DNA from: Celeribacter ethanolicus
Lineage (GTDB): Bacteria; Pseudomonadota; Alphaproteobacteria; Rhodobacterales; Rhodobacteraceae
Length of the DNA: 64,000 nucleotides
Direction of reading: 5' to 3'
Assembly: GCF_001550095.1 (NCBI RefSeq)
Contig: NZ_LRUC01000014.1
Location: 1-64,000, forward strand
Below, one piece after another: positions 1 through 64,000 of the stretch; position 1 is the first letter of the stretch; each line of letters begins with the position of its first letter. Under the pieces are notes generated by a model. It was not told the DNA's origin, searched no databases, and saw nothing but the letters and a program-made list of their open reading frames with translations. Position numbers and translations under genes: made by a program.

Positions 1-170
1 AACCAAAGCCCCCCAAAAGCCCCACACAAGCGAGCCCGCCCCAATACTCTTGTGAATCACCGGGACATGCAGGTCGTTTTTCACCTCATGGGTGTAAACT
101 TCCCCGAATTACCCCAGCGTAAGGCGAGTAAAATGCCGGAATCATCTCGTTCTGTAGCCGTGTCGACCGC

Positions 171-226
171 GAGTCGGTGCGACTCGGCTGCATTCTTGCC
201 GACTCGCGTGACATGAAGACGACTCG
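171..226. repeat. Phased CGACTCG repeats
   Basis: CGACTCG occurs at 180, 200 and 220, exactly 20 bases apart, and its reverse complement CGAGTCG starts at 170, forming a 7-base inverted repeat with a 3-base spacer. All copies therefore lie on the same DNA face. They lie beyond the proV terminator, so they more probably belong to a gene left of the window. A repressor or activator binding array is an inference. Confidence 0.6.
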
Positions 227-230
227 GCCA

Positions 231-262
231 CGAAAAAGGGCGGGGTCTCCCCCGCCCTTTCC
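231..262 (-). terminator. Terminator of the proXWV operon
   Basis: A GC-rich stem with arms AAAGGGCGGG and CCCGCCCTTT lies about 25 bases downstream of the proV stop. Read on the minus strand it is followed by a run of five T. This fits a factor-independent terminator for the minus-strand transporter operon. Confidence 0.85.
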
Positions 263-284
263 CATTTCCACTCTGTCGCAACGC

Positions 285-1382
285 TCAAGCGTAGCGCACA
301 TCCTCGTCACTGTCGCTTTCCAGCGGCTTGAGCGCATTGATCGCATCGTCGAGAGAGACAGCCCCGAGCGGTTCACCCGTGCGCGACACCACCGGACATT
401 TGCGATCCGGGGCACGCGTGAGTTTCGGCAGCGCCTGCTCGATGGACATCCCGCCCTTGAGCGTCGCCCCCTGCCCTGTCTCGCCTTTCCTGGCAATCGA
501 ACGCAGGCGCACGACCTTGGCGCGGTTGATGTCGCGGATGAAGTCGGTGATGTAATCGTCCGCCGGCTTCATGACGATGTCCTGCGGGTCACCCGACTGA
601 ACGATTTCACCATCGCGCAGGATCGCAATCTGGTCGCCGATGTTGAGCGCCTCGTCGAGATCGTGGGTGATGAAGATGATCGTCTTGTGCAGTTCCTCCT
701 GCAACTGCAACAGGATCGACTGCATGTCGGTGCGAATGAGCGGATCGAGCGCGGAGAAGGCCTCGTCCATCAGGAGAATATCCGCATCCGTCGCCAGAGC
801 ACGGGCGAGACCCACGCGCTGTTGCTGCCCGCCGGAAAGCTGCGAGGGATATTGCTCCTCGAACCCGGCAAGCCCGACCCGGTCGAGCCATTTGCGCGCC
901 CGCGCGTCCGCCTCTTTGCCGTCGACGCCCTGAATCTCCAGACCGTACATCGCGTTTTCCAAAACGGTGCGGTGCGGCAGCAGGCCGAATTTCTGGAACA
1001 CCATGGACATCTTGAAGCGCCGCAGATCGCGCAACTGCTTCGCATCCATCGCCAGAACGTCCTCGCCGTCGATCCAGATCTCGCCCGACGTGGGCTCGAT
1101 CAACCGGTTGAGGTGGCGGATCAGGGTGGACTTGCCCGACCCGGACAGGCCCATGATCACCTGAATTCCCCTGGCCGGGATGTCGAGGTTGATGTTGTTG
1201 AGGCCCAGCGCATGGCCGTGTCGGTCCATCAGCTCCGGCTTGGTGGTGCCGGATTTGACATGTCCGAGCGCCGTAGTCGGGTTGTCGCCGAAAATCTTGT
1301 AGAGATTGCGGATCGAGACTTTGACATCTGCGTTCGGGGTATCGTCCATTGCGGGTTGTTCTGTCACGCTTGCATCAGTCAT
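285..1382 (-). CDS. proV: Glycine betaine/proline ABC transporter, ATPase ProV
   Basis: This is the ATP-binding subunit of an osmoprotectant (glycine betaine, proline betaine or choline) importer and acts on the cytoplasmic face of the inner membrane. The 365-residue protein has the Walker A motif GLSGSGKST at about 78-86, the signature LSGGQQQRV at about 182-190 and the Walker B ILLMDE at about 202-207. The C-terminal region from about 300 resembles the CBS-like regulatory part of ProV/OpuAA. The region before the Walker A motif (TTKPELMDRHGHALGL) is typical of ProV. Its ATG overlaps the end of proW by 8 bases, so the two are probably translationally coupled. It is the last gene of the operon. 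The exact substrate cannot be read from the sequence. Confidence 0.93.
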   Translation of the reverse strand: MTDASVTEQPAMDDTPNADVKVSIRNLYKIFGDNPTTALGHVKSGTTKPELMDRHGHALGLNNINLDIPARGIQVIMGLSGSGKSTLIRHLNRLIEPTSGEIWIDGEDVLAMDAKQLRDLRRFKMSMVFQKFGLLPHRTVLENAMYGLEIQGVDGKEADARARKWLDRVGLAGFEEQYPSQLSGGQQQRVGLARALATDADILLMDEAFSALDPLIRTDMQSILLQLQEELHKTIIFITHDLDEALNIGDQIAILRDGEIVQSGDPQDIVMKPADDYITDFIRDINRAKVVRLRSIARKGETGQGATLKGGMSIEQALPKLTRAPDRKCPVVSRTGEPLGAVSLDDAINALKPLESDSDEDVRYA

Positions 1383-2265
1383 GGCCGGTCTCCCGATAGG
1401 CTTGCAGGCGTTTGCCGTAAGTCTGGCTCACCCGGTCGAAGATGATGGCCAGCGCCACAATGGCGAGGCCGTTCATCAGCCCCAGCGCCAAATATTGGTT
1501 GCCGATGGCGCGCAAGACCTGCGTCCCCAGCCCCTTCACCCCGATCATCGAGGCAATGACCACCATGGAGAGCGCCATCATGATCGTCTGGTTCACCCCG
1601 GCAAAGATATTGGGCAGCGCGAGCGGGATCTGGACCCCGAACAGCTTTTCGCGCGCCGAGGCACCAAAGGCATCGGCCGCTTCCATCACATCCTTGTCGA
1701 CAAGTCGGATGCCGAGATTGGTCAACCGCACGATGGGCGGGATGGCATAGATGCACACCGCGATCAGCCCCGGCACCTTGCCGATGCCCAGAAGCATCAC
1801 CACCGGGATCAGATAGACGAAGGAGGGGATGGTCTGCATCACGTCGAGGATCGGCGTCACGATGGACTGTGCCCGATCCGAACGCGACATCAGAATGCCG
1901 ACCGGAATACCCAGCGCCACACAGACCAGAGTGGCCACAGTGATCATCGCCAGCGTCGCCATGGTGTCTTCCCACATGCCCATGAAGCCGATGAGCAACA
2001 AAGACAGCACAGCACCGATGGTGATTTTCCAGCTACGCGCACCGAGCCATGTGATGATCGCAATCACCAGAATGACAATCGGCCAGGGGGTGTTGATGAG
2101 AACCTTCTCGAACCAGACGAGAAATTTGAGAAGGGGATTGAAGAAGGCCTCGAGCGCTTCGCCATATTGGCGGGAAAAGGCGCGAAACCCTTCGTCGATC
2201 CCCTGCTTGAAAGCCGAGAGATCGCTCCGGCCCAGAGAGGGGAATTCAGTGAGAAACTCCAGCAA
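1375..2265 (-). CDS. proW: Glycine betaine/proline ABC transporter, permease ProW
   Basis: This is the membrane subunit of the osmoprotectant importer. It has 296 residues, a soluble N-terminal segment and then several hydrophobic helices with the BPD_transp_1 fold. The stretch MQTIPSFVYLIPVVMLLGIG is characteristic of the ProW/OpuAB family. The start taken is a TTG at 2265, because AGGAG lies 5 bases upstream of it and no better in-frame ATG exists nearby. It lies between proX, about 75 bases upstream, and proV, which it overlaps. The whole set is in the usual functional grouping, here with the binding-protein gene first. Confidence 0.92.
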   Translation of the reverse strand: MLEFLTEFPSLGRSDLSAFKQGIDEGFRAFSRQYGEALEAFFNPLLKFLVWFEKVLINTPWPIVILVIAIITWLGARSWKITIGAVLSLLLIGFMGMWEDTMATLAMITVATLVCVALGIPVGILMSRSDRAQSIVTPILDVMQTIPSFVYLIPVVMLLGIGKVPGLIAVCIYAIPPIVRLTNLGIRLVDKDVMEAADAFGASAREKLFGVQIPLALPNIFAGVNQTIMMALSMVVIASMIGVKGLGTQVLRAIGNQYLALGLMNGLAIVALAIIFDRVSQTYGKRLQAYRETGHD

Positions 2266-2340
2266 GTTTTCACTCCTATATATAGAGGATAGGGCCCGCG
2301 AGGGTATCGCAGGCCCAAAATGATCAGACAGATCGAACGG

Positions 2341-3354
2341 TCAGAGTGCGTCCTTGACCTTTTCGGCGACCTCGGGCGTCACCCACTGGGTCCAGATGTC
2401 CTCATGTTTCTCAAGGAACTCATAAGCGGCATCTTCGCCGATGGCCTGATTGTCCGTCATGTAAACGAGCATCTCGTTCATCACCTCGCCCGGGAAGACC
2501 CGCGCCTTGAGGTAATCGAGCACGCCTGCGGGCGCGATCTCCGGCACGTCCTTGGTCACGACGGTCGAGACTTCGGATTTGGTCCAGCTCGACGGTTGCG
2601 GATCGGCGCATTCATCGACCGATTTCACCATGCAGCCGTCCCAGTTCTCCGACCCGGCCCATTCGGTTTCGAACGGCAGAGACACGAGCTTGTACTTGCC
2701 GACCACGGCGGTCGGGTTCCAGTAATAGCCGAACCAGTACTCGTCCCGGTCGGCGGCTTTCGCAATCGCACCTTCGAGACCGGCCGCGGAACCCGGATCG
2801 ACCAGCGTCCAGCCCTTGTCTTCCATGTCGAAGGCACGGAACATGTTCGCGTTGGCCGGCTGACAGCCCCAGCCCGCCGGACAGCCCATGAAGGCGCCTT
2901 TGCTTTCGTCTTCCACGTAGGGGAAGAATTCCGGGTGTTCGAGCACCTTCTCGACCGTGTCGATTTCCGGGTGATCCTTCGCGAATGCCGGTGTCACCCA
3001 CCAGCCCTCGCCAAGCCCGGTGATCGGCCCATCGAGAAGCTTGATCATGCTGCCCTCTTCCAACGCTTTCGCGAGAGGCTCGCGCACCGCATTGGTCCAG
3101 AGCTCCGGCGCGATCTGCGGCTCGCCCTTCTCGTTCATCGAGGCGAACAGCGTGTTCGTGCCGCCATTGATCAGCTCGACGTCACAGCCGAACCCCTCTT
3201 CGAGGATGATGGCATCGACATTGGCCATCAACTCACCCGAGGCCCAGTTGAACTCGGCGATCTTCAGAGCGCCACAGTCCTCCGCCGCGAAAGCGCCGCC
3301 GGCCATGGTGCCCAAGGCCAGAAAACTGACCGCAAATAGTTTGTTGTTTTTCAT
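2341..3354 (-). CDS. proX: Glycine betaine/proline ABC transporter, periplasmic binding protein ProX
   Basis: This is the periplasmic ligand-binding subunit that delivers betaine-type osmolytes to ProW/ProV. It has 337 residues and a clear signal peptide (MKNNKLFAVSFLALGTMAGG, cleavage expected near AFA-AED). The rest matches the OpuAC/ProX fold, with Trp-rich segments such as GEGWWVTPAF and EYWFGYYWNP of the kind that form aromatic ligand cages. It is the first gene of the minus-strand operon proX-proW-proV, so its promoter should lie in 3355-3550. High expression relative to the other subunits would be usual for this family. Confidence 0.92.
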   Translation of the reverse strand: MKNNKLFAVSFLALGTMAGGAFAAEDCGALKIAEFNWASGELMANVDAIILEEGFGCDVELINGGTNTLFASMNEKGEPQIAPELWTNAVREPLAKALEEGSMIKLLDGPITGLGEGWWVTPAFAKDHPEIDTVEKVLEHPEFFPYVEDESKGAFMGCPAGWGCQPANANMFRAFDMEDKGWTLVDPGSAAGLEGAIAKAADRDEYWFGYYWNPTAVVGKYKLVSLPFETEWAGSENWDGCMVKSVDECADPQPSSWTKSEVSTVVTKDVPEIAPAGVLDYLKARVFPGEVMNEMLVYMTDNQAIGEDAAYEFLEKHEDIWTQWVTPEVAEKVKDAL

Positions 3355-3727
3355 AAGGGGGACTCCCGCTTACTTCGTGTGAGTTCTCCGATCCCCGCGC
3401 TCTTGGCGTCTCAGGACCAGTCACCACCCCGAATTGGGCGATTTCTCCGCGCTTGCCGTTCGCTGCCCATCGAAGGAGCGCCTCGGCCTCCCCCTCTCAC
3501 ATAAGCATGCAGAGAAGACCATGAGGCACGATCCGGCGGAGCGTGACCATAACCCAACATATCACGCCTCGTGATGCAACCATCTTCCCGGACACCGCGA
3601 CCTCACGCCCCGTCTGACACGAAAAATTCACGAAACTTCGCGCAATCCCCGCAGGTGTTGCGCCAAAGCGACGCGCGCACTATCAGTCATGCACCTATGC
3701 GCACTTTACATATACGAAGGACAGGAC
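3355..3727. other. Divergent intergenic region between proX and the ABC exporter gene
   Basis: These 373 bases separate two divergent transcription units and must hold both promoters. I see no open frame with coding character and no stable hairpin. The ATG at 3689, in frame with the exporter, is possible but lacks a ribosome binding site, so I treat it as non-coding. No osmoregulatory operator could be identified. Confidence 0.5.
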
Positions 3728-5515
3728 ATGGCCGCCGACCGCACTCTTACGGATGCCGCTGACCGCGAGAAATCGAAACACATCGGCGCCCTCGGTGCGC
3801 TCTGGCCTTTCATCCGGCCCTACAAGGGGCTGATGATCGCCGCCCTCGTGGCGCTGGTGATCACCGCCTGCATCTCCCTCATCCTCCCCGTCGCCGTGCG
3901 CCGGGTGGTCGACGGGTTCCAGAGCGCGGGCGTCGTCCTGCTCGATCAGTATTTCGGCGCGGCGCTGATGATCGCGGGTGCCTTGGCGCTCGGCACCGGC
4001 ATGCGCTACTACCTCGTCACCCGTCTGGGCGAACGCGTCGTGGCCGACATCCGCAAGGCGGTGTTCGACCGGATGATCCGCATGTCGCCCGCCTTCTATG
4101 AGCGCATCATGACCGGCGAGGTGCTCTCGCGCATCACCACCGACACCACGCTCATTCTCTCCGTCATCGGCTCCTCGATCTCCGTCGCTTTGCGCAACGC
4201 GCTCATCATGGTGGGCGGGCTGATCCTCATGCTCTTCACCTCGGCGAAACTCACCGGGCTGGTGCTTCTGATCGTCCCCGTCGTGATCGTGCCGATCGTG
4301 GTTCTGGGCCGACGCCTGCGCAAACTGTCGCGCGAGAACCAGGAATGGATCGCCTCGTCTTCCGGCACCGCCTCCGAAGCGCTTCTCTCCGCCCAGACCG
4401 TGCAGGCCTTTACCGGAGAGGCGCAACAGGCCGAGCGCTTCGATGCCGTCACCGAGAAAAGTTTCACCTCCGCCCACACCCGCATCAAAACCCGCGCCGT
4501 GATGACCGTGATCGTCATCGCGCTGATTTTTTCCGGCGTGGTCGGCGTGTTGTGGATCGGTGCCCGAGACGTGCGCACCGAAGCCATGACCATCGGCGAG
4601 CTGGTGCAATTCGTGATCTACGCCATCATGGTCGCGGGCGCCTCCGGTGCGCTGTCCGAGATCTGGGGCGAATTGCAGCGCGCCGCTGGCGCGACCGAAC
4701 GCCTCGTCGAGCTTCTGTCCTCCGAGGACCCGGTCAAGGACCCCGCCGATCCGAAACCCTACCCCCTGCCCGCCAAAGGCGCGATCTCCTTCAAAGACGT
4801 GCGCTTCTTCTACCCCTCGCGCCCGACGACGCCCGCCCTCGATGGCGTGTCCTTCGACATCCAGCCGGGCGAAACCGTCGCGCTCGTCGGCCCCTCGGGC
4901 GCGGGCAAATCCACCATCATCCAGCTCCTGCAACGCTTCTACGATCCGCAGGAGGGCGTCATCTCCATCGACGGCATGCCACTCTCCGACATGGCCCGTG
5001 GCGATTTCCGCCGTCACATCGCGCTGGTGCCGCAAGACCCGGTGATTTTTGCCGCCTCCGCCGCCGACAACATCCGCTTCGGACGCCCTGACGCACCGAT
5101 GGACGAGGTGATCAAAGCCGCCAAGGCCGCCGCCGCCGATGAGTTCCTCGCCAAACTCCCCGAAGGCTACGACTCCTACGTCGGCGAGCGTGGCATCATG
5201 CTGTCGGGCGGCCAGAAACAGCGCGTCGCCATCGCCCGCGCCATCCTGCGCGATGCGCCAATCCTTCTCCTGGACGAGGCCACCTCCGCGCTCGACTCGG
5301 AGAGCGAACGTGCCGTGCAGAAAGCCGTCGAAGATATGGCCCGCACCCGCACCACGCTGATCGTCGCTCACCGCCTCGCCACCGTGAAGAAAGCCGACCG
5401 CATCCTCGTCTTCGAGGACGGCAAGATCGTCGCCACCGGCACACATGACGCCTTGGTGGCCGAGGGTGGGCTTTACGCGCGGCTTGCAAAGCTCCAGTTC
5501 ACAAACGAGGCGTAA
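3728..5515 (+). CDS. MsbA-type ABC exporter, fused membrane and ATPase domains
   Basis: A half-transporter of 595 residues that should act as a homodimer exporting a lipid, drug or peptide from the cytoplasm. The N-terminal half has about six membrane helices. The C-terminal half has the Walker A motif GPSGAGKST at about 388, the signature LSGGQKQRV at about 492, and ILLLDEATSALD as Walker B and D-loop. I chose the ATG at 3728, preceded by GAAGGACAGG, over an in-frame ATG at 3689. The gene stands alone, with proX divergent upstream and a BON-LysM gene downstream, so context gives no substrate. Order and length match the MsbA/LmrA/BmrA group. Confidence 0.88.
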   Translation: MAADRTLTDAADREKSKHIGALGALWPFIRPYKGLMIAALVALVITACISLILPVAVRRVVDGFQSAGVVLLDQYFGAALMIAGALALGTGMRYYLVTRLGERVVADIRKAVFDRMIRMSPAFYERIMTGEVLSRITTDTTLILSVIGSSISVALRNALIMVGGLILMLFTSAKLTGLVLLIVPVVIVPIVVLGRRLRKLSRENQEWIASSSGTASEALLSAQTVQAFTGEAQQAERFDAVTEKSFTSAHTRIKTRAVMTVIVIALIFSGVVGVLWIGARDVRTEAMTIGELVQFVIYAIMVAGASGALSEIWGELQRAAGATERLVELLSSEDPVKDPADPKPYPLPAKGAISFKDVRFFYPSRPTTPALDGVSFDIQPGETVALVGPSGAGKSTIIQLLQRFYDPQEGVISIDGMPLSDMARGDFRRHIALVPQDPVIFAASAADNIRFGRPDAPMDEVIKAAKAAAADEFLAKLPEGYDSYVGERGIMLSGGQKQRVAIARAILRDAPILLLDEATSALDSESERAVQKAVEDMARTRTTLIVAHRLATVKKADRILVFEDGKIVATGTHDALVAEGGLYARLAKLQFTNEA

Positions 5516-5602
5516 CTCCGGGGAGAAACCGGTGAAATTCCCGTTTTCATTCCGTCACATTCGACGGATAGTCTGAGCCGACCCTATGACAGGAGATGAG
5601 TG

Positions 5603-6025
5603 ATGGGACTGTTCAGCTTTGTGAAAGACGCCGGCAAGAAAGTGTTCGGCAAGAAGGAAGAAGAACCGAACGCGGACGATCTTCTCGCCGAAATCAAGGC
5701 CTTGGGTCTTGAGGCCGATGGCGTCGAAGTGGCCGTGGATGGCGACAAGGTGGTGATCGGCGGCACGGTCACCGATCAGGCGACCAAGGAAAAGATCATC
5801 ATGGCCGCCGGCAATGTCGAAGGCATCGCCTCCGTCGAGGACACGCTCGAAGGCGCCGACCCGGTGTTCCACGAGGTGAAGAAAGGCGACACGCTCTGGG
5901 CGATCTCCAAGACCGCGCTCGGTGACGGCAACCGCTACATGGAGATCTTCGAGGCCAACAAGCCGATGCTCTCCGACCCGGACAAGATCTACCCCGGCCA
6001 GATGCTGATCATCCCGCAGGGCTGA
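5603..6025 (+). CDS. BON and LysM domain protein, Kbp/YgaU type
   Basis: A small protein of 140 residues with a charged N-terminus (FVKDAGKKVFGKKEEE), a BON domain at about 25-80 and a C-terminal LysM domain at about 90-139 (VKKGDTLWAISKTALGD, YPGQMLIIPQG). The architecture is that of Escherichia coli Kbp (YgaU), a potassium-binding protein. Having no signal peptide also agrees with Kbp. The start is the ATG at 5603, with AGGAG 7 bases upstream. The overlapping GTG at 5600 is less well placed. It is a single-gene unit. The potassium-binding role is inferred from the family only. Confidence 0.85.
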   Translation: MGLFSFVKDAGKKVFGKKEEEPNADDLLAEIKALGLEADGVEVAVDGDKVVIGGTVTDQATKEKIIMAAGNVEGIASVEDTLEGADPVFHEVKKGDTLWAISKTALGDGNRYMEIFEANKPMLSDPDKIYPGQMLIIPQG

Positions 6026-6052
6026 TCCCGCCGAAACCGCCAAGACATCCGG

Positions 6053-6079
6053 AGGGCGTCCTCACAAGGGCGCCCTTTT
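6053..6079 (+). terminator. Probable terminator after the BON-LysM gene
   Basis: AGGGCG and CGCCCT arms enclose a 12-base loop and are followed by TTTT. The stem is short, so this is a moderate candidate. Confidence 0.55.
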
Positions 6080-6212
6080 GCATTTGGCAAAGGCCCTGCC
6101 CCGCTGTGCGCCTCTCCGCTTATCGTTTTCATTTGCGAAACAATGCAATGGCCGTTTCGAGACAATCTGATTAGTTTACCCCCCGTAGTGACGAGGAAAC
6201 GGACCGCCCACG

Positions 6213-6494
6213 TTGGATGAGAGCACAAGACAGGATTGGCTCGAGGAACAGATCATCGCATGTCTTCTAATCGAACGGCAAAGCCCGTATGATACGCTCA
6301 AGACACTGTTGGCGCATCCCGATCTCGCCGACCCGATGGCCGCCGTCTTTGCCCTGACCACCGTGGCCGCCGATCTCTCCGGCTGGCACGAACCCGTCCT
6401 CCACGATCTGTCGAACCGCTGTTTCGAGGCCGCCACCCTGTTCATCTGTGAGCTCTGGGCCGATGGCTATCGGCTTGAACCGCCCGCAGATTGA
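6213..6494 (+). CDS. Conserved-looking hypothetical protein, 93 residues
   Basis: A short open frame with coding-like composition starting at TTG 6213 (LDESTRQDWLEEQI). A GAGGA lies somewhat far upstream, so the start is uncertain. The protein is acidic and helical, with no membrane segment or signal peptide. I do not recognise the family. Its stop lies 39 bases before the DUF2254 membrane protein gene on the same strand, so the two may be co-transcribed. Confidence 0.5.
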   Translation: MDESTRQDWLEEQIIACLLIERQSPYDTLKTLLAHPDLADPMAAVFALTTVAADLSGWHEPVLHDLSNRCFEAATLFICELWADGYRLEPPAD

Positions 6495-6533
6495 GCCATC
6501 ATAAGGGGAACCCCAAAGGCATAAGGCCCAGAG

Positions 6534-7811
6534 ATGCCCGATGTTCTGAAAAAACCCCTGTTGCTATTCCGGCGCTATTATCATGCGCTCTGGCTGCGGG
6601 TGACGCTCTATGCGCTTATGTCGCTCGCCGTCTCGCTGATCACGCTCGTGCTGCGCCGCTACATCCCCGAAGAACTGGCCCAGCGCATCGACACCGCGGC
6701 CGTGTTACCGGTCCTGACCATTCTCGCCTCCTCGATGCTGGCGGTCTCGACCTTCACCCTCAATGTCATGGTCAGCGCGCATAGTTCGGCAGCCAATACC
6801 GCCACGCCGCGCATTCACCGTCTGTTGCTTCAGGACACGACAACGCAATCGGTCCTGGCCGCCTTCATCGGCGCGTTCATCTTTGCGCTGAGCACCATCA
6901 TCCTGTTCCGCACCCATCTTTACGGCGATGACGAGGCGGTGGTGGTCATGGCGCTCACCATTGTCGTCGTGGTGGTGATCATCATCGCCATGCTGCGCTG
7001 GATCGAGCATCTGAGCCAACTCGGCAGCCTCGACAACAGTCTCAATCTGGCCGAAACGGAAGCGCGGCGCAGCATGGCGGCGCTGCGCAAAGACCCTGCT
7101 TTGGGGGCCAACCCTCTGACGCCCGAGACGATCCTGCCGGAGACAACATCGCCGCTCCGCGCTCCGAAAACCGGCTATATCCAGTTCATCGACACACGGG
7201 CGCTCAACAGTTGCGCAGGCGACCACGGGTTGGTCTATATTTTGCACCGCCCCGGCGCTTTCGTCCTCGAAGGCACGGCTCTCGCCCAGCTCTCCGGCAT
7301 GTCGCCCGACAGCGATCTCGACGCCATGGCCCGCGCCTTCGTCATCGGCACAACCCGCACCCATGAGATCGACGCGGAGTTCAGCCTCAGCACCCTGTCG
7401 GAAATTTCCTCGAAAGCCCTCTCCCCCGGCGTCAACGATCCCGGCACCGCGATCGACGCCGTGACCCGGATGACCGCGCTGTTCTGGGAGGCCGCGCACA
7501 TCGCGCCAACCGACACCGTGCGCGCGCCGCAGGTGTTCTGCCCGGCCCCCTCGGCACGGGCGCTGATCGACGCGGCGTTTGCCGCCACCGCCCGCGACGG
7601 CGCCGGTCAGATCGAGGTCACCCGCACCCTGCGCCGGTGTCTTCTGTCTCTGACGGGGGCGCCGGACGAGGCGCTTGCCGAAGCGGCTAGAGAGATGGCC
7701 GAGCGCGCTTTGGACTATGCCCGCGCAGCCTTACCGCTTGAGAGTGAGAAACTGGAACTCGGCGACGTCCCGGCTCAGAGCTTCTCGACCACCACAGAGC
7801 CGACCGAATAG
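6534..7811 (+). CDS. DUF2254 family membrane protein
   Basis: A 425-residue inner-membrane protein. It has about four hydrophobic helices: roughly 20-40, 58-80, 105-126 and 133-155. A large soluble C-terminal domain follows, containing the family-typical segment SLSTLSEISSKALSPGVNDP. The family (DUF2254) has no firmly assigned function. The start is the ATG at 6534, preceded by AAGGCC. The 3' end runs into the convergent KAS III-like gene: the last 37 bases of the two genes overlap on opposite strands, so no terminator fits between them. Confidence 0.85.
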   Translation: MPDVLKKPLLLFRRYYHALWLRVTLYALMSLAVSLITLVLRRYIPEELAQRIDTAAVLPVLTILASSMLAVSTFTLNVMVSAHSSAANTATPRIHRLLLQDTTTQSVLAAFIGAFIFALSTIILFRTHLYGDDEAVVVMALTIVVVVVIIIAMLRWIEHLSQLGSLDNSLNLAETEARRSMAALRKDPALGANPLTPETILPETTSPLRAPKTGYIQFIDTRALNSCAGDHGLVYILHRPGAFVLEGTALAQLSGMSPDSDLDAMARAFVIGTTRTHEIDAEFSLSTLSEISSKALSPGVNDPGTAIDAVTRMTALFWEAAHIAPTDTVRAPQVFCPAPSARALIDAAFAATARDGAGQIEVTRTLRRCLLSLTGAPDEALAEAAREMAERALDYARAALPLESEKLELGDVPAQSFSTTTEPTE

Positions 7812-8893
7812 CCCGCCCCAAACGAGCAGATCAGCCCCAGATCGCCCGCGCTCATCCCGTCGTGATGCTGGGCAAAGGCAATGATCGAGCCGGCCGACGA
7901 GGTGTTCGCATAGTCCTGAAGGATGTTCGGCTGTTCTTCCGGCTCCGGCACCCGCCCCAGAACCTTCTTGCCGATGTAATCGTTCATCGACTTGTTCGCC
8001 TGATGCAGCCACATGCGTTTGAGCCCGGTCGGATCCTGCCCTTCTTCTTCCATATGCTGCGCGATGTGATGCGACACCAGCGGCAACACCTCTTTGAACA
8101 CCTTGCGCCCGTTCTGCATGAACTGCATGTCGCGGCGGTCTTCCATCTGGTCATGCGCGCGGCGCAGGAAACCGTTGTTGTTGCGGATATTGTTGGAGAA
8201 CTGCGTGGCGCAGCGAGTGGAAAGCACTTTGAACTGCGGCGTCTCGGCTACGTCCGAGGACTCCAAAAGCACGGCGGTCGCAACATCGCCGAAGATAAAA
8301 TGACAATCCCGGTCGCGCCATTCGAGATGGCCGGAGGGCAACTCCGGGCACAAAACCAGCGCGCGTTTGATCGAGCCTGCGCGGATCATGTCCACCGCCG
8401 TCTGGATGCCGAAGGTCGCCGAGGAACAGGCGACATTCATGTCGAAGGCAAAGCCGCCTGCGCCCAGAAGCGCCTGAATTTCCACGGCCATCGCCGGATA
8501 GGCGCGTTCCATGTTGGAGGCGGCGCAGAGGATCAGGTCGATGTCCTTGGCCTCGACACCGCCCATGGCAAGCGCCTGCCCCGCGGCATCGACGGCCATC
8601 TCCGCCATCAGCGAAGGCTCCTCGTCCAAGCGTGGCGCATAGCGCGGGCACATCCGGGTCGGGTCGAGAATACCCTCTTTCTCCATCACGTAGCGGCTTT
8701 CGATGCCGGAGGCCGCAAAGATGAACTCCGAGGAGGAATAGCTCTTCGCCTCGACCGTCCCTGCCGCGATCTCGTCGGCATGCTCGGCATTGTAAAGATC
8801 GACATAGGCATTGAACGACGCGACAAGCTCGTCGTTGGAAATCGCATAGGGCGGCGTAAAAACACCCGTTCCGCTGATCACAACCTCTTTCAT
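7775..8893 (-). CDS. Beta-ketoacyl-ACP synthase III family protein (FabH-like)
   Basis: A thiolase-fold condensing enzyme of 372 residues. The probable nucleophile is Cys156 in NVACSSATFG, with the later His (LHQANKSM) and Asn (NTSSAGSI) completing the Cys-His-Asn triad of KAS III. Enzymes of this class condense acyl-CoA with malonyl-ACP. This one is longer than housekeeping FabH (about 320) because of an insertion near residues 30-90, so it may have a specialised acyl substrate. It ends inside the DUF2254 gene on the other strand, and an acyl-CoA synthetase gene starts divergently 241 bases away. A shared acyl-metabolism role with that gene is possible but inferred. Confidence 0.85.
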   Translation of the reverse strand: MKEVVISGTGVFTPPYAISNDELVASFNAYVDLYNAEHADEIAAGTVEAKSYSSSEFIFAASGIESRYVMEKEGILDPTRMCPRYAPRLDEEPSLMAEMAVDAAGQALAMGGVEAKDIDLILCAASNMERAYPAMAVEIQALLGAGGFAFDMNVACSSATFGIQTAVDMIRAGSIKRALVLCPELPSGHLEWRDRDCHFIFGDVATAVLLESSDVAETPQFKVLSTRCATQFSNNIRNNNGFLRRAHDQMEDRRDMQFMQNGRKVFKEVLPLVSHHIAQHMEEEGQDPTGLKRMWLHQANKSMNDYIGKKVLGRVPEPEEQPNILQDYANTSSAGSIIAFAQHHDGMSAGDLGLICSFGAGYSVGSVVVEKL

Positions 8894-9134
8894 CGCACCG
8901 CTCCTTTGACGTATTCAGAGTGCGCGCACACTAGTCAGGCGCAAGGGGTTCGTCCACTGTTCCTGACCGGGCGATATAAATTCTGACGTCGCGTCCAAGG
9001 GGGAATTTCGTCGCATGACGCTGCGTTTCGCCTACCGGGGGCGCTCTTGCGCGGTGCGGGGATTGCCCGCATCATGACCGCGAGGAGACGCACGTGCCGG
9101 AACGAACCGCACGGCGGCATAAGGGGAGGACAGC

Positions 9135-11033
9135 ATGCCATCCGATTTCAGCTCGCTTCAGGCGCGCAACGCTATTGACGCGGAAATGCCGTGGGAGGCA
9201 CGCGATGTGCCGGTCACGATCTATGAACGCCTGAAGAAAACCGCACAGGCATTCGGGGATCGCCCGGCGTTTTCCTATCAGATCACCTCCGGCCCCAAGG
9301 ACAAGGCGGAGACCCTGACCTGGTCCCAGACGCTTCATAAGACCACGCAGGCCGCGAACATGTTCCGCGCGCTCGGTGTGCATGAGACCGACGTGGTTGC
9401 CTATATCATGCCCAATGCCAACGAGACGGTGCTGACCTTCCTCGGCGGCATGGTCGCGGGCATCGTCAACCCGATCAACCCGCTTCTCGAACCGGAACAG
9501 ATCGCCGCCATCCTGCGCGAAACCAATGCCAAGGTCGTGGTGACGCTGAAAAGCTTCCCGAAAACCGACGTGGCCCAGAAGGTCGCCGAAGCGGTGCGTC
9601 ACGCGCCCAATGTGAACACGGTGCTCGAGGTCGATCTCCTGCACTATCTCACCCCGCCGAAGAAATGGATCGTTCCGTTCATTCGTCCGAAGAACGACGA
9701 TGCGCGCGCGCATCACGCCGACATGCTCGATTTCAACACCGAGTTGGCGAAATATCCCGGCGACAAACTCAGCTTCGCCGATGCCACGGAAGACCGCGTT
9801 GCCGCCTATTTCCACACCGGCGGCACCACCGGCATGCCGAAGGTGGCGCAGCACAAATATTCCGGCATGATCTACAACGGCTGGATCGGCTCGCGCCTGT
9901 TGTTCACCGAGCGGGACAACATCATGTGTCCGCTGCCGCTGTTCCACGTCTTCGCCTGTCAGGTGATCGTGATGAGCCAATTGGCCTCCGGCGCCCATGG
10001 TGTTTACCCGACCCCTGCGGGCTATCGCGGCGAGGGTGTGTTCGACAATTTCTGGAAGCTCTGCGAGCGCTGGAAAATCTCCTTCATCATCACCGTGCCG
10101 ACCGCCGTCTCGGTCCTGATGCAGCGCAAGGTGGATGCCGACATCTCCTCCGTCCGCATGGCATTTTCCGGCTCCGCGCCGCTGCCCGTCGAACTGTACA
10201 AACGCTTCGAGCAGGCCGCGGGTGTCGAGATCGTCGAGGGCTACGGCCTCACCGAGGCCACCTGTCTCGTCTCCGTCAACCCGGTGGGCGGCCCGAAAAA
10301 GATCGGTTCCGTCGGCATTCCCTTCCCGCATACGGACGTGAAAATCCTGCGCCACACCCCCGAAGGTCCGGTGGAATGCGCCGTCGACGAGGTGGGCGAG
10401 ATCTGTATCGACAGCCCCGGCGTTTTCGCGGGCTCGACCTACACCGAGAAGGACAAGAACCACGACCTGTTCCACCATGACGTCTATCTGCGCACCGGCG
10501 ATCTGGGCCGGATCGACGCCGACGGTTATATCTGGATCACCGGGCGTGCAAAGGACCTGATCATCCGCGGCGGACACAACATCGACCCGGCCGAGATCGA
10601 AGAGGCGCTGGCCGGACACGAAGCCGTCGCCATGGCCGGGGCCATTGGCCAGCCCGACGCGCATGCGGGCGAGCTGCCCTGTGTCTATGTCGAACTCGTT
10701 GAGGGGGCTTCCGTCACGGCGGACGAGCTGATGGCCTATGCCAAGGTTCACATCCACGAACGCGCCGCGATCCCGAAACATGTCGAGATCATGGACGAGC
10801 TGCCGAAAACCGCCGTGGGCAAGGTGTTCAAACCCGACCTGCGCAAGCGTGCCATCACCCGCATCTACAACGCGGCTCTGGAGGCCGAAGGGCTCACCGC
10901 CCACGTCATCCAGGTGATCGACGACAAGAAACGCGGCCTCGTCGCCCGGGTCGATCCGGCCGCCAAAGCCGAGGCCGAACAACTCTCCCATGTGCTGGGC
11001 CGCTTCACCAACCCCTGGGAATGGGCCGAGTGA
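9135..11033 (+). CDS. Acyl-CoA synthetase (AMP-forming), 632 residues
   Basis: An ANL-superfamily enzyme that activates a carboxylic acid to its adenylate and then to the CoA thioester in the cytoplasm. The P-loop-like motif FHTGGTTGMPK lies at about 227-237, VEGYGLTEAT is the A5 motif, YLRTGDLGRID and GRAKDLIIRGGHNIDP the A7/A8 region, and KTAVGKVFK contains the catalytic lysine near the C-terminus. The start ATG is preceded by AAGGGGAGGA. A strong terminator follows. The acid substrate is not readable; length and composition fit medium- or long-chain acyl-CoA synthetases of Rhodobacterales. Confidence 0.88.
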   Translation: MPSDFSSLQARNAIDAEMPWEARDVPVTIYERLKKTAQAFGDRPAFSYQITSGPKDKAETLTWSQTLHKTTQAANMFRALGVHETDVVAYIMPNANETVLTFLGGMVAGIVNPINPLLEPEQIAAILRETNAKVVVTLKSFPKTDVAQKVAEAVRHAPNVNTVLEVDLLHYLTPPKKWIVPFIRPKNDDARAHHADMLDFNTELAKYPGDKLSFADATEDRVAAYFHTGGTTGMPKVAQHKYSGMIYNGWIGSRLLFTERDNIMCPLPLFHVFACQVIVMSQLASGAHGVYPTPAGYRGEGVFDNFWKLCERWKISFIITVPTAVSVLMQRKVDADISSVRMAFSGSAPLPVELYKRFEQAAGVEIVEGYGLTEATCLVSVNPVGGPKKIGSVGIPFPHTDVKILRHTPEGPVECAVDEVGEICIDSPGVFAGSTYTEKDKNHDLFHHDVYLRTGDLGRIDADGYIWITGRAKDLIIRGGHNIDPAEIEEALAGHEAVAMAGAIGQPDAHAGELPCVYVELVEGASVTADELMAYAKVHIHERAAIPKHVEIMDELPKTAVGKVFKPDLRKRAITRIYNAALEAEGLTAHVIQVIDDKKRGLVARVDPAAKAEAEQLSHVLGRFTNPWEWAE

Positions 11034-11076
11034 ATCAGAGAAGAAACATGGGCTGACGGCCCGAAACGACATTGCG

Positions 11077-11103
11077 AAAAGCCCCGCTCCGGCGGGGCTT
11101 TTT
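11077..11103 (+). terminator. Terminator after the acyl-CoA synthetase gene
   Basis: A perfect stem (AAAAGCCCCGC, loop TCCG, GCGGGGCTTTTT) ends in five T, about 45 bases after the stop codon. Confidence 0.92.
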
Positions 11104-11288
11104 CGTGGGCCGGAACCTCATGTCTTTAAAATTCGACGGTCTTTTCTGGCCTTTAATCGAATTTCAACCTTTCCCACGCCATGATTGTGCCCAGATCGCC
11201 ACCTAACGTGATCTCCATCCCGCCGGTACATTCGGAAAACACCGGCCTCTCGACCCTTGAACCAAACCCGTTGGAAAAGGACTGCGCC

Positions 11289-11501
11289 ATGCTCGTCGGA
11301 CTGCTTTCCCTCTCTCTGCTCACCGCAGCTCTCGCCACCGGACTTGGCCTGGGACTCGGAATGCCGCTTTGGCTCGGACTTGTCACCCTGCCGATGATCG
11401 GCAGTGTGACGCTTCTCCTGCTGTCAGCCCTGCTCTACGGCTTGCGCGCCACCCCGAAGGAGCACACCGCACTTCCCGAGGGCGATCATCTCCTCGCCTG
11501 A
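11289..11501 (+). CDS. Small hydrophobic membrane protein, 70 residues
   Basis: A small protein with two predicted membrane helices (about 2-22 and 26-47) and a short hydrophilic tail. The ATG at 11289 is preceded by AAAAGGACTGCGCC. An in-frame ATG at 11181 would add 36 residues of low-complexity sequence without a ribosome site, so I prefer the shorter form. No family is recognised. Confidence 0.55.
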   Translation: MLVGLLSLSLLTAALATGLGLGLGMPLWLGLVTLPMIGSVTLLLLSALLYGLRATPKEHTALPEGDHLLA

Positions 11502-11894
11502 GCGCTTTTAATCCTCCCGGATCTTGCGAACCATAAGCCGCGAGAGACGCCCCGGAGACAGTCGGTTGAGCCAAAAGGACAGCCGCGGCGATCCCGGCTG
11601 GCTGGTTTACGGTCGGCGGATCACCCAGGTCTCCGCCGACGACCGGAAGCACGCAGACGGAGCGCTGTTTCGATCCGACAGTGACGCGGCTGATGCAGGA
11701 AATCCGCAAACGACAACCAGAGGCTAACCCGGTCCGGGGTGGCGCCTATTTCGTCTTCACCGTCTCGGCGATGCTCTCTGTCTGCACCTCACGCTGGCAG
11801 ATCGCAGCGCTGGCCGGGGAAGAGCCGCCCCGAAAACAGCCTGCCCGATTTCTGCGAAGCAGGCTGCGAGACCGGGACACGGGCGTGATCCGCC
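11502..11894. other. Gene-free stretch with two hairpins
   Basis: No convincing gene is visible in these 393 bases. They contain a perfect 9-base inverted repeat (GTCGGCGGA at 11612, TCCGCCGAC at 11632) and an 8-base one (CAGCCTGC at 11837, GCAGGCTG at 11859), neither followed by a T-run. The stretch could hold a small RNA or the remains of a gene. Short open frames here show no family resemblance. Confidence 0.4.
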
Positions 11895-12416
11895 TCAGAG
11901 CAGATCCTCTTCGCTCAGATGCGCATAGGCATCCGGGTAGATCAGCGTCTCCTGCGCCATGCCGGTGCCCGGTGCAATCGGATAGAGCAAAGTGTGTTCC
12001 GGCATCATCTTGGTTTCCAGACGCGACGCCGCCAGTTTGGAAAAGCCCATACGCGAGAAATAGCGTGCATCGCCGATCACGATCACAGCCTTCGCTCCCG
12101 CGCGCTTGGCATGATCCATGCCCCGCACCACAAGCTCCCGCCCCATGCCGCGCTTATGGTGGCTCGGCGAGACGGCCAGAATCGACATCACCCACCAGTC
12201 TTGCGGCAGCACCATCCGCGCGCAGCAGATATAGCCCAGAATGGACCCTTTATCGTCAAAGGCCACACGCTCCATCGCGACCGCCTCTTCGCGCCGCAAT
12301 TCCCTGGTGAAGCGGTACATGTCGGGACCTCCGAATGTACTGTCCAAAAGGATCGACAGCGGAAGTTCATCGTCTTGCGTTAAAGCGCGTAAGTGCATTT
12401 CTTGCCCCATGGACAT
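11895..12416 (-). CDS. GNAT family N-acetyltransferase
   Basis: A single-domain acetyltransferase of 173 residues from the ATG at 12416, or slightly shorter from 12410 or 12398. The acetyl-CoA site is seen as VSPSHHKRGMGRELVVRG (motif A, Q/RxxGxG/A type), followed by IVIGDARYFSRMGF, which is typical of the YhbS-like subgroup. The acceptor substrate is unknown. The gene is monocistronic and lies downstream of groEL on the same strand, beyond the groESL terminator. A paralogue with the same subgroup features lies at 17767-18246. Confidence 0.82.
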   Translation of the reverse strand: MSMGQEMHLRALTQDDELPLSILLDSTFGGPDMYRFTRELRREEAVAMERVAFDDKGSILGYICCARMVLPQDWWVMSILAVSPSHHKRGMGRELVVRGMDHAKRAGAKAVIVIGDARYFSRMGFSKLAASRLETKMMPEHTLLYPIAPGTGMAQETLIYPDAYAHLSEEDLL

Positions 12417-12543
12417 AAGGTTTCCCGTCAGCCTTGCAGATGCAGAAAGTCCAAGGCAAGCAAGAACATTCCCCGTGCAGCGCGGCAACGCCTTCTTTAT
12501 CCGCTCGCCGAAATTTCATGCAACCGCATAACTGAAACTCATA

Positions 12544-12570
12544 AAAAAGGCTGCCCGAAGGCAGCCTTTT
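12544..12570 (-). terminator. Terminator of the groESL operon
   Basis: The stem AAAAAGGCTGCC / GGCAGCCTTTT lies about 20 bases downstream of the groEL stop. It is followed by T residues on the minus strand, and is nearly symmetrical so could work in both directions. Confidence 0.88.
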
Positions 12571-12591
12571 CATAGGTTTATGACGGGGCGA

Positions 12592-14238
<1,647 letters not shown>

Positions 14239-14274
14239 TCACTCCGTAAATTCGGTTTGAGGGGATCGGATGTC

Positions 14275-14562
14275 TCAGGCGATGATGCCGAGAATGTCCG
14301 ACTCTTTCATGATGAGAAGCTCTTTGCCGTCCACGGTGATTTCCGTGCCGGACCATTTGCCGAAGAGGACGATGTCGCCCTCTTTGACGGACGGTGCGAT
14401 CAGCTCGCCGCTGTCTTTGCGAGCGCCTTCGCCCACGGCAACGACTTTGCCTTCGGCGGGCTTTTCTTTCGCGCTATCGGGAATGATGAGACCACCTTTG
14501 GTCTTTTCGTCGCTCTCAACACGTTCGACCACAACGCGGTCGTGCAGCGGTTTGAATGCCAT
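14275..14562 (-). CDS. groES: Co-chaperonin GroES
   Basis: The 10-kDa lid of the chaperonin, 95 residues from the ATG at 14562 ([16 protein letters not shown]), which matches the usual GroES N-terminus. An in-frame start 21 bases further upstream is not supported. The mobile loop region ([17 protein letters not shown]) and the roof-forming region ([10 protein letters not shown]) are present. It is first in the groES-groEL operon, with a CIRCE operator about 70 bases upstream, which indicates heat-shock control by HrcA. Confidence 0.97.
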
Positions 14563-14629
14563 CTTCGAGGCTCCTTCGCTCAAAGTTCCAGGTTTGCATC
14601 CACCCTCACGGGCGGGGATAAATCATGTG

Positions 14630-14656
14630 TTAGCACTCATAGGGTTCGAGTGACAA
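14630..14656 (-). promoter_or_regulatory. CIRCE operator (HrcA site) upstream of groESL
   Basis: TTAGCACTC, nine bases, then GAGTGACAA. The left arm is the perfect consensus and the right arm differs from GAGTGCTAA at two bases. It lies upstream of groES, in the usual position for HrcA-repressed chaperonin operons. Confidence 0.93.
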
Positions 14657-14778
14657 CGACGCATAGTTAGGAAGGAGGTGGAAGTGAGTCAACAGGGGAG
14701 ATGGGGAAATTTTGATGCGGTGTGCGCAGGGCGTTCGTAAAATTACTCGCGTTCGAATTGACTAATCTTAGGGTAAAT

Positions 14779-15192
14779 CTAAGAGAGGCGCTCAATACGA
14801 AAGTTAGTACAAAGCTCAGGCTTGGCGAAATCATCTTCGGCCAGCTCTGCCGCGAGCGGCCGAAGCACCAACTTTATGTGACCAACATCGCATCTTGCAA
14901 AATCATAGATGAAATAGCTTTGGGACGCACAGTCAACGACGACCGCCGCAGTTGCATCGCCATCGTTCTCAAAGCCTAATCTTCGGAAGCTATTCACATT
15001 CAAGGCCACTGAACTGTCGCAGACTGGCCGCAGCACAAAGGAGGAAAACATAGTCTGGACGATGTCTTCCCACTCATCATAGGCCTCTTCGTAGTCCGTC
15101 GCGATACCTGCGGTCTCGGCGATCGGAACAAGGGCTTCGAGCGCTTTGATGCATAGTCCCACTTGCGCTTTAATATCGACAGCTTGGTTCAA
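14779..15192 (-). CDS. Hypothetical protein, 137 residues, AT-richer than neighbours
   Basis: An open frame with a TTG start at 15192 preceded by AGAGGAAAAG. The protein is acidic and soluble (EEAYDEWEDIVQTMFSS, FIYDFARCDVGHIKLVLRPL) and has no recognised domain. Its base composition is visibly lower in GC than the flanking groESL and DUF2161 genes, which suggests an acquired orphan. Function unknown. Confidence 0.55.
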   Translation of the reverse strand: MNQAVDIKAQVGLCIKALEALVPIAETAGIATDYEEAYDEWEDIVQTMFSSFVLRPVCDSSVALNVNSFRRLGFENDGDATAAVVVDCASQSYFIYDFARCDVGHIKLVLRPLAAELAEDDFAKPELCTNFRIERLS

Positions 15193-15293
15193 TTCTTTTC
15201 CTCTTAAACAGCCAATTAGACTAGCATAATTTCACTTGTGTTTTGATGAACGACAGCAGCGTATGCACAGCAGCCATTCACAAAGCAAATCAC

Positions 15294-15923
15294 TCAACCC
15301 ACCACCCCATAAACCCCCAAACCAACCTTCTCAAACCACCCATAATGATTGTCCCGCATCATACGGGTGGCATTCTTCACTCCCGTCGCCCGCGCCACCT
15401 CCGCCCCCTTCGACGGCCCATTCTCCCGCAAATAATCCCGGCATTTCTCCGCGTCCTGACGATAGGCGGTCACACGCCCGCCCGCCGGAGTGCCCCCCAA
15501 ATTCGGATCCCCCTCCCGGCGTTCGAATTCGGTCAAAAGCTTCCCGGCCTTCGCCTTGTTCTTACGGGGCACAAAAGCACGCGGCTCGTGATGCACTTGC
15601 ACCGTCTGCTCCGCCACGTTCACCGAAATCACCCCAAGCCCCAGCCGCTTACACAGCCCAAGGTTCCCCTTGAACATCCGCCACGCCGCCCTGCCCTTCC
15701 AACGCGGCACCGCCAGATAGACCTGATCGGAAATCGCCTGCCGCGCCACGCCCTGTTGCAACAACAAGAGCGAAAACCCGGTCTTCAACTCGACGATCAC
15801 CGTCTCCTCGCCCCGAACCGCCACCACATCCGCGTCCCGCACCTCCGCCTTCACAACATATCCCAGCCCCTCGAAATGGGCTTTCACGGGCGGATAAAGA
15901 TCGGTTTCGCGCAGCTTGGTCAT
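15294..15923 (-). CDS. DUF2161 family nuclease-like protein
   Basis: A protein of 209 residues starting at the ATG at 15923 (MTKLRETDLYPPVKAHFEGL). The N-terminal part resembles a PD-(D/E)XK nuclease core: Glu near the first helix, Asp in RDADVVAV and the ELK triad in VIVELKTGF. The C-terminal part looks like a small winged-helix segment (GPSKGAEVARATGVKNATRMMR). Databases usually call the family DUF2161 domain-containing phosphodiesterase. The open frame continues far upstream, but that extension is antisense to the pyrophosphatase gene and not credible. The gene is divergent from ppaC. Confidence 0.8.
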   Translation of the reverse strand: MTKLRETDLYPPVKAHFEGLGYVVKAEVRDADVVAVRGEETVIVELKTGFSLLLLQQGVARQAISDQVYLAVPRWKGRAAWRMFKGNLGLCKRLGLGVISVNVAEQTVQVHHEPRAFVPRKNKAKAGKLLTEFERREGDPNLGGTPAGGRVTAYRQDAEKCRDYLRENGPSKGAEVARATGVKNATRMMRDNHYGWFEKVGLGVYGVVG

Positions 15924-16028
15924 GTCCCATGTGTTACAGCCAAGCCGTGAGCGCTCGCAAGGCGTGACAACCCATGCTGCACCGCCTATAAGGCGTCCGA
16001 AATCGCCAATATCCATGGGACAGCTCAC

Positions 16029-16949
16029 ATGACCACGCTTGTTTTCGGCCACAAATCCCCCGACACCGATTCCACCGGCTCCCCGCTCATCTGGGCGTGG
16101 TATCTGAACGAAGTGAAAGGCGTCGACGCCAAAGCCGTCCTTCTGGGCGAGCCGAACACCGAGGCCGCTTTCGTCATCGAAAAATGGGGCTTCGACAAGC
16201 CGGAGATCATTTCCGAGGTTGCCGAAGGTCAGGACGTCGTCATCGTCGACACCAACAACCCCGCCGAGCTGCCCGCCGCGATCAACGACGCCAATGTCAC
16301 CGCAATCATCGACCACCACAAACTCGTAGGCGGTCTTGAGACCAAAGGTCCGATCGACATCACCATCCGTCCGCTCGCCTGCACCGCCACCATCATGTAC
16401 GACCTGATGGGCGACGACGCCGACAAGATGCCCGACAACATCAAGGGCGCGATGCTGTCCTGCATCCTCTCCGACACGCTGGAATTCCGCAGCCCGACCA
16501 CCACGGACGTGGACCGCGCACTGGCCGAGAAACTGGCCTCCGAGCTGAACATCAATCTGGGCCAATACGCCTCCGAGATGTTCGAAGCCAAATCCGATGT
16601 GGCCGCCTTCTCGGACGCCGAGTTGATCCGCATGGACTCCAAGGAATACACCGTCGGCTCGACCGACCTGCGTGTCTCCGTGCTGGAAACCACCGCGCCG
16701 AAGATGATCCTCGACCGCAAGGACAGCCTGATGGCCTCCATGCCCGCCGTGGCCGCCGAGGACGGCGCCCATGAAGTGCTGCTCTTCGTTGTCGACATTC
16801 TTAACGAGGAAGCCACGCTGCTGGTGCCCAACGACACCGTGAAAGCCATCGCGGAGGCCTCCTTCGGCTGCACCGTCGAGGGCGACACCGTGGTGCTTCC
16901 GGGCATCATGTCCCGCAAAAAACAGATCATCCCGAACCTCAAAGTCTGA
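16029..16949 (+). CDS. ppaC: Manganese-dependent inorganic pyrophosphatase
   Basis: A DHH-family (class II) pyrophosphatase of 306 residues that hydrolyses pyrophosphate in the cytoplasm. Metal-site motifs are GHKSPDTDST at about 7-16, VDTNNPAEL at about 74-82 and DHHK at about 97-100. The C-terminal DHHA2 domain ends with the substrate-binding SRKKQIIP. Start ATG at 16029. A clear terminator follows. This class is less widespread in alphaproteobacteria than the family I enzyme but does occur in Rhodobacterales. Confidence 0.95.
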   Translation: MTTLVFGHKSPDTDSTGSPLIWAWYLNEVKGVDAKAVLLGEPNTEAAFVIEKWGFDKPEIISEVAEGQDVVIVDTNNPAELPAAINDANVTAIIDHHKLVGGLETKGPIDITIRPLACTATIMYDLMGDDADKMPDNIKGAMLSCILSDTLEFRSPTTTDVDRALAEKLASELNINLGQYASEMFEAKSDVAAFSDAELIRMDSKEYTVGSTDLRVSVLETTAPKMILDRKDSLMASMPAVAAEDGAHEVLLFVVDILNEEATLLVPNDTVKAIAEASFGCTVEGDTVVLPGIMSRKKQIIPNLKV

Positions 16950-16977
16950 TCGACTTTTCAGGTTCAATAGGTTTTCA

Positions 16978-17005
16978 AGGGGTGCGGAAATCCGCGCCCC
17001 TTTTT
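16978..17005 (+). terminator. Terminator after ppaC
   Basis: A stem of AGGGG-T-GCGGA with TCCGC-G-CCCCT, followed by five T. It lies about 30 bases downstream of the ppaC stop. Confidence 0.9.
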
Positions 17006-17018
17006 GTTTGGTTGTGTC

Positions 17019-17735
17019 ATGTTGTTCACCCCCCGCCGTCTTTGGCTGTTCACCCTTCTCTATGTCCTCGCCACCTTCGGCGCGGCGCCGATCCCGTTGG
17101 GGAAGTTGGCCGAAAAAGTCCCGGACGCCATTGGCGACGGCGGCGCAAGCGCCTTGTTCATGTCCGAGTTTCTCGGACTGGCCCTCGCGCCCCTCTTCGC
17201 CCCGCTCGCGCTTGTGCTCACGACGCCTCCCGTAGCGATCCGCGTCCTGATCTCGCTCCTGTGGCTGCCGAGTCTCCTGATCCTGATCATGTCGGGACCG
17301 GGGATGACACATATCTTTCTCTATATCTTCGTCACATGGGCGGCGCTGATTGGTCTCTGGGCCCAGCGCTCACGCATGGGGCAAGCCCTCCTCCTCACGG
17401 TCACGTTCATCTCCCTCTGGTCGCTTGGAACCATGGCCCTCGCAGCCTCTCAGATCATCGCCAAGACCCAAGGCGCGCCCTATTGCGTGGCCCGTTCCGG
17501 CGCCCCGATCCATTCCATCGCAGAGCTGCGCGGGCTGGCGTTTTACACCGACGAAACCGGGTTCAAATCGACATCGCGCTGGACCTTCCACGGCGTCCTC
17601 CTCACGGAAAATCAGGCCTGGAACTGGTCGCCACAGCGCCTGCGCTTCGATCCCATTCCCGAGCCGGTCTTCCCCGACACCCGCCGCCCGGAGTGTCCGC
17701 TTGAATCGCACTTCCTGCGCAGGCATATCTTCTGA
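17019..17735 (+). CDS. Hypothetical inner-membrane protein, 238 residues
   Basis: From the ATG at 17019 the protein has about five hydrophobic segments in its first 150 residues (for example LWLFTLLYVLATFGAAPI and VLISLLWLPSLLILIMSG). A soluble C-terminal part follows (YCVARSGAPIHSIAELRGLAF, RPECPLESHFLRRHIF). I recognise no family. It lies 31 bases upstream of a GNAT gene on the same strand, so they may be co-transcribed. Confidence 0.65.
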   Translation: MLFTPRRLWLFTLLYVLATFGAAPIPLGKLAEKVPDAIGDGGASALFMSEFLGLALAPLFAPLALVLTTPPVAIRVLISLLWLPSLLILIMSGPGMTHIFLYIFVTWAALIGLWAQRSRMGQALLLTVTFISLWSLGTMALAASQIIAKTQGAPYCVARSGAPIHSIAELRGLAFYTDETGFKSTSRWTFHGVLLTENQAWNWSPQRLRFDPIPEPVFPDTRRPECPLESHFLRRHIF

Positions 17736-17766
17736 ACCAACCGCAGAAGCCCCGAAGGAAAGCCCC

Positions 17767-18246
17767 ATGCTCAAATCCCCTGACTTCATGCGCGAGATGA
17801 AACGCGGCGAGGAAACCGCCGTCGCAGATCTCCTGACCGAGGCTTTCGGCCAGAAAGACGAAGCGCACCTGGTCGAGGCGCTGCGCAAATCGCGCGCCAT
17901 CGCCGGTGAAATGGTCCTGCCCATGAACGGCGAAGTGATCGGATATGCCGCGCTCTCGACCATGCTCTCGCCCAAGGGCTGGCTCTGCCTCTCCCCGGTG
18001 GCGATCCGCCCGAATCTTCAGGGCCGCGGCTTTGGCCGTCGTCTCACCGGCATGATCACGCAATGGGCCGAGATGTCCGGTCAGACCGTCGTTGTCCTCG
18101 GCGATCCGGATTTCTACAGCCGCTGTGGATTCAAAATGATCGCCAACGGCTTCACCTCCCCCTACCCGCTCACACATACGTTGACGGCAGGCCCGGCCAA
18201 GGCCAAGGTGAAAGACCTGATCTATCCCAAAGCCTTCGGTGCCTGA
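17767..18246 (+). CDS. GNAT family N-acetyltransferase
   Basis: An acetyltransferase of 159 residues from the ATG at 17767, preceded by GAAGGAAAG. The acetyl-CoA loop is seen in VAIRPNLQGRGFGRRLTGMI, followed by VVVLGDPDFYSRCGF, the mark of the YhbS-like subgroup. The substrate is unknown. Its stop codon overlaps the start of the next small membrane protein gene (TGATG). Confidence 0.85.
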   Translation: MLKSPDFMREMKRGEETAVADLLTEAFGQKDEAHLVEALRKSRAIAGEMVLPMNGEVIGYAALSTMLSPKGWLCLSPVAIRPNLQGRGFGRRLTGMITQWAEMSGQTVVVLGDPDFYSRCGFKMIANGFTSPYPLTHTLTAGPAKAKVKDLIYPKAFGA

Positions 18247-18626
18247 TGCCTTCATTTCCGCTTTTGTCCCGGATCACTGCCGGAATTTGTCTGGCCCTCG
18301 CGATCACGATTTTCGTCGCTCCGTCGTTGTTTTTCTGGCTCTTCCATCTCGACCCCTCCGTGACTGGTGCCGTCATGGCCCGCCGCGCCGCCGTTTTGTT
18401 CCTCGCCCCCGCCCTGTTGCTCTGGGGCCTTAAGGACATCGCCAAATCCGACATGGCGCGCATGGCCATCGCCCGCGCCATCGCCGTGACCATGCTCGCA
18501 ATGGCGCTTCTCGGGCTGAGCGAATTCGCTCTGGGCCGCGTCGGACCGGGGATCGGACTGGCCGTGATCACCGAGGCCGCGCTGTTCTGGCTCTGGTATG
18601 GGCTGATGAAAGACCCGCAGCGCTGA
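18246..18626 (+). CDS. Small membrane protein, 126 residues
   Basis: The ATG at 18246 overlaps the GNAT stop (TGATG), so the two are probably translationally coupled. Four hydrophobic helices can be seen: about 8-28, 46-62, 74-95 and 98-118. No recognised family and no catalytic motif. An accessory membrane protein of the upstream genes is a possibility only. Confidence 0.7.
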   Translation: MPSFPLLSRITAGICLALAITIFVAPSLFFWLFHLDPSVTGAVMARRAAVLFLAPALLLWGLKDIAKSDMARMAIARAIAVTMLAMALLGLSEFALGRVGPGIGLAVITEAALFWLWYGLMKDPQR

Positions 18627-18689
18627 TCTCCACTGTCCTTTTGCGACCACGCGCGCTAGGTAAGGCACAACGCAAACAGTGAGGCCGCG

Positions 18690-19562
18690 ATGACCCGCCT
18701 GATCCGAGAGCTTTCCGAAATCTCCAACGAATACGACGCGTTGTTCGTCGACCTCTGGGGCTGCATGCACAATGGAGTCACCGCTTTTCCTGAGGCGGTC
18801 GCGGCGATGCAGAAGTACCGCGCAGGCGGCGGCAAGGTCGTTCTGGTCACCAACTCCCCCCGGCCCTGGCGCTCCGTCGCCGATCAGATCGCGGAATTCG
18901 GCGTGCCCGACGACGCCTGGGACGCCATCGCCACCTCGGGCGACTCGGCGCGGTTGGCAATGTATCTCGGCGTGGTCGGTCAAAAGGTCTGGCACATCGG
19001 CGAGATGTTCGAAGCAGATTTCTTCCAGCCGATGGAACTTCTCGACGCGCCGCTCGACGTGACCGTCGTGCCGCTCGAGGAGGCCGAGGGCATCGTCTGC
19101 TCCGGCCCCGAGGACCCGCTGGCCGACCCGGAGATTTACCGTCCGCAATTCCTCTATGCCAAACAGAAGGGGCTCAAACTCCTCTGCGCCAATCCCGACA
19201 TCGTCGTGGACCGTGGCGAGGTGCGCGAATGGTGCGCGGGGGCATTGGCGGCGCTTTACACCGAGATGGGCGGCGAGAGCCTCTATTTCGGCAAGCCGCA
19301 TCCGCCGATCTACGACCTCGCCCGCAGGCGTCTGGCACAGATCGCGCAGATCGACGACAACCGCATTCTCTGCATCGGCGACGGCATCGGCACGGATGTG
19401 ATGGGCGCGATCGGCGAAGGGCTCGACGTGTTGTTCATCACTGGCGGTCTGGCGGCGCAGGAATTCGGCCCCGATCCGGTCAACCCCGATCCGATGCGCC
19501 TCAAGATGTGGCTGTCGGAACAGAACCTCTCGCCGACGGCCGCGATTTCCTTCCTGCGCTGA
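18690..19562 (+). CDS. HAD-superfamily hydrolase, class IIA, TIGR01459 family
   Basis: A 290-residue HAD phosphatase-like protein. Motif I is in DALFVDLWGCMHNG (first Asp-x-Trp variant of the class IIA enzymes), motif II is TNSPRP, the lysine of motif III lies in FGKPHPPIYDLA, and motif IV is GDGIGTDVMGA. The cap domain is between motifs II and III, as in NagD-like enzymes. The substrate is unknown. It is found in many alphaproteobacteria as TIGR01459. A strong terminator follows it. Confidence 0.88.
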   Translation: MTRLIRELSEISNEYDALFVDLWGCMHNGVTAFPEAVAAMQKYRAGGGKVVLVTNSPRPWRSVADQIAEFGVPDDAWDAIATSGDSARLAMYLGVVGQKVWHIGEMFEADFFQPMELLDAPLDVTVVPLEEAEGIVCSGPEDPLADPEIYRPQFLYAKQKGLKLLCANPDIVVDRGEVREWCAGALAALYTEMGGESLYFGKPHPPIYDLARRRLAQIAQIDDNRILCIGDGIGTDVMGAIGEGLDVLFITGGLAAQEFGPDPVNPDPMRLKMWLSEQNLSPTAAISFLR

Positions 19563-19587
19563 GTATTTTCGACAGCAAAGGAAACAG

Positions 19588-19614
19588 GGCGTCGGAGCGA
19601 TCCGACGCCTTTTC
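19588..19614 (+). terminator. Terminator after the HAD gene
   Basis: The perfect 9-base stem GGCGTCGGA / TCCGACGCC has a GCGA loop and is followed by TTTTC. The stem shares the TCCGAC word with the repeat array just downstream. Confidence 0.88.
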
Positions 19615-19638
19615 TCATGTTTGAGAGGCCTGTCGGGG

Positions 19639-19677
19639 TCCGACAAAAGTCCGACACAAATCCGACGTTAATCCGAC
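19639..19677. repeat. Four TCCGAC repeats with exact 11-base period
   Basis: TCCGAC starts at 19639, 19650, 19661 and 19672, each 11 bases from the last, with AT-rich spacers. This is about one helical turn, so all copies face the same side of the DNA. They lie 144-182 bases upstream of the MaoC gene. A protein-binding array or a microsatellite-like expansion are both possible. Confidence 0.65.
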
Positions 19678-19726
19678 AGGGCAAACCGGGCCAGATCGCC
19701 CCCTTTTTGCAACTTATTTACAATAA

Positions 19727-19798
19727 TTGCGCAAACATGAAAATTTTCTTTCGCGCAATATTGTTTCTTAACTTCTTTTTCGCTATGCTGCACCGCAA
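19727..19798 (+). promoter_or_regulatory. AT-rich promoter region of the MaoC gene with TGC-type palindromes
   Basis: The stretch is AT-rich and holds the palindrome TTGCGCAA (19727-19734), GCGCAA (19753) and CTGCACCGCAA (19788-19798). TGC-rich palindromes are known targets of the PHA regulator PhaR in Paracoccus and Rhodobacter. Assigning PhaR here is speculative. Confidence 0.35.
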
Positions 19799-19820
19799 CA
19801 TCACGAAGGAATCGGAGATC

Positions 19821-20264
19821 ATGTTGGACAATCAGCCGCGCGGCACCATCTGCATCGAAGACATCGAGATCGGCATGACGCGCTCCCTGCGCAAAACCAT
19901 CACCGATCATGACATCGAACTGTTCGGCGAGGTTTCGACCGACCGCAATCCGGTGCATTTCGACGACGCCTATGCCGAGGATACGATTTTCGAGGGACGC
20001 ATTGCCCATGGCATGCTGACCGCCGGGCTGATCTCTGCCGTGATCGGCGAACAGCTTCCGGGGCATGGCACGATTTACATGGGGCAAACCCTCAAGTTTC
20101 TTGCCCCTGTGCGCCCCGGCGACACGGTGCTCGCAGAAGTGACAGTGACCGACATCCAGCACGCGAAACGCCGGGTTGCCCTTGATTGTCGCTGCACCGT
20201 GGGCGATACCGTGGTCCTGAAAGGCGAGGCCATGGTGCTTGCGCCCAGCAAAAAGTTCGACTGA
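19821..20264 (+). CDS. MaoC-family (R)-specific enoyl-CoA hydratase-like protein
   Basis: A hot-dog fold protein of 147 residues. The catalytic Asp and His lie in the segment DRNPVHFDDAYAEDT, followed by GRIAHGMLTAGLIS, the standard MaoC/PhaJ pattern. Such enzymes hydrate enoyl-CoA to (R)-3-hydroxyacyl-CoA, for example for polyhydroxyalkanoate synthesis. The start is the ATG at 19821, preceded by GGAGATC; the frame is open further upstream but lacks a site. The upstream DNA holds an unusual repeat array. It lies 30 bases before ribF on the same strand. Confidence 0.88.
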   Translation: MLDNQPRGTICIEDIEIGMTRSLRKTITDHDIELFGEVSTDRNPVHFDDAYAEDTIFEGRIAHGMLTAGLISAVIGEQLPGHGTIYMGQTLKFLAPVRPGDTVLAEVTVTDIQHAKRRVALDCRCTVGDTVVLKGEAMVLAPSKKFD

Positions 20265-20294
20265 CGACGCGGGGGCTGCCTCGCGAGGAGCCCC

Positions 20295-21221
20295 ATGCAG
20301 ATCTACACGCACTGGACCGACATTCCCGACGAGGCCAAAGGCTGTTCCGCGGCCATTGGCAATTTCGACGGCGTCCATCGTGGCCACCGCCATGTGATCG
20401 ACCTTGCCCGCGCCCATGGCCCGCTGGGCATCGTCACCTTCGAACCGCATCCGCGTGAATTTTTCGCCCCCGGCGCCCCGCCCTTCCGCCTGATGAACGC
20501 CGAGTCGAAAGCCAACCGTCTGGCGAAACTCGGTGTCGAACGCCTGTTCCAACTGCCCTTCAACGCCGATCTCGCCGCCAAGACGCCAGAGCAATTCGCC
20601 CGCGAGATCCTGGTCGAGGGGCTGGGCCTCAAACATGTGGTGGTCGGCGCGGATTTCTGTTTCGGCGCGAAACGCGCGGGCACGGTCGAAGAGCTGAAAT
20701 GTTTCGGTGCGCAGATGGGGTTCGAGGTCACCGTGGCCGAGCTTCTGAAAACCGACAGCGGCGTATCCTCCTCCTCGGCGATCCGCGCCGCGCTGGCCGA
20801 AGGAGATCCCCGCCGCGCGCAAGAGATGCTGGGCCACTGGCACCGCATCGAGGGCAAGGTGAACCATGGCGACAAGCGCGGCCGCGACCTCGGCTTTCCA
20901 ACGGCGAACATGTCGATCGACGGGCTGCACGCGCCGAAATTCGGCGTCTATGCCGTGCTCGTCGATGTGCTCACCGGCCCGCACAAGGGCCATTACCAGG
21001 GCGCGGCCTCACTCGGTGTCAAACCGACCTTTGGTGCGAACCTGCCCTGTCTCGAGACCTTCATCTTTGATTTCAAAGGCGATCTTTACGACGAACATCT
21101 CTCCATCGCCTTCGTGGATTATCTCCGTCCCGAGCTGGTGTTCACGGGCCTCGATCCCCTGATCGAGCAGATGAACGCCGATTGCGATCAGGCGCGGGAG
21201 ATCCTCGGGGCGCTGGAATGA
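20295..21221 (+). CDS. ribF: Bifunctional riboflavin kinase/FAD synthetase RibF
   Basis: This enzyme of 308 residues makes FMN from riboflavin and then FAD. The N-terminal FAD synthetase domain has IGNFDGVHRGHRHVI, a nucleotidyltransferase HxGH-like motif, at about 22-36 and later SSSSAIRAAL. The C-terminal flavokinase domain has HGDKRGRDLGFPTANM at about 193-208 and ELVFTGLDPLIEQM near the end. Its TGA overlaps the ATG of the next gene, so translation of the two is coupled. Confidence 0.95.
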   Translation: MQIYTHWTDIPDEAKGCSAAIGNFDGVHRGHRHVIDLARAHGPLGIVTFEPHPREFFAPGAPPFRLMNAESKANRLAKLGVERLFQLPFNADLAAKTPEQFAREILVEGLGLKHVVVGADFCFGAKRAGTVEELKCFGAQMGFEVTVAELLKTDSGVSSSSAIRAALAEGDPRRAQEMLGHWHRIEGKVNHGDKRGRDLGFPTANMSIDGLHAPKFGVYAVLVDVLTGPHKGHYQGAASLGVKPTFGANLPCLETFIFDFKGDLYDEHLSIAFVDYLRPELVFTGLDPLIEQMNADCDQAREILGALE

Positions 21222-21667
21222 GCAAGCGCCCCCGGTTCTGGGAAACCGTTCCGCTCGCCAAGATGACCGAAGACGAGTGGGAAGCGCTTTGCGACGGCTG
21301 CGGCAAATGTTGCCTCAACAAGATCGAAGACGCGGACACCGGCGAGGTGTTCCTGACCCGCGTCGCCTGTCGCCTTCTGGACGATTATTCCTGCCAATGC
21401 GGGCAATACGAAATTCGCAAACGTCTCGTCCCAGAGTGCATTCAACTCACCCCCGAGAACATCGCCGATCACGCCTATTGGATGCCCGCCACCTGTGCCT
21501 ATCGGCTGTTGTGGCAGGGACGCACCCTGCCCGACTGGCACCCGCTTCTGACCGGCGATCCGGAGAGCGTTCATGCCGCAGGCATTTCCGTCCGCGGCAT
21601 GACCGTGCCGGAGTTTGAGGTCGACGAGGAGGATTGGGAGGACCATATCATCGAGGAGCCCAACTGA
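21218..21667 (+). CDS. YcgN-type cysteine cluster protein
   Basis: A 149-residue protein of the YkgJ/YcgN zinc-or-iron-chelating cysteine cluster family. Its cysteines lie in DGCGKCCLNK, ACRLLD, CQCGQYEIR, PECIQL and TCAYRLL. The start is the ATG at 21218, which overlaps the ribF stop by four bases (ATGA). Its stop overlaps the start of the threonine aldolase gene (TGATG). The molecular function of the family is not established. The tight coupling suggests the three genes form one transcript. Confidence 0.85.
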   Translation: MSKRPRFWETVPLAKMTEDEWEALCDGCGKCCLNKIEDADTGEVFLTRVACRLLDDYSCQCGQYEIRKRLVPECIQLTPENIADHAYWMPATCAYRLLWQGRTLPDWHPLLTGDPESVHAAGISVRGMTVPEFEVDEEDWEDHIIEEPN

Positions 21668-22704
21668 TGTTTTTCGGATCCGACAACACCTCCGGCGTGC
21701 ACCCCAAACTCATGGAAGCGCTGGCGAAGGCCAATGACGGCTATGCCGCGCCCTATGCGAATGACCTTTGGACGGCCGAGCTGACCGAGCGGCTGCGCGA
21801 CATGTTTCAGGCCCCCGATGCGCTGGTCTATCCGATGACCTCCGGCACGGGGACCAACGCCGCGCTTCTGGCCGCAATGACCCCGCCCTGGGGCATCATC
21901 TATTGCCACAAGACCGCGCATATCGAGGTCGACGAGCGCAATTCCGTGCCGTTCTATTCGGGCGGGGCCAAGCTCAAACTCATGACAGGCGAAGGCAGCC
22001 GGATGACCCCGGAGGAGCTGCGCCAAGCGGTGATCAACGACAGCTCCAAGGACGATGTGCACGCCAGCCCGCCCGCCGCCGTCTCGCTGACCAACCTCAC
22101 CGAGTTTGGCGAGTTCTACCGCCCGGCCGACATCGCGGCCCTTGCAGAGGCCTCCCGCCTGCCGCTGCATTTCGATGGCGCGCGGTTTGCCAATGCCATG
22201 GCGGCCAGTGGTGCCACTCCTTGGGAAATGACCCGCGAACTGGCGACACTGTCGCTGGGGGCGACGAAAACCGGGGCGATGGGGGCCGAGGCCGCCGTTT
22301 TGTTTGACCCGAGTTACAAAGAGGCGTTCGAGAGCCAGCGCATGCGCGGTGGGCATAACCTGTCGAAAGCGCGCTATATTTCGGCGCAGATGCTGGCGTG
22401 GCTCGAAGGTGATCTCTGGCTTGAGCTGGCGACGCAGGCCAATGCTATGGGTGCGCGTCTGGCGCAGGGTATTTCGGAAATCGGCGGCGAACTGGCTTAC
22501 AAGGTCGAGGGCAATCTGGTCTTCGCCCGCCTGCCCCGCAAGATGCATGTGAAAGCCAAGGCCAAGGGTGCGGTCTATAACATGTGGGGGCCGGGCACCG
22601 CGCTCACCGGCGATCCGGACGCGCCGCTTCTGGCGCGTTTCGTGGCAAGCTGGTCCACGACCGAGGCCGATGTCGATGCGCTTCTGGCTGCGTTGAGCGA
22701 CTGA
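21667..22704 (+). CDS. Low-specificity L-threonine aldolase
   Basis: A PLP-dependent aldolase of 345 residues that cleaves threonine to glycine and acetaldehyde. It begins with FGSDNTSGVHPKLMEALA, has FDGARFANAMAA in the middle and the PLP lysine in LGATKTGAMGAEA. The start is the ATG at 21667, overlapping the upstream stop. It is the last gene of the ribF transcript and is convergent with the DsbA-like gene 38 bases away. Confidence 0.88.
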   Translation: MFFGSDNTSGVHPKLMEALAKANDGYAAPYANDLWTAELTERLRDMFQAPDALVYPMTSGTGTNAALLAAMTPPWGIIYCHKTAHIEVDERNSVPFYSGGAKLKLMTGEGSRMTPEELRQAVINDSSKDDVHASPPAAVSLTNLTEFGEFYRPADIAALAEASRLPLHFDGARFANAMAASGATPWEMTRELATLSLGATKTGAMGAEAAVLFDPSYKEAFESQRMRGGHNLSKARYISAQMLAWLEGDLWLELATQANAMGARLAQGISEIGGELAYKVEGNLVFARLPRKMHVKAKAKGAVYNMWGPGTALTGDPDAPLLARFVASWSTTEADVDALLAALSD

Positions 22705-22742
22705 ATGAGGGCGGGTTTCCCCACCCCTCTGCGCCCTGCGCC

Positions 22743-23354
22743 TCAGAGCGTCCCGAGATAGTCGTCCAACATCTCCAAACGATCCTGCCCCCAGAACCGC
22801 TCGTCCGTGTCGGTAACGATGAAGAAGGGGGAGCCGAACACCCCCGCCGTCATCGCGTCTTCGAGATTGCGTGGGTAAAGCTCCGCCCCTGTCAGCATAC
22901 CGGTCATCGACAGCATCGGATCGAAGCCCGCGTCTTTCAGCGCCGCGGTGATGACCGCATCCTCGGAAATGTCCTTGTCATCGCGCCACATTGCAGCGGA
23001 CAAGCCGTTCACCAGTTTGCCGAGATCGCCTTCGCTTCCATTGCGCACCGCCTCCTGCGCCGCGATCAGCGCATAGGAGGCCGGGGCCACATTCGTCGGC
23101 CAGAAGGGGGGCGTGAGGTTCATCGGCAGACCGGATTTTGCCTTGAAGCGCTTCAGCTCCTGCATCCGGTAGACCTTGCGGCCCTCGGGACGTTCGGAGG
23201 GGCGTGGCGCTCCGAGACGATCAAACGCCGTCAGCAGATCGAAGGGCTTGTACGTGACAGTCGCCCCATGTTTTTCCGCGATCTTTTCGAGCCGTCCGTC
23301 CGAGAGATAGATCCACGCAGACAAAAATGAAAAATAATAGTCGATATGTGCCAT
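22743..23354 (-). CDS. DsbA-family oxidoreductase / 2-hydroxychromene-2-carboxylate isomerase-like
   Basis: A thioredoxin-fold protein of 203 residues resembling GST-kappa and the aromatic-pathway isomerase NahD. The N-terminus MAHIDYYFSFLSAWIYLSDG lacks a Cys-x-x-Cys pair and carries Ser in the active-site loop, as in the kappa/HCCA group. GVFGSPFFIVTD and FWGQDRLEMLDDYL are the family's C-terminal motifs. The start is the ATG at 23354. No aromatic degradation genes are near, so its true substrate is open. Confidence 0.85.
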   Translation of the reverse strand: MAHIDYYFSFLSAWIYLSDGRLEKIAEKHGATVTYKPFDLLTAFDRLGAPRPSERPEGRKVYRMQELKRFKAKSGLPMNLTPPFWPTNVAPASYALIAAQEAVRNGSEGDLGKLVNGLSAAMWRDDKDISEDAVITAALKDAGFDPMLSMTGMLTGAELYPRNLEDAMTAGVFGSPFFIVTDTDERFWGQDRLEMLDDYLGTL

Positions 23355-23466
23355 TTGCTCTCTCCCGGCGCCGCATGATGTTTGCAAGAAGCTAGCGGGG
23401 TGGTAAGCGGTGTCAACGTTACGATTCCGTGACGGCCAGGCCGAAAATCACCCCGGGAAAGCTGCT

Positions 23467-24483
23467 ATGCCCATGACTCACGAGCCCAAACTCATCGCCG
23501 GTAATGCCAACCGCACCCTCGCCAATGCCATCGCGCGCCGCCTCTCCATGCATCGCGGCATGTCGATCGACCTCTGCGACGCGCGTGTCGAGCGGTTCAA
23601 CGATGGCGAGATCTTCGTCGAGGTCTACGAAAACGTGCGCGGCGAGGACATGTTCGTCGTTCAGCCGACCTCAAACCCGGCGAACGACAATCTCATGGAG
23701 CTTCTGATCATCACCGACGCGCTGCGCCGCTCGTCTGCCGGTCGCATCACCGCCGTGGTGCCCTATTTCGGCTATGCCCGTCAGGACCGCCGCACCAAGG
23801 CGCGCACACCGATCTCCGCGAAACTCGTCGCCAATATGATGGTCGAAGCGGGCATCGAACGCGTTCTCACCCTCGATCTGCACGCGACGCAGATCCAGGG
23901 CTTCTTCGACATCCCGGTGGACAACCTCTACGCCTCGCCGGTCTTCGCCCTCGACATCAAGCACAATTTCAAGGACGGCATGGACGACATCATGATCGTC
24001 TCCCCGGACGTCGGCGGCGTGGCCCGCGCCCGTGAGCTTGCCAAGCGGATCGACGCGCCGCTGTCCATCGTCGACAAGCGCCGCGAGAAACCCGGTGAGG
24101 TCGCCGAGATGACCGTCATCGGCAACGTCGAAGGCAAGAAATGCATCATCGTGGATGACCTTGTCGACACCGCCGGCACGCTCTGCAAGGCCGCCGATCT
24201 TCTGATGGATCACGGCGCCGCCGAAGTGCACGCCTATATTTCCCATGGCGTTCTCTCCGGCCCGGCGGTCGAACGCGTGACCAATTCGCGCCTGTCCTCG
24301 CTGGTGATCACCGACTCGATCGAGGCCAATGATTCGGTCGCCAAGTGCAAGAACATCCGCGTGGTCCCCACCGCGCCGCTGTTCGCACAGGCGATCATCA
24401 ACACCTGGAACGGTACTTCCGTGTCCTCTCTCTTCGAAGACAAGACGCTGATCCCGCTCTACGAGGGCGTGTATCACCCGTAA
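23467..24483 (+). CDS. prs: Ribose-phosphate pyrophosphokinase
   Basis: This makes PRPP from ribose 5-phosphate and ATP for nucleotide, His and Trp synthesis. It has 338 residues, with [18 protein letters not shown] near the start, [16 protein letters not shown] (ATP site), [18 protein letters not shown] and the PRPP-binding loop [14 protein letters not shown]. The start is the ATG at 23467, preceded by GGGAAAGCTGCT; an in-frame frame extension upstream is not supported. It is monocistronic, followed by a strong terminator. Confidence 0.97.
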
Positions 24484-24506
24484 CTCCGGTGTCATGGTCA
24501 CGAGAA

Positions 24507-24538
24507 AGGCGCGCAGGACCTCCTGACGCGCCTTTTTT
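24507..24538 (+). terminator. Terminator after prs
   Basis: A stem built from GGCGCG-CAGGA and TCCTG-ACGCGCC, followed by six T. Confidence 0.9.
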
Positions 24539-24555
24539 CATGCCGGATCGGTCGA

Positions 24556-24903
24556 TCAGAGGTCCCAGTCGTCCTCATGGCGCACCGCCCCGAAGGCGGT
24601 CCAGTCGGCGCGCACACGGGCGATCTTGGTATCCCCCCAGGTGCGAAAGACGATGACGAAACCGTCCTCCGTGACCATCTCGGCGGAGATGTCGACGCGG
24701 TGATTGGTCGAATGGTCGATGTCCAGCATCGACAGGCTCACCTGCACCAGGGGCGGTCGCATGAAAGCCTCGTCGAATTCCACGACCCGTCGCAGCTCGC
24801 GCGGGCCCTTGCCGGTCCACATGGCTCCGCCGTCCTGGAAATCGGAAAAAAGCACAAAGGATCCCTGCGTGATCCCGAGCTGATGGCTGTCAATTCTCAA
24901 CAT
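24556..24903 (-). CDS. H-type lectin domain protein, 115 residues
   Basis: The whole protein resembles one H-type lectin domain, the carbohydrate-binding fold first seen in snail agglutinin. The pattern is FVLFSDFQDGGAMWTG, then a run of hydrophobic strands with PPLVQVSLSMLDIDHSTN, and finally FRTWGDTKIARVRADW. No signal peptide or membrane segment is visible. Single-domain H-type lectins occur in Rhodobacterales, with an unknown ligand. It stands alone between prs and a MazG-like gene. Confidence 0.8.
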   Translation of the reverse strand: MLRIDSHQLGITQGSFVLFSDFQDGGAMWTGKGPRELRRVVEFDEAFMRPPLVQVSLSMLDIDHSTNHRVDISAEMVTEDGFVIVFRTWGDTKIARVRADWTAFGAVRHEDDWDL

Positions 24904-24987
24904 CGGTCTTTTTGATCTTGTCCCCCGCGCTCAGACTGCCTCGAAACGCCCAGGAAAGGAAAGAGGGAAAAGTCGCCCCTGCCCTTG

Positions 24988-25341
24988 CTAAAACTGCGGT
25001 TTCCCAGCGTGTTTGGCGCGAATTCTGGCGATGATTGCGGGGCTTTCGATGCGGGACAGCTCTTTTTCCGCCTCATGTGCAAGGTCGATGCCATGGGTCG
25101 CACAAAGCGAAGCGAGCGTCACCATGACCCCACCGATTTCCTGTGGCGCATCGCCTTGAGGGCGGGAAAACACATAATCGACCAGTTCGTGGGCAAACGT
25201 CCGGCTCGCCCCCAGCGATTGCACCAGTTCCAGCGCTTCTTCCAGAAACCGTCGGTTGCGCTCTGCCGCATCCATCGCGATCTCTTCGCCGAAACAGGTC
25301 AGCACCCAGTCATGCACCGCATCTTGAAATTTCTTGTCCAT
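24988..25341 (-). CDS. MazG-like nucleotide pyrophosphohydrolase-type protein
   Basis: An all-alpha protein of 117 residues. The sequence NRRFLEEALELVQSLG matches the ExxE metal motif of the MazG/HisE/dUTPase-like superfamily, and PQEIGGVMVTLASLCATHGID fits the second metal-binding helix. Such proteins hydrolyse nucleoside triphosphates to monophosphates. The start is the ATG at 25341, with GAAGGGATGG upstream. It lies just after the terminator of the ATP synthase operon. The exact substrate is unknown. Confidence 0.72.
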   Translation of the reverse strand: MDKKFQDAVHDWVLTCFGEEIAMDAAERNRRFLEEALELVQSLGASRTFAHELVDYVFSRPQGDAPQEIGGVMVTLASLCATHGIDLAHEAEKELSRIESPAIIARIRAKHAGKPQF

Positions 25342-25358
25342 CAAACCATCCCTTCAAA

Positions 25359-25390
25359 CAAAAAGGCCCCGCATCGCGCAGGGCCTTTCC
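25359..25390 (-). terminator. Terminator of the ATP synthase operon
   Basis: AAAGGCCC and GGGGCCTTTTT arms surround a GC-rich loop. On the minus strand the stem ends in a T-run about 20 bases after the atpC stop. Confidence 0.85.
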
Positions 25391-25410
25391 AATTCCGTAT
25401 CGACATCCAA

Positions 25411-25818
25411 TCAGAGATTGGTGTGGAACCCGAGGTCCTCGGCGATGTGCACGAGATCGGCGAGGAAGGAATGCGTTTCCGCCTGTTCTTCCTGCGTCGC
25501 CTTGTTGTGCTCGGCGCGGGCCTGCGTGATCATCTCGTTGACGATCTCCTGGGACATTTCCCCGCGCGGCAAAGCCACCTCGGCCAGCACGGAAATATGT
25601 TCGGGAGACAGCTCGGCGAAACCGCCGGTCACGATGAACTCCAGCTCGCCCTCCGGCCCGATCGCGATCAGGCGACCGGGGCGCAGGGTGAGGATGGTGG
25701 GCTCATGGCCCGCCATCGCAGTCAGACGACCTTCGGAACCCGGGATCTGGACCTGCTCCACAGTCAGAGACGCAAGTTTGCGCTCGGGAGAGACGAGATC
25801 GAATTGGACTGTAGCCAT
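25411..25818 (-). CDS. atpC: F1F0 ATP synthase epsilon subunit
   Basis: The epsilon subunit of F1, 135 residues. It has the beta-sandwich N-terminal domain (VQFDLVSPERKLASLTVEQV, GHEPTILTLRPG) and a short helical C-terminus. It couples the rotor to the catalytic head and inhibits ATP hydrolysis. It is the last gene of the operon, 24 bases after atpD, with a strong AAGGAGG site before its ATG. Confidence 0.95.
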   Translation of the reverse strand: MATVQFDLVSPERKLASLTVEQVQIPGSEGRLTAMAGHEPTILTLRPGRLIAIGPEGELEFIVTGGFAELSPEHISVLAEVALPRGEMSQEIVNEMITQARAEHNKATQEEQAETHSFLADLVHIAEDLGFHTNL

Positions 25819-25842
25819 AATCGGCCTCCTTCCGGGTTACTG

Positions 25843-27333
<1,491 letters not shown>

Positions 27334-27371
27334 TTACGGCACGGTCACGCGCCGCACGTGAGACTTGAGAG

Positions 27372-28121
27372 CTAAGTTATATCATACCAGCCGCCAGGGA
27401 TTTGCACCTCTCCGGTTGTACAGAACAGCTTACGCCCGGGGTAGATTTTCGAGTACTTCCCGAGGAACGCTTTCCTGCATTGCCGAAACGACTTCCCACG
27501 TGCGGCATTGCCGTCGTGCCGCAGGTGGAAATCAATCGCATACGCGCTTCCACCGGCAAGCTCCGCCATCGAACAGAGGTCCGCCCCGTAGTAATGGAAC
27601 CCGGACAGATCGTAGGACGAGAACACCGGGCTCTCGCGCTTCGTGACGATGAAACATTCGTCCAGCGACTCGACGCGCCCCGGCATCTCGCCATGCCGAC
27701 GGTCCTTGCCGTATTTGTCCGTGATGCGCAGGATCTGGTGACGGGATTGCCCGTTGTCCTGCCGCCACGCACAGCCCGCGACACCTGCGACCAGCCAACG
27801 CGGGTCATGCTGTTCCAGCTCTTCGAGCGCCTCGACGAGACGATCGAAACCGTGGTCGATGAGGACGATGTCCTCATGGCAGTAGATGATATACTTGCCA
27901 CGACATTCGCCATACAGCCGCTTGTGCCAGTTGTAGCCGTCGAACTCGTTGCGCGCCCGGTTGTCGGCAACCAGAAACTCCGAGTTCTCAGTGGTGAACC
28001 CAAACTCTGCGAAGGACGTCAGGAGGTTGTCGTACCGCGCCATGTCACGCACCAACGAGCACACGGAGAACGTGTACTCATGGTCCATTTCAGGCTCAAA
28101 ATATCGCGGTACGACAGACAA
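27372..28121 (-). CDS. Glycosyltransferase-like protein inserted in the atp operon
   Basis: A 249-residue protein resembling the GT-A type glycosyltransferase family with StrF-like members. It has SVCSLVRDMARYDNLLTSFA, VADNRARNEFDGYN (ARNEF as the nucleotide-sugar motif) and YIIYCHEDIVLIDHGFDRLV, in which HEDI takes the DxD position. The start is a TTG at 28121 with GGAG upstream, and an ATG at 28088 is an alternative. It begins 16 bases after the atpG stop, inside the canonical atpHAGDC order, so it should be transcribed with the ATP synthase. A role in ATP synthase function is not implied by the sequence. I am sure of the fold type but not of the substrate. Confidence 0.75.
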   Translation of the reverse strand: MSVVPRYFEPEMDHEYTFSVCSLVRDMARYDNLLTSFAEFGFTTENSEFLVADNRARNEFDGYNWHKRLYGECRGKYIIYCHEDIVLIDHGFDRLVEALEELEQHDPRWLVAGVAGCAWRQDNGQSRHQILRITDKYGKDRRHGEMPGRVESLDECFIVTKRESPVFSSYDLSGFHYYGADLCSMAELAGGSAYAIDFHLRHDGNAARGKSFRQCRKAFLGKYSKIYPGRKLFCTTGEVQIPGGWYDIT

Positions 28122-28137
28122 TCCCTACTCCACCCAT

Positions 28138-29010
28138 CTAGAGCGCTTCAGCGCCCGAAATGATTTCGATCAGCTCGTTGGTGATCACGGCCTGACGCGA
28201 ACGGTTGTACTCGATCGTCAGCTTGTCGATCATGTCGCCCGCGTTGCGCGTCGCGTTGTCCATGGCGGACATCCGAGCGCCCTGTTCGGAGGCGGCATTC
28301 TCGAGCAGAGCCGAGAAGATCTGCGTGGCCACACCGCGCGGCAGAAGATCGGCAAGGATGCCTTCCTCGGAGGGCTCGTAATCGTAGAGCGCGCTCACCG
28401 CACCCTCTTCGACTTCGTAAGCCGCCGGGATGATCTGCTGGGCGGTCGGAACCTGCGTCACGACGTTCTCGAACTTCGCGTAGAAGATCGTCGCCACGTC
28501 GAACTCGCCCGCGTCGAATTTCGCCAGAAGATCCTTTGCGATCTCCTGTGCGTTGACGTAGCCGACTTTCTTGACCTCGGTGAGGTCCACGTGACCGACG
28601 AACAGGTCCGCATAATCCCGCTTGAGCTGCTCACGGCCTTTCTTGCCGACGGTGAGAATTTTCACCGTCTTGCCAGCCGCCAGAAGCTCCTTGATGCGGG
28701 TGCGCGCCAGCTTCACGATATTCGTGTTGAAGCCGCCGCACAGACCCTTCTCGGACGTCATGACGACGAGCATCTGCACATCGTCCTTGCCGGTCCCGGC
28801 GAGAAGCCGGGGCGCGGTATCGGAGCCACCGACCGATGCCGACAGCGCACCCAGCACAGCGTTGAACCGCTCTGCATAGGGGCGCGAGGCCTCGGCCGCA
28901 TCCTGTGCCCGCCGCAGTTTCGCGGCGGCCACCATCTGCATGGCCTTGGTGATCTTGCGGGTCGATTTGACCGACGAGATCCTGTTTTTGAGATCCTTGA
29001 GGCTGGGCAT
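28138..29010 (-). CDS. atpG: F1F0 ATP synthase gamma subunit
   Basis: The central rotor shaft of F1, 290 residues. It starts with [20 protein letters not shown] and ends with [19 protein letters not shown], both highly conserved. The start ATG at 29010 is preceded by AAGGACGCTTAG. It lies 17 bases after atpA and just before the inserted glycosyltransferase-like gene. Confidence 0.96.
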
Positions 29011-29027
29011 CTAAGCGTCCTTCAGGA

Positions 29028-30565
<1,538 letters not shown>

Positions 30566-30566
<1 letters not shown>

Positions 30567-31126
30567 TATCCGACCTCTTTCATTGCATTCTGGAGGGAGT
30601 TGAGCTTGGAGGCGATCGAGGTGTCGATCATCTTCGAGCCCACCTTAACGACAAGACCGCCGATGATGGCTTCATCCACGGTCGCATTGATGTTCACGGT
30701 CTTGCCAAATTTCTCGGAGAGGGTCTTGGCAAGTTTGGTGGTCTGCGTCTTGGTCAACGCCTTGGCGGAAGTCACCTCGGCGGTCACTTCGCCGCGCGCC
30801 TCGGCCAGCAGATCGCCAAGCTTGGCGACGAGCTGCGGCAGGACGAACAGACGGCGGTTTTGCGCCATCAGCCCGAGCGTGCCGGTGACGATGCCGGAGA
30901 GACCGGCCTTTGCGGCAATCGCCTTGATCGCGGCTTCAAGCTCTTCGCGGGTATAGACCGGCGAAGTGATCAAAGCCTTGAGATCGTCGCTCTCGGCGAG
31001 CGCGGAAGACAGCGTCGCCACGTCCCCCTCGAGCGCCGCGATGGCATTGCTTTCCTTGGCCAGTTCAAAAACGGCCGTTGCGTAACGGACGGCGATGCCG
31101 CCGGAGATCGAAGCTGGTTCGGACAC
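30566..31126 (-). CDS. atpH: F1F0 ATP synthase delta subunit
   Basis: The delta (OSCP) subunit connecting F1 to the stator, 186 residues. It has the conserved [15 protein letters not shown] at the N-terminus and the [20 protein letters not shown] block at the C-terminus. I chose the GTG at 31126, because GGAAGG lies 6 bases upstream, over a GTG at 31132 that would abut the ribosome site. It is first in the operon. The F0 subunits are not in this window, as usual in alphaproteobacteria. Confidence 0.93.
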
Positions 31127-31524
31127 GTCCACCCTTCCGATGTCTTAGGGCCCGTCCCCGGTCGCCCCTTGCGGGATCTCGTGTCGGGAATGAGCAGCTT
31201 GATTGACCCGCGCAGCACACGCAGGCAACAAAATCAGCGTGGATGTAGCAGAGCCCAGACCATGCCGCAACCTTGTTACGACAGTTTAGCGCCAACACTG
31301 GCAAACTTGCTTTGTTTGGATTTCAGCGGCTTAGGCGGAAACCACCGCCGGGGCGCAAAAAAATTTCACACAGGATACGGAAGGCCTTCACGGATTCGTG
31401 CGATTCCCCTCTCCGCGCCCCATTTTCGCCGCCTTGGGACGGTTGCCCGACAGCCTCGAAAATCCGTAACCGACGGGCGGAATTCACGGCAATATGGTGC
31501 CGTTTCCGTTCTTTGCTGCGGGCG
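31127..31524. other. Region upstream of the ATP synthase operon
   Basis: About 400 bases lie between atpH and the convergent-side methyltransferase stop, and must hold the atp promoter. I see no gene with coding character, no clear hairpin terminator and no recognisable operator. A poly-A tract lies near 31360. Confidence 0.4.
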
Positions 31525-32274
31525 TCACACCGGCTTCGCCTCAGGCACCGGGCGGAGCCCTTCGAGCACCCCTGCCTTGCGCCGCACCGCCTCGGGCGTG
31601 CCCGACCCGGTCTGGGCGTAAACCTGTTTCGAGGCTTCGACCACAAGAACCCCACCGGCAAGCGCCGTCGGCATCTGCCGACCGATCCGCTCCCAAAGCG
31701 GCCCCCAGCGTTTCCAGAACCGTTTGTGCGACGGCGGCTGGAACAGCACAGCCGCATGGCGTTCCGGCACGAACCGCGCGCGCCGGAGCTGAATTTCGAG
31801 CTGTCCCATGCTGTAGGGCCGCCCATAACCGAATGGCGTACTGTCAGACCGCGACCAGAGCCCGCCCCGGTTCGGCACCACGAAGAGCACCTTGCCCCCC
31901 GGTCCCAGCACCCGCCAGCATTCCTCAAGCAGAGCATCCGGTGCATCCGACATCTCAAGCCCGTGCATCACCACGAGCTTGTCCACGAACCCGGTCTGGA
32001 TCGGCCAGCGCGTCTCAGGACACAGCGCCGAAACATTCGGCAGGCCCGCAGGCCAGTGCATCACGCCCTGCTGATCCGGCATCAGCCCCACGACGCGGCG
32101 GGCATCGTCGAGAAACGGGCGCAACAGCGGCACGGCAAAGCCAAACCCCGCCACGGTCTGGCGTTCGGCATTGGGCCAGAACTCCACGACCTGATCGCGG
32201 ATCGCCCGCTGCGCGGCGCGGCCGAGCCCGGTGCGGTAATAGAAATTTCTCAGCTCAACGACGTCGAGATGCAT
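31525..32274 (-). CDS. SAM-dependent methyltransferase-like protein
   Basis: A 249-residue protein whose middle matches a Rossmann-type class I methyltransferase: [21 protein letters not shown] as the glycine-poor motif I, then [39 protein letters not shown], the motif with the post-II segment used by the UbiE/SAM_MT family. The acceptor is unknown. It starts divergently 70 bases from the gloB-like gene, a common neighbour in Rhodobacterales. Motif I is weak, so the catalytic activity should not be assumed. Confidence 0.78.
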
Positions 32275-32344
32275 TGCATTCCCTTGGACTTCCCAGAATG
32301 CTGGGCTTCACGGTTACCATAACCGCAAGACACCGGAGAATGCC

Positions 32345-33133
32345 ATGCCAGAGATTACGCCGAAATCCGCCCTCGAGATCGTCACCGTCGCGGCCCTCTC
32401 CGACAATTACGATTTCCTCGTCCACGATCCGGTGAGCGGGCGCACGGCGCTGGTCGATGCCGCCGATCCCGCCCCGATTCTCGATGCCTTGTCCGAGCGC
32501 GGCTGGACCCTCGACGAGATCTGGCTCACCCATCACCATTGGGACCACATAGATGGCGCCGCGGGCGTGTTCGAGGCCACGGGGGCCACCCTCACCGGTG
32601 CGAAAGCCGATCAGCATCGCCTGCCGCCGCTCACCCGTGTGATCGAGCCGGGGCAGAGTTTTGACTTCGCGGGGCATGAGGTCCAGATCCTGGGCGCGGA
32701 TGGTCACACCGTCGGCCATATCGCCTATTACATCCCCGACGCGAAGGCGCTGTTCTCCGCCGACAGTCTGATGGCTCTGGGCTGTGGCCGATTGTTCGAG
32801 GGCACGCCGGAGCAGATGTGGGGGACGCTCTCGCGCTTCGCCGCCCTGCCCGGGGACACCATGGTCTACTCGGGTCATGAATATACCGCCTCGAACGCCC
32901 GTTTCGCGCGCACCGTCGAGCCCGACAACACCGCGCTGCAAAATCGTGCCAAAGCCATCGAAGAGGCACGCGCCAAAGGAGAGGCCACCGTACCCTCCGC
33001 GCTGTCGCTGGAACTGGCGACCAATCCGTTCCTGCGTGCGGGCCTTACCCCGGTGAAACAGGCGCTCGGCATGGCAGAGGCCTCCGATGTCGCGGTGTTC
33101 ACAGAGATCCGCGCGCGCAAGGACCGCTTCTGA
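32345..33133 (+). CDS. gloB: Hydroxyacylglutathione hydrolase (glyoxalase II)
   Basis: A metallo-beta-lactamase fold hydrolase of 262 residues that hydrolyses S-lactoylglutathione to D-lactate and glutathione in methylglyoxal detoxification. The dinuclear metal motif THHHWDH is at about 63-69, followed by DGHTVGHIAYY, and GHEYTASNARFA contains a later metal His. The C-terminal HAGH domain is present (SLELATNPFLRAG). Length and motifs match the classical enzyme. Start ATG 32345. Confidence 0.93.
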   Translation: MPEITPKSALEIVTVAALSDNYDFLVHDPVSGRTALVDAADPAPILDALSERGWTLDEIWLTHHHWDHIDGAAGVFEATGATLTGAKADQHRLPPLTRVIEPGQSFDFAGHEVQILGADGHTVGHIAYYIPDAKALFSADSLMALGCGRLFEGTPEQMWGTLSRFAALPGDTMVYSGHEYTASNARFARTVEPDNTALQNRAKAIEEARAKGEATVPSALSLELATNPFLRAGLTPVKQALGMAEASDVAVFTEIRARKDRF

Positions 33134-33368
33134 CACCCGGCCTGCCCCCTTGTTTTCCTGTCAAGTCATCATAGATGGTTTTTAACGAATGAGGGGAACA
33201 TTCGGCCCAAACCGCACAAAACTTGGCGCCTCCGAAAAATTTACCGGCGTTAACCACTTTTTTCCTTGAAGCTCGGACGTATCAATCGAACTTTAAGAGT
33301 ATGAGGCCACGGTAGGGTGCGGGGCCAGTCCCCCTCCAGACCCCGAATGCGAAGGAGCACAGAACGAC

Positions 33369-35702
<2,334 letters not shown>

Positions 35703-35710
35703 GCCTTTGA

Positions 35711-35739
35711 AAAGCCCCGTCCCTTGACGGGGCTTTTTC
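35711..35739 (+). terminator. Terminator after clpA
   Basis: AAAAGCCCCGTC and GACGGGGCTTTTT form a long stem with a short CCTT loop, 8 bases after the clpA stop. Confidence 0.93.
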
Positions 35740-35773
35740 TTCACGCAACGGTGCCCCGAACGATCCCCAACCG

Positions 35774-36760
35774 ATGTCTGTCATGCGTGCCCTGATTGCC
35801 CCCCTGGTTCTTGCCCCTCTCCTCGCCACCCCGGCCCTCGCCCGTGACCCGGTGCTCGCCCCGCCCATCGACTGTGTGTTGGGCCAGTCCTGTTACATCC
35901 AGAATTACGTCGATGCCGATCCCGGCCCCGGTGCCGCCGATTTCACCTGCGGCACGCTGAGTTACGACGGTCACAAGGGCACGGATTTCGCCCTCCCCGT
36001 CACCCTCGACATGTGGCAGGGCGTCGATGTCCTCGCCTCCGCCCCCGGCACGGTGAAGGCCATTCGCGACGGCATGGAGGATGTTCCCCAAGGCAGCGAG
36101 GGGGCGCCCGACGTCACCGGCAAGGAATGCGGCAATGGTGTGGTGATCGACCATGGCGACGGCTGGAGCACGCAATATTGCCACATGATGAACGGCACCA
36201 TCGCGGTTCAGCAAGGTCAGCGTGTCGGGGCTTCCACCGTTCTGGGGCAGGTCGGCCTCTCCGGCATGACCGAATTCCCTCATGTTCACCTCGCCCTGCG
36301 CCACAACGGAAAGATCATCGATCCGTTCAACCCCACCGGGCTGATATCCTGCGGCGAAGAGGCCATGTTGAACGGCACGCTCTGGGACCGCGACATGGTC
36401 TATCACGCGGGCGGCCTGCTGACACTTGGCCTCGACACCAAGGTGCCGGATTACGAGAGCGTCAAGGCGGGAACGGCGGGTAATGTCCCGCTCGGTTCCG
36501 ACAGCCCCGCGCTTGTGGTTTTCGGCTTCGGCTATGGCACTTTGAAAGGCGATATTCTTCGGATGAGCATCTTTGGCCCCGAGGGCGAGGTGATCAGCCA
36601 CGACGCCCTTCTCGACAAGGATCAGGCCCGCATGTTCCGCGCCGTCGGGCGCAAATCCCCGGGCGCGTGGCCCATAGGCGGCTATACCGCCACGGTGCAA
36701 CTGATCCGCAAGGGCGCAGAGATCGACCGGCTGGAAGAACGCTTTCGCATTGATAAATAA
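35774..36760 (+). CDS. M23-family metallopeptidase (LytM domain)
   Basis: A secreted, probably periplasmic peptidoglycan endopeptidase of 328 residues. A signal peptide is visible (RALIAPLVLAPLLATPALA, cleavage after ALA). The zinc-binding LytM signature is split as DGHKGTDFALP, with His and Asp ligands, and HVHLALR, with the final His. The C-terminal part from about 215 is a further domain of unknown function. The start may be ATG 35774 or 35783. It is convergent with the OmpA-like gene. Confidence 0.88.
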   Translation: MSVMRALIAPLVLAPLLATPALARDPVLAPPIDCVLGQSCYIQNYVDADPGPGAADFTCGTLSYDGHKGTDFALPVTLDMWQGVDVLASAPGTVKAIRDGMEDVPQGSEGAPDVTGKECGNGVVIDHGDGWSTQYCHMMNGTIAVQQGQRVGASTVLGQVGLSGMTEFPHVHLALRHNGKIIDPFNPTGLISCGEEAMLNGTLWDRDMVYHAGGLLTLGLDTKVPDYESVKAGTAGNVPLGSDSPALVVFGFGYGTLKGDILRMSIFGPEGEVISHDALLDKDQARMFRAVGRKSPGAWPIGGYTATVQLIRKGAEIDRLEERFRIDK

Positions 36761-36763
36761 GGC

Positions 36764-38386
36764 TTACTTCTCGGTGAGTTTCAACTCGATCCGACGGTTC
36801 TGCGCCAAAGCCTCGGGGCTGTCCCCCACCGCAATCGGCTGATATTCCCCGAAGCCCGCCGCGACGAGACGTGACGGATCAAAGCCCAGATCGTTGACCA
36901 TGTAGCGCACCACGGCGAGCGCGCGCGCCTGAGACAGCTCCCAGTTGTCGCGATATTCTCCGGTCCCCGACAGCGGCGTCTTGTCGGTGTGCCCATCGAC
37001 GCGAATGACCCAGTCGATCTCCGGCGGGATCTCCGCCGCCACCTCGGACAGGATGCGTGCCACCCGCGCGATCTGCGTCTTGCCCAGAGGCCCCAGCTCG
37101 GCAGAGGCCGGTTCGAACAGAATCTCGGAGGAGAACACGAACCGGTCCCCGACGATTTTCACCCCTTCACGATCGCCAAGAATTTGCCGCATCCGCCCGA
37201 AAAACTCCGAACGATAGCTCTGAAGGCTTTTCGCCTCCTCCTCCAACCGTTTGCGCTCCGCCTCTTCCAAAGCGGCCCGCGCCCGTTCTTCGGCGGCGAC
37301 CTGCGCCAGAGCGGCGTTGAGCCGTTGCGTCAGGCTGTCGATCTGAACCTCGTTCTCCGTATCTGCCGCCGTGCGCACATCCAGCGTCGATTGCAGCGCC
37401 GACAATTGCTCTCGCATCTGTGCCACCTGCGCATTCAGAAGCGCCAGCTTGCGTTCGCCTTCCGCCGATTTCGCCTCTTCGTCGATCAGAGCTGCCTGTG
37501 CGGTCGCCAAAAGCGCCGCCTGTTTGTCGCGATCCGACACATCGCTGTCGAGTTCGGCCTGCAACTTGTCCCGCGCCGTGCGCGCCGCCGCCAGAAGCGT
37601 CAAAGTTTCCTCGGCCTGCTTGCGCGCCTCTTCCAAGGCCAGCGTCATCGCGGTCAGCTCATCGTCCGATCCGGCCATCCGATCCTGCAAAGCCTTCAAC
37701 GCCGCCGCATCCGCCAGCCGGTCTTTCTCCGATTGAGAAAGCTGTTCCTGCGCCGCCACCAAAGCCGCCTGACGTTCGTTCGTCTCCGTCTTCAACTGCG
37801 CCACCAAAGCGTCCAGCGCCTCGCGCCGCGCCGCCGCCAAACGCGCCTCTTCCGTCGCCGCGTCGATCTCGTCGCGCGCTTTCGCCAGCGCAAGCTGCGC
37901 GGCCTCCTGATCCGTGATCAACTGCGCCTTCGCCGCCTCCAGATCCTCGATCTGCGCCGCCAGTTGCGCGCCCTCGGTCAGTGCCGCATCGCGCTCGGCC
38001 ATGAGGCTCGCCACCTGCGCTTCGAACGAGGCGATCCGTCCGGTCAGCGCGGCATTCTCGCCCTGTAGCCCCTCGATGGTCGCGGCCTGTGCCTTGGCCC
38101 GGGCCTGCACATCCGACAGCGTCGCCTGCAACGTGCCGATCTGGGTCTCAAGCCCGAGACTCTTCTGTTGTTCCAGCCCAAGCGCGGTGGCCAGCGCGTT
38201 CAATTCGCCGGTCAGGGCATCAAGCTCGTGCTCCTGCCCGGAAATCTGGTCGCGCAGCATGGATTGCACCACCATAAAGATGGTCAGAACGAACATCAGC
38301 ACCAGCAAAAGCGCCGTCATCGCATCGACAAACCCCGGCCAGATCGAGCCGGACATGCGATGGGAGGAGAGGCGCAGAACGGCCAT
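36764..38386 (-). CDS. MotB/OmpA-like peptidoglycan-binding protein with long coiled coil
   Basis: A 540-residue inner-membrane protein. The N-terminal membrane helix is MotB-like, with the conserved Asp in WPGFVDAMTALLLVLMF. Residues about 45-400 form a very long Ala/Glu/Gln/Leu-rich coiled coil in the periplasm. The C-terminal domain (about 430-540) is of the OmpA type that binds peptidoglycan (VIRVDGHTDKTPLSG, LSQARALAVVRYM). It is paired with an ExbB/MotA-like gene, whose stop lies four bases from its own start. Together they resemble an ion-driven motor or proton-driven energiser that links to the cell wall. The function in this family is unproven. Confidence 0.85.
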   Translation of the reverse strand: MAVLRLSSHRMSGSIWPGFVDAMTALLLVLMFVLTIFMVVQSMLRDQISGQEHELDALTGELNALATALGLEQQKSLGLETQIGTLQATLSDVQARAKAQAATIEGLQGENAALTGRIASFEAQVASLMAERDAALTEGAQLAAQIEDLEAAKAQLITDQEAAQLALAKARDEIDAATEEARLAAARREALDALVAQLKTETNERQAALVAAQEQLSQSEKDRLADAAALKALQDRMAGSDDELTAMTLALEEARKQAEETLTLLAAARTARDKLQAELDSDVSDRDKQAALLATAQAALIDEEAKSAEGERKLALLNAQVAQMREQLSALQSTLDVRTAADTENEVQIDSLTQRLNAALAQVAAEERARAALEEAERKRLEEEAKSLQSYRSEFFGRMRQILGDREGVKIVGDRFVFSSEILFEPASAELGPLGKTQIARVARILSEVAAEIPPEIDWVIRVDGHTDKTPLSGTGEYRDNWELSQARALAVVRYMVNDLGFDPSRLVAAGFGEYQPIAVGDSPEALAQNRRIELKLTEK

Positions 38387-38389
38387 GGG

Positions 38390-39562
38390 TTATTCGCCCA
38401 ATCCACGCAGTACGCGGGTCAGCTCGGCCAGTTCGGAGCGCAGTTCGGAGACGCTTTCCTGACGCCCCGCCGAGAGTTCCTCGAGAATGCGCAGAAGTTG
38501 CACGTCAATCGAGCGTAACCGCATCCGGGCCTCGGCGTCGAACGGCTCTTCCTCTGTCGCGAACCGGCTCTCCATCACCCCGATCAACCGCTCCTGCCCC
38601 TCGGCGATCCGTCCGAGCAGAGGCGCCGCGCCGGTGTCCGCATCCATTTGCAACACCAGCCGGTCCATTGAGGAAACCAGTTGTTCCAGACGGTTGTCGA
38701 CCGCGACACGGGCGGCGTCGGAGCGGGTGAACATCTCCTGCAACTGTTGCATCTGCTCGCTCATGTAATCGAGCACCGCGATCGCCCCCGACATCTCGCC
38801 CTCGCCCACATCCGAGGCAAAGCCGATGCGGGTGATGGTGGACATCCACTCTTCCAACTCGCGGTAGAACCGGTTCTGACCATGGGTCGCGAACAGTTCG
38901 AGCATACCGACAACCAGCGACCCCGCAAGCCCCAGAAGCGAAGAGGCAAAGGCCGTCCCCATACCGCCCAACTGGCTTTCGAGACCGCCCATGAGCTGGC
39001 CCAAAACATCGCTCGCGCCTTCTCCCTCAGAGGGCGACAGCGAGCGGATGGTGTCGACGAGCGCCGGAACGGTGGTGGCGAGGCCATAAAACGTCCCGAG
39101 AAGCCCGAGGAAAATCAGCAGGTTGGCAATGTAGCGCGTGATGTCGCGCGCCTCGTCGATACGGGTCGCGACCGAATCGAGGATGGAGCGCGAGGAGCTT
39201 GCCGAGATTTGCGAATGCGCGCCGCGCCCGCGCAGAAGTGCCGCCAGAGGCGCAAGAAGCCGCGGCGCCGCCTTGCCCGGCACATTCGGACGCTGGCCGG
39301 TGAAACGCTCGATCCAGTTGACCGAGGCAACCAATTGCGCCACCTGCCAGAAACACGACAGGATGCCGATGATGAACACCACGGCGATGAAGCCGTTGAG
39401 ATAGAGATTGGCGAAGAACACCGGTCCAACCCGCGGCAGAGCCATGACCGATCCGGCCACGACCAGCCCGAGCACGACGATCATCAGCGTGATCTGGCGC
39501 ACGGGTTGGGAAAAGAATTTCAGCTCGGCCTGACGCTTTCGCGTGTGATCGGGTTGGTCCAT
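38390..39562 (-). CDS. MotA/TolQ/ExbB-like ion channel protein
   Basis: A 390-residue inner-membrane protein with helices near 25-45, 50-72, 143-163 and 198-220. The last two belong to the MotA/TolQ/ExbB channel module (LIFLGLLGTFYGLATTVPAL, GMGTAFASSLLGLAGSLVVG). A coiled-coil C-terminal part (about 290-390) reaches into the cytoplasm. I chose the ATG at 39562 (MDQPDHTRKRQAELKFF) over a start 21 codons earlier. It lies directly before the OmpA-like gene and they are almost certainly one complex. This Rhodobacterales pair differs from Zorya, whose long coiled coil is in the channel subunit. Confidence 0.85.
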   Translation of the reverse strand: MDQPDHTRKRQAELKFFSQPVRQITLMIVVLGLVVAGSVMALPRVGPVFFANLYLNGFIAVVFIIGILSCFWQVAQLVASVNWIERFTGQRPNVPGKAAPRLLAPLAALLRGRGAHSQISASSSRSILDSVATRIDEARDITRYIANLLIFLGLLGTFYGLATTVPALVDTIRSLSPSEGEGASDVLGQLMGGLESQLGGMGTAFASSLLGLAGSLVVGMLELFATHGQNRFYRELEEWMSTITRIGFASDVGEGEMSGAIAVLDYMSEQMQQLQEMFTRSDAARVAVDNRLEQLVSSMDRLVLQMDADTGAAPLLGRIAEGQERLIGVMESRFATEEEPFDAEARMRLRSIDVQLLRILEELSAGRQESVSELRSELAELTRVLRGLGE

Positions 39563-39649
39563 CGACGTCCTGACCCCTTGACGGTTCGTGCTCACGATAG
39601 GGGCTCTAAAGCCCTCTGCCAACACGCGATTTCGTGTCCGGACGTTTCC

Positions 39650-40234
39650 TTACGTTTTAAGCCGATGCCGGACCATCTCGGAAAGCTCTGTCAGCTCAAG
39701 ATCTTCCATCCCGAGCTGGGCCAGATGCTCCGCCGTCGAGAAAAGATAGTCGCAATTCGGCCCCCGCCCGCCACAGGCCCCGGCGATCACCTCGGCCTGT
39801 CGCTCAAGGCTCAAAGGCCCGGTGTATTGCACATGTGCCGGGTCGACCACATAGGCCAGCGCCGGAACATCGCGCCCATCTGACAGGGTCAACACCACCT
39901 CGTGTTCGAGATAGGCCGAAGACACCAACTCGCGTTCCCGCAACGCATCCAGCGCCTGTTCGGCCACTTCCGGCCCAATGCGAAACGCCAGCCCGTGACA
40001 GGAGCCCCCCGCCTCCGCATCGAGCGCCAAAACCAGCCCCGGAACCTCGGGCGAGCCGCGATGGTGGATAGACCACATGCAGAAAGACCGCGCATAGCCA
40101 GTTAGAACCGCAGGAACGCGCTCGACGAACGCAAATCCCGGATTCCACATCAGGGAGCCATAGCCAAAGACCCAAAACCCTTCGCGCAGGTCCACATGCA
40201 CAAGCGCGTGATCCGCCGCATCATAGGAGGACAT
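39650..40234 (-). CDS. ChaC-like gamma-glutamylcyclotransferase
   Basis: A protein of 194 residues of the ChaC/GGCT family, which cleaves gamma-glutamyl groups of glutathione to 5-oxoproline. It has FGYGSLMWNPGFAFVE (substrate loop) and LVSSAYLEHEVVLTLSDG, with a Glu in the expected catalytic zone. The start ATG 40234 overlaps the leader of the divergent DUF2125 gene. Size and motif match ChaC. Confidence 0.86.
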   Translation of the reverse strand: MSSYDAADHALVHVDLREGFWVFGYGSLMWNPGFAFVERVPAVLTGYARSFCMWSIHHRGSPEVPGLVLALDAEAGGSCHGLAFRIGPEVAEQALDALRERELVSSAYLEHEVVLTLSDGRDVPALAYVVDPAHVQYTGPLSLERQAEVIAGACGGRGPNCDYLFSTAEHLAQLGMEDLELTELSEMVRHRLKT

Positions 40235-40312
40235 CGCCCTCTCTCCTCTTTTCAGCTCCGCCTCCCCCCGTTAAACACGGGCCATCCGGGAAAGAAAAGA
40301 CGGGACCCCAAG

Positions 40313-41314
40313 ATGCGTAAAATGATCTGGCTCGTGCTGGCCGTGTTCATCCTTTATTCCGGCTACTGGATCATCGGCGCGCGCGGCACGGAACATGCGA
40401 TTGCTGCCTGGATCGACGCCCGCGCCAGTGAGGGTTGGCAAGCCGAAACCGTCGAGGTCAAGACCCGCGGCTTCCCGGCCCGCTTCGACACCGCGATCAT
40501 GGAGCCGCGTCTGGCCGATCCACGCACAGGGGTGGCGCTTTCGACACCGAAGATCGAGATCCTCAGCCAAAGCTTCCGCCCAACCCGGTTTACCCTCCAT
40601 ATGGCGCCGGAACTGACGCTGGCCTCCCCCTATCAGCGCCTCGACCTCACCCAGGATTCGGCGGAGGCGCAATTGTTCGTCGATCCCGGCCCGAACCTGA
40701 CGCTCGATCATGCCTCCGTGGCGATCGACGGGTTGAAACTCCTGTCGACCGCGACCTGGGGCCTGACGCTCGACAGTGCGCAGGTGGCCTCTCAACGGCG
40801 CGCCGACGACGCGTTGACCCATGACATCACTCTGAATGCCCAAGGTTTCGCACCCACAGGTGGTCTGGTCGAAGATCTGGACCCCAAGGGGCTTTTGTCG
40901 GACCGCTTCGAGGAACTCGATCTCAAAATGACCGCAACTTTCGACACCCCCTGGGACATTCACGCCCTCGAAGGTCCGCGCCCGCAGCCGACCCATATCG
41001 ACGTCGAGAATTTCTCGGCCCATTGGGGAGAGCTGAAACTCAAGCTCACCGGTGCCTTCGACGTCGACAAGCGCGGCTATCCCGTCGGCAAGGTGGCTGT
41101 GAAGGCGGAGAACTGGCGCGAGATGATCGAGCTGGCGATTGCCACCGGCGCGATCCCGGAGAACATGAGCAATCTGGCGCTCCGCGGCGGCGAGATGTTG
41201 GCCGGGCTGTCGGGGCGCAAGGATACGATTGACGCGGAGCTGAACCTGAAAGATGGGATGATCACGCTCGGGTTCATCCCTCTGGGGCCTGCACCGCGCA
41301 TTGTCATCCGCTGA
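40313..41314 (+). CDS. DUF2125 family protein
   Basis: A 333-residue exported or membrane-anchored protein. The first 25 residues form a signal anchor (MIWLVLAVFILYSGYWIIG). The rest fits DUF2125: the family-typical segment TRGFPARFDTAI, the repeated beta-strand pattern LTLASPYQRLDLTQDSAEAQ, and the tail IPLGPAPRIVIR. The fold resembles AsmA-like lipid-interacting proteins, but that is not established. The start ATG is preceded by AAAAGACGGGACCCC. No function is known. Confidence 0.82.
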   Translation: MRKMIWLVLAVFILYSGYWIIGARGTEHAIAAWIDARASEGWQAETVEVKTRGFPARFDTAIMEPRLADPRTGVALSTPKIEILSQSFRPTRFTLHMAPELTLASPYQRLDLTQDSAEAQLFVDPGPNLTLDHASVAIDGLKLLSTATWGLTLDSAQVASQRRADDALTHDITLNAQGFAPTGGLVEDLDPKGLLSDRFEELDLKMTATFDTPWDIHALEGPRPQPTHIDVENFSAHWGELKLKLTGAFDVDKRGYPVGKVAVKAENWREMIELAIATGAIPENMSNLALRGGEMLAGLSGRKDTIDAELNLKDGMITLGFIPLGPAPRIVIR

Positions 41315-41382
41315 GGTTCCGCCCCTCTCGCATGAACCTGAGTGCCGCACCTCAATGAGGCAAATCATATTCCCGAAATGAA

Positions 41383-41405
41383 ACGGCTCCCCAAAAGGGA
41401 GCCGT
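41383..41405. terminator. Bidirectional terminator between DUF2125 and tyrC
   Basis: ACGGCTCCC and GGGAGCCGT form a perfect 9-base stem with loop CAAAA between two convergent genes. T-rich sequence follows in both directions. Confidence 0.75.
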
Positions 41406-41431
41406 CGCTTTTCCGCCAACTGAGGTCGTAC

Positions 41432-42379
41432 TCAGCCGCCTTTTTTTCCGCGTCCGAAATCCGGCGCGTCCGTGTCCTGCCCCGCCTCGATGATGCCGCG
41501 ACGGATGGCGCGGGTGCGGGTGAAATAGTCATGCAGCGTGTCGCCATCGCCGGTGCGGATCGCCCGTTGCAGGGCAAAAAGCTCTTCGGTAAAACGCCCG
41601 AGAATTTCCAGCGCCGCCTCCTTGTTGGTCAGGAACACGTCGCGCCACATGGTCGGGTCGGAGGCCGCGATGCGGGTGAAATCCCGGAACCCTGCGGCGG
41701 AGAATTTGATCACCTCCTGATCGGTCACCCGGCGAAGATCGTCGGCGACACCCACCATCGTATAGGCGATCAGGTGCGGCACATGGGACACCACGGCACA
41801 GACAATGTCATGGTGCTCCGGGTCCATCCGCTCGATGTTGGCGCCAAGGGCGGACCAGAAATCCTCGAGCTTCTTGACCTCGCCCTCATCCGCGCCCTCG
41901 GGCGGCACGATCAGGCACCAACGGTTGTCGAACAGCTCGGCAAAACCAGACCGGGGCCCGGAATGCTCCGTCCCCGCCATCGGGTGGGTGCCGATGAAAT
42001 GAGCACCCTCGGGGATATGCGGCATGACGGCGTCCAGCACGGATTTCTTCACCGAGCCGACATCGGTCACCACCGCGCCGGGTTTCAGCGCCGGGGCGAT
42101 CTCCGCCATCACCGGCCCCATCGCGCCGACAGGCACGGCGAGCACGATCAGATCGGCGTCTTTCACCGCCTCGGTCGCGGTGTCGCAAACCCGGTCCACT
42201 AGGCCGATCTCGCGCGCCGTGTCACGCGTGGCCTGAGAACGGGCATAGCCCGTGATCTCGCCCGCCACGCCCGCGCGACGCATCGCCAAGGACATCGAGC
42301 CCGCGATCAGGCCCAGCCCGATCAGTGCGACACGGTTGTAGATCACCCCGGACGCAGCTTCAGACACAGTTTCAGACAC
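41432..42379 (-). CDS. tyrC: Prephenate/arogenate dehydrogenase family protein
   Basis: An NAD(P)-dependent dehydrogenase of 315 residues for tyrosine synthesis. It has the dinucleotide-binding motif [15 protein letters not shown] near residue 20, [14 protein letters not shown] with the conserved His, and [12 protein letters not shown]. It overlaps hisC by 8 bases. The pair hisC-tyrC is a usual arrangement in Rhodobacterales, where the aminotransferase may also act on aromatic substrates. The choice between prephenate and arogenate as substrate cannot be made. Confidence 0.92.
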
Positions 42380-43466
42380 CGGCCTGTTCCCCTTTGAACT
42401 GACCGATCACATGGGCAACACGGCGGCAAGAGGCCTCGTCGCCAACGGTGATCCGCAGGCAGTTCGGAAGACCATAGCCTCCGACCCGACGCACGATGAT
42501 GCCCTGAGATTTCAGGAACTCGTCACAGGCCTCCGCCTCCGCCTGATCGGTGAACCGTGCCAGGACAAAGTTCGCACAGGAGGTGTCGGACGGAATGCCC
42601 AGCTCCATCAGCGCCTCGGCAAGCCAGGCCCGCAGCCGGGTGTTGTCCTCGCGGCATTTTTCCACCCAGTCGCGGTCTTTGACGGCGGCTTCGGCCGCGG
42701 CCAGTTGCGCCTCCGAGAGGTTGAACGGCCCGCGCACACGGTTCAGCACGTCGATGATGTCCTTGGGACCGTAGCCCCAGCCGACACGCACCCCGCCCAG
42801 ACCGTAGATCTTGGAAAAGGTCCGCGTCATCACCACATTGTCGCGCGCCTCGACCAGTGCCGCCCCCCCGTCGAAGCCCTCGACGAACTCGGCATAGGCA
42901 CCATCGAGCACCAGAAGCACCTGCGGCGGCAGGTTGGCAGCGAGATGCGCGATGTCGCGCTGGCCGATCATCGTACCTGTCGGGTTCGCCGGGTTGGCGA
43001 TGAACACAAGCCTCGTGCGCTCGGTGCAGGCTTCGAGAATGGCGTCCACATCCACAACGCGCTCGCGCTCGGGCACGCAGACCGGCGTCGCCCCTGCGGC
43101 ACGCGCGGAGATTTTATACATGGAAAAGCCGTGCTCGGTGTAGATCACCTCATCGCCCACACCGGCGTAGGCCTGGCAGAGGAAGTGGATGATCTCGTCC
43201 GAGCCGACACCACAGATGATGCGCTCCGGGTCGAGCCCGTGCACATCGCCGATCGCCTTGCGCAGACTGCTGTGGTCGGTGTTCGGATAACGATGGAGGG
43301 TGTGAACCGCCTTGGCAAAGGCTGCCTTCGCGCTTTCCGGCGCGCCGAACGGGTTTTCGTTCGACGACAGCTTGATCACATTTTCGACGCCCTGCACATG
43401 GCTCGCCCCGCTCTGATACAGAGCGATGTCGAGGATGCCGGGTTGCGGTTCGATCAAACGGGTCAT
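42372..43466 (-). CDS. hisC: Histidinol-phosphate aminotransferase
   Basis: A class II PLP aminotransferase of 364 residues. The lysine lies in [20 protein letters not shown], and the other typical blocks are [24 protein letters not shown] and NPANPTG. It can act in histidine and, given the next gene, in aromatic amino acid synthesis. Start ATG 43466. It is the first gene of a two-gene unit with tyrC. Confidence 0.92.
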
Positions 43467-43587
43467 GGGTCCACTCGCTTAGAATTTACCCGCTCCTCTT
43501 AGCGCCGCGTGCCGGACTTTGCCAGCGGCATGAGCAGCACAGACGCAGTTGTTGCGCGCGCGCTTCGGTTTCCACGCGATCACAGGC

Positions 43588-44619
43588 CTAGGCGACCGCG
43601 CCCGCCGCCGGTTTCCACCGGAACCCCGCACGTAGGATGCCGTGATCGTTGGTGCCCGTGGCCTTGTGGTCCTCGATGTTGAGGTGGTCGTTGTCCACCG
43701 TCATTTCGTCGAAGGCCCAGAGCCGCCGCTTCGAGTGATCGTAGAACTCCTGCGAAAACAGGATGTGATCGAGGCTCTCACGTTCCTTCTTGAAGACATG
43801 GGTGTAATAGACATCCCGTGTCGAGCGATATTCCTGAAGCGTCTGCGCGGTATAAAGCGCATTGTCGCCACCGCCTTCCGACAGACCCGTCAGGTATTGC
43901 GGCTGCTCCGTGAGGATGTTGAGCGTGTTCGACAGCTTGCCGTCATTCATGTCGCCGATCACCACCACGGGCGTGTTCGTGCCCTTGGTGAGATTGGTGA
44001 TGATCATCCTGAGCGCCGTCGCCTCCGCCGTGCGCCGGATGGTCGACACGGCATAGCCCAGCGCGTTGAGGTGATCCTTGTGCAGATCCGCCTCGTACCA
44101 CTCCTCGCGCCAAAGCTCCGTCGGGCGACGGGATTTGAAATGCGCAACAAAGACATGGATCACCGGCGTGTCCGGATGCGGCTGTACCGTAAAATGCAGG
44201 ACGGGCCGCGAAAACGTCGTGAGCGCCACGGCGATGCGGTCCTGCTGCGGGTCGTCACCGCCGGAGGCCAGCACCATGTCCTCGGGGAAATCGACGATCC
44301 ATTCCGGCTCATCAACAAGGAGATCCATGCGCACCATCCCGGCGCAGACGATACGATTGCCCGGATGACCGGGCGGCACCAGCGCCCGATGTGTCGCATC
44401 CAGCCCCGCCATCTGCATCGCCTCACGGAGCGCCTCCCCGGCCCAGAGTTCCTGAAACCCGACGACATCGGCGGCGATCCGTTTCAACACCGCTCCGGTG
44501 TAGAAAATCTTCGCCTCGTATTGTTCCTCGGTCCAGCGCGACCCGGAATACATCGCCACGCCCGGCGATTGCAGATTGTAGAGATTGAAAGACCCAAACG
44601 AAATATCACGCGCCGCCAT
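43588..44619 (-). CDS. Endonuclease/exonuclease/phosphatase family hydrolase
   Basis: A 343-residue member of the EEP superfamily (DNase I and sphingomyelinase fold). It has FGSFNLYNLQ at the start, VVGFQELWAGEAL containing the metal-binding Glu, VVIGDMNDGKLS for the Asp/Asn pair, and SLDHILFS with the catalytic His region. The start is the ATG at 44619, with AGGAGGCTGTGAT upstream; a frame extension beyond it is unneeded. The substrate may be a nucleic acid, a phosphoinositide or a lipid. The gene is alone and lies after the rpsD terminator. Confidence 0.85.
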   Translation of the reverse strand: MAARDISFGSFNLYNLQSPGVAMYSGSRWTEEQYEAKIFYTGAVLKRIAADVVGFQELWAGEALREAMQMAGLDATHRALVPPGHPGNRIVCAGMVRMDLLVDEPEWIVDFPEDMVLASGGDDPQQDRIAVALTTFSRPVLHFTVQPHPDTPVIHVFVAHFKSRRPTELWREEWYEADLHKDHLNALGYAVSTIRRTAEATALRMIITNLTKGTNTPVVVIGDMNDGKLSNTLNILTEQPQYLTGLSEGGGDNALYTAQTLQEYRSTRDVYYTHVFKKERESLDHILFSQEFYDHSKRRLWAFDEMTVDNDHLNIEDHKATGTNDHGILRAGFRWKPAAGAVA

Positions 44620-44708
44620 ATCACAGCCTCCTGAAATACCCGTCTCAGAATAGCACGAAAGGGGATTCGGATCAGGCCGGGTTTTCATGACCCTGGCACG
44701 CCAAAGTA

Positions 44709-44734
44709 AAAGGCCGCCCCGAGGGACGGCCTTT
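44709..44734 (-). terminator. Terminator after rpsD
   Basis: AAAGGCCG and CGGCCTTT arms with a GC-rich core lie about 25 bases after the rpsD stop. A T-run follows on the minus strand. Confidence 0.85.
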
Positions 44735-44760
44735 CGAAAATCTTCGATCTTCGGCTCAGA

Positions 44761-45381
44761 TCAGTTCTGAGCGTAGAATTCGATGACGAGGTTCGGTTCC
44801 ATCTGCACAGCGTAGGGCACATCGGAGAGGCCCGGGGTGCGCACGAAGGTCGCGGTCATTTTGTTGTGGTCGACGTCGAGGTAATCCGGAACGTCACGCT
44901 CGGTCAGAGCCACAGCTTCGAGCACGGTGGCGAGCTGTTTGGATTTCGCACGGACCTCGATCACGTCACCCTCTTTCACGCGGTAGGAGGGGATGTTTAC
45001 GCGCTCACCGTTCACGAGCACGTGGCCGTGGTTCACGAACTGACGGGCAGCAAAGATGGTCGGCACGAATTTCGCACGGTAGACGACGGCGTCGAGACGG
45101 CGCTCGAGCAGGCCGATGAGAAGCTCACCGGTGTCGCCACGCTGACGCTCGGCGTCGGCGAAGATGCGGCGGAATTGTTTCTCGGTCAGGTCGCCGTAGT
45201 AGCCTTTCAGCTTCTGTTTGGCGCGGAGCTGCAGACCGAAGTCGGACAGTTTGCCTTTGCGGCGCTGACCGTGCTGGCCCGGGCCGTATTCACGACGGTT
45301 GACCGGGGACTTCGGACGGCCCCAGATGTTTTCGCCCATGCGGCGGTCGATTTTGTACTTGGCAGACGTGCGTTTGGTCAC
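44761..45381 (-). CDS. rpsD: 30S ribosomal protein S4
   Basis: A primary 16S rRNA-binding protein of 206 residues. It starts [19 protein letters not shown], has the S4 RNA-binding domain with [20 protein letters not shown] and [10 protein letters not shown]-like [13 protein letters not shown], and ends in the conserved [10 protein letters not shown]. The start is preceded by TAAAGGAGATCAGCC. In its leader lies a long inverted repeat (45404-45449). It is transcribed alone. Confidence 0.97.
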
Positions 45382-45403
45382 GGCTGATCTCCTTTAGGAT
45401 GGC

Positions 45404-45449
45404 ATTTCAGCTTGATCCGAAAACCGGTTCCCACTTTTCGGGCTGAAAT
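45404..45449 (-). repeat. Palindromic alphaproteobacterial repeat in the rpsD leader
   Basis: ATTTCAGC (45404-45411) and GCTGAAAT (45442-45449) form an outer stem. CCGAAAA (45417) and TTTTCGG (45435) form an inner stem around ACCGGTTCCCAC-like sequence. The core GAAAACCGGTTCCCACTTTT resembles a repeat common between genes in rhizobia and other alphaproteobacteria. The hairpin would form in the mRNA just upstream of the S4 ribosome site. Confidence 0.7.
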
Positions 45450-45669
45450 CGCGTTTCGCCCAAGCCACGGGACAGGAAGGCGGATCGCCTTGTGCCGTTA
45501 TGTAAAGGGCGTTGTCCTCTCCCCGGACGGTCTGAGCCGCACCCCGGGTTGACAGGGTTCCTCTTGCGAGGGCCACCAACACCAATGAATAACCCGGCGC
45601 ACATCGCTGCACACCGGATGGCGGGCTTATATAGCCGCGCGCCCCGGTGTCAAGCGTCACAGCGCGATT

Positions 45670-46731
45670 TCAGGCCACATTGTGCAAGAGGATCGCCGCT
45701 TCCGCCGCCGACAGGGTCCGGCGCGCCGCCGGGCCGTAATCGCCCGGCTGATCCGCGAGATGCGGGAAACGCTCCAGGAGACGGGCGCGCTGCTCTTCTT
45801 CGACCATCGCGAGATCGGTGAAGCCCGGATGGTAGCTTTCGGTCTCCAGCCCGTTGGCAAAGATCACCTCATGGGCGTCGAACAACAGATGGATATACTC
45901 CACCGCGCGCAGGTGCCGCTCCACAGTGATCGAGCGGTCGTTGACCAGATCGCGCGCCGCCACCAGCACTTCGTCGGCATTGAACAGATCCCGCGCGGCT
46001 GGTCCGCGCAACAGCATCCGGTGGTTCGGCGACACAATGAGATCCTCATCCGGTTGCCCCATACCGAGGGCATCGGCCCGGAACCGGATCGGGCGCAGTT
46101 GCGGCAGGGCATAGAGACGCGCGCCGGACATATGGCGCTGCCCGATCCAGCGCAGCTTCTGCACGCCGTTGTCCTTGGTCTGCACCGCATCGCCCTCGCG
46201 CAGGGCCTCGACCGCGCGCGGCCCTTGCGGCGTCAAAACTTTCGTCCCGGAGGTAAAGCAAATCACGCCACCGGGGCGGCTTTCCTCGGCATCGCGCGCG
46301 CTCGCAACATGGGTCGAGACCACCCAAAGATCGGTATCCGATGGCGGCACTTCCCCCACGAACATCAGAAGCGGCGCGCCGAGATGCGGCGTGTCGATCA
46401 GGGTGATCTCATAGCGCTTGAGCCCGTCGGTGACGTCGAATCCGCCATCGAACAGACGCCCGCGCGCCTCCTTGTCCTGATAGATCGGGACATCCGCCAC
46501 AGCGGCCCCGATCAGTCGGCGCACGGATTGAGCCGCACGCAGGTGCAGCTCCGCCCGCCCGATTGCCCCGTCGAGCACATAGACATCGCGCGCACCGTCG
46601 ACACAGACCGCCTCGCCCGTCCAGCGCCAGGAAGCGCCCACGTTCAATGCGGTCAGCGGCGCATTGGACAGCCCGTCGAGCTCCCCTTGCGTCCACGCGA
46701 TGACAAACGTGCCGGAATAGCCCGTTCTCAT
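45670..46731 (-). CDS. Hint-domain protein, 353 residues
   Basis: A protein with an N-terminal domain of unknown function (about 1-150) followed by a Hint domain, the module of hedgehog proteins and inteins. The Hint cysteine is Cys157 in VICFTSGTKVLTPQGPRAVEAL. The later motifs VSPNHRMLLRGPAARDLF and YIHLLFDAHEVIFANGLETES are also typical. It ends with HNVA rather than with an extein or haemolysin domain, so it is a short single-Hint protein such as is common in Rhodobacterales. Whether it autoprocesses is unknown. No signal peptide is clear. Confidence 0.85.
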   Translation of the reverse strand: MRTGYSGTFVIAWTQGELDGLSNAPLTALNVGASWRWTGEAVCVDGARDVYVLDGAIGRAELHLRAAQSVRRLIGAAVADVPIYQDKEARGRLFDGGFDVTDGLKRYEITLIDTPHLGAPLLMFVGEVPPSDTDLWVVSTHVASARDAEESRPGGVICFTSGTKVLTPQGPRAVEALREGDAVQTKDNGVQKLRWIGQRHMSGARLYALPQLRPIRFRADALGMGQPDEDLIVSPNHRMLLRGPAARDLFNADEVLVAARDLVNDRSITVERHLRAVEYIHLLFDAHEVIFANGLETESYHPGFTDLAMVEEEQRARLLERFPHLADQPGDYGPAARRTLSAAEAAILLHNVA

Positions 46732-46863
46732 TGCCTGTATAGCCTGCCAAATTCTTTTTATTACGCACAGGCTAGCACAGGCGAATCGCTCTGTTAACGG
46801 CTTTTCGAACGTTTTGTCGCGTTTCGCAAAAATGTCGCGACATCCGCGTCTCTCCGGCCCCCG

Positions 46864-47343
46864 TCAGACGACGCTGACCTCCGCCACCGCCGCCGCCAGC
46901 GCCGCAATCCCCGGCTCGGGCGCAAGACAGACCATCAGCCCGCGCTTACCGCCGTTCATCACCACCGGGGCCTCGACTGAAATCACCGTCGCATCGAACA
47001 CCACCGGCACGCGCTTTTTCTGGCCGAAAGGGCTGATACCGCCGGTATGAAACCCGGTCAGCCGTTCGGCCTTCACCGGCTCCATCATCTTCGCCGATTT
47101 GCCCTTGAGCGCCGCAGCGACCTTCTTCATCGACAGCGACCGATCCGAGGGGATCACCGCGCAGGCCGGTTTGCCGTCGACCTCGAGCATCAGCGTCTTG
47201 AACACCCGCGCCGCCTGCCAGCCGATCGCCTCCGCTGCCTGCAACCCGATGGGCCCATCGCCCCCGCCATAGTCGTATTCGAACAGATCATAGGCAATCC
47301 CTGCCTTGTCGAGAAAGCGCGTGGCCGGAGTTGCTGTGCTCAT
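46864..47343 (-). CDS. ybaK: Cys-tRNA(Pro) deacylase YbaK
   Basis: A 159-residue editing enzyme that removes cysteine from mischarged tRNA-Pro. It has VFKTLMLEVDGKPACAVIPSD, the conserved Lys in LSMKKVAAALKGKSAKM, and GGISPFGQKKRVPVVFD, all family-typical. The start is the ATG at 47343; upstream codons in frame lack a site. It is a solitary gene, convergent with nothing obvious. Confidence is high from the whole-length match. Confidence 0.92.
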   Translation of the reverse strand: MSTATPATRFLDKAGIAYDLFEYDYGGGDGPIGLQAAEAIGWQAARVFKTLMLEVDGKPACAVIPSDRSLSMKKVAAALKGKSAKMMEPVKAERLTGFHTGGISPFGQKKRVPVVFDATVISVEAPVVMNGGKRGLMVCLAPEPGIAALAAAVAEVSVV

Positions 47344-47567
47344 CGGGGATCTCCTTTTACCCTGCCCTCTATAGACCAAGGCCTCACGCGGGCAAACCGC
47401 AAGCCCCCGCCCGCGTGAGGCCTTTCTCGGGAGCCATGCCTCGAACGCATGACGGGACTGCCATTTGGGCATTTGTTTTCACAAATCGCCCGACATATAT
47501 GCGCACGAGAATAAATGCTGCACATTTTTGATGCGGTTTGAAAACTTTATCTCAAGGACCGACAAAC

Positions 47568-47777
47568 ATGACGACCCTGTCCCACACCCTCGCGCCGAGC
47601 TCCGCCTCCGGCACCAAAGGGTTCGGCGCTGGCCTGTTCGGCAAGCTTGCCGCGTACCGCCACGCCGCCAAGACCCTCAAGGCGCTCGAAGCGCTGTCCG
47701 ACCGCGAACTCGCCGACATCGGCCTGAACCGCTCGGACATCACCGATGTGGCCTATGGCCGGATGACCCGCGCCTGA
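47568..47777 (+). CDS. DUF1127 domain protein
   Basis: A small basic protein of 69 residues. It has the DUF1127 core LKALEALSDRELADIGLNRSDI near the C-terminus, with an N-terminal extension. Related short proteins act in RNA maturation and phosphate or stress responses in alphaproteobacteria. The start is the ATG at 47568, preceded by CAAGGACCGACAAAC; a TTG at 47538 would add ten residues. A strong terminator follows. Confidence 0.9.
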   Translation: MTTLSHTLAPSSASGTKGFGAGLFGKLAAYRHAAKTLKALEALSDRELADIGLNRSDITDVAYGRMTRA

Positions 47778-47799
47778 TCGCATAGCATCAGAGCTATCG

Positions 47800-47834
47800 A
47801 AAACGCGCCCCCGGACCACCGGCGGGCGCGTTTT
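47800..47834 (+). terminator. Terminator after the DUF1127 gene
   Basis: AAAACGCGCCC and GGGCGCGTTTT form a perfect 11-base stem followed by T-rich sequence. Confidence 0.92.
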
Positions 47835-47864
47835 CTTTTATGGCCTTCACTGCGCCAAATAACT

Positions 47865-47879
47865 TGACAGATTAACTCA
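47865..47879 (+). promoter_or_regulatory. Candidate iron-responsive operator upstream of hmuSTUV
   Basis: TGACAGATTAACTCA matches the TGA-N9-TCA palindrome described for RirA-type and Rhodobacterales iron-box sites. It overlaps a TTGACA-like -35 at 47864. A TATAGC follows at 47885 with 15 bases between, shorter than usual. It lies about 235 bases before hmuS. Confidence 0.55.
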
Positions 47880-48112
47880 GGCATTATAGCCCCATCGCAA
47901 CGCAAGCGCCCGCGCGGCAGCCAGCCCGACACCGCATCTTGGGAAACGGGGCTTGCCGATGATCCTTTCAGTTCTCTGCATGACAACCGGCACAGGGCTC
48001 GCCCCGCGCCGCCCCCTCTCCCGTTCCGTTGCCAGGGTCGTCTGACCCAAGCCAGCGCGCGGGGTGGTCCTTCGTGTCCCGCGCGCGTCCACCCATCACG
48101 TGAGGCCTCGCC

Positions 48113-49153
48113 ATGAACAAACCGCTCACCGCAGAAGACATCCGCGCCGCGAAATCCGCCAACACCGGCAAGCGCGACCGCGATCTCGCCGACAGTCTCG
48201 GCATTTCCGAAGCCGAACTGGTGGCCGCCCATGTCGGGACGACGCCGGGCATGACCGTCACCCGGATTGACGCCCATCCCGACGCGGTCATGCCCCGCCT
48301 CACCGCTCTGGGCGAGGTCATGGCGCTGACCCGCAACGCCTCCTGTGTGCACGAACGCGTCGGCACCTTCGAGACCTACAAATCCGGCCCGCATGCTTCC
48401 ATGGTGCTCGGCAAGGAGATCGACACACGGATTTTCCCGAAGTTCTGGACCTTCGGCTTCGCCATCGAAAACGAAACCGAAAAAGGCATCCGCCGCACGC
48501 TGCAATTCTTCGACGCCTCGGGCGATGCCTTGCAGAAAATCTTCCTGCGCGACGGCTCAAACCACGATGCCTGGCAACCGCTTGTCGATGTGCTGGCGCT
48601 CGAGGACCAGTCGCCGGAGATCGCAGTCGAACCGCGCCAGCCCACGGAGGACGCAAAGATCAACGCGGACAAGCGCGACATCCTCGTCGAGGAATGGGCG
48701 CGCATGACAGACACCCATCAGTTCAACCGTCTGGCCGCGAAACTCGGCATGAACCGCCTCGGCGCCTACCGCCTCGCCGGTGCGCCCTTCGTGCGCAAGA
48801 TCAAGCCCGAGGCCGTCGCGGATTTCCTCGACGCTGTTTCCGCCGCACATCAGAAGGTCGTCCTGTTTGTCGGCAATCGCGGCAATATCCAGATCCACTG
48901 GGGCACGCTCGACACGATCAAACCCATGGGACCATGGCTCAACGTGCTCGATCCGCGCTTCAACCTGCATCTGCGGGGCGATCATCTGGCCGAGGTTTAT
49001 GTCGTCGACAAGCCGACGAAGCGCGGCCCCGCAGTCTCGCTTGAGGCGTTCGACGCCGACGGCGGGCTGATCTTCCAGTGCTTCGGCCAGCGCGAGAATG
49101 ACGACGATCTGGCCCAATGGCACCAGATTCTCGCCGATCTGCCGGAGGCGTAA
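48113..49153 (+). CDS. hmuS: Hemin-degrading factor HmuS
   Basis: A cytoplasmic haem-binding and degrading protein of 346 residues made of two related halves (HemS/ChuX type). Family segments are ALTRNASCVHERVGTFETY, HASMVLGKEIDTRIFPKFW, and in the second half FVGNRGNIQIHWGTLDTIKP. It delivers haem or releases iron after uptake by HmuTUV. It is first in the operon; its stop abuts the hmuT start (TAAATG). An iron box lies upstream. Confidence 0.94.
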   Translation: MNKPLTAEDIRAAKSANTGKRDRDLADSLGISEAELVAAHVGTTPGMTVTRIDAHPDAVMPRLTALGEVMALTRNASCVHERVGTFETYKSGPHASMVLGKEIDTRIFPKFWTFGFAIENETEKGIRRTLQFFDASGDALQKIFLRDGSNHDAWQPLVDVLALEDQSPEIAVEPRQPTEDAKINADKRDILVEEWARMTDTHQFNRLAAKLGMNRLGAYRLAGAPFVRKIKPEAVADFLDAVSAAHQKVVLFVGNRGNIQIHWGTLDTIKPMGPWLNVLDPRFNLHLRGDHLAEVYVVDKPTKRGPAVSLEAFDADGGLIFQCFGQRENDDDLAQWHQILADLPEA

Positions 49154-50008
49154 ATGAAGCCCCTCTTTTTGAGCGCCGCACTCCTCCTGCCGCTCTCTGC
49201 CCATGCGCAGAGCTACCCGGAAGCGACCTCCATCGTCACCATCGGCGGCCCGGTGACCGAGATCGTCTATGCTCTGGGTGAAGGTGATCGGCTGGTTGCC
49301 CGCGACACCACCTCGCAATTTCCGCCTGAGGCCGAGGCCCTGCCCGATGTCGGCTATATGCGACAACTGTCGGCCGAGGGCGTGCTTTCCGTCGGCCCCG
49401 ATCTGATCCTCACCCGTGACACCGCCGGTCCGCCCGAAGTGCTCGACCAGCTCCGCGCCGCCTCTATCCCCTTGGTGCCGGTCAAGGACGGGTTCACCGA
49501 AGACTCCGTTATTGCGGCAATCCACACCGTCGGCGAAGCACTCGGCGTGCCCGAGAAAGCTGCCATCTTTGCCGCCGAGATCGAAACCCAATTCGAAGCC
49601 CTTGATCAGGCACGTGACACCGCAGGCCCCCCGCCCCGCGTGCTGTTCATCCTGTCCAATCAGGGCGGGCGTTTGAACGTGGCGGGCGACGGCACCGGCG
49701 CGGATGGGATCATCGCGCTCACGGGGGCAGAAAACGTCATGTCCGGCGCGTTTCAGGGCTACAAGATCATGAGCGACGAGGCGATCATCGCCGCCGCCCC
49801 CGACGTGGTGTTGATGATGGCCAGCACCGGCCAGAGCGAGCATGACGCCAACAAGAGCGACATTCTCGACCTGCCCGCCCTGTCGCAAACCCCAGCCGGG
49901 CAAAACCACGCCTTCGTTCAGGTCGACCCTGCCGCTCTCGGCTTCGGTCCGCGCACCGCGCATTTCGCCACCGAGTTGCACAACGCGCTCTGGGCTGCGG
50001 CGGAGTAA
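49154..50008 (+). CDS. hmuT: Hemin ABC transporter, periplasmic binding protein HmuT
   Basis: A periplasmic haem-binding protein of 284 residues. It has a signal peptide (MKPLFLSAALLLPLSAHAQ). The class III fold appears with SIVTIGGPVTEIVYALGEGDRLVARDTTSQFP, which contains the conserved first-lobe motif, and RALLGFGPRTA-like GFGPRTAHF near the end. It hands haem to HmuU/HmuV. The start immediately follows the hmuS stop, and the permease start lies 3 bases after its stop. Confidence 0.92.
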   Translation: MKPLFLSAALLLPLSAHAQSYPEATSIVTIGGPVTEIVYALGEGDRLVARDTTSQFPPEAEALPDVGYMRQLSAEGVLSVGPDLILTRDTAGPPEVLDQLRAASIPLVPVKDGFTEDSVIAAIHTVGEALGVPEKAAIFAAEIETQFEALDQARDTAGPPPRVLFILSNQGGRLNVAGDGTGADGIIALTGAENVMSGAFQGYKIMSDEAIIAAAPDVVLMMASTGQSEHDANKSDILDLPALSQTPAGQNHAFVQVDPAALGFGPRTAHFATELHNALWAAAE

Positions 50009-50011
50009 CCC

Positions 50012-51085
50012 ATGGCCATCGTGGAGACCCGAAGCGCCCCCCTCGCGGGCGACCGTCGCGACAAGGCGCGTTTTCTGCGCCTCGTGCTTATGGCGCTCCT
50101 TGCCCTGACCATGCTTTTGGGCCTCGGCTGGGGCGCTGCGGGCGACACCGATGTGATCGGCGCGCTCATGGCCAAGGCCGGGATCGGCGAAGCCTCTTTG
50201 CGCGACATGACCATCGTCTGGGACATCCGCATGCCGCGCGTCCTCACGGGCGCACTGGTCGGCGCAGCCTTGGCTGTGGCCGGTGCAGTCATGCAGGGCC
50301 TGTTCCGCAACCCTCTGGCCGATCCCGGCCTTGTCGGGGTCTCGGCGGGCGCAGGCTTTGGCGCCGTAGCGGCCATCGTGCTGGGCGGGCTCCTTCCCAT
50401 CGCGTTGCAAAACCTCGTCGGCGCCTATCTCGTCCCGATCGCGGCCTTCCTCGGCGGCTGGATCTCCACCCTCCTGCTCTACAAGATCGCCACCCGCGGC
50501 GGGCGCACCTCGGTCGCCACCATGCTCCTCGCGGGCATTGCCCTCGGGGCGCTCACCGGTGCGTTGACCGGTTTCATCGTCTACAAGGCGACCGACGATC
50601 AGCTTCGTGACCTGACCTTCTGGGGCATGGGCTCGGTGGCGGGTGCGACATGGGCCAAGCTCCTGACCGCCGGGCCGATCATTGCCCTCGCCCTCCTCGC
50701 CGCCCCGTTCCTCGCCCGCGCCCTCGATGCGCTCGCCTTGGGCGAGGCCGTCGCAAGCCACATGGGCATCGACACCCAGCGGATGAAGCGCATCGCGATT
50801 CTTTCCGTCGCGGGATCGGTCGGGGCCTCGGTCGCGATCACCGGCGGCATCGGCTTCATCGGCATCGTCGTGCCGCATCTGCTGCGCCTTCTCCAAGGGC
50901 CGGAACATCGCAATCTCCTGCCCAATGCCGCGCTTCTCGGGGCTATCACGTTGCTGATCGCCGATATGATCTCGCGTGTGGCCGTCGCCCCCGCCGAACT
51001 GCCCATCGGCATTGTCACCGCCTGTCTCGGCGGGCCGTTCTTCCTCTGGATTCTGTTGAAAAACCGCGCCCTTCTGGAGAGCTGA
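50012..51085 (+). CDS. hmuU: Hemin ABC transporter, permease HmuU
   Basis: A FecCD-type permease of 357 residues with about nine or ten membrane helices. DIRMPRVLTGALVGAALAVAGAVMQGLFRNPLADPGLVGVS is the permease's conserved first block, and GGIGFIGIVVPHLLRLLQGPEHRN the coupling-helix region. It moves haem across the inner membrane. It lies between hmuT and hmuV, which it precedes by one base. Confidence 0.93.
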   Translation: MAIVETRSAPLAGDRRDKARFLRLVLMALLALTMLLGLGWGAAGDTDVIGALMAKAGIGEASLRDMTIVWDIRMPRVLTGALVGAALAVAGAVMQGLFRNPLADPGLVGVSAGAGFGAVAAIVLGGLLPIALQNLVGAYLVPIAAFLGGWISTLLLYKIATRGGRTSVATMLLAGIALGALTGALTGFIVYKATDDQLRDLTFWGMGSVAGATWAKLLTAGPIIALALLAAPFLARALDALALGEAVASHMGIDTQRMKRIAILSVAGSVGASVAITGGIGFIGIVVPHLLRLLQGPEHRNLLPNAALLGAITLLIADMISRVAVAPAELPIGIVTACLGGPFFLWILLKNRALLES

Positions 51086-51086
51086 G

Positions 51087-51884
51087 ATGATCACCGCCAC
51101 CGACACCACCGTCCGCTTCGGCGCCCGTACCATCCTTGATCGGGTCAGCTTCGCCGCCGCCCCCGGTGAAGTCACCGCCATCGTCGGCCCGAACGGCTCC
51201 GGCAAGACCACGCTCCTGCGCGCCATCACCGGCGAACAGGCGTTCGAGGGCGAGGTCGCGCTCGACGGCGTGCCGCTCTCGCATCTTTCGCCGCTCGATC
51301 TGGCGCAACGTCGTGCGGTCCTGCCACAATCCGGCAACGTCGCCTTTCCCTTCACCGTTCTCGAACTCGTGCGCCTCGGTCTCACCGCCGGGCTGGCGAC
51401 GGGACGTACAGAGGGTTTGGAACACCTGCCCCGCACCGCGCTGGCCCGCGTCGGGCTTGAAGGCTTCGAAGGTCGGATGGTGCAGGAACTGTCGGGCGGC
51501 GAAAGGCAACGCGCCCAGCTGGCCCGCGTTCTGGTGCAAATCTGGGAGCCTGTTCTCGACGGCCATCCCCGCTGGCTCATTCTCGACGAACCGGTTTCCG
51601 CACTCGACATCGGCCATCAACTTGCCGTGATGGAGCTGGCTCGCGATTACGCCAAACGCGGTGGCGGGGTAATCGCGGTGATGCACGATCTGAACCTCAC
51701 CGCTATGTTCGCCGATCGCGTCACCCTCCTCGGCAGTGGGCGGGTTCAGGCCGAGGGTACGCCGCAGGAGGTCTTCACCGATCACCGCCTGTCGGCCTGT
51801 TACGGCTGCGCTTTGCGCACCAACACCCCGCCACCGACCGGGGGGCCGTGGATTTTGCCGCAGGCCTCTCAGCTCTCTCTGTAG
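51087..51884 (+). CDS. hmuV: Hemin ABC transporter, ATPase HmuV
   Basis: The ATP-binding subunit of the haem importer, 265 residues. It has Walker A GPNGSGKTTLLRAI at about 33-46, the signature LSGGERQRAQLARVL and Walker B WLILDEPVSALD. The last gene of hmuSTUV, followed by a terminator. Confidence 0.93.
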   Translation: MITATDTTVRFGARTILDRVSFAAAPGEVTAIVGPNGSGKTTLLRAITGEQAFEGEVALDGVPLSHLSPLDLAQRRAVLPQSGNVAFPFTVLELVRLGLTAGLATGRTEGLEHLPRTALARVGLEGFEGRMVQELSGGERQRAQLARVLVQIWEPVLDGHPRWLILDEPVSALDIGHQLAVMELARDYAKRGGGVIAVMHDLNLTAMFADRVTLLGSGRVQAEGTPQEVFTDHRLSACYGCALRTNTPPPTGGPWILPQASQLSL

Positions 51885-51893
51885 GCGTTACAT

Positions 51894-51924
51894 AAAAGGC
51901 CACTCCACAGAAGCGGCCTTTTCA
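51894..51924 (+). terminator. Terminator after hmuV
   Basis: AAAAGGCC and GGCCTTTT arms with a 13-base loop lie about 10 bases after the hmuV stop. Confidence 0.8.
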
Positions 51925-51954
51925 TATTCTCAATTAGTTTCAAATGATTAATCG

Positions 51955-52254
51955 TCACGCTGCGGCGACGATCGGCTCCCAGGCCATTTCCTCGAAATTC
52001 TCACGGAAGGCGAATTTCTTGAGATGCAGGTCGATGATCGCACGGGCATGCCCCATGCCCGCATCGTCCTTGGCCGAGAGCCGCACCGTCAGTCCGGTTT
52101 CGGTCGCCTCAAGCGTCGCCGGTCCCGGCGGAAGCGCTGCACGCCCCTCGGTCGGCGTATAGGCGACCTCCACCTTATGGGCGAAATGCTTGCAAAGCTG
52201 TTGCAGATATTTGGACGCATGCGGCGTCTCGAAACGACCGATCTGGATGCGCAT
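51955..52254 (-). CDS. DUF2218 family protein
   Basis: A small protein of 99 residues matching DUF2218: the start SKYLQQLCKHFAHKVEV, then LEATETGLTVRLSAKDDAG, and the tail FRENFEEMAWEP. The family often lies next to iron or siderophore uptake genes, as here, but its role is unknown. It is divergent from the siderophore importer operon, with 108 bases between, so the two may share control. Confidence 0.85.
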   Translation of the reverse strand: MRIQIGRFETPHASKYLQQLCKHFAHKVEVAYTPTEGRAALPPGPATLEATETGLTVRLSAKDDAGMGHARAIIDLHLKKFAFRENFEEMAWEPIVAAA

Positions 52255-52362
52255 GAGGTTCTCCTAGTTTTTCTGTCAGATTACGGGTTGCAGCCCTGTC
52301 GCGCAATAACCTATGAAAACAATCAAGAATGGCCCCCTGAGTCCCGCACATAGGAGAAACGC

Positions 52363-53256
52363 ATGTCCCGCACCTTGTTGAAAGCCGCCCTTCTGGCGGT
52401 CATGGCCACCGCTGCGCAGGCCGAAGACGTCACCATCGACACCGCGACCGGCCCTGCCACCGTGCCACACGCGCCGAAAACCGTCGCCGTCTACGACATG
52501 GGCGCACTCGACATGCTCGACGCGCTCGGCGTCGAGGGCATCTCTGCCACCTCCAGCACATTCCTGCCCTATCTTTCCGAGTACCAAAGCGACATCGGCA
52601 CCCTGTTCGAACCGGATTTCGAAGCGCTCAACGCGCTGGCGCCGGAGCTCATCATCGCGGGCGGGCGCTCCGCAACCCAGGTGGATGCGCTGGCGAAACT
52701 CGCCCCAACCATCGACATGACCATGTGGGGCGACAATCTTCTGGATCAGACCCGCGCCCGGCTCGCGACCTATGGCGCGCTCTTCGACAAGCAGAACGAG
52801 GCCGCAGCCCTGACCGCCAAGCTCGACGACGAGATCGCCGCCACCGAGGCCGCCGTTCGGGACAAGGGCACGGCCCTTCTGATCCTGACCAATGGCGGCA
52901 AACTGTCCGCCTATGGCGCGGGCGGGCGGTTTGGCTGGATTCACAGCGAGATCGGTCTGCCGGAGGCCGTCGCCGGCCTGACAGATACCTCGCATGGCGA
53001 ATCCGTCTCCTTCGAATTCATCCGCGAGGCCGACCCGGACTGGATTCTGGTTCTCGACCGCGTCGCAGCCATTGGCGGCGAGGGCGAAAGCGCGCAGGCG
53101 ACGCTCGACAACCCGATCATCGCCGACACCAAGGCCGCGAAAGCCGGGCATATCGTCTATCTGAACGCTGGCGGCATCTACATCGCGGGCGGCGGCATCC
53201 AATCCACGCTCGAGACCCTCGACATCATCAAAACGGCGTTCGGCGACGCCTCGTGA
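52363..53256 (+). CDS. Siderophore ABC transporter, periplasmic binding protein (FatB/CeuE type)
   Basis: A 297-residue binding protein with a signal peptide (MSRTLLKAALLAVMATAAQA). The class III fold has VAVYDMGALDMLDALGVEGI, FEALNALAPELIIAGGRSA and IREADPDWILVLDRVAAIGG, all typical of the iron-catecholate binding proteins FatB, CeuE and YclQ. No lipobox Cys is visible, so it should be free in the periplasm. The next gene starts with GTG overlapping its stop (GTGA). The cognate siderophore is unknown. Confidence 0.88.
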   Translation: MSRTLLKAALLAVMATAAQAEDVTIDTATGPATVPHAPKTVAVYDMGALDMLDALGVEGISATSSTFLPYLSEYQSDIGTLFEPDFEALNALAPELIIAGGRSATQVDALAKLAPTIDMTMWGDNLLDQTRARLATYGALFDKQNEAAALTAKLDDEIAATEAAVRDKGTALLILTNGGKLSAYGAGGRFGWIHSEIGLPEAVAGLTDTSHGESVSFEFIREADPDWILVLDRVAAIGGEGESAQATLDNPIIADTKAAKAGHIVYLNAGGIYIAGGGIQSTLETLDIIKTAFGDAS

Positions 53257-54182
53257 GCCGCAAGACCCTCGTCCTCGCCACTCTGGCGGTCCTCGCCCTC
53301 GTGAGTTTGCTCACGGGGGTGTCGTCGTTGCGCGGAGGCGACCTCTGGCTTCTTTTCGTCAGCCGCATTCCCCGCACCGCCGCCGCCCTTCTGGCCGGGG
53401 CGGGCCTCGCCGTCGCGGGTGTCATCATGCAGATGCTGAGCCGCAACCGCTTCGTCGAACCGGCCACCGCGGGCACCGGTCAGGCCGCCGCTCTCGGTCT
53501 GGTGGCGATCACGCTTGTCCTGCCCGGCGCGGCGATCTGGCTCAAGATGACCGCCTCGACTGCCACCGCTCTGATCGGCACCGCAGGCTTCCTCGCCATC
53601 GTCCGCCGCCTCCCGCGGCGCGATCCGCTCATGGTGCCGCTCACCGGTATCGTCTATGGCGGCATTCTGGGCGCGCTCACGACCTTTCTCGCCTATGAAC
53701 GCGACCTGCTGCAATATATCGACATCTGGATGACCGGCGAGTTTTCCGGCGTCATGCTCGGGCGTTACGAATTCCTTTGGTTCGGCGGCGCGCTGACCCT
53801 AGCGGCCTATCTCTATGCCGACCGTTTCACCATCGCGGGGCTGGGCGAAGAGGCCAGCACATCGCTCGGCCTCGATCATCGCCAGATCATGGCGCTGGGG
53901 CTGGCCATCGTCTCGATCATCACCGCGATCACCGTCGTCACCGTTGGCATGATTCCTTTCGTCGGCCTTGTCGTGCCCAACATCGTCGCCCGGATCATGG
54001 GCGAAAACCTGCGCGCCACCCTGCCCGTCGTGGCCGCCAGCGGTGCGGGTCTGGTCCTGGCCTGCGATATTCTGTCCCGCATCATCCGCTATCCGTTCGA
54101 AGTGCCGGTCGGCACGGTTCTGGGCGTTCTCGGCGCAGCGATTTTCCTTTGGCTTCTGAACGGGAGAGCCGCCCGTGGTTAA
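53253..54182 (+). CDS. Siderophore ABC transporter permease, first subunit
   Basis: A FecCD-type permease of 309 residues from the GTG at 53253. SRIPRTAAALLAGAGLAVAGVIMQMLSRNRFVEP is its conserved first block and IPFVGLVVPNIVARIMGENL the coupling-helix region. It resembles YclN and FatD. It overlaps the gene before it (GTGA) and the one after it by 8 bases, so all are co-translated. Confidence 0.9.
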   Translation: MSRKTLVLATLAVLALVSLLTGVSSLRGGDLWLLFVSRIPRTAAALLAGAGLAVAGVIMQMLSRNRFVEPATAGTGQAAALGLVAITLVLPGAAIWLKMTASTATALIGTAGFLAIVRRLPRRDPLMVPLTGIVYGGILGALTTFLAYERDLLQYIDIWMTGEFSGVMLGRYEFLWFGGALTLAAYLYADRFTIAGLGEEASTSLGLDHRQIMALGLAIVSIITAITVVTVGMIPFVGLVVPNIVARIMGENLRATLPVVAASGAGLVLACDILSRIIRYPFEVPVGTVLGVLGAAIFLWLLNGRAARG

Positions 54183-55116
54183 AACCCGTTTTCTCCTGCT
54201 CGGCCTGCTCTTCGCGCTGTCCGTCTTGGCCTTCATGACACTTGGCGCGCGCGGCAACTGGGATTTCGTCCTGCCGTTTCGCGGCATGAAGCTTCTGGCG
54301 CTGGTGACCATCGCCACCGCCGTCGCGCTCTCGACCATGGTGTTCCAAACGCTCACGGCCAACCGCATTCTCACCCCCTCGATCATGGGATTCGATGCGC
54401 TCTACCTGATGCTGCAAACCGGGCTGGTGTTCTTTCTCGGCGGCTTCGGCTTTGCGACCCTCGACCCGACGCTGAAATTCATCCTCGAGACCGCACTGAT
54501 GCTCACCGCCGCGCTCCTTCTCTTCGGCGCGGTGCTGCGCAATGCCGCCGATCTGAGCCGTATGGTGCTGACCGGGCTGATCCTCGGTGTGTTTTTCCGA
54601 AGCCTCACAGCCCTGATCAACCGCCTGATCGACCCCTCGGAATTCTCGGTGGTTCAGCAGGCGAGCTTTGCCCGCTTCAACGCCGTCAATGCCGACCTGA
54701 CATGGATCGCCACCGGCATCACGCTCGCCGTCTTCCTCTGGCTGATGCGCCAGCACCGTGCGCTCGACGTGATCTCATTGGGACGCGAGGCGGCGATCAA
54801 CCTCGGTGTCGATCACGACCGCGCCACAAAGCGTCTTCTGGTGGCGATTGCCCTGCTGGTCTCCGTCTCCACCGCGCTTGTCGGCCCCATCGTCTTCTTC
54901 GGCCTGCTGGTCTCCGCGCTCACCCATCGCCTGATCGGCACCTGGCGACACGCCGCGCTTTTGCCCGCCTCCGCCCTGACCGCCGCAACCGTGCTGGTCG
55001 CAAGCCAGACCCTGTTCGAACGTGCCCTTCGCCTGCAAACCTCGGTCTCCGTGGTGATCGAAGCCTTGGGCGGGCTGGTCTTTCTCTTTCTCATCCTGCA
55101 TCGGAGGCCCCGATGA
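54175..55116 (+). CDS. Siderophore ABC transporter permease, second subunit
   Basis: A second FecCD-type permease, 313 residues, from the GTG at 54175. Its blocks (ALSTMVFQTLTANRILTPSIMGFDALYLM, IVFFGLLVSALTHRLIGT) are those of YclO and FatC, which pair with YclN and FatD. Two different permeases are usual for this importer type. Its stop overlaps the start of the ATPase gene. Confidence 0.9.
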   Translation: MVKTRFLLLGLLFALSVLAFMTLGARGNWDFVLPFRGMKLLALVTIATAVALSTMVFQTLTANRILTPSIMGFDALYLMLQTGLVFFLGGFGFATLDPTLKFILETALMLTAALLLFGAVLRNAADLSRMVLTGLILGVFFRSLTALINRLIDPSEFSVVQQASFARFNAVNADLTWIATGITLAVFLWLMRQHRALDVISLGREAAINLGVDHDRATKRLLVAIALLVSVSTALVGPIVFFGLLVSALTHRLIGTWRHAALLPASALTAATVLVASQTLFERALRLQTSVSVVIEALGGLVFLFLILHRRPR

Positions 55117-55865
55117 TCGAAACCCGCTCGCTCTCCGTTCATCTGACCGAGACGCCCATCCTGCACGACGTGACGGTCAAAATGCCTCTGGGCAAAATGA
55201 CCGCCCTTGTCGGCCCGAACGGCGCCGGGAAATCGACGCTTCTCTCCGCGATGGGGCGTCTGATCAAGCTCGAACATGGCGAGGTGCTGCTCGATGGCAA
55301 ACCGCTCTCCGCCTACCCACCCAAGACCCTCGCCAGGCATCTCGCCATCCTTCGGCAGGACAGCCAGATCACCCCGCGCCTCACCGTGCGCGACCTTGTG
55401 GGTTTCGGGCGTTACCCTCATAGCCACGGCCGCCCCGGCCCGGCGGACGTCGAAGCGATCGAAACGGCCATCGCGCGGCTCGATCTGAAAGACTTCGCCG
55501 ACCGGTACCTCGACACGCTCTCCGGCGGCCAGCGCCAGCGCGCGCTCATTGCCATGGTTCTGGCACAGGACACCGACGTGCTTCTGCTCGACGAACCGCT
55601 GAACAACCTCGACATTGTCCATGCCCGCACCGTCATGCGTGTCGCCCGCGAAGAGGCGGACAAGGGCAAGACCGTCGTCGTGGTGCTCCATGACCTCTCC
55701 GTTGCCGCCGCCCATGCCGAACATGTGGTCGCGCTCAAGGCCGGGCGTCTGCATTCCGAAGGCGCGCCCGACACGGTTCTGACCCGCGACAACCTTTCCG
55801 ATCTCTACGACACCGAGGTGCAGGTGATCGAGGCGGAAGGGCGGCGCATCGTGCTGACTGTCTGA
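55113..55865 (+). CDS. Siderophore ABC transporter, ATPase
   Basis: The ATP-binding subunit, 250 residues, from the ATG at 55113 overlapping the previous TGA. It has Walker A GPNGAGKSTLLSAMG, the signature LSGGQRQRALIAMVL and Walker B VLLLDEPLNNLDI. It resembles YclP. It completes the four-gene importer. Confidence 0.92.
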   Translation: MIETRSLSVHLTETPILHDVTVKMPLGKMTALVGPNGAGKSTLLSAMGRLIKLEHGEVLLDGKPLSAYPPKTLARHLAILRQDSQITPRLTVRDLVGFGRYPHSHGRPGPADVEAIETAIARLDLKDFADRYLDTLSGGQRQRALIAMVLAQDTDVLLLDEPLNNLDIVHARTVMRVAREEADKGKTVVVVLHDLSVAAAHAEHVVALKAGRLHSEGAPDTVLTRDNLSDLYDTEVQVIEAEGRRIVLTV

Positions 55866-55971
55866 GTGCTGACCGTCTGACCTGCGCGCGTGTGTCCGAT
55901 GGACAATCCCGTGCCAAGCCCCGAGAATGACACGGCACAAACCATCCCCCGGAGCACGCCCAGAGGCCCCC

Positions 55972-56607
55972 ATGACCCGCATTCTCTTCGACCTTGACGG
56001 CACGCTGATCGACAGCGTGCCCGACATCCACGCCATGGCCAACAGGCTGCTGGATCAGGAGGGCAAACCCACTGTGTCTCTCGCCGAGGTGCGCAGTTTC
56101 GTCGGCAGTGGCGCAAAAGTGCTGATCGAGCGTCTGCGCGCCGCGCGCGGCATCCCCGACAGCGAACAGGATCGTCTGCACCAGACTTTTCTCGGGCTTT
56201 ACACCGAAGCCGTGCACCTGACCCAGCCCTATCCGGGTGTGATCGACGCGCTCTCGACGCTCAAAGCCACCGGTCATCGCCTTGGCATCGCCACCAACAA
56301 ACCCGAGAACGCCGCCCGCGCGGTGCTCGATCACCTCGCGCTCATGCCGTTTTTCGACGTGATGATTGGTGGTGACAGCCTCGCCACGCACAAACCCGAT
56401 CCGCTGATGCTGACCGAGGGCTATGCCCGGCTGGGCGACGGGCCGATGCTGTTCGTCGGCGACAGCGAGATCGACGCCGCCGCCGCCAGGAACGCCGGAG
56501 TGCCCTTCCTGCTGTTCACCGAAGGATACAGACAAGCCCCCGCAGAGACGCTGGGGGCCTTGGCAATGTTCTCGGACTATATGGAACTGCCCCGGCTGGT
56601 TATGTAG
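55972..56607 (+). CDS. gph: Phosphoglycolate phosphatase-like HAD hydrolase
   Basis: A HAD hydrolase of 211 residues. The nucleophile motif is ILFDLDGTLIDSVPDI at residues 4-19, the second motif ATNKPENAARAVLD, and the fourth FVGDSEIDAAAARNAG. The cap is the alpha-helical C1 type seen in Gph. The probable role is removal of phosphoglycolate. I chose the ATG at 55972 over an in-frame upstream ATG at 55927. It is the last ordinary chromosomal gene before the accessory region. Confidence 0.87.
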   Translation: MTRILFDLDGTLIDSVPDIHAMANRLLDQEGKPTVSLAEVRSFVGSGAKVLIERLRAARGIPDSEQDRLHQTFLGLYTEAVHLTQPYPGVIDALSTLKATGHRLGIATNKPENAARAVLDHLALMPFFDVMIGGDSLATHKPDPLMLTEGYARLGDGPMLFVGDSEIDAAAARNAGVPFLLFTEGYRQAPAETLGALAMFSDYMELPRLVM

Positions 56608-57299
56608 CACCCCCGCGACATGACCGCTCCAAGACGGAAAAACTGTTTCCTTTCAATATGGCCTATCACAACGGCATAGCATATTGACTCACAGCTTCAG
56701 AAAACGACCTTCACGTTCGGACCAAGGATTGTGTCGTCGTCATCCGCGCGACACCGGCTTCAACGCTGGTGATCCGGAGGTTATCAAAAGACGGGCCTGA
56801 CGATCCGGCGAGGAGCGCCCGGCCATATCAAACGAGCCACCGTTCGCTGAAGCGTTTCGCCATCGTGGACCTCGAATGGATGCACCACGGACCGTTGAGA
56901 TGGACCGTGGTTCGGATCGGGTGTGGCCTCGCAAGTGACAGTCGAAGCCGGGAAGGGTCATCCCCCTTTGCCAAGAAATTCTACCAATTCCGCAAATCGA
57001 ATCGTTCACCGCGTTTCCCCTCCGCGCCCCTTGGCGAGATGCCCCCATCGCCTTGAACGGCCTATTCCATCACCGTTTCCTCACGGTTTCGCCGAGATAA
57101 CATATTGAATTGGGACTGAACCTTGCAGCCTGTCGGCGGATCTCAGCCCTTCGTGGTGCGGCGACGCGCCGAAAGGTCGGTTCTATGCTACCGTCTCATA
57201 GCGACGACCCCAGACGAGATTTGTGAAAACGGCCTATTCGTTGACGCCTTCGGTGCCAGCGGCTGGTGACGTGCACGCGGATATTGAGGACACCCGGGT
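56608..57299. other. 692-base gene-free stretch before the recombinase
   Basis: No gene with coding character is found here. It is AT-richer in parts and holds the 12-base repeat AACGGCCTATTC at 57056 and again at 57228, and a related GGCCTAT near 56660. One edge of the recombinase-bearing element, an attachment site and the recombinase promoter should lie in it. No tRNA was recognised. Confidence 0.45.
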
Positions 57300-58865
57300 T
57301 TGCTGAAACCGACGAAATGTTCTGACCATGACAAGACGGCCAAGCCCATGCTGCGCGCGGCCGAATATGTGCGCATGTCCACCGACCACCAACGATACTC
57401 GACCGAGAACCAGACCGAGGCGATCAAGGACTATGCCGCGCGCCGCGGCATGGAAATCGTGCGGACCTATGCCGATGAGGGCAAGAGCGGCTTGCGCATC
57501 GAGGGCCGCGACGCGCTCAAGGCGCTGATCGAGACCGTGACCTCCGGCCAGGCCGATTTCGAGGCGATCCTGGTCTATGACGTCAGTCGCTGGGGGCGGT
57601 TCCAGGACGCCGACGAGAGCGCCTATTACGAATATGTCTGTCGCCGTTCCGGGATCGACGTGCATTACTGTGTCGAGCCGTTCGAGAATGACGGCGGCCC
57701 CGTCGCGACCATCGTCAAGAGCGTCAAACGCGCCATGGCCGGCGAATACAGCCGGGAGCTGTCAAACAAGGTCTTTGCGGGCCAGTGCCGCCTGATCGAG
57801 AAAGGGTTTCGACAAGGCGGCCCCGCTGGATTTGGCCTGCGCCGCCTTCTGATCGACCAGAATGGCGTGCCGAAAGGGGTGCTTGCCCGGGGCGAGCACA
57901 AGAGTCTGCAAACCGATCGCGTCATCCTCGTTCCCGGCCCCGAGGACGAGGTCGCCATCGTGCGCGGCATCTACCGCGACTTTGTCGAAAAGGACCGAAC
58001 TGAGGCGCAGATCGCCGAAGGACTGAACGCACAAGGCATCCTGACCGACCTCGGCCGGGCCTGGACGCGCGGCACGGTTCATCAAGTGCTGATCAACGAA
58101 AAATACATCGGGACGAATGTCTGGAACCGGGTGTCGTTCAAGCTCAAGAAAACCCGTGTGCGCAACGATCCGGCAACCTGGCTGCGCGCGCCGAACAGTT
58201 TTCCGGCACTTGTCTCCCCTGACCAGTTCGAAGCGGCCACCCGGGCCATTGCGGCCCGTTCCATGGGCTTGTCCGACGGCGCGATGCTCGATGCGCTGGG
58301 GCGCCTTTTATCTCGACACGGTGTCCTGTCCGGCCTGATCATCAACGAGGCTGAGGACCTGCCGTCGAGCAGCGCCTACGTCAATCGGTTCGGAAGCCTG
58401 CTGCGTGCTTACAGTCTGGTCGGCTATCACCCCCGTCGGGACTACCGCTATATCGAGATCAACAGGCGCTTGCGCGACATGCACCCAGAGATCATCGGCG
58501 AGGTCATGGACGGCATTCGCAAGGCCGGTGGACGCGTCGCCACGGCCGGTTCGGGATGTCTTTGCCTCAACGGGGAACTGTCCCTGTCGCTCGTGATCGC
58601 CCGTTGCACCCAGACACCGGCGGGCTCGTTGCGCTGGCGAATTCGGTTCGACACCGGCCTTGTGCCCGATATCTCGGTCGTGATCCGGATGGATCTGCGC
58701 AACAGGCGCCCGCTCGACTACTTCCTGTTTCCCCTCATCGACATCGGCATGGGCCAGATCCGCCTCGGGGAAGACAACGGCCTTGCGCTGGACGCTTTCC
58801 GATCAGAAACGCTTGCGCCGCTTTTCACATTGGCGGCGCGACAGAGACTAGGGGAGGTCGCCTGA
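57300..58865 (+). CDS. Large serine recombinase
   Basis: A site-specific recombinase of 521 residues from a TTG at 57300 with GAGGA upstream; the ATG at 57348 is an alternative. The resolvase domain (about 18-165) has the nucleophile Ser27 in YVRMSTDHQRYSTENQ and the arginine-rich VYDVSRWGRFQDADES. A recombinase domain follows at about 190-310 (GFRQGGPAGFGLRRLLI, LTDLGRAWTRGTVHQVLINEKYIG). The C-terminal 200 residues show no recognisable zinc ribbon. Such enzymes integrate or excise elements, or invert DNA. Its stop overlaps the start of a ParB-like gene, which is unusual. Confidence 0.9.
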   Translation: MLKPTKCSDHDKTAKPMLRAAEYVRMSTDHQRYSTENQTEAIKDYAARRGMEIVRTYADEGKSGLRIEGRDALKALIETVTSGQADFEAILVYDVSRWGRFQDADESAYYEYVCRRSGIDVHYCVEPFENDGGPVATIVKSVKRAMAGEYSRELSNKVFAGQCRLIEKGFRQGGPAGFGLRRLLIDQNGVPKGVLARGEHKSLQTDRVILVPGPEDEVAIVRGIYRDFVEKDRTEAQIAEGLNAQGILTDLGRAWTRGTVHQVLINEKYIGTNVWNRVSFKLKKTRVRNDPATWLRAPNSFPALVSPDQFEAATRAIAARSMGLSDGAMLDALGRLLSRHGVLSGLIINEAEDLPSSSAYVNRFGSLLRAYSLVGYHPRRDYRYIEINRRLRDMHPEIIGEVMDGIRKAGGRVATAGSGCLCLNGELSLSLVIARCTQTPAGSLRWRIRFDTGLVPDISVVIRMDLRNRRPLDYFLFPLIDIGMGQIRLGEDNGLALDAFRSETLAPLFTLAARQRLGEVA

Positions 58866-59764
58866 TGAACGGGCCCCGGCCACAGAGCTTGCAGATGATC
58901 CCGGTCGCACAAATCGAGGTCATGAACCCGCGTGCGCGAAACCGGCGTATTCATCAGGAGATCGTCGACAATATCGACGCCATCGGGCTCAAGCGCCCGG
59001 TGACCGTGCGACACGACCCACACGCCCCGGATCGGTACGATCTCGTTTGCGGAGAAGGGCGGCTCGAGGCCTTCAAGATGCTGGGCCAGACGGCCATTCC
59101 CGCAGTGGTCATCGAGGCGAGCGAAACCGACTGCCTGGTCATGAGCCTGGTCGAGAACATCGCCCGGCGCCACCACCGGCCGATCGACCTCATGCAAGAG
59201 ATCGGCAGCCTCCGGCAACGCGGATATTCCGAAAGCGCGATCGCGGACAAGATCGGCTGCGCGCCCAGTTGGGTCCATCTGATCTCATCCTTGCTGGAGA
59301 AGGGCGAGGAACGACTGGTCTCCGCCGTTGAAACCGGAGTCATTCCGGTCACACTGGCTGCCGAAATTGCCCGGGCCGAGGGGGACGAAGTGCAAGACCT
59401 GCTGATGGATGCCTACGAAGCCGGGCACCTCAAGGGCAAGAAGCTCACCCAGATCCGCCGTATTCTCGACCAACGCGCGGCACAACGAAAAGCCTTGAAA
59501 ACCAATCCCCTCGGACGCGGCGAAAAAGAGCGCAAGCGAAAGCTCACCCAAGCCGACCTGATGAATCTTTACCAACGGGAAGCCGACCGACAGCGTATCC
59601 TCGTCCGTAAATCCGACGTGACGCAGGCACGTCTTCTCTTCGTTGTCGAGGCGATGCGCGACCTTCTGTCCGGCGCCGAGTTCACGGACCTGTTGCAGAA
59701 AGAAGGGCTGAGCGACATGCCGAAGGCCCTCGCCGAGAGGTTGCAATCGGGACCGGCCTCATGA
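58865..59764 (+). CDS. ParB-like protein in the recombinase operon
   Basis: A 299-residue protein. The ParB N-terminal domain is complete: LVCGEGRLEAFKMLG (nucleotide-binding box, residues 60-74) and SLVENIARRHHRPIDLMQEI (second box, 94-113). A helix-turn-helix with KorB-like neighbourhood follows at about 120-170 (RGYSESAIADKIGCAPSWVH). The C-terminal third is charged and likely helical. ParB proteins are CTPases that load onto DNA at centromere sites. No ParA ATPase gene accompanies it. Its ATG overlaps the recombinase stop (TGATG) and its stop overlaps the next start (ATGA). Confidence 0.88.
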   Translation: MNGPRPQSLQMIPVAQIEVMNPRARNRRIHQEIVDNIDAIGLKRPVTVRHDPHAPDRYDLVCGEGRLEAFKMLGQTAIPAVVIEASETDCLVMSLVENIARRHHRPIDLMQEIGSLRQRGYSESAIADKIGCAPSWVHLISSLLEKGEERLVSAVETGVIPVTLAAEIARAEGDEVQDLLMDAYEAGHLKGKKLTQIRRILDQRAAQRKALKTNPLGRGEKERKRKLTQADLMNLYQREADRQRILVRKSDVTQARLLFVVEAMRDLLSGAEFTDLLQKEGLSDMPKALAERLQSGPAS

Positions 59765-60684
59765 GCGGGAACAAACCCGATTTTCAAACCGTGAAGCTCG
59801 GCTTCGAGACCGAGCCGATCATGCTGCGCCTCGACCAGATCCTTTCACTCAAGACGCTTCGCCCCGGCACGAAGGACAGCAGCAAATACAAGCAGATCCT
59901 TGGCTCCGTAAAAGCCGTGGGTCTGGTCGAGGCGCCCGTGGTAGCGCGACACCCGGATGCCGCAGGTGTCTTTTTCCTGCTCGACGGCTCTCTGCGTCTC
60001 GAGGCTCTGAAAGATCTCGGGGTGCAGACCGTCGAATGCCTGATCAGCACCGACGATGAAACCTACACCTACAACAAGCGCATCAATCGCATTCCACCGA
60101 TCCAGGAGCACAAAATGATCACGCGGGCGATCGCCCGCGGCGTGCCCGAAGCCGCCATTGCCGAGGCGCTCGGGCTGGACATCAAGTCGATCCTCCGGCG
60201 TTCTCGTCTCCTCAAAGGGATTTGCCTGGAAGCCGCCGATCTTCTGCACTCCGCCTCCTGTCCGATGGCGAGCTTCGATGTCCTGCGCAAGATGGTGCCG
60301 CTGCGCCAGATCGAGGCAGCAGAGCTGATGATCGGGCAGAACAATTTCACGGTCGGATTTGCCAAGGCGCTTCTCGCCGCGACCCCCGACCCTCAGCTCA
60401 TTCATCCCAGGCGGCGCCCCGGCCGCTCCGACGGTCAGGGCATATCGCGCGATGACATGACCCGGATGGAGCGCGAACTCGCAAGCCTGCAGGCACAGGT
60501 CAGATCATTCGAGGAAAGCTTCGGTATCGACACCCTTCACCTCACTGTCGCACGAGGATACTTGCGCAAGATCCTGGGCAATCCGCGTATCGCCAGTTGG
60601 CTTGAACAAAATCGCGGGGAATACCTTGGAGAGTTTCGAACGATTGTCGAGGCTGAACAGGCCAGCCAGCCTCAGGCAAGATGA
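59761..60684 (+). CDS. RepB/ParB-like partition protein, second copy
   Basis: A 307-residue protein of the ParB fold with the RepB plasmid partitioning C-terminal domain. It has FLLDGSLRLEALKDLG (nucleotide box variant, 73-88), NKRINRIPPIQEHKMI (second box, 105-120), and a helix-turn-helix at about 128-148 (VPEAAIAEALGLDIKSILRR). It differs clearly from its neighbour, so the pair are not recent duplicates. The overlap of its ATG with the previous stop implies that the three genes are one translational unit. RepABC-plasmid RepB is the closest known type, but no repA or repC is present. Confidence 0.86.
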   Translation: MSGNKPDFQTVKLGFETEPIMLRLDQILSLKTLRPGTKDSSKYKQILGSVKAVGLVEAPVVARHPDAAGVFFLLDGSLRLEALKDLGVQTVECLISTDDETYTYNKRINRIPPIQEHKMITRAIARGVPEAAIAEALGLDIKSILRRSRLLKGICLEAADLLHSASCPMASFDVLRKMVPLRQIEAAELMIGQNNFTVGFAKALLAATPDPQLIHPRRRPGRSDGQGISRDDMTRMERELASLQAQVRSFEESFGIDTLHLTVARGYLRKILGNPRIASWLEQNRGEYLGEFRTIVEAEQASQPQAR

Positions 60685-60725
60685 TCCATTCGGAACCCCG
60701 GCCCCGAAACAAGCATGCGGACCAC

Positions 60726-60790
60726 GGGAGCCCCCCACTGTGGGGTGGATCGAGCGGCAGGGAGCCCCCTCCATTTATGGGTGGCCCTTC
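60726..60790. repeat. Tandem GGGAGCCCCC hairpin repeats
   Basis: GGGAGCCCCC begins at 60726 and 60760, 34 bases apart. Each is followed by a short palindromic spacer and GGGTGG, so that each unit can fold into a small hairpin. They lie about 40 bases after the RepB-like stop. They could be a partition (ParB-binding) or recombination site, or the operon's terminator. Confidence 0.45.
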
Positions 60791-60820
60791 CCACTCGGCG
60801 GACCACGTTCAGGAGGCCAA

Positions 60821-61009
60821 TCACAGCCCCCAAATGACCTCCGCCGCAATCTCGAATGAGCGGATGCCAGCGGCCTGATCGTGGATCATCCCCGTCACCA
60901 TCAACTCATCGGGCGGATACTTATCAATGAGAGCCGACATCTGGGCCGCAAGCGTCGAGGGCCCGCCCACGGCGGCACAGCTCAGCATCCGGTCGACCTT
61001 CACCCGCAC
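60821..61009 (-). pseudogene. 3' remnant of an LLM-class flavin-dependent oxidoreductase gene
   Basis: The last 60 or so residues of a luciferase-like monooxygenase are readable: VDRMLSCAAVGGPSTLAAQM, then DELMVTGMIHDQAAGIRSFE and the stop after IAAEVIWGL. The N-terminal four fifths are missing. The homology stops at about 61009, right before the helicase remnant. It shows that a chromosomal gene was cut during past rearrangement. Not functional. Confidence 0.7.
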
Positions 61010-61010
61010 C

Positions 61011-61394
61011 GGACGACAAAGTATTCCTCGCATTGATCCGGGATATTCTGATCCGGCTTGCGAAGACCATCTCTGAGGCTTCAAAAGCGATCATCGGCTG
61101 GTTTAGCTCTGCGCGCCTGGAAGAAAAATCTGAATGGGATTTCAAACAGAAGCATGACTTATACACCAATCTCGAAAAAGAAGATTTGCGGACGCTACAG
61201 GGTGAAAAGGTCAAAAGTTATGAAGAACTCCTCATAGCAAATTGGCTCTACGAAAATGGCGTCGAATATGAATACGAGCCAGACTATGAATTCGACACGT
61301 CAGATCCCACAAAGAGGAACTATTGTCCGGATTTTCGCCTGACGGAGAGCGGCGTTTATATCGAGCATTTCGGCGTCCGAAAGCAGATGCATAT
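61011..61394 (+). pseudogene. Internal remnant of a UvrD/HelD-like helicase gene
   Basis: The frame reads KSYEELLIANWLYENGVEYE, YEPDYEFDTS, YCPDFRLTESGVYIEHFGV, which matches the region before the helicase core of DNA helicase IV-like proteins. Upstream codons are in frame as far as 61011 and have no start. Downstream it stops matching near 61386, where a transposon end begins. Both ends are therefore missing. Confidence 0.7.
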
Positions 61395-61478
61395 TGTTAG
61401 TAAGTTGCCGCTTGTTTCGCTATAGCGTTGCCGCTCAACACAATTAGCATTGCCCACCGGGGCATGACGAGCGATGAG

Positions 61479-61526
61479 CCAGCCCCGGCCCACTCTCCTC
61501 AAAAAGGGCCGTAGGGTCGGGGCTGG
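61479..61526. repeat. Long stem-loop inside the first transposon end
   Basis: CCAGCCCCGGCCC and GGGTCGGGGCTGG pair in 12 of 13 positions plus one G-T pair, around a 22-base loop. No T-run follows. Confidence 0.6.
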
Positions 61527-61643
61527 CGGCGGTTAAGTTCAAGTGCTTCCGATTTTTCCTTCTCTCTGAACGATAGTCTGCGCAAATTCTTTCTTCGTAA
61601 TGATCGTGCCATTTTTCCGGCATTTCACTTACCGATCAGGCGT

Positions 61644-61805
61644 TTACGCTGAAATGAACACTGCATCAGGTACGTCCTCCCCGATCAATCGTTTTGCTCT
61701 CTCTGTGTTTCTGTCCTTTATGGCGGCCTTCCGAACTCGTTGGAATACAGGTGCATAGTGCTTCCAAAGAGTTCCCGCTTTGGGTTCGTTTGATACCCTC
61801 GCGTC
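61644..61805 (-). pseudogene. C-terminal remnant of an unknown gene, cut by a transposon end
   Basis: The frame DARVSNEPKAGTLWKHYAPV, FQRVRKAAIKDRNTERAKRL, IGEDVPDAVFISA ends with a normal stop at 61644. It starts exactly where the repeated transposon end begins (61806). Coding composition is good. It could be the tail of the first transposon's tniQ-like gene, but I cannot identify it. Confidence 0.45.
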
Positions 61806-62080
61806 TGAAAATACGGCCAATTGAGAGACACTCCACAAAATCGGCCATTGATTTCATTGAACTTTCTAAGCGGCCCTGCAGGCAAAAGCGCCAGTCGGGT
61901 GAGTATAAACTGCCAAAAATAGTTCGCAAGTTCCAACAAAAAAGCCGCCCATTCGGGCGGCTTCATCACACTATCAACAGTTTCTTGGGGCCGGGACCTA
62001 CGAATCTACGAACTCAAGAACCTCCTGCCGGACGTAGATCGCACGAAGTACGACCTCCCGCGGCGCAATGGGTGCACCTC
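61806..62080. repeat. Direct repeat, copy 1 (transposon end with tniQ tail)
   Basis: The first 155 bases match those at 62838 nearly perfectly, and the rest, coding for a TniQ tail, about four fifths. Inside are two transposase-site-like repeats: AAAATACGGCCAATTGA at 61808 and AAAATCGGCCATTGA at 61837. A stem (61938-61963) forms a terminator on the minus strand. Confidence 0.85.
61938..61963 (-). terminator. Terminator at transposon end, copy 1
   Basis: AAGCCGCCC and GGGCGGCTT around ATTC, with a poly-T run on the minus strand. Confidence 0.85.
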
Positions 62081-62540
62081 CAGAGTCGAGGCGCCGTCGT
62101 AGAGCGCGCACTCAATGGCTTCGATGATACAAACGACACTGCGCCCGAACCGATACCGGCTGCCATGGATAAGCCGGTTGATGGTATCGTCATCAATCGC
62201 AACATCCAGCCCGGCCTTCGCGGCATACGCCCCGACCAAGCCCTTGATCCGAGCGTTGTCCACGCCAAAGGCCAGAGGAGCTGGCCGGATTTTGGTGAAC
62301 CGGCGATTTACCTGCGGGTCAATGCCCGTGATCGACCCAAGCCGTTCAGTTCCACTCAGCACAAGAACGACAGGGTGCTCGCCCTGCATCAGCCCTTTCA
62401 GCATCTTGAACATGTTTTCTGTCTCGGCGCCCGAGGCGGATTTGAACATGTCATGCGCTTCGTCGATCCAGAGCAGCGTTGCCCCAATGACCTTCAGGCG
62501 ATGACGCACCATATTCGGGGCATTGGATGTCCTCTCTGAG
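62006..62540 (-). pseudogene. TniB-like ATPase fragment fused to a TniQ tail remnant
   Basis: An AAA ATPase fragment with Walker B LLWIDEAHDMF, sensor I VLVLSGTERLG and DDTINRLIHGSRYRFGRSVV, typical of TniB (TnsC-like transposition regulators). The Walker A part is missing. After LYDGASTLEVH the frame departs from TniB and runs out of frame through DNA that in another frame encodes the TniQ tail, RQEVLEFVDS. The element thus arose by deletion. The frame also reads on upstream of the first ATG to about 62540. Confidence 0.75.
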
Positions 62541-62837
62541 CCGGCGCGCCATTCGATTGGCGGCCAACATTTGGCAGCGCAGGGCTGCCAGGGGTTTCAG
62601 TAAGAGGATCCGGATTCTTGAGAACGTTATGAGAACATGTCGTTTGCTAGGTCAACGGCACCAGGGCACTCCGCGAGCCCACGCCAAAGTCAGTCGGCGC
62701 AAACCGACACGACGACCTTAAGTAGTTGAAATAAAAAGAAACCACCGACAACCCGGGTTGTCGGTGGTCATTTGATCTGTGTCGGAATGGTCAAAAAACG
62801 CTAATAATGACCGTTTTATGCCGGGTCTCACAAGCGT
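62541..62837. other. Spacer between the two transposon copies
   Basis: It holds a very strong palindrome (62741-62768) and, on the minus strand, a short open tail CETRHKTVIISVF ending near 62791. That may be the rest of a gene cut by the second transposon end. No complete gene is seen. Confidence 0.4.
62741..62768 (-). terminator. Perfect 28-base palindrome, probable terminator
   Basis: ACCACCGACAACCC and GGGTTGTCGGTGGT form a perfect 14-base stem. On the minus strand TTTCTTTTTATT follows, which fits a terminator. Confidence 0.75.
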
Positions 62838-63085
62838 TGAAAATACGGCCAATTGAGAGACACTCCACAAAATCGGCCATTGATTTCATTGAACTTTCTA
62901 AGCGGCTCTGCAGGCAAATGCGCCAGTCGGGTGGGTATAAAACTGCCAAAAATAGTTCGCAACTTCCAACAAAAAAGCCGCCCAACTGGGCGGCTTCGTC
63001 TCATTATCAACAGCTTTCTAGGGGAACTACGAATCTACAAGTTCGAAAACCTCTTGCCGATCGTAGATCGCACGAAGCACTGCTC
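62838..63085. repeat. Direct repeat, copy 2 (transposon end)
   Basis: Same organisation as copy 1: AAAATACGGCCAATTGA at 62840, AAAATCGGCCATTGA at 62869 and the terminator at 62971. The first 155 bases are almost identical. Confidence 0.85.
62971..62996 (-). terminator. Terminator after tniQ
   Basis: AAGCCGCCC and GGGCGGCTT around AACT, with a T-run on the minus strand, 31 bases after the tniQ stop. Confidence 0.88.
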
Positions 63086-64000
63086 TGCGGGAGGCAATGG
63101 TCGAGATCCCTTTCGTGGTGAGCTTTTTACTGGCGCTCCTCGAGTCAATCCCCATCATCTCAGAATACTCTTTCAAGGTGATGTACCGCTTCGAAAACTC
63201 GGTCACCTCTTCGGCTGAAATCATTCGCTGCTTGGCACTGCCGGAGTTGTCAAAGAAATGCTCTGAAAAGAACGGCTTCCCATCTGCACCACCAAGCCCG
63301 GACAGTGCATAGATGCTTTCAGGCGGAAGCCCCAGCTTGCCAGAAGCCTGGTCGACAGTCATGAAGCCAGTCGGCGGATTGTAGGACATCGCTCGACGAA
63401 CATCTTCCGGGTGGACGTACAGGCTCTTGAACTTATTGCGCGGATCGAAAGTCTCCACCCGCGTCAGGAGGCCGTCAAGGATAGTGGCGACAATATCCAG
63501 CGCCGGCCGGTGCAAGACTTCTGCGGCTCCGGAAATATCCAAGAAACCTTCTGACGGCATTGCAACTTCAACTGCACTTCCCATAATTCTGGTGAGGAAA
63601 GCATCGGCATCTTCCCGTGCCACGTTCGTCAAGACACCACTGCACGCCTCACCGACGGGAACCAATCTCGGAATCGTACCAGAACGCGTCAACTGCTCCG
63701 CCTGCCCACGAGTGCAGTTCAGATATACTTCCAGACCCTTTGTGGAGATCGATGCTTGCATCTTCTCAACCACAGCCTGACCTGCCTTTGCGTCGAAAAC
63801 CTGGTGAAGGGGCCAGTTCCCCTCTGCATCCGCGACAAGTCCTTCGGCGACCAAGGCCCGGCGTACAGTTTTCAAATGGAACTCGCTCTTTGCCGCCAAA
63901 GTCCGCGTCGTGTGAACCCTCTGACGATCCACCGGCGCCCCCAGCAATTCTGCCCCCTCCTCGACAGGGAAATGATCCAGGACAAACTCACGAAGAAGAT
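63027..64000 (-). CDS. TniQ-like protein, C-terminal part (incomplete)
   Basis: At least 323 residues are visible and the frame stays open to the window edge. The sequence has two or three helix-turn-helix-like repeats: LLREFVLDHFPVEEGAELLG leads into LAAKSEFHLKTVRRALVAEG, then GFLDISGAAEVLHRPALDIV, and MTVDQASGKLGLPPESIYAL before the tail DRQEVFELVDS. This matches the C-terminal region of TniQ/TnsD-type proteins that choose the target of Tn5053- and Tn7-like transposons. The characteristic zinc fingers would be in the missing N-terminal part. The family call is therefore moderate and rests partly on the adjacent TniB fragment. Confidence 0.6.
   Translation of the reverse strand, partial: LLREFVLDHFPVEEGAELLGAPVDRQRVHTTRTLAAKSEFHLKTVRRALVAEGLVADAEGNWPLHQVFDAKAGQAVVEKMQASISTKGLEVYLNCTRGQAEQLTRSGTIPRLVPVGEACSGVLTNVAREDADAFLTRIMGSAVEVAMPSEGFLDISGAAEVLHRPALDIVATILDGLLTRVETFDPRNKFKSLYVHPEDVRRAMSYNPPTGFMTVDQASGKLGLPPESIYALSGLGGADGKPFFSEHFFDNSGSAKQRMISAEEVTEFSKRYITLKEYSEMMGIDSRSASKKLTTKGISTIASRRAVLRAIYDRQEVFELVDS

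What the first reader, a model, noticed from the sequence alone, without database searches (positions are those of the whole stretch)
57300..60684. Serine recombinase translationally coupled to two different ParB-like proteins without ParA
Seen: three genes with TGATG and ATGA overlaps, a large serine recombinase (Ser27), a ParB-like protein with both nucleotide boxes, and a RepB-type ParB protein with DGSLRLEAL and NRIPPIQEH. Known: ParB proteins are CTP-dependent DNA clamps that normally work with ParA, and serine recombinases usually stand alone or with a directionality factor. Inference: the ParB proteins could act as accessory factors that bind and spread at the recombination site, control direction of recombination, or maintain an excised circle. 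I know of no characterised system with this composition.
Basis: partly seen in the sequence, partly recalled or inferred. Interest (0 to 1): 0.85.

Follow-up and report, generated by a model that had tools for sequence, protein, structure and literature searches.

The report
Recombinase, ParB pair and RNA cassette
A DNA-rearranging recombinase gene is inherited as one block with two ParB-like DNA-clamp genes and, usually, a new structured RNA; in one virus family the block sits in a slot where sister viruses carry anti-virus genes, so it is probably an unrecognised defence module.

Summary
A large serine recombinase (57300 or 57348-58865), a ParB (58865-59764) and a divergent ParB-like protein (59761-60684) overlap by TGATG and ATGA. 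The coupling is not accidental: 71 of 76 genome loci and 49 of 52 viral loci with enough upstream sequence keep the order, the genes are under purifying selection, and a motif scan found no ParA-like ORF in 132 loci.

A fourth part was missed: a ~135-nt covarying structured RNA just after the second ParB (58 of 80 genome loci), not matched in Rfam. The window holds only a degenerate copy.

The module is usually not the only integrase: 17 of 22 viral records carry another candidate. In one phage family it is optional cargo; of 18 proteins tested from the same region in sister phages, 8 match defence families (GajB, HerA, IetS and others), against 0 of 10 controls.

Best explanation: mobile defence-type cargo in which ParB clamps, RNA and recombinase act together (function inferred; 0.45). 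Rivals: accessory mobility module, self-mobile element, partition. E. coli BL21(DE3) carries a homologue without the RNA, so it is testable.

The parts
57300..58865 (+). Large serine recombinase (TTG start; in-frame ATG at 57348). Resolvase and Recombinase domains plus a ~180-residue C-terminal region not matched in Pfam or PDB; no zinc ribbon found
58865..59764 (+). ParB1: ParB_N + RepB C-terminal domain; boxes GEGRLEA and ENIARR
59761..60684 (+). ParB2: divergent ParB-fold protein with RepB C-terminal domain; boxes DGSLRLEA and YNKRINR
60686..60811 (+). Degenerate copy of the structured RNA that follows ParB2 in relatives (14.2 bits; 57 of 59 matches in genome loci score 88.8-171.2); part of the model is unmatched
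56608..57299 (.). Upstream intergenic stretch; no divergent gene recognised and no clear similarity to the upstream DNA of four relatives (similarity begins about 57354)

Best explanation
A horizontally mobile accessory module, carried as cargo by prophages, genomic islands and plasmids, and most likely a defence (anti-phage or anti-plasmid) system. SHOWN: the recombinase and two ParB-like proteins form a conserved, selected, overlapping gene set; a structured RNA usually follows on the same strand; a divergent gene, possibly a regulator, often precedes; catalytic residues of the recombinase are kept; in one phage family the module is an optional block in a region that sister phages fill with other cargo, much of it kin to known defence proteins. 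INFERRED: the ParB1/ParB2 pair loads on DNA as NTP-gated clamps, the RNA is a structural or regulatory partner, and together they license the recombinase to cut or rearrange incoming (or, in abortive fashion, host) DNA, while the divergent protein represses the operon.
For: Order kept in 71/76 and 49/52 loci. dN/dS 0.02-0.13 in 34 of 36 gene comparisons between related copies; the exceptions are L096/L103 ParB2 (0.33) and L064/L072 recombinase (0.35; L064 copy is split into two frames). RNA: 58 of 80 loci; 14 of 29 pairs with compensatory change; 97.4% pairing against 90.5% shuffled, 121 against 30.6 double changes (alignment fitted to the structure, so it leans that way); all 17 confident RNA sites in 14 of 385 genomes have ParB2 or a remnant just upstream. 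Another candidate integrase in 17 of 22 viral records. Slot test: 4 of 33 family members with at least 2.8 kb of room show the trio or its visible end. I scanned 20 large cargo proteins; two do not count (L318 lies beyond the tRNA-Met border; the Fic protein of L293 is kin to one that stands beside the trio). Of the other 18, 8 match PADLOC families at E<=1e-10: 7 of 9 inside borders mapped, 1 of 9 where borders were not mapped; control 0 of 10. 13 of 16 trio-less loci share the same tail-side border to within 7 bp; L293 has 38-42 bp where L264/L132 have about 4.18 kb. ZacB/ZacC matches in L051, with BLAST kin starting 203-206 bp after ParB2 in L064, L067, L069, L075. Near-identical ParB2 in distantly related hosts.
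Against: No protection assay exists. PADLOC has no model for any of the three proteins. 10 of the 18 counted cargo proteins match no defence family, and several of the 8 matches are partial or generic (helicase, ATPase; the ZacB match of L294 is weak). The slot test rests on one phage family. Against other trio-bearing phages L293 shows larger gaps (380-1498 bp). 22 of 80 loci lack the RNA, as do the six E. coli regions scanned, and 87 of 177 loci lack a recognised divergent gene, so neither is essential. In 5 of 6 E. coli regions read (of 650) the trio follows an intact integrase gene, as a mobility module might. 5 of 22 viral records show no other integrase. A recombinase as direct defence effector lacks close precedent.
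Confidence: 0.45

Rival explanations
1. Accessory mobility module: the recombinase with ParB helpers acts near the carrier's att site, controlling excision, resolving multimers or exchanging cargo, alongside the main integrase.
For: In several groups it lies 0.3-5 kb from a tRNA, tmRNA or guaA end (partly by eye) and follows a tyrosine integrase in the tmRNA and guaA groups; 5 of 22 viral records show no other integrase. The Dehalococcoides ssrA islands have an integration module with two serine recombinases and a ParB-domain gene (PMC3146451, passages).
Against: Optional within one phage family and swapped with other cargo, much of it defence-like; carriers use different sites and different integrases; the E. 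coli copies probably share ancestry.
Confidence: 0.27
2. Self-mobile element: the recombinase moves the whole module (divergent gene to RNA terminator) into cargo slots.
For: Discrete block with sharp borders in many replicons; near-identical copies in distantly related hosts.
Against: No target duplication or recurrent left end noticed in the junctions printed, though not searched systematically; the tail-side border is the same for unrelated cargo, so it belongs to the slot.
Confidence: 0.13
3. Partition or maintenance of the excised or plasmid form by the ParB pair, with the recombinase as multimer resolvase.
For: ParB folds with RepB C-terminal domains; present on plasmids typed conjugative.
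Against: No ParA-type motif in 132 loci; common on integrated elements, and in E. coli all 650 places are chromosomal.
Confidence: 0.08

Closest known systems
Large serine integrases (SPbeta, PhiC31, Bxb1; CcrB)
   Same: Catalytic and recombinase domains; PDB matches over about 315 columns for the best hits; CcrB is the best NCBIfam hit, far below its cut-off
   Different: No zinc ribbon domain found, different C-terminal region, fixed ParB partners, usually not the carrier's only candidate integrase
Dehalococcoides ssrA-island integration module (DsiB, DsiA, ParB-domain gene; PMC3146451, passages and outline)
   Same: Serine recombinase beside a ParB-domain gene next to an att site
   Different: Six genes, two recombinases, one 210-residue ParB-domain protein, a tRNA-like locus; no pair of RepB-type ParBs
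ParB / Noc / KorB / RepB family
   Same: Fold and HTH; RepB C-terminal domain
   Different: Two unlike paralogues in one operon, altered nucleotide boxes in ParB2, no ParA found nearby
PinQ serine recombinase of E. coli (PMC12529663, passages)
   Same: A serine recombinase reported to protect against a phage
   Different: Small invertase that inverts e14 DNA; no ParB or RNA partner mentioned in the passages seen
Prophage defence cargo such as GajB, HerA, IetS
   Same: Same slot in the same phage family
   Different: Unrelated proteins, no recombinase

Membership tests
Phage or island integrase module | Is the site-specific recombinase that integrates its carrier | tested here: not met
   Not met as a general rule: 17 of 22 viral records carry another candidate integrase (7 tyrosine, 10 serine); 5 do not, and records may be fragments. 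Activity was not tested
Phage or island integrase module | Conserved catalytic serine and core residues | tested here: met
   Ser11, D78, R81, R84 invariant in 45 of 45
Canonical large serine integrase | Zinc ribbon and coiled-coil C-terminal domain | tested here: not met
   Only two Pfam domains above cut-off; one well-conserved Cys in the C-terminal part; PDB match of the best hits spans about 315 columns; that part is modelled at moderate confidence
ParABS / RepABC partition | ParA ATPase partner | tested here: not met
   0 of 132 loci by a motif scan; a parA elsewhere in the replicon is not excluded
ParB CTPase clamps | CTP binding and hydrolysis | not testable with these tools
   Boxes present in ParB1, altered in ParB2
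Anti-phage defence system | Located where known defence genes are carried | tested here: met
   One phage family: 8 of 18 counted cargo proteins match PADLOC, 0 of 10 controls; neighbours elsewhere
Anti-phage defence system | Reduces phage infection | not testable with these tools
   Needs plating assays
Known Rfam RNA family | Reaches a family's gathering score | tested here: not met
   Window and six loci; one chance match at E<=10 in a 401-base stretch

The most novel reading that the evidence does not exclude
A ribonucleoprotein defence machine in which a structured RNA and two ParB-type clamps load and license, or even aim, a serine recombinase against foreign DNA: a recombinase with a dedicated RNA partner, which I recall only from the IS110 group.
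Probability: 0.12. Interest if true: 0.95.

Novelty: categorically new. Interest (0 to 1): 0.8.

Why it matters
It joins three things not known to work together and adds an RNA family not in Rfam. If it is a defence system, it would give serine recombinases and ParB clamps a new role; if it is a mobility system, it would be a new kind of recombination control. BL21(DE3) carries a homologue, so the question can be tested at once.

Tried and rejected
Integrase of the carrier: weighed and dropped as the general role. A transposon ending at the hairpin GGGCGTGCCGG..CCGGCACGCCC: I first took the hairpin for an element end; it now looks like a terminator, and in the tRNA-Met phages a similar string is the 3' end of the neighbouring gene. 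Minimal element at tRNA-Ser in L085: the extra ORF is a fragment of another serine recombinase, so it looks like a prophage remnant, not a trio-only element. RNA as folded single-stranded DNA site: less likely because G-U pairs are common among the changes and the strand is fixed. Empty site for the window: the HAD gene and the LLM-like fragment lie apart in relatives that have both, so none could be read. A typed DNA pattern for the RNA in viral contigs found nothing, probably because its spacing was wrong; it is not evidence. Trio-free recombinases: G421 has three relatives of 43-45% identity; no ParB was detected in the stretches held. RNA presence mapped on the ParB2 tree needs 13 changes, so gain or loss recurred. 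In a first count of the slot test I had 10 of 20 matches; one search showed that one protein (L318) lies outside the slot and that the Fic of L293 is shared with trio carriers, so I now count 8 of 18.

Full report
CHECK. The three genes and their overlaps are as described. The recombinase has Resolvase and Recombinase domains; ParB1 has ParB_N and RepB C-terminal domains; ParB2 has the RepB C-terminal domain and, by profile and model, a ParB/Noc-like fold. The catalytic serine and other core residues are invariant in 45 of 45 aligned sequences.

CONSERVATION. With profiles of all three genes, the order recombinase-ParB1-ParB2 on one strand holds in 71 of 76 genome loci with at least 2.6 kb upstream (4 more too short; the 5 exceptions are partial or frame-broken copies) and 49 of 52 viral loci (28 too short; 3 exceptions partial or frame-broken). 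Of 385 genomes of the window's class, 21 hold a close recombinase relative (E<=1e-60); four of the 27 places (three in G421, one in G238) show no ParB in the stretches held. Between related copies dN/dS is 0.02-0.13 in 34 of 36 values (exceptions: L096/L103 ParB2 0.33; L064/L072 recombinase 0.35, where L064 is frame-split); window against L034 gives 0.11-0.19 with saturated dS. A scan for ParA-type Walker A motifs found none in 132 loci of at least 9 kb; this is a rough test.

A FOURTH PART. Comparing close pairs showed a noncoding stretch after ParB2 that is highly conserved. Aligned over 40 loci it folds with 29 pairs, 14 with compensatory changes. A covariance model finds it in 58 of 80 genome loci, each time just after ParB2, with one further copy 6.7 kb on in L073. 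On that alignment 97.4% of cells pair against 90.5% in shuffles, with 121 against 30.6 double changes; this alignment was fitted to the structure and leans towards it. In 385 genomes there are 17 confident sites in 14 genomes, and all 17 have ParB2 or a remnant of it just upstream; one further weak, partial hit (G155) has none. No Rfam family matches. In the window the model scores only 14.2 bits at 60686-60811; the nearest relatives keep the full RNA. A divergently transcribed gene precedes the recombinase in 90 of 177 loci, with only sub-threshold HTH hits in Pfam; the window lacks it. So the window copy is probably decaying or divergent in its noncoding parts, although its ORFs are intact.

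CARRIERS. The module lies on plasmids (five of the six read are typed conjugative), in islands near guaA behind a tyrosine integrase (guaA recognised by eye), and in prophages near tRNA-Ser or tRNA-Met. In E. coli 650 of 5426 genomes match. Of six regions read, four show ssrA and an integrase gene before the trio (the last with an IS between), one the same integrase without ssrA in view, and one a broken integrase inside a tRNA-Arg island. The RNA model finds nothing in these six regions. Among 22 viral records 7 have a tyrosine integrase. Of the 18 also scanned for serine recombinases, 10 hold a second one: nine tens of kilobases away at or near the other end, one (G454) a partial match about 9 kb away. 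Together 17 of 22 have another candidate integrase.

SLOT TEST. I took the tail-side ORF next to the trio in L123 (BLAST kin of a DUF2793/phage-tail-repeat protein) and fetched its relatives (80 of 226 kept). Nine of 80 hold part of the module (6 with ParB2, 3 with the RNA only). Of 33 with at least 2.8 kb of room, 4 carry the trio or its visible end. In 27 of the 29 others (2 not analysed) the region holds 99 ORFs in 60 clusters. I scanned 20 large proteins, one per locus. Ten match PADLOC at E<=1e-10, but the L318 methyltransferase lies beyond the tRNA-Met border and the Fic of L293 is kin to the Fic beside the trio. Of the other 18, 8 match: GajB in L270 (749 bits), HerA in L298 (505 bits), and weaker or partial matches in L267 (IetA), L294 (ZacB), L299 (GajB-like helicase), L328 (IetS), L336 (HEC-05) and L276 (LmuB/PtuA-like). 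That is 7 of 9 inside mapped borders and 1 of 9 where borders were not mapped. Ten tail-side controls gave 0. Against L264, 13 of 16 trio-less loci share the tail-side border to within 7 bp, and the other border holds tRNA-Met; L293 has 38-42 bp where L264 and L132 have 4175-4179 bp, but larger gaps against other trio carriers. This is the pattern of interchangeable cargo, much of it defence-like.

READING. What is shown is a conserved, selected, mobile cargo module of a recombinase with intact catalytic residues, two ParB-fold proteins and usually an RNA. That it defends is inferred from position; how it works is inferred from domain families. The mobility rival stays open, mainly because of the integrase-neighbour arrangement in E. 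coli and islands and because 5 of 22 viral records show no other integrase.

STRUCTURE. The recombinase model (mean pLDDT 79.7, pTM 0.49) matches SPbeta, Bxb1 and PhiC31 integrases, best over about 315 columns; the C-terminal ~180 residues have no separate match and moderate confidence. The ParB2 model (pLDDT 84.1, pTM 0.57) matches ParB, Noc and KorB.

LITERATURE. Nine searches showed no paper on this trio among the listed results; the library lacks most subscription papers and holds no preprints. Seen in passages: PMC6536676, PMC3146451 (also its outline and abstract), PMC12839542, PMC12529663.

Noticed in passing
NC_012971.2 2624036-2627371 (L374:20001-23336): E. coli BL21(DE3) carries a relative of the trio at ssrA (ECD_RS13085, 13090, 13095) without the RNA; 650 of 5426 complete E. 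coli genomes have a match.
   Followed up: partly
window 61033-61425: 130-residue ORF that looks like a cut-off piece of a UvrD-type helicase (recalled resemblance; no Pfam hit).
   Followed up: partly
window 60821-61020, - strand: Fragment that looks like an LLM-type oxidoreductase gene (recalled; no Pfam hit), 77-82% identical to DNA of six genus relatives, in which it is not next to the HAD gene where both were found: a rearranged junction.
   Followed up: partly
window 62006-62512, - strand: Partial TniB (PF05621): remains of a transposon beside the trio.
   Followed up: no
L073:17676-17837: A second full-length match to the RNA 6.7 kb beyond the first; no ParB2 similarity found beyond 12 kb of this locus.
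   Followed up: partly
L370:6030-7691 (G421) and two further copies: Solo relatives of the recombinase, 43-45% identical; no ParB detected in the stretches held.
   Followed up: partly
L123:289-1488, L126:219-1475: A Fic-domain gene stands between the divergent gene and tRNA-Met in several phages with the trio, and without the trio in L293.
   Followed up: partly
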